DNA of 22,110 nucleotides from a virus. The translations under genes and the position numbers were made by a program. Under the pieces are notes generated by a model that did not search any database, was not told the origin of the DNA, and saw nothing but the letters and a program-made list of their open reading frames with translations. The stretch lies in the IMG/VR virus record IMGVR_UViG_3300047557_000090, positions 1 through 22,110 of that record; one strand, 5' to 3'. The first letter of the stretch is position 1. Every line of letters begins with the position of its first letter. Below, piece after piece: positions 1 through 22,110 of this stretch.

Positions 1-2
1 AT

Positions 3-110
3 CAAGGACTGTGGCCGTTCCATCCCGCAGCGGAACCGAAACTGGCCGCTGACATTGCGGCCTTCGCCCGCGCCATCGAACGCGCACACGGGATTGGAGA
101 GAAGACATGA
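3..110 (+). CDS. C-terminal end of an unknown small phage protein (partial)
   Basis: One frame is open from the window edge to a TGA at 108-110 and gives 35 residues ending in IERAHGIGEKT. The stop overlaps the next start codon in an ATGA junction, the pattern used repeatedly downstream, which supports this being the tail of a real gene. The fragment is rich in Ala and charged residues, consistent with a helix. No function can be assigned. The start lies outside the window. Confidence 0.6.
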   Translation, partial: QGLWPFHPAAEPKLAADIAAFARAIERAHGIGEKT

Positions 111-415
111 TCACACAACCCGAAGCCTTGCGCTTGGCTGATGAACTCGATGCCGACAGCAACATCATTGGCTATGACAAGCACGCCGCCGAACTGCGCC
201 GTCTTCATGCGGAGGTTGAGGAGTTGCGGGGCGCACTTGATGAGGCAATGTGGCACGTGAAGTACAAGGAACTGAAGGCGGTGAATGAGTCCGACACCGT
301 CCTGCTGCGGCAGGCGTTGGAGGCGTTGGAATGGCACATTGAGCGTGGCGCTTGGGGCCAAGACTTAGAAGGACTCACAGCCGCCCTGCGCGAACGACTA
401 GGAGAGAAGAAATGA
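107..415 (+). CDS. Hypothetical phage accessory protein, helical
   Basis: 102 residues starting MITQPEALRLADELDADS, with ribosome binding site GGAGAG five bases upstream of the ATG. The sequence is strongly helical and charged; a central stretch around residues 26-46 (AAELRRLHAEVEELRGAL) has heptad character and may form a short coiled coil. Proteins opening with a PEALRLAD motif followed by a coiled coil are common as unknown accessory genes in phages of Betaproteobacteria; this is recalled family knowledge. No enzymatic motif is visible. It overlaps both neighbours by 4 bases (ATGA), so translation is probably coupled along the series. Function unknown. Confidence 0.8.
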   Translation: MITQPEALRLADELDADSNIIGYDKHAAELRRLHAEVEELRGALDEAMWHVKYKELKAVNESDTVLLRQALEALEWHIERGAWGQDLEGLTAALRERLGEKK

Positions 416-555
416 GTGCATGGTTAATCGCTGTAACGGGCTTGATCTACCTCGGCGTCGCCCTGGAGCAGCTATACAAAGGCAACACGCCTATGTTTGT
501 CTGCTACATTGGCTACGCATTCGCTAACATTGGACTCTATAGGATGGCATCGTGA
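412..555 (+). CDS. Small two-pass membrane protein
   Basis: 47 residues. A longer reading of the frame begins at 352, but the ATG at 412 has a strong AGGAGAG site just upstream and forms an exact ATGA overlap with the previous stop, so it is preferred. Two hydrophobic segments, residues 3-20 (AWLIAVTGLIYLGVALEQ) and about 26-44, are joined by a short polar loop (LYKGNT), so it should lie in the inner membrane as a hairpin. It sits in a run of small early accessory genes. Its role is unknown; a superinfection or host-membrane modifying role is only a guess. A holin role is unlikely given the early position. Confidence 0.7.
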   Translation: MSAWLIAVTGLIYLGVALEQLYKGNTPMFVCYIGYAFANIGLYRMAS

Positions 556-752
556 CCTTTATCTTTGAAACCTACATGGGTGACTGTTTGGTGACGGTTG
601 AGGCTAAGATTCACCGGAACTACCGAGCCTCTATCCTGTCTCTGGCCATTGACGACAAGGAATTTCCTGTGGACAGCCTCAACGCCAAGGCACTGCAACG
701 CCTGGAAGACGAAGCAGACGAGAAAGCAGCAGAGGTGCAGAATGAATACTAA
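552..752 (+). CDS. Hypothetical small phage protein
   Basis: 66 residues from a GTG start that overlaps the previous TGA (GTGA junction), with AGGATGG upstream as a ribosome binding site. The N-terminal half (FIFETYMGDCLVTVEAKIHR and onward to IDDKEFPVDS) reads as beta strands with alternating hydrophobic residues. The C-terminal third (ALQRLEDEADEKAAEV) is an acidic helix. No known domain recognised. It lies in the chain of coupled small genes upstream of primase and may be expressed with it. Confidence 0.7.
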   Translation: MTFIFETYMGDCLVTVEAKIHRNYRASILSLAIDDKEFPVDSLNAKALQRLEDEADEKAAEVQNEY

Positions 753-897
753 AATGCTCACGAAGGCACGCAAGCTGTGGAATAACCCTGACGCAAGTAT
801 GGAATTAAACCGTGCCAATATGCGGAAATGGGTGAAATCTGTTAGAATGTTGGGTTCTAATTGGCTTTTGGCTGTTCCTGTGGAGAAAAAGACATGA
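742..897 (+). CDS. Hypothetical small basic protein
   Basis: 51 residues beginning MNTKMLTKARKLWNNPD, rich in Lys, Arg and Asn. The frame is open further upstream, but the ATG at 742 has a good AGAGGTG site about 5 bases before it and overlaps the previous gene by only 11 bases. The middle (LNRANMRKWVKSVRMLGSNW) is a basic amphipathic helix and could touch nucleic acid, which is inference only. The stop overlaps the next start (ATGA). An inverted repeat overlying a possible extended -10 element (842-860) lies inside this gene. Confidence 0.65.
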   Translation: MNTKMLTKARKLWNNPDASMELNRANMRKWVKSVRMLGSNWLLAVPVEKKT

Positions 898-1130
898 CCC
901 GCGACGACATTGTTTCAATGGTTCAAGAAGTCATTATTACTAATTCAAATCGCAATCCCTTGGACTTCAGATTAACAACCCTAGAGCAGATAGAGCACTT
1001 CGCCGCCCTTGTTGCCACTGCCGAGCGTGAGCAATGCGCCACTATCGCAAAGGACTGGGACAAAGATCACCCGAATACAAACTACGGGGGCTGTATTGCC
1101 GTCGCCATCAGAGCAAGGAGCGAAAGTTGA
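894..1130 (+). CDS. Hypothetical phage accessory protein
   Basis: 78 residues starting MTRDDIVSMVQEV, from an ATG with GGAGA upstream that overlaps the previous stop. The arrangement, an N-terminal TRDDIV helix, then LEQIEHFAALVATAEREQCA, then a C-terminal IAVAIRAR, recurs in short unknown proteins of phages infecting Burkholderiales and related bacteria; this is from general familiarity with the family. No catalytic motif can be seen. The TGA stop overlaps the TTG start of the primase-helicase (TTGA), suggesting translational coupling with it. Confidence 0.75.
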   Translation: MTRDDIVSMVQEVIITNSNRNPLDFRLTTLEQIEHFAALVATAEREQCATIAKDWDKDHPNTNYGGCIAVAIRARSES

Positions 1131-2710
1131 CAGAATCAAAGTTCGTTAAGCATATTGAATGCCCTTCGTGTAAAAGTTCAGACGCGAATGCTCTGTACGA
1201 TGACGGGCACACTCACTGCTTCGCTTGTAACACTACGAGGGTAAGCGTGGAAGACACTCAACAAGCACCGAAACCGCCCAAGGCTAAGAGCCTGAGCGTT
1301 AGCGGCACTGTCAGGGGCATCCCTGAGCGTGGTATCAATCGACAAACCTGTGAAAAGTTCGGAGTCCTGCAAGATGATTCAAACCATTATTACCCGTATC
1401 TTGACAATGATTCTTCCATCGTCGCTTACAAGGTCAGGAATGTAGAAGAGAAGAAGTTTTCCATCCGTGGAGACTTCCAGCAGGCTAAGTTGTTTGGTCA
1501 AAACCTGTTCCACCAGGGAGGTAAGTATGTTACTTTGGTCGAAGGTGAACTGGATGCCCTTGCTGCTTACCAACTTACCGGGAGTCAGTGGCCTGTTGTG
1601 TCTATCCGTAACGGTGCTAACGCAGCCCTGAAGGACTGTAAGGCACAGTTTGAGTGGTTGGACAGTTTCGAGAACATTGTAATTTGCTTTGATGCTGATG
1701 AGCCTGGACGCAAGGCAGCCAAAGAAGTGGCTGAGTTGTTTGGGCCTAAAGCGAAGATCGTAAAACATCTGTCGGGGTTCAAAGATGCTTGTGACTACCT
1801 CATTGCTGGCGCGACTAAGGAATTTGTTTCAGAGTGGTGGAAAGCAGAAGTCTATGTACCGGACGGTATCGTTAACTCGGCTGATCTGTGGGACTCTGTT
1901 AGCACTCCCGAGCAGCCTGCTAAGGCGCATTACCCGTGGAAAGGACTGAACAAGCTGCTGTACGGTATCCGTGACGCTGAACTGATTACAGTCACAGCCG
2001 GATCAGGCTTGGGTAAGAGTCAGTTCCTACGGGAAATCCTGTACGGACTGCTCAAGACTACGGACTGGAAGATCGGAGCTATGTTCCTGGAAGAGTCTGT
2101 ACGCAAGACAGCACGAAGCATCATGTCAGTACACGCTAACAAGATGCTGCACTTGCCAGACACTCCAGTGACCGGCGAAGAACTGAAGGATGCCTTCGAT
2201 GCGACTCTGGGAACCGGGCGTGTATTTCTGTTCGACCACTTCGGGTCACTGGAGATTGAGAATGTGCTCAACCGTATCCGGTACATGGCTAAGGCTTTGG
2301 ATTGTAAAGTTGTGTTTCTGGATCACATCAGCATCGTGGTGTCAGGGCAGGACTTAGGAGATGAGCGTAAGGCCATTGACAATCTGATGACTAAGCTGCG
2401 GACACTGGTACAGGAGCTTGGGATTACTCTATTCTGTGTGTCTCACCTTCGTAGGCCCACAGGCAATGCAGGGCACGAGGATGGACAGGCAGTGTCGTTG
2501 TCTCAGTTGCGTGGATCAGGGGCTATCGCTCAGTTGTCGGATGCAGTGATTACACTGGAGCGGAACAGCATGGCAGAGGATCACAATGACAGGCACACGA
2601 CAAAGGTTTCAGTGGCCAAGAACAGATACAATGGCTACACCGGCCCTGCGTGTCACTTGTTGTTTGACACTTACACAGGCAGAATGCTTGAGGTTGAGGA
2701 AACATTATGA
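1127..2710 (+). CDS. T7 gp4-like primase-helicase
   Basis: 527 residues. It makes RNA primers and unwinds DNA at the replication fork. The N-terminal zinc finger has C12-C15 and C31-C34 (HCFAC). The Toprim primase core shows E140 (LVEGELDA) and D189/D191 (CFDADEPG). The RecA-type hexameric helicase has Walker A AGSGLGKS (291-298), catalytic glutamates in FLEES (320-324), Walker B D399 in VVFLDH, the SH motif at 439-440, and SQLRGSGAIAQLSDA (459-473), nearly identical to T7 gp4. The frame is open back to 1034, but the TTG at 1127 is preceded by AAGGAG, overlaps the previous TGA, and places the zinc finger at the usual distance from the N-terminus. The length is close to T7 gp4. The next gene starts in an ATGA overlap. 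Confidence 0.96.
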   Translation: MTESKFVKHIECPSCKSSDANALYDDGHTHCFACNTTRVSVEDTQQAPKPPKAKSLSVSGTVRGIPERGINRQTCEKFGVLQDDSNHYYPYLDNDSSIVAYKVRNVEEKKFSIRGDFQQAKLFGQNLFHQGGKYVTLVEGELDALAAYQLTGSQWPVVSIRNGANAALKDCKAQFEWLDSFENIVICFDADEPGRKAAKEVAELFGPKAKIVKHLSGFKDACDYLIAGATKEFVSEWWKAEVYVPDGIVNSADLWDSVSTPEQPAKAHYPWKGLNKLLYGIRDAELITVTAGSGLGKSQFLREILYGLLKTTDWKIGAMFLEESVRKTARSIMSVHANKMLHLPDTPVTGEELKDAFDATLGTGRVFLFDHFGSLEIENVLNRIRYMAKALDCKVVFLDHISIVVSGQDLGDERKAIDNLMTKLRTLVQELGITLFCVSHLRRPTGNAGHEDGQAVSLSQLRGSGAIAQLSDAVITLERNSMAEDHNDRHTTKVSVAKNRYNGYTGPACHLLFDTYTGRMLEVEETL

Positions 2711-2889
2711 TGGACATAGAATCACTCGTGGCTCGGGTGTGGGAACTGGAGGGGAAGTATGACGAGCTACTAAGGAATCACCAGAGTCTAATCCACGAGT
2801 ATGAAGAACTGAAAGCCAGATATGAAAAGGCTAGTGCTGGACATCGAAACATCGACGGATCACCGTACGATTCACTTGGTAATCACTAA
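2707..2889 (+). CDS. Small coiled-coil protein overlapping the DNA polymerase start
   Basis: 60 residues from an ATG that overlaps the primase-helicase stop, with GAGG eight bases upstream. Residues 2-42 are a continuous charged heptad-like helix (for example VARVWELEGKYDELLRNH), so a coiled-coil dimer is likely. The last 18 residues are polar and lie in the 68-base overlap with DNA polymerase, read in another frame. The position between helicase and polymerase suggests a replication accessory role, but no homologous function is recognised. A chance ORF is possible, although the start signals and coupling argue for a gene. Confidence 0.65.
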   Translation: MMDIESLVARVWELEGKYDELLRNHQSLIHEYEELKARYEKASAGHRNIDGSPYDSLGNH

Positions 2890-4537
2890 AGACATTGACA
2901 GTAAAGAGATAAAGACATGGAAGGAAGCCGCGACCCTCGGGGCGTATTTAAAGGACGCTACGTTAATAATCGGCCAAAACATTCTGGCGTTCGATGCACC
3001 GATCCTAAATCGTACTTGGCAGACGAGGATTCGTTTGAGCCAATGCTACGATACTCTAATAGTGTCAAGGCTGCTCGATCCGAGTCGAGAGCAAGGACAC
3101 AGCCTGGAGGCATGGGGGAAGACACTCGGGAAGGAAAAGATTGACTACGCTACACGCTGGGAAGAACTTGCTGGACGGAAGCAGGCTTACAAGGGTGAAT
3201 GCTTTGACAATCCTTTCCCTGACCTTCTGGTTGAATACTGTACGGCAGACGTAGAAGTTACGGAACTGTTGTATCGTAGGCTGACCGAGGAAGTCACCCG
3301 CAAGGAGTTCAGTCAGGAGTCTGTTGACCTTGAGCACAAGGTAGCAGCCATCATTGCGGAGCAGGAACGAAATGGTTTCAAGTTGGATCAAGAGTACGCA
3401 ACCCTGCTACTTGTTGACATCAAGGGAAGAATGGCAGAGGTATATGAGTCAATGCAGCAGCGATGGCCCTCATACGAACTCCCAAGAGTCAGCGAAAAGA
3501 CAGGAAAGCAACTCAAGCCGTTGTTGGTTACTTTCAACCCAGGATCACGCAAGCAGATCGGAGAAAAGCTGATTGAGCTTGGGTGGAAGCCGGAGAAGTT
3601 CACCGAGACAGGACAGCCGATGGTTGACGAATCTATCCTGTCGAAGATCGAACTGCCAGAGGCTAAACTGATTGCTGAGTACCTGATGCTTCAGAAGCGT
3701 GTAGCACAGATTGAGTCTTGGATGGAGGCTGTAGGCTCTGACGGCAGGGTTCATGGTAGGGTTATCACTAACGGTGCTGTGACAGGCCGGATGACGCACC
3801 AAAGCCCTAACATGGCACAGATCCCCAACGCAGGGTCTGTCTATGGGCCTGAGTGCCGTCAGTGCTGGACTGTGGAGACTGGGAATGTCTTGGTTGGCTG
3901 TGACGCATCAGGACTAGAGCTTCGGATGTTGGCACATTACATGAAGGATGACGATTATGTCAAGACGGTTGTGGAAGGGTCTTCCAAGGACGGAACTGAT
4001 GTCCACACGAAGAATCAAAAAGCAGCAGGACTACAGACACGGGATCAAGCAAAGACGTTCATCTACGCTTTCCTCTACGGGGCAGGGCCATCGAAGATTG
4101 GTTCTATCGTTGGTGGGTCGGCAAAGGACGGTGAAAGACTTACGAGTTCCTTCCTTAATGCGACTCCCGCACTCAAGGCTCTACGAGATAAGGTATCCAA
4201 GTATGCAGGCAAGGGCTTTGTACCGGGGCTTGATGGTCGTAAGATTTGGGTTCGCTCCGAACATGCAGCACTTAACAGCCTTCTCCAAGGTGCCGGAGCG
4301 ATTGTGATGAAGAAGGCACTGTGCTTGTTCTATGACAAGATCAAGAAGAACAAGTGGCCAGTGAAGCTAGTTGCCAATGTCCACGATGAGTTTCAGTTTG
4401 AGTGTCACGCCAGTGTTGCCGACGAAGCAGGCAAGGCTGCACGACTGAGCATTGTGGAAGCAGGACAACATTTTAAGCTACGATGTCCATTGGACGGGGA
4501 GTACAAGATTGGCAAGAATTGGAAAGAAACTCACTGA
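2822..4537 (+). CDS. Family A DNA polymerase with 3'-5' proofreading exonuclease
   Basis: 571 residues, the replicative polymerase, shorter than T7 gp5 (about 704). The exonuclease domain shows D7/E9 (LVLDIET), D58 in GQNILAFDAP, and Y139 to D143 (YCTAD). The polymerase domain shows motif A D361 (DASGLELR), motif B R407, K411 and Y415 (RDQAKTFIYAFLYG), and motif C H521-D522-E523 (NVHDEFQF). All catalytic carboxylates are present. The ATG at 2822 is the only possible start: a stop in this frame lies at 2810 and the first exonuclease motif follows at residue 7. Y415 aligns with T7 Tyr526 and E. coli Pol I position 762. It overlaps the coiled-coil gene upstream by 68 bases. Confidence 0.96.
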   Translation: MKRLVLDIETSTDHRTIHLVITKDIDSKEIKTWKEAATLGAYLKDATLIIGQNILAFDAPILNRTWQTRIRLSQCYDTLIVSRLLDPSREQGHSLEAWGKTLGKEKIDYATRWEELAGRKQAYKGECFDNPFPDLLVEYCTADVEVTELLYRRLTEEVTRKEFSQESVDLEHKVAAIIAEQERNGFKLDQEYATLLLVDIKGRMAEVYESMQQRWPSYELPRVSEKTGKQLKPLLVTFNPGSRKQIGEKLIELGWKPEKFTETGQPMVDESILSKIELPEAKLIAEYLMLQKRVAQIESWMEAVGSDGRVHGRVITNGAVTGRMTHQSPNMAQIPNAGSVYGPECRQCWTVETGNVLVGCDASGLELRMLAHYMKDDDYVKTVVEGSSKDGTDVHTKNQKAAGLQTRDQAKTFIYAFLYGAGPSKIGSIVGGSAKDGERLTSSFLNATPALKALRDKVSKYAGKGFVPGLDGRKIWVRSEHAALNSLLQGAGAIVMKKALCLFYDKIKKNKWPVKLVANVHDEFQFECHASVADEAGKAARLSIVEAGQHFKLRCPLDGEYKIGKNWKETH

Positions 4538-4712
4538 CAGTTCTCCTCCGGATGGTATCGTTATCATTCAAGCCAACGAGAGTGGCTTTGAGTTGAAGAT
4601 GTCAGAGAATCTGAACTACGATCAGGTAAGGCACCTGCTCATAGAAGCCCTACACATTGTAGGTTTTTATGAAGAAAACAGTTGCATTCCTGACAATCAG
4701 ATGTTACAATAA
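4509..4712 (+). CDS. Hypothetical small phage protein
   Basis: 67 residues if the TTG at 4509 is used; it has GGGGAG seven bases upstream. An earlier TTG at 4452 lies deep inside the polymerase gene and is less likely; an internal ATG near 4599 would leave only 37 residues. The conserved-looking part is DGIVIIQANESGFELKMS followed by LNYDQVRHLLIEALHIV, a beta hairpin then a helix, a pattern seen in small unknown proteins of marine and freshwater phages. Its last codons contain a hairpin with a T run and the -35/-10 elements of a promoter, so the end of the gene doubles as regulatory DNA. Function unknown. Confidence 0.6.
   Translation: MARIGKKLTDSSPPDGIVIIQANESGFELKMSENLNYDQVRHLLIEALHIVGFYEENSCIPDNQMLQ
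4649..4668 (+). terminator. Short hairpin with T run, possible weak terminator or attenuator
   Basis: A six-base stem CCTACA/TGTAGG (4649-4654 with 4658-4663) with a three-base loop is followed at once by TTTTT (4664-4668). The form is that of a factor-independent terminator, but the stem has only three G-C pairs per arm. It lies inside the end of the 4509-4712 gene and 14 bases upstream of a promoter -35 element, so it may insulate the promoter from polymerase-operon transcripts. Confidence 0.4.
4682..4710 (+). promoter_or_regulatory. Extended -10 sigma-70 promoter
   Basis: TTGCAT (4682-4687) is separated by exactly 17 bases from TACAAT (4705-4710), which is preceded by TG at the extended -10 position (TGTTACAAT). 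The -10 matches the consensus at five of six bases and the -35 at three. Transcription would start near 4717, just ahead of the small gene at 4739 and the tRNA at 4901. It implies use of host RNA polymerase for the second half of the replication arm. Confidence 0.55.
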
Positions 4713-4738
4713 GTGTATCAACAACAGAAAGGACTAAC

Positions 4739-4894
4739 ATGAACCTTAATCTAGAAGTCAACGAAATCAACTTCATCCTGCAAGTTCTCGGCGAACTGCC
4801 TAGCAAGACCGGGGCCTTTGTGCTGATCCAGAAGATCGAAGCACAGGCCAAGGAGCAAGGTAAGGCACAGGAACCTGCTAAGACTGAAGAGTGA
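4739..4894 (+). CDS. Small hypothetical phage protein, Lys/Gln-rich tail
   Basis: 51 residues starting MNLNLEVNEINFILQVLGEL, with ribosome binding site AAAGGA. The body is a short strand followed by two predicted helices (INFILQVLGELPSK and AFVLIQKIEAQAKEQG) ending in a charged tail (PAKTEE). Proteins of this size and form, LxVxxxNxxLxxLGxLP followed by a helix, are frequent unknown genes in tailed phages. It is the first gene after the 4682 promoter and ends six bases before the tRNA, so both are probably on one transcript. It is too short for many gene finders. Confidence 0.75.
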   Translation: MNLNLEVNEINFILQVLGELPSKTGAFVLIQKIEAQAKEQGKAQEPAKTEE

Positions 4895-4900
4895 TCGTAA

Positions 4901-4985
4901 GCGGCTGTGGTGGAATCGGTAGACACAGGAGACTTAAAATCTCCCGGCTTACGCTGTGTGGGTTCGAGTCCCGCCAGCCGCACCA
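4901..4985 (+). tRNA. tRNA-Leu (anticodon UAA), encoded CCA
   Basis: A complete class II cloverleaf: acceptor stem GCGGCTG (4901-4907) pairs with CAGCCGC (4975-4981). The anticodon stem GGAGA/TCTCC (4928-4932, 4940-4944) encloses loop CTTAAAA with anticodon TAA at 4935-4937. The long variable arm (4945-4957) has stem CGGC/GCTG, typical of leucine tRNAs. The T arm is GTGGG, TTCGAGT, CCCGC (4958-4974). Discriminator A at 4982 (as in tRNA-Leu) is followed by an encoded CCA. It reads UUA and, by wobble, UUG. It is probably processed from the transcript begun near 4717. Confidence 0.97.
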
Positions 4986-5009
4986 TTGTAAAACTGAAAG
5001 GAAGATGAA

Positions 5010-5435
5010 ATGAGTAGTGATAACAAGCCTGTTCGCGTTGCTGGTGAGCTTTTCTGGGCCAACTGGATGGCAGAGTTCAACACCAAGTTCAATGAAGACA
5101 ACACGAAGTACGAATGCACTCTCGGTATGCTGTCTGACAAGGCTTGCGAAGCCCTGGAGGAGTTGGGCATCAAGATCAAGAACAAAGACACGATGGGCAA
5201 GTTCATCGTTGGTAAGTCCAAGTTCGTGTTTGAGCCTGTGGACGAAGATGGTAACCCTGTAGACATCAAGAAGATCGGTAACGGCACCAAGGTTGTTGCT
5301 CTGGTGACTTCGTACCGTCACAAGATGTCTGCCAAGTTTGGCTCTGCTCCGAGCATCCAGAAGCTGATCGTAACGGAACTGAAGACCTACAATCCTGAAG
5401 GCGCAGTCAAGGAAGAAACGGAAGATGTCCTCTAA
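5010..5435 (+). CDS. Single-stranded DNA-binding protein (T7 gp2.5-like role)
   Basis: 141 residues with a strong AAAGGAAG site upstream of the ATG. The core has the beta-strand-rich pattern of phage OB-fold ssDNA binders, notably around IGNGTKVVALVTSY (91-104), and the C-terminus is acidic (EGAVKEETEDVL). Acidic tails of this kind contact polymerase and helicase in gp2.5 and bacterial SSB. The last residue is Leu rather than the Phe that ends many such proteins. It lies directly before the 5'-3' exonuclease, overlapping it by 11 bases. Assignment rests on fold pattern, acidic tail and gene order, since gp2.5-type proteins diverge strongly. Confidence 0.75.
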   Translation: MSSDNKPVRVAGELFWANWMAEFNTKFNEDNTKYECTLGMLSDKACEALEELGIKIKNKDTMGKFIVGKSKFVFEPVDEDGNPVDIKKIGNGTKVVALVTSYRHKMSAKFGSAPSIQKLIVTELKTYNPEGAVKEETEDVL

Positions 5436-6150
5436 TCCTAGTATCGCTCTCGTGGATGCTGATGTGATGGTTTATCGCATCGGCTTCGCGTCAGAGAATG
5501 ACTCCGAGAGCATTGCTAGGGCTAGGCTTGTCGAGTGGTTCACTGACATTGTATACATCGACCTGAAGTGCGAGGATTACAAAGCGTGGATCACCGGCAA
5601 GTCTAACTATAGGTACGACATTGCCAAGACTGTTCCGTACAAGGGCAACCGCAAGGACATGAAGAAGCCCAAGCATTACGAGTATCTTCGTGATGTCTTG
5701 GTCAAGCGTTTGGGTGCAATCGTGACTGATGGCGAGGAGGCTGACGATGCTGTCGGTATCGCATCCACGGAGAACCCAAGTGCTTGGATCGTCCATGTGG
5801 ATAAAGACTTGGATCAACTTCCAGGGCTTCATTACAATCCTGTCAAATGCGAGAAGTACACGGTCACTGAGTTTGAAGGGCTACGGAACTTCTACAAGCA
5901 GATGCTGACAGGAGACAGAACAGACAATATTGAGGGCATTCACGGTATCGGGCCAGTCAAGGCTACCAAGATACTTAGTGAATGTAAAACTGAACAAGAA
6001 CTGTATGAGGCTGTATGGAAGACGTATCAGAAACACGAACTGTCGCTAGAAAGACTGACAGAAAACGGGCAACTGCTGTGGTTGCGAAGGACGCCGGATC
6101 AAATGTGGTTGCCTCCTTCAACCTCGCAGGATGCCAGTGGACAGTCTTAA
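5425..6150 (+). CDS. 5'-3' exonuclease / flap endonuclease (T7 gp6-like)
   Basis: 241 residues. It removes RNA primers and degrades host DNA ends in related phages. Metal-binding acidic residues appear in order: D11/D13 (LVDADVM), E104-E105 and D107-D108 (EEADDA), D126/D128/D130 (VDKDLDQLPG) and D164/D167 (LTGDRTDNI), followed by a helix-three-turn-helix DNA-binding motif (GIHGIGPVKATKIL, 171-184). The C-terminal LLWLRRTPDQMWLPP also occurs in phage homologues as I recall them, so the frame is real to near its end although the next gene overlaps. The ATG lies inside the end of SSB. Confidence 0.93.
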   Translation: MSSNPSIALVDADVMVYRIGFASENDSESIARARLVEWFTDIVYIDLKCEDYKAWITGKSNYRYDIAKTVPYKGNRKDMKKPKHYEYLRDVLVKRLGAIVTDGEEADDAVGIASTENPSAWIVHVDKDLDQLPGLHYNPVKCEKYTVTEFEGLRNFYKQMLTGDRTDNIEGIHGIGPVKATKILSECKTEQELYEAVWKTYQKHELSLERLTENGQLLWLRRTPDQMWLPPSTSQDASGQS

Positions 6151-6371
6151 GCGTAGCGCACATGACTGAGATGGGCCTGTGTGACCCGGAGACGCACACG
6201 ATCAAGATTCGTGCATCGTTGCCGGAGCAGGCTCAGGAGGCTACCTTTTACCATGAACTTGTCCATGCGGTGCTGTTTACAATGGGTAAGACAAACCATG
6301 ATGAGGAGTTTGTTGACACTTTTGGTGGTTTGCTTCATCAGTATTCTAGGACAATGAATGAAACCAAGTAG
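6105..6371 (+). CDS. HExxH metalloprotease-like protein, early region
   Basis: 88 residues from the GTG at 6105. The core is FYHELVHAVLFTMGK (start of the zincin signature HELVH) followed by a DEEFVDTFGGLLHQ helix that could supply a third ligand. Upstream is a short beta region (CQWTVLSV, then ETHTIKIRAS). Small proteins of this layout (WxV, then DxxTxxIxI, then HExxH, then FxxxxxxLLxQ) occur as unknown genes near nucleases in many phages; some resemble the IrrE/SprT-type minimal zincins. The frame is open to an ATG at 6015, but that extension lies over conserved exonuclease sequence. No GTG-proximal ribosome binding site is convincing, so the start is uncertain. Substrate unknown. Confidence 0.75.
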   Translation: MVASFNLAGCQWTVLSVAHMTEMGLCDPETHTIKIRASLPEQAQEATFYHELVHAVLFTMGKTNHDEEFVDTFGGLLHQYSRTMNETK

Positions 6372-6702
6372 CGCAAAGAACAAAGGCAGGCTGTTGCAGC
6401 AGTGGACTGCCAAGAAGATGCTGGAGTATGCGCCTACGCTAGAGCCTGACGATGTTGTAAGCACTAGCATGGGCGCAGGAGGCGCTGATGTCAAACTGTC
6501 CCCTGCTGCTCGGAAGATTTACCCGTTCCAGATCGAATGTAAGTCTCATGCAAAGATTGCTGTGTACGACTTTTACCGTCAAGCAGCCTCTCACGGGACT
6601 TACGAGCCTCTGGTGGTCATCAAACAGAATCAGTGCAAGCCGCTAGTGATCGTGGACGCTGATTACTTCTTTAAGGTGTACAATGAAAATCGAAATCCCT
6701 GA
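6358..6702 (+). CDS. PD-(D/E)XK endonuclease, probable junction resolvase or endonuclease I substitute
   Basis: 114 residues. The sequence contains D44 (GGADVKLS), E60-C-K62 (PFQIECKS) and Q75 (DFYRQA), the D...ExK...Q order of the PD-(D/E)XK nuclease fold; a basic N-terminus (KNKGRLLQQWTAKKM) should contact DNA. T7-like phages carry endonuclease I, a resolvase with this fold, at the same place just after or near the 5'-3' exonuclease; this protein is shorter and probably plays that role, or nicks DNA. It overlaps the upstream gene by 14 bases and the downstream one by 20. Confidence 0.8.
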   Translation: MKPSSAKNKGRLLQQWTAKKMLEYAPTLEPDDVVSTSMGAGGADVKLSPAARKIYPFQIECKSHAKIAVYDFYRQAASHGTYEPLVVIKQNQCKPLVIVDADYFFKVYNENRNP

Positions 6703-6907
6703 CGAAGCACTGGATGAGTTCCTTGTCCAGTCATTGAAAGAAGGACTGGATACTGTGTCTTACTTCTCTGGAAGCCATCCTGAAGACATTGCTAATAACA
6801 TTCGATTGAAGGGTGCTTTCATCACTCTGTTGGAATACTACATGTGTCATACGGACTTCATTGAGTTCATTAAGGAAGAGTATCGTGGAAGTAACGCAGA
6901 TTCGTGA
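6683..6907 (+). CDS. Hypothetical small acidic protein
   Basis: 74 residues starting MKIEIPDEALDEFLVQSLKEG, with AAGG a few bases upstream of the ATG. The first part is a strand and an acidic helix; the second (IANNIRLKGAFITLLEYYM, then FIEFIKEEYRG) is helical. Small proteins beginning with IxIPDEALDxFLVxxLKE recur in podoviruses next to the gene that follows here; this is recalled context. No enzymatic motifs. It overlaps the nuclease gene by 20 bases and the next by 23. Role unknown. Confidence 0.75.
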   Translation: MKIEIPDEALDEFLVQSLKEGLDTVSYFSGSHPEDIANNIRLKGAFITLLEYYMCHTDFIEFIKEEYRGSNADS

Positions 6908-7118
6908 GAACCCGGACGGTAGTGCAGACTTTAGCTTTGAATTGACTGCTTGGGAAAAAGAAGCCTTGATTCGCTTTGCCATCATAGAAGGAATCAAGAA
7001 TGGAATTAAGGAAGGAATGAAATATGCCGTCCGTGAAGACAGTGTGGAAGACGCCGGAGGCGGAGAAGCTGATAGCGTACATGGCTCGGGTGTCGAACCC
7101 AGCGAATCAGGCAAATGA
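6885..7118 (+). CDS. Hypothetical small phage protein
   Basis: 77 residues from the GTG at 6885, which has a good AAGGAAGAG site before it; the longer open frame from 6813 lies wholly inside the upstream gene and is rejected. The N-terminal half, VEVTQIRENPDGSADFSFEL followed by a helix (AWEKEALIRFAIIEGIKNGI), matches a frequent small phage protein pattern of strands with a DGSA turn then a helix. The C-terminal 30 residues are Gly/Ser/Glu-rich and lie in the 95-base overlap with thyX, so their form may be dictated by the other frame. Function unknown. Confidence 0.7.
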   Translation: MEVTQIRENPDGSADFSFELTAWEKEALIRFAIIEGIKNGIKEGMKYAVREDSVEDAGGGEADSVHGSGVEPSESGK

Positions 7119-7662
7119 GAAGTATGTTCCGCTAATCAAGTACCTGATAAAGCACAAGCACTGGAGTCCCTTCGAGATGGTCAATGTTTGCATGGAGATA
7201 GAATGCACACGAGACATCGCAAGGCAGATTCTGAGGCATCGTAGTTTCTCCTTCCAGGAGTTCAGTCAACGGTACGCAGTGGCAGACGGCTATGCCTACT
7301 CTGAGCCACGGCTACAGGATGAAAAGAACAGACAGAACAGTCTGCCCGTAGAAGATCGGGAGATGATCCGGTTCTGGGAAGAGCAGCAGTACAATGTGCT
7401 CAAGGCTGCTAAGACGGCGTATGAGAATGCACTGAATGTAGGAATAGCTAAGGAAGTTGCTCGGAAGGTCTTGCCAGAGGGCTTGACAACGAGTAAGATG
7501 TACATGAATGGAACACTTAGGAGTTGGCTCCACTATATCCAGATCAGGACTGGAGTTGAGACTCAGAAGGAACACCGTGAGATTGCGCTCCTGTGTGAGC
7601 AGGAACTGTGGCGTGATTTCCCTAACGTAATGGAGGCTTTGGTAGAAAATGAGTGGATGTGA
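7024..7662 (+). CDS. thyX: Flavin-dependent thymidylate synthase ThyX
   Basis: 212 residues. It converts dUMP to dTMP with methylene-tetrahydrofolate, FAD and NADPH. The signature RHRX7S is present: R71-H72-R73 and S81 in ILRHRSFSFQEFSQRY. The substrate-binding C-terminal pattern LRSWLHYIQIRTG followed by EHREIA is also present, and the length fits the family. The ATG at 7024 has AAGGAAGG upstream and keeps the conserved N-terminal EKLIAYMARVSNP region; an ATG at 7081 would remove it. ThyX works with the class II ribonucleotide reductase further down to supply DNA precursors. It overlaps the upstream gene by 95 bases. Confidence 0.95.
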   Translation: MPSVKTVWKTPEAEKLIAYMARVSNPANQANEKYVPLIKYLIKHKHWSPFEMVNVCMEIECTRDIARQILRHRSFSFQEFSQRYAVADGYAYSEPRLQDEKNRQNSLPVEDREMIRFWEEQQYNVLKAAKTAYENALNVGIAKEVARKVLPEGLTTSKMYMNGTLRSWLHYIQIRTGVETQKEHREIALLCEQELWRDFPNVMEALVENEWM

Positions 7663-7900
7663 TATGTTTGATTTGGACAACGAAGAAGAGAAGAGCAACT
7701 ATACTTTTGCCTTTTCTGGGGATGAACGGAACATTAACTTCAATGTTGCTGTAGACTATGACGGGACTTGGAATGATGTCTTGCGTCATTTCCTTGACTT
7801 TCTTGGCTCTGTGTATGGGTACAACATTAGCAAGTATGTGACGATGGAGTCTCCTCGTGGGTTTAGGGACTTGAAAGACGATGAAGATACTACTACTTGA
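7649..7900 (+). CDS. Hypothetical acidic phage protein
   Basis: 83 residues, starting MSGCDMFDLDNEEEKSNY at 7649; an alternative ATG at 7664 would remove five residues, and neither has a strong ribosome binding site. The sequence is acidic and reads as two or three beta strands (NYTFAFSG, NINFNVAVDY) followed by an aromatic helix (WNDVLRHFLDFLGSVYGY) and a polar tail. This strand-helix form, with a W..VL..F..FL.G.YGY motif, is found in small unknown phage proteins. It overlaps ThyX by 14 bases and the exonuclease gene by 20. Function unknown. Confidence 0.7.
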   Translation: MSGCDMFDLDNEEEKSNYTFAFSGDERNINFNVAVDYDGTWNDVLRHFLDFLGSVYGYNISKYVTMESPRGFRDLKDDEDTTT

Positions 7901-8621
7901 CATTGAAACTGCACCGAACACAGCCTATGTCTGGGGACTGTTTAAGCAAAACATCAGCATCAGTCAGATCGTGGACTCTAGCGCAATGCTGTGCTGGGCT
8001 GCTAAGTGGCTGGATCAAGAGGATGTCATGTTCAGCAGCATTATGGGTGGACGCAAGAAAATGCTACAACGCATCCACAAGCTGCTGGACGAGGCTGACG
8101 CAGTAGTCCACTACAATGGTTCTAGGTTCGACATTCCTACGCTCAACAAGGAATTCCTTGAGGCAGGGATGTCACCGCCTAGCCCGTATGCTCAGATTGA
8201 CCTTCTGAAGACTGCACGACAGCAGTTCCGGTTCCCGAGCAACAAGCTAGACTATGTTGGCCGTGCTCTGGGACTGGGACAGAAAGTGTCTCACGAAGGC
8301 TTTGAGTTGTGGATCAAGTGCATGAACAAGGACAAGGATGCCTGGACTCGTATGCAGGCGTACAATGTCCAAGATGTTCTGTTGCTTGAGAAGGTGTACA
8401 AGCGGTTCCTGCCTTGGATCAAGAACCATCCTAATCGCGGTGTTCACATGGACACCGATCATGTTTGCCCTACTTGTGGGAGTCACAATGTCCAAAAGCG
8501 AGGTTATAATCACACGAAAGCAGGTCGATACCAACGATATCAGTGCCGAGACTGTGCAACTTGGTCAGCAGCTAAGGGAACAATTAGTGAGTCGAGGGAT
8601 ACTCTCAGACATATCGTGTAA
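7881..8621 (+). CDS. DEDD 3'-5' exonuclease fused to a C-terminal zinc ribbon
   Basis: 246 residues. Residues 1-180 form a DnaQ/RNase H-like exonuclease: D7/E9 (LLLDIET), D84 (VVHYNGSRFDIPTL, 75-88), and Y161 to D165 (YNVQD), the DEDDy arrangement. Residues 196-225 form a zinc ribbon with C196-C199 (CPTCG) and C222-C225 (CRDC), separated by a basic region (KRGYNHTKAGRYQRYQ) like the ribbons of transposases such as InsA. It probably degrades single-stranded or nicked DNA, with the ribbon for binding. The polymerase already has its own proofreading domain, so this is a second exonuclease. It overlaps both neighbours. Confidence 0.85.
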   Translation: MKILLLDIETAPNTAYVWGLFKQNISISQIVDSSAMLCWAAKWLDQEDVMFSSIMGGRKKMLQRIHKLLDEADAVVHYNGSRFDIPTLNKEFLEAGMSPPSPYAQIDLLKTARQQFRFPSNKLDYVGRALGLGQKVSHEGFELWIKCMNKDKDAWTRMQAYNVQDVLLLEKVYKRFLPWIKNHPNRGVHMDTDHVCPTCGSHNVQKRGYNHTKAGRYQRYQCRDCATWSAAKGTISESRDTLRHIV

Positions 8622-8964
8622 GACCTGCTTCTATGGGCCTGTCAAGCAAACCATGCACCGTATCTGCGACACTTGCTTCACGCTAAAGGGTACGCAGTAC
8701 GAGAACTGGGTTGACAAGAACATATACGCTGAGACAACTAAGGAAGAAGAACAGAATATGGATGCTATTAGCAAGCCAGTTCATTACAACTACAGCACGG
8801 TGCAGCCTATTGATGCTATTGAGGCTTGGAAGCTGAATTTCAGGCTCTCCAATGTCATCAAGTATGTGGCTCGACACCGACAAAAGAATGGGCTGGAGGA
8901 CTTGAAGAAAGCCCTCTGGTATCTCCAGCGGGAGATTGATAAGTATGACCCTAACGTTCAATGA
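8587..8964 (+). CDS. DUF3310 family protein with N-terminal zinc-binding Cys pairs
   Basis: 125 residues from the GTG at 8587, chosen because AAGGGA lies seven bases upstream and the overlap with the previous gene is then 35 bases; an upstream ATG at 8488 would give 158 residues. The N-terminal part has C11-C14 and C27-C30 (CKTC, CDTC) followed by YENW. Residues 62-118 are the DUF3310 domain (SKPVHYNYSTVQPIDAIEAW, then SNVIKYVARHRQKNGLEDLK and YLQREI). DUF3310 proteins are widespread in phages and sometimes labelled nucleotide kinase-like, which is not established. The location between exonuclease and RNR suggests nucleotide or DNA metabolism. Confidence 0.85.
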   Translation: MSRGILSDISCKTCFYGPVKQTMHRICDTCFTLKGTQYENWVDKNIYAETTKEEEQNMDAISKPVHYNYSTVQPIDAIEAWKLNFRLSNVIKYVARHRQKNGLEDLKKALWYLQREIDKYDPNVQ

Positions 8965-9097
8965 TTTGAAAGATCGTCTAAAGGCTCTGGATGAAGTAAC
9001 GCTTCTGGAGCTTTTAGACCTGAAGAGTGAAGACATCGTAGATCGGTTTGAAGACCTGATCGAAGATAAACAAGAACAACTAGAGAAGGAATTTTAA
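8945..9097 (+). CDS. Small acidic phage protein upstream of RNR
   Basis: 50 residues beginning MTLTFNDLKDRLKALDE, with GGGAGA upstream. The whole chain is acidic and helical: LDEVTLLELLDLKSEDIVDRF is followed by an EDLIEDKQEQLEKEF coil. Small proteins with the LLELLDIxSEDIVDRFxDxIE pattern occur in many aquatic podoviruses near replication genes; this is recalled family knowledge. The ATG overlaps the end of the DUF3310 gene by 20 bases, and its TAA overlaps the RNR start by one base (TAATG). Function unknown. Confidence 0.8.
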   Translation: MTLTFNDLKDRLKALDEVTLLELLDLKSEDIVDRFEDLIEDKQEQLEKEF

Positions 9098-11007
9098 TGA
9101 CTGCCTTTCAGATGAACTTTTTTAACGAGTATATTGCCAAGTCCAGGTATTCCCGTTACCTTGACGACAAAGGCCGCCGTGAGCACTGGCCTGAGACAGT
9201 CAATCGTTACTTTGACTTCATGGAAGGACACCTGAGGAAGAAACACAACTACCTCTTGCCTACCGAGCTTCGCAAGGAACTGCAAGATGCTGTGACGAAC
9301 CTTGAGGTTGTGCCGTCCATGCGTGCGATTATGACCGCAGGCGATGCCCTGGATCGTCAGAATGTGGCTGGATACAACTGCTCGTACCTGCCCGTTGATG
9401 ACCCTAAGGCATTCGATGAGGCAATGTATATCCTGCTCTGTGGTACAGGGGTAGGCTTTAGCGTAGAGGAAAAGTATGTCAATCGTCTGCCGGAAGTTCC
9501 AGATCATTTGTTTGACTCTAACACTGTGGTGGTCGTCAAGGACTCTAAGGAAGGCTGGGCAAAGGCTCTGCGACAGATTATTGCCCTCCTGTATGCCGGA
9601 GAAGTACCTAAGTGGGATGTATCCGCCGTACGTCCTGCTGGGGCACGCCTTAAGACCTTTGGTGGTCGAGCAAGTGGCCCGGAACCGTTGGTGGAGTTGT
9701 TCCGCTACACTGTCGCTAAGTTCAAGACAGCCGCTGGTCGTAAACTTAACTCGCTGGAATGCCATGATATTCTGTGCAAGATCGGGGAAGTCGTTGTGGT
9801 TGGAGGGGTACGCCGGTCTGCGATGATTAGTCTGTCTGACCTGAGCGATGACCGTATGGCTCACGCTAAGGCAGGAAACTGGTGGGAAGGCAACGCACAG
9901 CGTGCATTGGCCAACAACTCGGCAGTCTACACGACTAAGCCCTCTGTTGGCCAGTTCATGCGTGAATGGTCTGCTATTTATGAATCACACTCTGGTGAAC
10001 GAGGTATCTTCAATCGGTATGCTAGTCAAGCTCAGGCGGCTCGTAATGGCCGCCGCGACCCAAATCAGGAATGGGGAACGAATCCCTGTAGTGAAATTAT
10101 TCTACGCCCTTATCAGTTCTGTAATCTTAGTTCTGTCATTGTGCGGCCTAGCGATACTTTCTCTGATCTTGAGCGTAAAGTGCGTCTTGCAACTATCCTG
10201 GGAACTTGGCAGTCAACACTTACGAACTTCCCGTATCTTCGCAAGATTTGGCAAAACAACACCGAAGAGGAACGACTGCTAGGAGTGTCGATGACGGGTA
10301 TCCTAGATAACTCGTTGCTGAACAACCCTGACGATCCCCGTCTACCTGACCTTTTGGAGAAGTTGAAAACCCATGCTGTTCGCACTAATGCTGTTATGGC
10401 TGACGCTATCGGTATCAACCGGAGTGTTGCTATCACAGCTATCAAACCTGAGGGTACAGTCTCCCAGCTCACGGGCACTGCTAGTGGTATTCATCCTCAA
10501 CACGCTAAGTATTATATTCGTCGGGTTCGTTCTGATAACAAAGACCCTCTCACTGACTTCCTGAAGTCTCAAGGGTTCCCGTCAGAGCCTGACTTCTATA
10601 AGTCTGACAGCACGACAGTGTTCAGCTTCCCTGTGGCTGTGGCTGACGGTGCTGTGCTGCGTGAGGACTTGGATGCTATCAAGCATCTGCGTCTGTGGCT
10701 GCTGTATCAGGAACACTACTGTGAGCACAAGCCTTCTGTGACCATCTCTGTCAAGGAACAAGAGTGGCCTAAGGTTGGTGCTTGGGTGTGGGACAACTTT
10801 GACAAGATCACTGGCGTGTCTTTCCTGCCGATGGACGGAGGAACCTATCGACAGGCACCGTATGAGGAGATCGACAGTGCGGAGTACGAACGCCTAAAGG
10901 CTGCAATGCCTGCGGGGATTGACTGGGATGCTTTCATTGAAAGGACTGACAATGTAGAAGGAGCACAGACTTTGGCCTGCACGGCTGGAGCCTGCGAACT
11001 ACCGTGA
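9097..11007 (+). CDS. Adenosylcobalamin-dependent (class II) ribonucleotide reductase
   Basis: 636 residues. It reduces ribonucleotides to deoxyribonucleotides with coenzyme B12 radical chemistry in the cytoplasm. Key residues by comparison with the monomeric Lactobacillus enzyme: redox cysteines C95 (AGYNCSYL) and C342 (FCNL), radical cysteine C331 and E333 in NPCSEI (329-334), and the C-terminal shuttle pair C628/C633 in ACTAGACELP. The form is the short monomeric RTPR type (about 739 residues in Lactobacillus), with no partner subunit gene nearby, as expected. The phage cannot make B12, so it depends on host or medium cobalamin. The start overlaps the previous stop by one base. Confidence 0.95.
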   Translation: MTAFQMNFFNEYIAKSRYSRYLDDKGRREHWPETVNRYFDFMEGHLRKKHNYLLPTELRKELQDAVTNLEVVPSMRAIMTAGDALDRQNVAGYNCSYLPVDDPKAFDEAMYILLCGTGVGFSVEEKYVNRLPEVPDHLFDSNTVVVVKDSKEGWAKALRQIIALLYAGEVPKWDVSAVRPAGARLKTFGGRASGPEPLVELFRYTVAKFKTAAGRKLNSLECHDILCKIGEVVVVGGVRRSAMISLSDLSDDRMAHAKAGNWWEGNAQRALANNSAVYTTKPSVGQFMREWSAIYESHSGERGIFNRYASQAQAARNGRRDPNQEWGTNPCSEIILRPYQFCNLSSVIVRPSDTFSDLERKVRLATILGTWQSTLTNFPYLRKIWQNNTEEERLLGVSMTGILDNSLLNNPDDPRLPDLLEKLKTHAVRTNAVMADAIGINRSVAITAIKPEGTVSQLTGTASGIHPQHAKYYIRRVRSDNKDPLTDFLKSQGFPSEPDFYKSDSTTVFSFPVAVADGAVLREDLDAIKHLRLWLLYQEHYCEHKPSVTISVKEQEWPKVGAWVWDNFDKITGVSFLPMDGGTYRQAPYEEIDSAEYERLKAAMPAGIDWDAFIERTDNVEGAQTLACTAGACELP

Positions 11008-11177
11008 ACTTCATCCTACAGTTTAGGCTCGGTATCGGCTTCGACATCGAGCACAATGAGATCAATCGGTACTGTATGCTAGACGAGGAAGGCAAAGAAG
11101 AAGTTGTTTGCTTTGTTGGTCTAATCATAAAGATACCGTTCATTGAAATCCTGATCGGAGATTTCTTCACGGAATAA
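11004..11177 (+). CDS. Small hydrophobic phage protein at the end of the early arm
   Basis: 57 residues from a GTG that overlaps the RNR stop in a GTGA junction. The sequence opens MNFILQFRLGIGFDIEHN and ends in a hydrophobic run (EVVCFVGLIIKIPFIEILIG), which reads as beta strands or a weak membrane segment. Short proteins beginning FxFxFRLGxG are common unknowns in podoviruses. The upstream GGAG is about 14 bases from the start, so translation is probably coupled to RNR. It is the last rightward gene, three bases before the terminator hairpin. Function unknown. Confidence 0.7.
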   Translation: MNFILQFRLGIGFDIEHNEINRYCMLDEEGKEEVVCFVGLIIKIPFIEILIGDFFTE

Positions 11178-11223
11178 AAAAAGCCCCTGCAAGGTTCCTA
11201 TAAAGGTTCCTTGACAGGGGCTT
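11176..11223. terminator. Terminator between convergent arms, strongest for leftward transcription
   Basis: The outer stem AAGCCCCTG (11181-11189) pairs with CAGGGGCTT (11215-11223). It continues as CAAGG (11190-11194) with CCTTG (11209-11213), leaving one bulged A at 11214 and a 14-base loop. Seven A at 11176-11182 become a U run after the stem on the leftward transcript. The rightward side has only a mixed AATTATTT, so rightward termination is probably weaker. Position three bases from the endolysin stop and next to the last early gene fits a shared terminator. Confidence 0.9.
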
Positions 11224-11225
11224 AA

Positions 11226-11693
11226 TTATTTCAACAGCAGGCTTTCTGCCTGTCTCCTTCTAGTCAATCCTCTGAGCACTCTACCGGCTGCTTTGTCCCA
11301 CTTAAGGCACTCCAGCGCAGCCTCTTCCCAGTTCTTCTCGTTGATCCTCTTCCTGAAGGTACTGATACGAAGGTTACCCAGTCCACAGTTGTAGGCCCAT
11401 GACAGCACAGCAGCCTGTCGCCTAGGTGGCTCATCCTTCAGACCGGGGCAGAGCTTCATCACACCCACATAGAAGTACTCTAGATGCTCGTCTAAGCCCT
11501 TCTCGCACTGCTCCATAGTCCAGATTGTGTCTGGATTGATGTCAGGGCCAGTAGAGCCATAGCCGATAGTCCATGGGTGTCCACCTGTGCCCGGATCAGG
11601 ATACGCTTTGACCATTCCGTTAGGAAGAACTTTAGCGCATCCTTCAAAGGGCTTGACTAGAACATTCTTACATAGTTCAATTGCGGGGTTCAT
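11226..11693 (-). CDS. Endolysin, GH24 phage lysozyme
   Basis: 155 residues. It cleaves the N-acetylmuramic acid-N-acetylglucosamine bond of peptidoglycan at the end of infection. The catalytic triad of the T4/lambdoid lysozyme fold is visible: E17 (KPFEGC), D33 (YPDPGTGG) and T42 (PWTIGYGSTG). The later SWAYNCGLGNLRISTFRKRIN and GLTRRRQAE motifs are typical of the C-terminal lobe. The spacing between E17 and D33 is longer than in T4 lysozyme. There is no signal peptide or SAR segment, so export should need a holin. The start overlaps the upstream stop (ATGA). It is the last gene of the late arm. Confidence 0.94.
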   Translation of the reverse strand: MNPAIELCKNVLVKPFEGCAKVLPNGMVKAYPDPGTGGHPWTIGYGSTGPDINPDTIWTMEQCEKGLDEHLEYFYVGVMKLCPGLKDEPPRRQAAVLSWAYNCGLGNLRISTFRKRINEKNWEEAALECLKWDKAAGRVLRGLTRRRQAESLLLK

Positions 11694-12421
11694 TTAAGTC
11701 CGGGCTTAAACGGGTCTTCAAAAACATCTACAAATTTGTCTTCTTTATATGGAGTATTTTTTCTTTCGTTCTCTACAGATTTCTTAGAACGAGAAGAAAT
11801 ATCTTCTTTCAATTGACTTGGAAGCCCTTTGAACTGCTCCATTAAAATAGAAAACTCAGTAGCAAAAGAAGGGTCTAGGTGAACATTTTGAGGTACTTTG
11901 CTCATCCAGATACGCTGTTGCGGATCGCTTACTGATGCCCTTCCTAGTCCATGTGCTTGCAGTTCTCTAGGGGTTGTCCTATAAAAATAGAAATCATCTT
12001 TCTTTGTTTCAGGATATAGCCTAGCAAGAGTGCCTTCTAATGTCTGCTTTCCGGCCTCTACTGCTTGCTTCTGCTGTCTAAGCGATCCAACAGGGCCAAA
12101 GTTACTAGCAAATGTTTTATTTGCTGTGTCTAAGAACTGTCGTTCTTCTTTAGTAACTTTCTCTCCGTCCATAATCTTCTTAGCTATTTCTGATGCAGCA
12201 TTGAAGAAAAGACGATACTGAACAGCGTGCGACATCTCATGGGCAAGCGTTGCAGCCTTTTGCTTATTTTCCTTTGACGGAGTAGGAGCAATTATCGTAT
12301 TTTCTACAGTATCATATTCCCCACGTGCGCCTGAATACGGGCTTCTTTGAATCCATCTAGGAAGAAGTCCTTGTTCAGCTAAGAGATTGTATACTTCGCT
12401 GGGATTGAATAAGTTAGCCAT
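11690..12421 (-). CDS. HExxH metallopeptidase-like protein in the virion/lysis region
   Basis: 243 residues. ATLAHEMSHAVQY (58-70) carries the zincin motif H61-E62-M63-S64-H65. A possible third ligand lies further on, for example E152 or H156 in TPRELQAHGLG, but this is not certain. The C-terminal 50 residues are highly charged and Lys-rich (SSRSKKSVENERKNTPYKED) and probably flexible. No signal peptide. It stands between a holin-like gene and the endolysin and is downstream of the internal virion proteins, so it could act in lysis, in virion maturation or on injection. The gene looks more A+T-rich than the endolysin gene beside it. Substrate unknown. Confidence 0.75.
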   Translation of the reverse strand: MANLFNPSEVYNLLAEQGLLPRWIQRSPYSGARGEYDTVENTIIAPTPSKENKQKAATLAHEMSHAVQYRLFFNAASEIAKKIMDGEKVTKEERQFLDTANKTFASNFGPVGSLRQQKQAVEAGKQTLEGTLARLYPETKKDDFYFYRTTPRELQAHGLGRASVSDPQQRIWMSKVPQNVHLDPSFATEFSILMEQFKGLPSQLKEDISSRSKKSVENERKNTPYKEDKFVDVFEDPFKPGLK

Positions 12422-12431
12422 ATTTACTCAC

Positions 12432-12920
12432 TTAGTTCTTAGGTTCACGTTTCTCAATGCTCCGACCAAGGAACCAGAACGTCAGAATCATCATCAGCAT
12501 ACTGAAGTCATCAGCAGTCCAGATTTCTTGCATGACCTGGATAGCGGGTAAACCACTATTGACAGCATACATGATGGTAACGATCTTGACAGCCGTATAC
12601 AGACCGAAGAGCAACCAAGTGATACCGGGACGAACCAGAGCAGAGATAGAAGCAACCCACTTGTAAGCCTTCTTATCGGCTTCGGCTTGCTGCTTGAATG
12701 CTTCTCCGATAGCGTCTACATTGGCCTTGCTGAAGTCAATATACTTCTCTTCCATGCGGTACTCACCCCGCATCTTCTCTAGGTCAGTCTGAAGAGAGAA
12801 CATCTTCAGTTCGTGGCTTCGTTCATCTTTACGGTCAAGCCACTTCAGTACCTCCGGGGCCAGCCGGAACAGGCCACCGAAGATACTACCTAGAAGACCG
12901 CCTCCTAGCATTTCAAACAT
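12432..12920 (-). CDS. Probable holin (three-helix membrane protein)
   Basis: 162 residues. The N-terminus MFEMLGGGLLGSIFGGLFRL is hydrophobic and glycine-rich; a long charged helix follows (about 28-84). Then come two adjacent membrane segments with an arginine between (KWVASISALVRPGITWLLFG, 87-106, on through VKIVTIMYAV, 111-120) and a last segment (FSMLMMILTFWFLG, 139-152) before a charged tail. The layout resembles the three-TM holin family of gene transfer agents and phages (GTA_holin_3TM), where an ARP or VRP motif lies in the first TM. Its location two genes upstream of the endolysin supports a lysis role. The start overlaps the upstream stop (TGATG). Confidence 0.7.
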   Translation of the reverse strand: MFEMLGGGLLGSIFGGLFRLAPEVLKWLDRKDERSHELKMFSLQTDLEKMRGEYRMEEKYIDFSKANVDAIGEAFKQQAEADKKAYKWVASISALVRPGITWLLFGLYTAVKIVTIMYAVNSGLPAIQVMQEIWTADDFSMLMMILTFWFLGRSIEKREPKN

Positions 12921-15001
12921 CAGCGTCCTCCTAGTGTTTGCGCCATACTCGGTACAAGGAATGCACTGGTAAAGGCTTGACGAGTACGATCATCCATACC
13001 AGCAAACATGCTCTTGACAAACTCAGTCATCTTGCTAGGCGGGATGTTCTTAGTCATAAACTCTGCCATAGCAGGAGGATCAAGCATAAGCTGAGTCATC
13101 TTACGATTAAACTCTCCTTTGTTGCCTCTCTGAAGAGCATCTAAAGCATTGTTAAAAAGCGTAATGGTTGAAGAGAGGAACTGAGGGGCACGAGCCTCTG
13201 GCTGAACCTCTGGAGCCGCTCCCGCGCCTTGACCCCGCTCTGCTGCACGGGCCTTCCGAAGAAGGTCTGCACGAACAGAATTAATGGTTGACATCTCGGT
13301 AGGAGTCATCAACTGATTAAGACGCTCATATCGAGGAATGTCCGTACCGGCACGCTTGATGGTTCTAGTGGCGTTATTAACAGCATCAGCAAAAGCACCT
13401 GCTGCTTCAGCATCTAGTCTCGTCTTCAAACTATCTGCCAGTTCTTGTCCAACACGCATACGATCAACCTTACGGCTGTAGTTGGCGTAGGTATTCAAGT
13501 ACTTGCTCCATAGACCGTCAGAAGACTTGTCAAAAGCAGCATCAATAAACTTCTTAATGTTTCCCGCCACCGCAGCTTCTTGTTTCTCTAGTCCACCCTG
13601 TAGCGGTGCTTTTCCAACTTTTGCCAACGCTGCCACAATATCACGATTCAGTTCCTTTCGGACATTCTCGTACATATCACGACTGCTTACGATACCGTTT
13701 TCATCTGCCTTAGAACGAATCTTATCAGCAGTGTCTCGAAGAATCTGCTTTACAACATCATTATTAGAGCCACGAGCAGCGGATTCCATTTGGTCAATCA
13801 AATCCTGTGCCCGTAAAGGATAAAAACCGTTTTGTTCAAGACTCTCTTTTTGAAGCATCTTCATTTTTGCTTCTGCTCGTTTCTGTGCCGCTACATCCTT
13901 GTAAGCAACAGCACCTTGACGAGCTTCGGCAGCAATATCGCCAGCAGTCAAAAATCCCGGTTTTCCTTGAGCAGCCACAGCAGCCTGTTGTCTAGCTGCC
14001 TGCCCAACCATACCAGAAGTTTGCTCTGCTGCCGCAATACTATTGAATCTGTCAGAAATATCTCTTTCTAACTTACCAATAATATCGCCAGCCGTATCTG
14101 TCTGATTAAGAGCTTCTTCACGCATCCGTGCAGTCTCTCGATCACGACGAGCTAGTAGAGCTTTACGCTGCTCGGGAGTTCCTGCAATATCAGTGACCGC
14201 ACGCTCACGGGCAGCTTGTTGTTCAGCTTCTCGTATAGCAAAAGATGCTTTTGGGCCTTCAAACTGCGTCTTTAATTTTTGCTGCAATGCAACAAGTTCA
14301 GCAGCAGCTGGAATGTCTGCCAATGCTTCAGCAGCAGTCGGACGAGAACCTGTTACCAGTTCTTTAGAATCTTGTAAGGCTTTGATAACTGCATCACGCT
14401 CAGGGCCAGCAAGATTATTCAGATATTCTTGGACAGCCAGTTCACGGCCCTTGCCAGTCAGTCCTCGCGTAACTTGACCAAGTTTCTGTATTCCTTTGAT
14501 ACCTATTTCAAAGGTAGGGCCAAGAATACCGCCAACAGCCGCCTGTAATGACTTGGTTAAGAGAAACTCTTCACCAGACATTTCCGTTGCGCCTTCAACA
14601 CCTTGGGCAACCGCTTGTTGGGCCCCGATTAAAGAAGAACTTACAAGAGGAGATCCTCCCCTTGCAAGAACTAATTTATTCAGAGGAGAAAGGACAGCGC
14701 CAGTAAATCCAGCAACATCCATTCCATCCGGCTTAGTAGCCTGCCCTACGACATCAATCGCACGGTTGATTGTTTCTGATTGACCTCCAGTAGCTAATTG
14801 CGCTAATCCCAAAGCAGGATCAACAACAGCACCGCGAATCAGACGCGCAGGCATACTGCGTAGTGCTTCTTCCTTAAGAATCTCAGAAAAAGGACGATCC
14901 CACCGATTTTGAGCGGGGGCTTGTTGAGCAGCCGTCGCTTCTTTAGCGGTAGTAGGATCAAATCCTTTTACTTCCTGTGCGGTTGACGGATCAAATGCCA
15001 T
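12920..15001 (-). CDS. Large internal virion (DNA ejection) protein candidate
   Basis: 693 residues from the ATG at 15001, which has GGGAGA seven bases upstream and overlaps the previous TAA; an in-frame ATG at 15016 is less likely. The N-terminus repeats a short motif, FDPSTAQEVKG (3-13) then FDPTTAKEATA (14-24). A glycine/alanine-rich helical segment (about 90-190) precedes long charged coiled-coil stretches (about 240-480, many RxAExQAARER-type heptads). It is the third and largest of three successive helical, Ala/Gln-rich genes after the tail genes, the place of T7 gp14, gp15 and gp16. No transglycosylase catalytic motif was found. The function is inferred from position and composition. 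Confidence 0.7.
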   Translation of the reverse strand: MAFDPSTAQEVKGFDPTTAKEATAAQQAPAQNRWDRPFSEILKEEALRSMPARLIRGAVVDPALGLAQLATGGQSETINRAIDVVGQATKPDGMDVAGFTGAVLSPLNKLVLARGGSPLVSSSLIGAQQAVAQGVEGATEMSGEEFLLTKSLQAAVGGILGPTFEIGIKGIQKLGQVTRGLTGKGRELAVQEYLNNLAGPERDAVIKALQDSKELVTGSRPTAAEALADIPAAAELVALQQKLKTQFEGPKASFAIREAEQQAARERAVTDIAGTPEQRKALLARRDRETARMREEALNQTDTAGDIIGKLERDISDRFNSIAAAEQTSGMVGQAARQQAAVAAQGKPGFLTAGDIAAEARQGAVAYKDVAAQKRAEAKMKMLQKESLEQNGFYPLRAQDLIDQMESAARGSNNDVVKQILRDTADKIRSKADENGIVSSRDMYENVRKELNRDIVAALAKVGKAPLQGGLEKQEAAVAGNIKKFIDAAFDKSSDGLWSKYLNTYANYSRKVDRMRVGQELADSLKTRLDAEAAGAFADAVNNATRTIKRAGTDIPRYERLNQLMTPTEMSTINSVRADLLRKARAAERGQGAGAAPEVQPEARAPQFLSSTITLFNNALDALQRGNKGEFNRKMTQLMLDPPAMAEFMTKNIPPSKMTEFVKSMFAGMDDRTRQAFTSAFLVPSMAQTLGGR

Positions 15002-16326
15002 TATTGATTCTCCCACTTCCCGTTGCCAAGGTATTTAGCACGGTTTCCTTTGCCGTCTTCGTAAATACGACCAACAACAAATTTATCTTCCATTGTTTTA
15101 GTAGGACTAAATTCGTCTTCAAAATCATACAGTTTGACTTGCTGGCTCTTACGCCGATTTTGAATAGATTTCTTCTTGCTTTCAACTTCTTTTTCAGCAG
15201 CAGTTTTGAAGTTCTTTAAAGCATCCAGCAGAACCTTTGTATCATTCTTTCCTGCGGCTGCAACAAGTTCGTTTGCAAAGCGAAGAACGTCTTTATCCGT
15301 TTGAACACCCTTCTCAGCAGACACCTTGATGTTGGTTGCTGACTGAATAGCACGCTGCATGTCTGCATACGCCTGACTGGCTTCATTCGAGCTTCCCGCC
15401 CAGTTCATAAGTGTATTCTGCAAATTCTTGACAGGGCCGAGTTTTAAAGTGCCTGACTCCAGCGCATCAATCGGACGATTAACAGAAGAAATTAAGTCGG
15501 CGTTGCTTGAAATGCGAGAAAGATCGCTGTCTTCGTCCTTTTGAAGACCGGCCGTAAGAGGCTTGGCTCCCTTGGCTTCTTCTTTTGCTTTAAACAAGTT
15601 AATACGATTTTCTTGACGAATAGCTTCAAGTTGAGCCTGACCATCTAATCGGATTTGAGCTAAAGTCGCAGCATTCGCTCCCTGCAAACGAGCGACCTCA
15701 AGTCTATTTTCAAGAGTAGCTTTAAGCTCGCGTTCACGATCCTCAGAACGACGAACTGCCTCTTCACGACGAGCCGTCAACTGAGCAGTTTGACGTTGCT
15801 TTGCTTCAATTGCCTTCATCATGTCGTCAATGTTTCCACCATAACGGCGAATAACATTGAGCATGTCTTCTTCGGTAGCGTTTTCTGGAAGTTTTGCTAA
15901 CTCTTCTCGTACTTTTTCTTTACGAGCCGTTTCAGTCTCAAACCTTGCAGCTTCAGCGGTTGTTTTGCGTGTCTTAGCAGTCTGCTCTTGCATTTTTTCT
16001 GCTTGCATCGCAGCATCTCGTGCAACTTGAGAATTAATAGAACGAGCAGCATTAGCAAACTGCCTCAACCCTTCAGCAGTGTTCGTATCAAACTGCCCTG
16101 CCAACTGGCGCAACTGTGAAGCCTGTTCAAGCATCGGGTCACGAACACCCAAGGCACGACCAATGCCGGTGATGCCTTGGTAGATACCAGCAGCCGCCTG
16201 GGCCTGAGGATTAAGACTGGCGAACTGTAGAGCACGCTGACGATCAACTTCAGCCTGTGCTTGCTCGGGGCTAAGACCTTGGTTCAGTAAACCAAGAAAA
16301 GGATTGCTCATCATTCCATCAGCCAT
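15001..16326 (-). CDS. Coiled-coil internal virion protein candidate
   Basis: 441 residues, with a very strong GGAGG site six bases before the ATG at 16326. The first 80 residues include an ALQFASLNPQAQAAAGIYQG segment; residues about 90-260 are a near-continuous Glu/Lys/Arg/Ala coiled coil (for example KTRKTTAEAARFETETARKE). A helical domain follows, and the C-terminus ends in a small strand-rich unit (FVVGRIYEDGKGNRAKYLGN) like the short SH3-like tails of phage proteins. The order after the Gln-rich protein and before the largest one matches T7 gp15. The function is inferred from context, not from a recognised motif. Confidence 0.65.
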   Translation of the reverse strand: MADGMMSNPFLGLLNQGLSPEQAQAEVDRQRALQFASLNPQAQAAAGIYQGITGIGRALGVRDPMLEQASQLRQLAGQFDTNTAEGLRQFANAARSINSQVARDAAMQAEKMQEQTAKTRKTTAEAARFETETARKEKVREELAKLPENATEEDMLNVIRRYGGNIDDMMKAIEAKQRQTAQLTARREEAVRRSEDRERELKATLENRLEVARLQGANAATLAQIRLDGQAQLEAIRQENRINLFKAKEEAKGAKPLTAGLQKDEDSDLSRISSNADLISSVNRPIDALESGTLKLGPVKNLQNTLMNWAGSSNEASQAYADMQRAIQSATNIKVSAEKGVQTDKDVLRFANELVAAAGKNDTKVLLDALKNFKTAAEKEVESKKKSIQNRRKSQQVKLYDFEDEFSPTKTMEDKFVVGRIYEDGKGNRAKYLGNGKWENQ

Positions 16327-16328
16327 TA

Positions 16329-17375
16329 TTAACCTCCGAACAGTTTGCCGATTAACTTAGAAACAGGATCGGCCAAAGCTCCAACGATATTAGCATTTTG
16401 GACACCACCAACCACGGCAGTGCCACGCTGTAGGTCAGTCAACGCAGCGTTAGAGTAGCTTCTCAACAGAGCTTCCGCAGCGGCAGCATTACCGGCACCT
16501 AACTGAGCACCAGTTGTCAGAGGCTGCATGCCAGCTTGTTCAACACCTGTAGATAGGCCAAAACCAGAGCTAAACGGAGCCAGTGCTCGTTGCTGTGCTT
16601 CATAGCCACCCTGCTGTAGATTCAGAGCACCGCCAAGCAAGCCTTGACCAAAAGTAACTTGTCGCTGTCCTTCCTGCTGTGCCTGAGCAGCCAACTGAGC
16701 GTTACGCTGTTGCTGTGCATTGTAGAAGGCTTCCATAGCCGGGTTAGCGGCACGCAGACCAGGAGCACCCATCGGAGTAGCTCCAGTAGCGCCCATCGCA
16801 AGGCCGCCAGTGCCGCGACGGAACTGTTGCGTCTGCAACTGTGCCAGAGCACGTTCATCCTGCGGAGCCAGTAGTTCTTGCTGTTGAGCCATAAACCGCT
16901 GTGCAGCAGCCTGCGGAGACTCAGCAACATATTGCTGTCCTAAGCCAAACAAGCCTTGAGCAGCTTGATTGACTTGGTTCTGCATGGCTTGCTGCTGTTG
17001 TGCCTGTTGCAGTGCTCCGCCGGAGATACCCAGAAGAGCCTCGCGCATAGCAGCCACATCAGGAGCCACTTGGTAGCCAGCCCCAGTCAGACGACCATCG
17101 GGGCCATACTGGAAGCCACTACGACCAAAGCGGGTGGTAACACCTACAGGACGGAACTGTGCCTGCTGCTGCGCCATCTGACCAGCTTGCTGCTGTGCAG
17201 AAGAAAGCTGATTTAGGTTGTACACATTACCGGCGGTTCCTAGCAATCCGGTCAGTAGTCCGGATAAGTTAATACCGCTAGTAGGAGCACCTCCGGCGGC
17301 AGTAAAACCAGCCTGCATTGAGGACGGAATACTACCTAACTGAGTACCACCAAGCAAAGAGAAATCAGTAGCCAT
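16329..17375 (-). CDS. Gln/Ala-rich internal virion protein candidate (T7 gp14 position)
   Basis: 348 residues. It opens with a Gly/Ser-rich stretch and a hydrophobic segment (INLSGLLTGLLGTAGNVYNL, 35-54), then becomes extremely rich in Gln and Ala (for example SAQQQAGQMAQQQAQF, 59-74). A GPDGRLTGAGYQV turn region sits near residues 91-103, and the C-terminus is again hydrophobic (NIVGALADPVSKLIGKLFGG). A small protein with one hydrophobic segment placed first among three ejection proteins matches T7 gp14, which enters the outer membrane. The function is inferred. The ATG overlaps the stop of the short fibre-like gene (TAATG). Confidence 0.65.
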   Translation of the reverse strand: MATDFSLLGGTQLGSIPSSMQAGFTAAGGAPTSGINLSGLLTGLLGTAGNVYNLNQLSSAQQQAGQMAQQQAQFRPVGVTTRFGRSGFQYGPDGRLTGAGYQVAPDVAAMREALLGISGGALQQAQQQQAMQNQVNQAAQGLFGLGQQYVAESPQAAAQRFMAQQQELLAPQDERALAQLQTQQFRRGTGGLAMGATGATPMGAPGLRAANPAMEAFYNAQQQRNAQLAAQAQQEGQRQVTFGQGLLGGALNLQQGGYEAQQRALAPFSSGFGLSTGVEQAGMQPLTTGAQLGAGNAAAAEALLRSYSNAALTDLQRGTAVVGGVQNANIVGALADPVSKLIGKLFGG

Positions 17376-17605
17376 TAGTAGGTACCTCCATCAATGGTAC
17401 CAGAGAATGTACCAGACAATGTTAGATTAGCCATCACAGTTGTTCCAGTATGAGTTCCGTTGTTAGCATCAGGCTTCGACAGGATTGCAGAAGCAATGTT
17501 ATTGTATTCGGTATCGATTTCCGTTCCCTTGATGATCTTCGAGGGGTTGCCAGAAACAAGACCGTCTTTGACAGCAAAGTTAGTTGTTTTGGTGTAGTTA
17601 GACAC
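17375..17605 (-). CDS. Short tail fibre-related protein
   Basis: 76 residues from a GTG start with AGAGGTAC a few bases upstream. The sequence begins SNYTKTTNFAVKDGLVSGNP and runs through KIIKGTEIDTEYNNIASAI to a Thr/Gly-rich end (THTGTTVMANLTLSGTFSG). The same opening is familiar as the N-terminal region of longer phage tail fibre or virion proteins, so this may be a stand-alone copy of that attachment domain or a decoration/adaptor protein. It lies between the tail nozzle-like gene and the ejection proteins. The real fibre lies at the right edge of the window. Confidence 0.7.
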   Translation of the reverse strand: MSNYTKTTNFAVKDGLVSGNPSKIIKGTEIDTEYNNIASAILSKPDANNGTHTGTTVMANLTLSGTFSGTIDGGTY

Positions 17606-17617
17606 TTATGTACCTCT

Positions 17618-19159
17618 TTATCTTGTTTTACCAACCTTCGTGAAGACATCAATCTTCTGAAGTGAGAAAGGTTTACCGTTTACAGTTGTCTCAAAGCCTA
17701 GCTGAATAACCTTACCAGCGCCACCGATATTAATTACTCTGTTATCGAAGGCTGATCCACCGTATTCACCGATATTGTACTCGGCAATGTTGTATTCAGC
17801 CACAGCGGCGTTAGCCAAGTTAAAGATTCGACTATTGTAGATGTCGGTGTAATCGTAACCGAACTTTAGTGAAATCGGATAACCTGCTCCACCAATCGTC
17901 GTGATACCGACCTTCTTCATAATCTTCAGTGCCGTAGGTACACCGAAGTCGAAGTAGTTCGTGTAGTATCGTAAATTGTACGTAGCATCGTCATCCTTGT
18001 AGCTATCGTACTTACCTACATAACCAGGACGACCAAGTAACAAATCTTTGTTCTGTTTGTAGCAGAATGCTGTAGGAAGCAGCGCATCCCAAGTTGTTGC
18101 CCGTGCAGCACCATTCTGTAGCGTCACACGGATGTCAAAGCAGTACAAGATACCGGCAGAAGGCAACACTAACAGGTAGAAGCCTTCTTTGTCTGAGTGT
18201 GCTGCTTTGATGTTAGATACGTTACTCTCAATCGCAATCGCTGCTAACAGGTCATCACGGACATTGGCACTCAGATCACGCAGCGGAGCAGACTTCTCCT
18301 GAATCACTCGCATCAGCGACTTAACACCACTGTCTGACAGGAAGACAACATCACTGCCTGTGGTCACGATAGAGTCTCTGGCAACGCATCCTACGCCAGT
18401 GATCGCATCCTGTAAAGACAGGCTTGCAGGGTCTTGTGCGTTAGCATATATGAGAATCTGCCTACGACCAAACACGATCAGGAAGCCGTTATGAGCAGCT
18501 AATCCTACAATCTCATCTGCACCGGCAGGCCATATTTCACTGATGTCTAAGGTTCCAGCAGTTCCAGTAGACAGGACAAAACCACTGAGTAAATCAGAAA
18601 ACTGAATAGTTGTTTTGTTACTGGTGTTATTGGCTGACCATGTACGACCATAAGCGCTGATAACGCAATTATTATTACTGACAGTTCCAACATAACCAGT
18701 CTTCTCCGACACCCTGCGGAATGTCGTGTTTGACACAGCAGGATCAAATATTAGAGGATCATGTCCAGACTGATATAGGTACAAGATACCGTTCAGAGGA
18801 GCCATCTGCCAGTTGTCAGAACTGATCGTAGGGGCTGTTCCACCGCCTCCGTATGTCAGAGTAGTCAGTGTAGAGCCAGACAGCTTAAACAGTTTGTTGT
18901 TGCCTGCTGCAATGATGTAAGAGGTACCGTCATTAGCTATTAACTCTCCGATAGCATCAATGCTTTCAGAGCCAAGGTCCACATTACCAGTATGCTGTCT
19001 AGTCCATCCTTTTCGTGCTCCGATACGACCAAACTTGTCAATCACACAATTGGCTGCAACCGTGGCAAAGCCAGACTCAAGGGAAACGATAGAGTCTTGG
19101 GTGTTTAAACCCATGAATCCTGGCGCAGCAATCGAAGTAGTTAATAACTTTGCTACCAT
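17618..19159 (-). CDS. Tail nozzle / stabilisation-like protein
   Basis: 513 residues. The N-terminus (MVAKLLTTSIAAPGFMGLNT, then AANCVIDKFGRIGARKGWTR) is characteristic of a widespread podovirus tail protein often named phage stabilisation or tail tubular B-like. The chain is beta-rich with repeated strands (LTYGGGGTAPTISSDNWQMA, ILYLYQSGHDPLIFD, FLIVFGRRQILIYA), suggesting a propeller. A Tyr-rich EYNIAEYNIGEYGGS motif appears near residues 460-475. It directly follows the gp11-like adaptor gene, the order of T7 gp11-gp12, so it likely forms the tail tube tip. P22 gp10-like stabilisation protein is the alternative label. The start overlaps the upstream stop. Confidence 0.8.
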   Translation of the reverse strand: MVAKLLTTSIAAPGFMGLNTQDSIVSLESGFATVAANCVIDKFGRIGARKGWTRQHTGNVDLGSESIDAIGELIANDGTSYIIAAGNNKLFKLSGSTLTTLTYGGGGTAPTISSDNWQMAPLNGILYLYQSGHDPLIFDPAVSNTTFRRVSEKTGYVGTVSNNNCVISAYGRTWSANNTSNKTTIQFSDLLSGFVLSTGTAGTLDISEIWPAGADEIVGLAAHNGFLIVFGRRQILIYANAQDPASLSLQDAITGVGCVARDSIVTTGSDVVFLSDSGVKSLMRVIQEKSAPLRDLSANVRDDLLAAIAIESNVSNIKAAHSDKEGFYLLVLPSAGILYCFDIRVTLQNGAARATTWDALLPTAFCYKQNKDLLLGRPGYVGKYDSYKDDDATYNLRYYTNYFDFGVPTALKIMKKVGITTIGGAGYPISLKFGYDYTDIYNSRIFNLANAAVAEYNIAEYNIGEYGGSAFDNRVINIGGAGKVIQLGFETTVNGKPFSLQKIDVFTKVGKTR

Positions 19160-19809
19160 TATACACTCGTCCAGGTTACTTGCTCGTCGTAGCGGTTAGC
19201 CTCAAGAGCAATCGCATCCGACAAAGCAAGACGATACTTTTGATACAGTTCACTGAATGACTGTCCACCGTCTTCACCTCGTTCAGCAACAGCGTTAGCG
19301 TATGCTAACATCTGTACCAAATGAGGAGGAACTTTAACCAAGTCACCGTTGGCAGACAGATCAGTCTGAGGAATGTTCAGATTAAACCGCAATGAATAGA
19401 CAGCATCAGGTTGTGGCCAGACACGGACAACATTGTCGTCGTTGCTCACACCGTCAAAGGCATAGTAGATCGGAGCAGCATTCTGGACATCAGCGAGATA
19501 ATACTGTGTATCCAACCAGTCAGGAGACACCTGATACATCGGGACATCTTCAGTCTCATTCATAACCATGTCAACCTTGAATCGTTGACCTGATCCAGTC
19601 AAAGTGTATGCTTGTTGTCCAGAGACAGTAGGAACAACAATAGTTTGACTTAAAGCATTCCAAGAATAAGCATCTTCAATTTCACGTTTAGCGTCATTCA
19701 CTAAAACACCAATCAATGAACTGTAAACAGTATCATTAACAGAAGACACTTCTTGTTCTCTTAAACGAATAAGAACATTGTTAACAAGTTGTAAATAAGT
19801 CGTTGCCAT
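19159..19809 (-). CDS. Head-tail adaptor / tail tubular protein A-like (T7 gp11 role)
   Basis: 216 residues with AAGGAAAA before the ATG. The pattern MATTYLQLVNNVLIRLREQ, then VLVNDAKREIEDAYSWNALSQ, then VWPQPDAVYSLRFNLN, then LAYANAVAERGEDGG is typical of the phage tail tubular A/gp11 family and its podovirus relatives: an N-terminal helical bundle, a beta sandwich and a C-terminal helix. It forms the ring joining portal and tail nozzle. It is the first gene after the near-consensus promoter at 19840-19868, with about 23 bases of leader. Confidence 0.85.
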   Translation of the reverse strand: MATTYLQLVNNVLIRLREQEVSSVNDTVYSSLIGVLVNDAKREIEDAYSWNALSQTIVVPTVSGQQAYTLTGSGQRFKVDMVMNETEDVPMYQVSPDWLDTQYYLADVQNAAPIYYAFDGVSNDDNVVRVWPQPDAVYSLRFNLNIPQTDLSANGDLVKVPPHLVQMLAYANAVAERGEDGGQSFSELYQKYRLALSDAIALEANRYDEQVTWTSV

Positions 19810-19839
19810 TAGTTTTCCTTGGTGTCTTTATAAGCAATC

Positions 19840-19868
19840 ATTGTACTAGAAGTAGAAAAACCTGTCAA
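19840..19868 (-). promoter_or_regulatory. Near-consensus sigma-70 promoter for the virion/lysis genes
   Basis: On the leftward strand TTGACA (19868-19863, perfect -35) is separated by 17 bases from TACAAT (19845-19840, five of six to the -10 consensus). Transcription should start near 19833, about 24 bases before the tail adaptor ATG. The -35 lies 12 bases after the stop of the XhlA-like gene. The element sits in the longest non-coding gap of this arm (19810-19880). Confidence 0.8.
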
Positions 19869-19880
19869 TAGGTGTCTGCC

Positions 19881-20153
19881 CTAGTGTTGTGTTTTTACAA
19901 CAAACTGGAAGATCATAAACAGTGTAGCTACGACAGCCCAAGCACCCATGCCCATGTTTACCCACCGTTCAACCTTACGATCTACCCTCGTAATGCTCTT
20001 ATCAAGTTCTTCTGTCTTGTCCTCAAGGTCGTCAATGCGAACACCTTGAGCAGTCTGACGCTCTTCAACGAGGATCAGACGAGTCACAGCATCGGTTAGT
20101 TTGTCTACTTTGCTTTCGATACGTTTCAAATCCTCGTTGAAGCCTGCATCCAT
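19881..20153 (-). CDS. Coiled-coil protein with C-terminal membrane segment (XhlA-like)
   Basis: 90 residues from the ATG at 20153; the frame stays open upstream to 20201 but that part is antisense-like and overlaps the preceding gene more. Residues 1-63 are charged heptads (EDLKRIESKVDKLTDAVTRL, then DDLEDKTEELDKSITRVDRK), and residues 67-86 (MGAWAVVATLFMIFQFVV) form one membrane segment close to the C-terminus. This is the layout of haemolysin XhlA-type proteins, which assist holins, and of some spanin-like or pinholin accessory proteins. It ends just before the strong leftward promoter. Lysis function is inference. Confidence 0.7.
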   Translation of the reverse strand: MDAGFNEDLKRIESKVDKLTDAVTRLILVEERQTAQGVRIDDLEDKTEELDKSITRVDRKVERWVNMGMGAWAVVATLFMIFQFVVKTQH

Positions 20154-20154
20154 G

Positions 20155-20313
20155 TTACTTCTTAGCCTTCTTCTTGGACATTCCAGCCTCTGACAAGGCA
20201 ATCGCTACAGCCTGCTTACGGCTCTTGACAACAGGGCCTTTCTTGCCACTGTGCAGAGTACCTTCTTTGTACTCACGCATAACTTTCTCAACTTTGTTAG
20301 GCTTCTTCATCAT
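20155..20313 (-). CDS. Small basic protein, DUF6496-like
   Basis: 52 residues starting MMKKPNKVEKVMREYKEG, followed by TLHSGKKGPVVKSRKQAVAI and a final ALSEAGMSKKKAKK. The VxKVMREFKxGxLHSGxKxGPxVKxRKQAIAIALSEAG pattern is a well-known small protein found in phages and bacteria (DUF6496), function unknown. It is highly basic. The ATG at 20313 overlaps the upstream stop (ATGA) and has GAGG five bases before it; a second ATG at 20310 is possible. Too short for a typical ORF cut-off, but the family match is clear. Confidence 0.85.
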   Translation of the reverse strand: MMKKPNKVEKVMREYKEGTLHSGKKGPVVKSRKQAVAIALSEAGMSKKKAKK

Positions 20314-20783
20314 AGGTTCCTCGCTAAGTATTCGTACATGTGGTAACAGAGCACAAGAAGGAAAGCAATAGCAAACAAATACAAACCGTTGGTAATCATC
20401 TCTTGTTTCCGACGTTTTGCAATCTTTGCTGCTTGCTCCCGTTGTCTTTTGATCTTAATTCGTTCAGACATCATGGACTTGTAGGCGTCCTGTCCATACA
20501 CACCAGCGATAAGAATATAGAGTTCATACTCCATCTTCTTCAGTCTCTCACGGTGCATTACGATGTCTAATGCTTCCTGCTCAATTGATCCTTTACCAAG
20601 AAACTTGCCTTTCTTGAGGTCTTGTTCTTTTTTGGCAGCACTTTCGTTAAAAGATTGGACAGCCGAGTACCATTTACCAAGCTGTCCCGCTACACTTTCT
20701 ATTTCTTTGCCAGCCTTCACCAGCTTCTGTACGGTATTGAATGCCGTAACAGCTACTCCGAAGGCTGTCACTGGATCAATCAC
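20310..20783 (-). CDS. Membrane-anchored helical phage protein
   Basis: 157 residues from a GTG at 20783 with GGAG five bases upstream. The N-terminus MIDPVTAFGVAVTAFNTVQK and following AGKEIESVAGQLGKWYSAVQ are helical. The middle is rich in Lys and Glu (about 48-128), and the C-terminus carries one membrane segment (LYLFAIAFLLVLCYHMYEYL, 134-153). Proteins opening with MIDPxTAF and ending with one membrane helix occur in many aquatic podoviruses near the tail genes with no known function. It could be an inner-membrane lysis accessory or a minor virion protein. It sits in a cluster of three small genes with the XhlA-like protein. Confidence 0.75.
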   Translation of the reverse strand: MIDPVTAFGVAVTAFNTVQKLVKAGKEIESVAGQLGKWYSAVQSFNESAAKKEQDLKKGKFLGKGSIEQEALDIVMHRERLKKMEYELYILIAGVYGQDAYKSMMSERIKIKRQREQAAKIAKRRKQEMITNGLYLFAIAFLLVLCYHMYEYLARNL

Positions 20784-20797
20784 AACATCTCCTTAAG

Positions 20798-21088
20798 TTA
20801 CCAGGGTAGTCCCGACACCACAGGAGGATTGGCCATGTCTTGCAGTTGCTGATCCAGAGCAGCTTCCTTAGCAGCCATTCCGTCAGCACCCCAGCGGGTC
20901 GTTAGCCATCCTTGTACGTCAGCCTCAGTCAGTTCAGCGAAAGGCTTGAAAGAGCCTTCCTCGGTGAACGACTCAGTGCCGTACTGAGAAGCAGTGAATT
21001 CACCAGATGTTTTGGTAACGCTCCAGTGAACCACGGTCACGAATCCGTCTACGGACAAGCGATCCATTTGGTTGATGATGATGTTCAT
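20798..21088 (-). CDS. DUF7936-like small phage protein
   Basis: 96 residues from the ATG at 21088, chosen because AGGAACTGAA lies directly upstream; the frame is open to 21115 without a better site. The sequence NIIINQMDRLSVDGFVTVVH, then WSVTKTSGEFTASQYGTESF, then LTEADVQGWLTTRWGADGMA and a final VSGLPW matches a recurring small phage protein that follows tail fibre genes (strands with DGxVxxxHW, then an acidic LTExxVxGWV helix, ending GxPW). I know it as DUF7936; its function is not established, though a fibre-associated role is suggested by position. It starts 13 bases after the tail fibre stop. Confidence 0.8.
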   Translation of the reverse strand: MNIIINQMDRLSVDGFVTVVHWSVTKTSGEFTASQYGTESFTEEGSFKPFAELTEADVQGWLTTRWGADGMAAKEAALDQQLQDMANPPVVSGLPW

Positions 21089-21101
21089 TTCAGTTCCTTT
21101 C

Positions 21102-22110
21102 TTACTTGGCTTCAAGCGCCGTTACACGGGCGCGGAGGGATTGCAACTCAGCGATGATGTTGGCGATGAATTCAGCAGAGCCGTACTCCATAGCCTGATA
21201 GACCGGCTTGCCTTCAGCATTTATGGCGTCTTTGGTTCCGACCACGCTGCCGGGACTGACTTCCTGCACTTCATGAGCGATGAAGCCGACACCCTTGCTG
21301 CCGTCAGATTTCCATGCCCATGTCTTAGGCTTTAGTGCGTCGATGAATGCGCCGCTTCCGGTCAGAGGTTGCGGGTTGTCCTTGAGCCGATAGTCGGATG
21401 ACGTAGCGTAAGTGGTGGATGTTCCATTAGTTGTAATCTTTCCAACTTCGGTATTTCCGTATTGGAAATACTCAAGCGTTCCCGTACCGCTATCAAGCGT
21501 GTCAACTCTAGCAATGACTGCGGTTCCAGAACTTGTTGATCTGAAATAGCCAACATTGTTTGACGCTTCGACATAAAACCTTGCCGAAGCCAACCCACTA
21601 GTAGCCCCAACCAACAAATCCCCACCCGACGTAATCCGTGCGCGTTCGGTGTTGCCTGTGACAAAGAGAAACGGATAACTGTTTAAAGAACCGATCTTTG
21701 GCCCATCATTTGCGGGGTCGATACCGGCAATAAATGTTTTTGTCCCGTCGTGCGCAAGATAGAAGTTTGTCGTTGACCCGCGAGAAAGCGTTACGCCAAG
21801 GTTTTCCGGAGAACTACCCGTGCCAATGTGCAGGTTTGTTCCGGGGCTTGTGGAACCAACCCCAAGCCGCCCACTCGCATCCAGCGTCATCGCCTGCGTG
21901 AAACTGATGGCGTTTCCTGCGGTGCCGCCTGCGGCAATAGACCAAGAGTGTGTGCTGCCAGAATTTGGCCCAGTAATTTCGTAACGGGCTGGGCCGACAC
22001 CCGTGTATTGGTATTTCCAAGTTGAACCGTCTAAATAACAGCCATGCGTGAATCGGCTTGCGGTGTTGCCGCCGCCGTTGCCAGAAACACCTGCCGTGTA
22101 AACTTGTAAA
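21102..22110 (-). CDS. Tail fibre with C-terminal S74 intramolecular chaperone (5' end outside window)
   Basis: The frame is open from the right edge to the TAA at 21102-21104, giving about 335 C-terminal residues of a larger protein. The visible part is beta-rich with fibre repeats (MTLDASGRLGVGSTSPGTNL, ARITSGGDLLVGATSG). It ends in a peptidase S74 domain: SSDYRLKDN, with the catalytic Ser near 21396-21398 and Lys near 21381-21383, then GVGFIAHEVQEVSP and a final coiled coil (AELQSLRARVTALEAK). In this family the chaperone trimerises the fibre and then cuts itself off just before the SD.RLK Ser. The fibre should bind the host surface. The visible internal Met at 21890 is not the start. Confidence 0.9.
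   Translation of the reverse strand, partial: LQVYTAGVSGNGGGNTASRFTHGCYLDGSTWKYQYTGVGPARYEITGPNSGSTHSWSIAAGGTAGNAISFTQAMTLDASGRLGVGSTSPGTNLHIGTGSSPENLGVTLSRGSTTNFYLAHDGTKTFIAGIDPANDGPKIGSLNSYPFLFVTGNTERARITSGGDLLVGATSGLASARFYVEASNNVGYFRSTSSGTAVIARVDTLDSGTGTLEYFQYGNTEVGKITTNGTSTTYATSSDYRLKDNPQPLTGSGAFIDALKPKTWAWKSDGSKGVGFIAHEVQEVSPGSVVGTKDAINAEGKPVYQAMEYGSAEFIANIIAELQSLRARVTALEAK

Follow-up and report, generated by a model that had tools for sequence, protein, structure and literature searches.

The DNA analysed here, a stretch of 22,110 nucleotides from a virus (IMG/VR record IMGVR_UViG_3300047557_000090; hereafter the window), carries on its minus strand an open reading frame (11690..12421) that begins with ATG, ends with TGA and encodes a 243-residue protein, P0001, containing the motif HEMSH. 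The gene is called from this frame and its translation, from dN/dS and from a family alignment. A sequence-only reading, which left the strand unstated, had placed such a protein between a holin and an endolysin, and the frame is where it was said to be. Its 3′ neighbour on the same strand (11226..11693, 155 aa) is firmly identified as the endolysin, a lysozyme, by matches to Phage_lysozyme (7.5e-29) and phrog_7 (7.6e-37), and the TGA of P0001 overlaps the lysozyme ATG in the sequence ATGA. The holin assignment is softer. The 5′ neighbour (12432..12920, minus strand, 162 aa) matches phrog_6637 (2.8e-29), a family of unknown function, and reaches a holin PHROG only at 0.098; in phage AcaML1 and record MW202825, genes of this kind adjoin a gene annotated as lysozyme, and we refer to it as holin-like, a putative holin.

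A terminator-like hairpin with a T run (11176..11224, minus strand; −27.7 kcal/mol, z −5.69) follows the lysozyme gene. It was found by separate folding and is missed by a simple promoter/terminator scan, whose four hits, one resembling a promoter and three resembling terminators, all lie on the plus strand and do not clearly exceed what shuffled sequences give. Because the metallopeptidase gene shares this one terminator with the lysis genes, P0001 is presumably made late. Junction comparison further delimits a cassette (11687..12447, minus strand), net 755 bp between copies of TGAACC at 12442-12447 and 11687-11692, which is absent from relatives where the holin-like gene and the lysozyme overlap.

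The gene is more A+T-rich than its two neighbours, as had been noticed from the letters (GC 0.406 and GC3 0.311, against 0.485/0.564 for the holin-like gene and 0.513/0.558 for the lysozyme). As a sign of separate origin, however, this composition is weak, since other late genes of the window come near it in GC3 (gp698, 0.329; tailA, 0.350; gp441, 0.373) and since the one head-position relative measured, L158, is A+T-rich as well (0.378/0.289); the earlier suggestion that the gene is perhaps of separate origin is supported. P0001 is a constrained gene. Its dN/dS between the window and L001-L005 is 0.10-0.15, with 5 to 73 synonymous changes; the ratio is 0.03-0.18 in six other lysis-position pairs of the family, 0.16-0.22 in three head-position pairs and 0.03-0.15 in seven close pairs.

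Three conserved blocks mark the product. HEMSH (residues 61-65; 12227..12241, minus strand), a motif of the HExxH type whose expectation from P0001’s own composition is 0.006 in 243 residues, is predicted to supply two zinc ligands and the general base. In the second block, Y147-R148-x4-E153 (11963..11983, minus strand), the tyrosine, for which a role can be presumed, and the arginine are invariant, and E153, on a second helix, is the predicted third zinc ligand. The third, H181-L-D-P-S-F-A-T-E189 (11855..11881, minus strand), is the hallmark of the family. The C-terminal tail, described earlier as Lys-rich and charged, is charged but only mildly Lys-rich (in residues 198-243, 9 Lys, 11 Lys plus Arg, and 9 Asp plus Glu). 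No hydrophobic or membrane segment was seen in P0001, the maximal 19-residue mean being 0.37 on a measure of hydropathy, as distinct from a signal-peptide prediction.

Elsewhere in the window, an early protein with the motif HELVH (6015-6371, plus strand) passes the cut-off of the Pfam model DUF6782 (30.7 bits against 27) and matches phrog_1233. P0001 touches the same Pfam model, and the two proteins otherwise show little resemblance, as had been judged by eye: in a single comparison the best match was 15 residues around the motif (E 0.019). The phage of the window thus carries two unlike zincin-like proteins. The plus strand also holds a tRNA-Leu (taa; 4901-4985), of which positions 4907-4971 share 86.6% identity with the tRNA-Leu of giant Pseudomonas phages, PA5oct among them, a likeness that could be at most a weak hint of the host.

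A first structure prediction, from 12 close sequences (alignment A3), was set aside at a pLDDT of 40.8. That obtained from 22 sequences reached a pLDDT of 66.7 and a pTM of 0.72, its five models spanning 49.9 to 66.7. The model (pLDDT 66.7) has helices at 7-16, 54-84 and 151-162 and strands at 22-24, 35-37 and 42-44, a predicted minimal zincin layout in which HEMSH lies in helix 54-84 and E153 in helix 151-162. Residues 106-144 and 175-183 fall below a pLDDT of 50; H181 is therefore not placed. Foldseek against the PDB gave no match at E ≤ 1e-3, the value being 0.2. With VIA-align, rows 1-17 were all lethal-factor zincins (Z 6.0-5.5, 123-132 residues, rmsd 4.1-5.0, 12-16% identity), a Z of 6 being not high and within the range of common arrangements; Pro-Pro endopeptidases, PepO, PprI and ArdC make up lower rows. 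The earlier description of a zincin-like protein in the late arm agrees with the invariant HExxH and Glu residues and with this predicted layout, and neither outcome that had been named as speaking against it, a predicted structure lacking a metal site or a clear match to a structural protein, was found. Judged by its residues, the zincin chemistry of P0001, including the predicted zinc ligands, is well supported and very probably right.

The family was collected with the motif scans HxDPxFATE and YRTxPxE.QA, neither of which includes HExxH, and with alignment-guided scans. HExxH is nevertheless present in all family matches, to which 12 of the 13 HxDPxFATE stretches and 15 of the 24 YRTxPxE.QA stretches belong; left outside were L137 (an HxDPxFATE match), L155 (an HELVH protein lacking the HxDP block) and eight chance matches to YRTxPxE.QA. 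With the window included, the family comprises 37 phage contigs: six with the gene between the lysis genes (clade A), six with it behind the lysozyme (clade B), 15 with it in head position and ten remote. The motif table and the tree use 31 of these, near copies (L004, L027, L166, L192, L193 and L194) being omitted. Identity to P0001 falls to 24% among the 31 rows (L140), and P21, H61, E62, H65, Y147, R148, E153, A156, H181, P184 and L193 are invariant in all of them; the HExxH motif is likewise present in 31 of 31, and D183 and E189 are each kept in 30. In alignment A5, 19 of 20 rows, all except L140, terminate in [DN]PFxxx[ILV]K, a C-terminal motif that is missing in the fused versions and in the remote stand-alone L188 and L190.

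Zinc metallopeptidases are already known in phages. No work appearing to describe this zincin family was found in the literature, as judged by titles and the beginnings of abstracts, and the family has no match above a curated cut-off or with a convincing E-value in the libraries searched, Pfam, PHROGs and NCBIfam among them; for P0001, NCBIfam gave only HExxH rows below cut-off. By tblastn, no relative of P0001 was found in 50,697 phage records (one search up to E 1, with records very near the window possibly excluded), or in two scans of genome contigs, covering 27 and 74 pattern stretches; sequence searches of the PDB with P0001 and with alignment A2 gave chance-level rows only. The family sits below the cut-offs of the curated libraries used and can be found by the short motif HExxH ... 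YRx4E ... Hx[DN]P.

How regularly the gene accompanies the lysis genes was read from IMG/VR scans with the holin-like protein (best 80 of 96 relatives) and with the endolysin (70 listed). At least 85 contigs, the window included, carry both genes; these contigs are fragments, some nearly identical, and the counts are of contigs. The five contigs of the initial P0001 search all fall within the set of the holin-protein scan, and L006, which is the window itself, was dropped from the counts. Among the matches listed, the two lysis genes are adjacent or overlapping in 62 of the 85 contigs and separated by 474-475 bp in 15, by the metallopeptidase in six and by 1259 bp in two. The metallopeptidase begins 6 nt past the last codon of the endolysin in four of the 85 listed, and does likewise in two further contigs where only the endolysin is visible; in five clade B contigs displayed, a terminator-like sequence stands after the metallopeptidase instead. 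At neither place was the gene seen in 75 of these 85 listed contigs, the far side of the lysozyme being out of view in nine of the 75. When the matches listed are restricted to holin identities of at least 85% (56 contigs), the metallopeptidase lies between the lysis genes in six and after them in four.

Other genes use the same slot. A gene of about 160 aa occupies it in 15 of the 85 listed contigs (L036-L043 and L051-L057), as judged by the 474-475-bp gap; the four that were read are all of one kind, and the two scanned are endonuclease VII-like by PHROGs, one of them also matching HNH at 0.0069, with no Pfam match for the one tried. Such an endonuclease-like gene might keep the slot recombining. 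Between the holin-like gene and the lysozyme of L125 stands a gene (1749-2981) for a protein of 410 aa in which Pfam recognises a guanylate-cyclase catalytic domain (1.9e-8); L125 is the one read of the two contigs with a 1259-bp gap, that of L126 being equal in size. Small HExxH proteins also occur near the endolysin: those of L176 (2860-3234) and L073 (5954-6349), of 124 and 131 aa and 57% identical, each directly follow it, and one of 104 aa in L043 (6625-6939), matching phrog_1233, lies 205 nt behind it. None of the three has a BLAST match to P0001 at E up to 1.

Location in the head module, as would be expected of a prohead protease gene, is seen in 15 relatives and not in the window. In 13 of the 15, the gene is flanked by TerL and the portal gene (L144, L150, L153, L157, L158, L159, L160, L163, L165, L166, L181, L183 and L184), with an extra gene on the TerL side in two, a GNAT gene in L153 and a 105-aa ORF in L184; in the remaining two, one side is out of view (the portal side in L154, the TerL side in L162). 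The terminase and portal names derive from PHROGs matches of L144 and L140 and from BLAST to those. The head-position contigs are kin of the window’s phage: a tail protein in the record of L158 shares 54-55% identity with its counterpart in the window, and G022 combines a helicase 98.5% identical to the window’s with a portal that is 64% identical to L140’s.

More distant relatives remain near the same genes. The order in L190 and its near copies L193 and L194 is TerL, metallopeptidase, P22-type portal (the portal tested on L190); TerL precedes the gene in L188, and a 256-aa gene separates it from the portal in L140. In L189, L191, L192 and L195 a long ORF, of 1484 aa in L191 and L192, carries the domain at its end and is directly followed by a portal or portal-like gene, and L196 has the domain within an ORF of 1310 aa, downstream of TerL, that contains a PcfJ domain as well; the portal call was tested on L191, those of L189, L192, L195 and L196 being judged by resemblance to it. 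The fused proteins of L191 (2014-6468) and L196 (1851-5783) contain repeats such as FAEGGEA and YADGGYV, a loose pattern matching 8 times in the first protein and 4 times in the second; the repeats might serve as linkers and be cut by the metallopeptidase built into the same protein.

Head module and gene can also be found apart. G002, G013 and G022 have the usual head module, with portals 64-66% identical to L140’s, and no copy of the gene was detected in their fetched stretches with a profile of the lysis-position rows and BLAST of the ORFs; translation of the gap between TerL and portal in G002 and G013 shows three tiny ORFs. L177 (4700-5260) and L178 (4360-4930) display such a terminase-portal gap lacking the metallopeptidase, with three tiny ORFs of which two are basic and one is Cys-rich by eye. 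G029 is a clade B contig that carries the gene; its TerL is 29% identical to that of L144, and neither an ORF of at least 60 aa between TerL and the next gene nor a portal of the L140 type was found in it. A stretch of this contig (L197, G029 8000-24724) has replication genes more than 99% identical to the window’s, yet an unlike terminase. From these comparisons, the head module of G029 appears to have been swapped.

A maximum-likelihood tree of the 31 rows orders these positions. The ten lysis-position rows (A and B) form one group (90/95, a value below the tree program’s star), in which clade B is paraphyletic to A (88/92), and this group stands beside 13 head rows (100/99). L153 (split 87/47) and then the remote head-position and fused rows lie outside, and all rows outside the lysis group are in head position or fused. 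The tree is midpoint-rooted and has several long outer branches, which, the program warns, meet. One move from the head to the lysis module is the shortest account, its direction resting on the outer rows all being head-position or fused. Taken by itself, relocation from the head module is well supported by these sequence comparisons, and we consider it probable. Because the family usually adjoins packaging genes, the position between holin-like gene and lysozyme does not alone make P0001 a lysis protein.

We propose that P0001 is related to the metallopeptidase domains found in polyvalent proteins of phages but stands alone, and that it is carried by the virion and acts in the next host cell. 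It would be an active, zinc-binding protease of the gluzincin type (HExxH ... E), whose gene moved as a cassette from the head module into, or just behind, the lysis gene pair, a site that would keep its expression late. The protein would enter or attach to the virion, be injected, and cut proteins of the next host during or just after DNA entry, rather than dissolve the envelope. We infer carriage by the virion and action in the next cell from the family’s place beside the portal, its fusions to long portal-side proteins and packaged polyvalent proteins reported in the portions available of two papers (PMC5512222, PMC8472413). Two observations speak against it. In G029 the gene is found together with a head module of a different kind, which means that any packaging would have to work with more than one type of head; and the apparent lack of a copy in G002, G013 and G022 suggests that the gene can be dispensed with. 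As a complete chain of steps, this tentative account has, in our judgement, slightly less than an even chance of being right. The sequence-only reading had named a virion protease and a host-protein target among its options, and both suit the family context better than its third, a peptidoglycan or envelope protease, which was drawn from position and is weakened by the head-module relatives, by the absent hydrophobic segment and by a best likeness to lethal-factor-type zincins.

The order TerL-gene-portal in 13 of the 15 head-position contigs, those with both sides visible, would also suit a head or virion maturation protease that cuts scaffold, portal or an internal virion protein during assembly. 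Such a protease should not be as dispensable as the gene seems from G002, G013 and G022, whose portals are close to L140’s, nor be retained with a different head, as in G029; moreover, the nine gene-bearing contigs in which the protein encoded just before the holin-like gene was seen divide into four clusters of that protein (50% identity over half of its length), so that it is no fixed substrate, and we regard this role as rather unlikely. Two specific versions were considered. That P0001 processes the large protein encoded upstream of the holin-like gene is unsupported by co-occurrence, each of the four clusters being seen without the gene too, and service to its own portal is weakened by G029. 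The lysis neighbourhood suggests instead an accessory lysis protein, a protease that would pass the holin lesion, cut envelope or cross-bridge peptides and speed lysis. This would fit the two distinct places on the lysis side, both of them upstream of a sequence resembling a terminator, and the way in which the gene in the window runs into the lysozyme start as ATGA. Against it, the gene lies in the head module or close to it, or is part of a fusion there, in the other 25 of the 37 contigs, the lysis group is nested among them in the tree, and in most of the listed contigs that have both lysis genes it is seen at neither position (75 of 85, subject to the nine with no far-side view). P0001 also has no signal or membrane segment by hydropathy, though it may still pass through a holin lesion; on balance we judge a lysis function unlikely.

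Similar caution applies to the idea of a portable virion-cargo protease, whose gene would change between head and lysis modules and whose product could be used with different heads, as in G029, because it brings a loading signal of its own, for which the C-terminal [DN]PFxxx[ILV]K is a candidate. The fused versions would then enter the particle within a larger protein; that the remote stand-alone L188 and L190 also lack the motif slightly lowers our estimate, and we hold this reading, too, to be unlikely. Patchy presence (10 of the 56 listed contigs with holin identity of at least 85%), low GC3 and a slot shared with the endonuclease-like gene of other contigs are what would be expected of an accessory ‘moron’ gene, whose product would be a late host-directed protease staying in the infected cell for host takeover or exclusion of other phages. 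The head-module relatives argue for a link to the particle, which makes this quite improbable. Finally, the block from H181 to E189 is about as conserved as the active site, as might be seen if a catalytically idle zincin fold served as a binding or structural domain; since none of the 31 rows departs from the three ligands and the general base that are predicted, we consider this highly improbable. The case separates the position of a gene from its role: one that lies inside a lysis operon has most of its family in the head module.

Several known proteins invite comparison. The overall arrangement of P0001 residues 5-202 resembles, at a Z of at most 6.0, that of the lethal-factor-type zincin fold in the PDB, and the fold may be the same; this is a likeness of shape only, with no bearing on function, target or toxicity. 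In a viral structure library, the single match at E ≤ 1e-3 was A0A6J5LIM5 (BFVD), an uncharacterised 203-aa protein of an uncultured Caudovirales phage (E 2.7e-5, TM 0.49/0.57), 19% identical to P0001 with an rmsd of 17.6 over the alignment; polyvalent proteins were among the weaker, non-significant matches. The best Pfam match of P0001 is DUF6782 (PF20573, putative metallopeptidase), around HExxH, which is also touched by nine of nine A2 members; for P0001 it covers 54 residues only and, at 24.4 bits, lies below the 27-bit cut-off.

The closest parallel appears to be the polyvalent metallopeptidase (PF18818, MPTase-PolyVal), whose model matches five of the nine A2 members at E up to 1, all below the curated cut-off (best 0.0051) and P0001 not among them. 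As far as the accessible text of the description goes, polyvalent metallopeptidases have the same core, with an N-terminal helix, three strands and two C-terminal helices, and a domain of the N4 virion RNA polymerase, in a region required for encapsidation, gives the same 4dv8 match (Iyer 2017, PMC5512222). Shared with P0001, within that partial view, are HExxH with a Glu on the second helix, the N-terminal helix and three strands, and phages with terminase and portal in which fused relatives stand before the portal. P0001 differs in being single-domain and in its lysis-operon position, multidomain forms being confined to L189, L191, L192, L195 and L196, and its family has features of its own in the H-x-D-P block and the C-terminal [DN]PFxxx[ILV]K. 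For the polyvalent domains, the parts consulted of the same paper leave the role open between self-processing and attack on host proteins (Iyer 2017, PMC5512222). If P0001 is virion-borne, it would provide a small, single-domain model for the metallopeptidase domains of these giant proteins.
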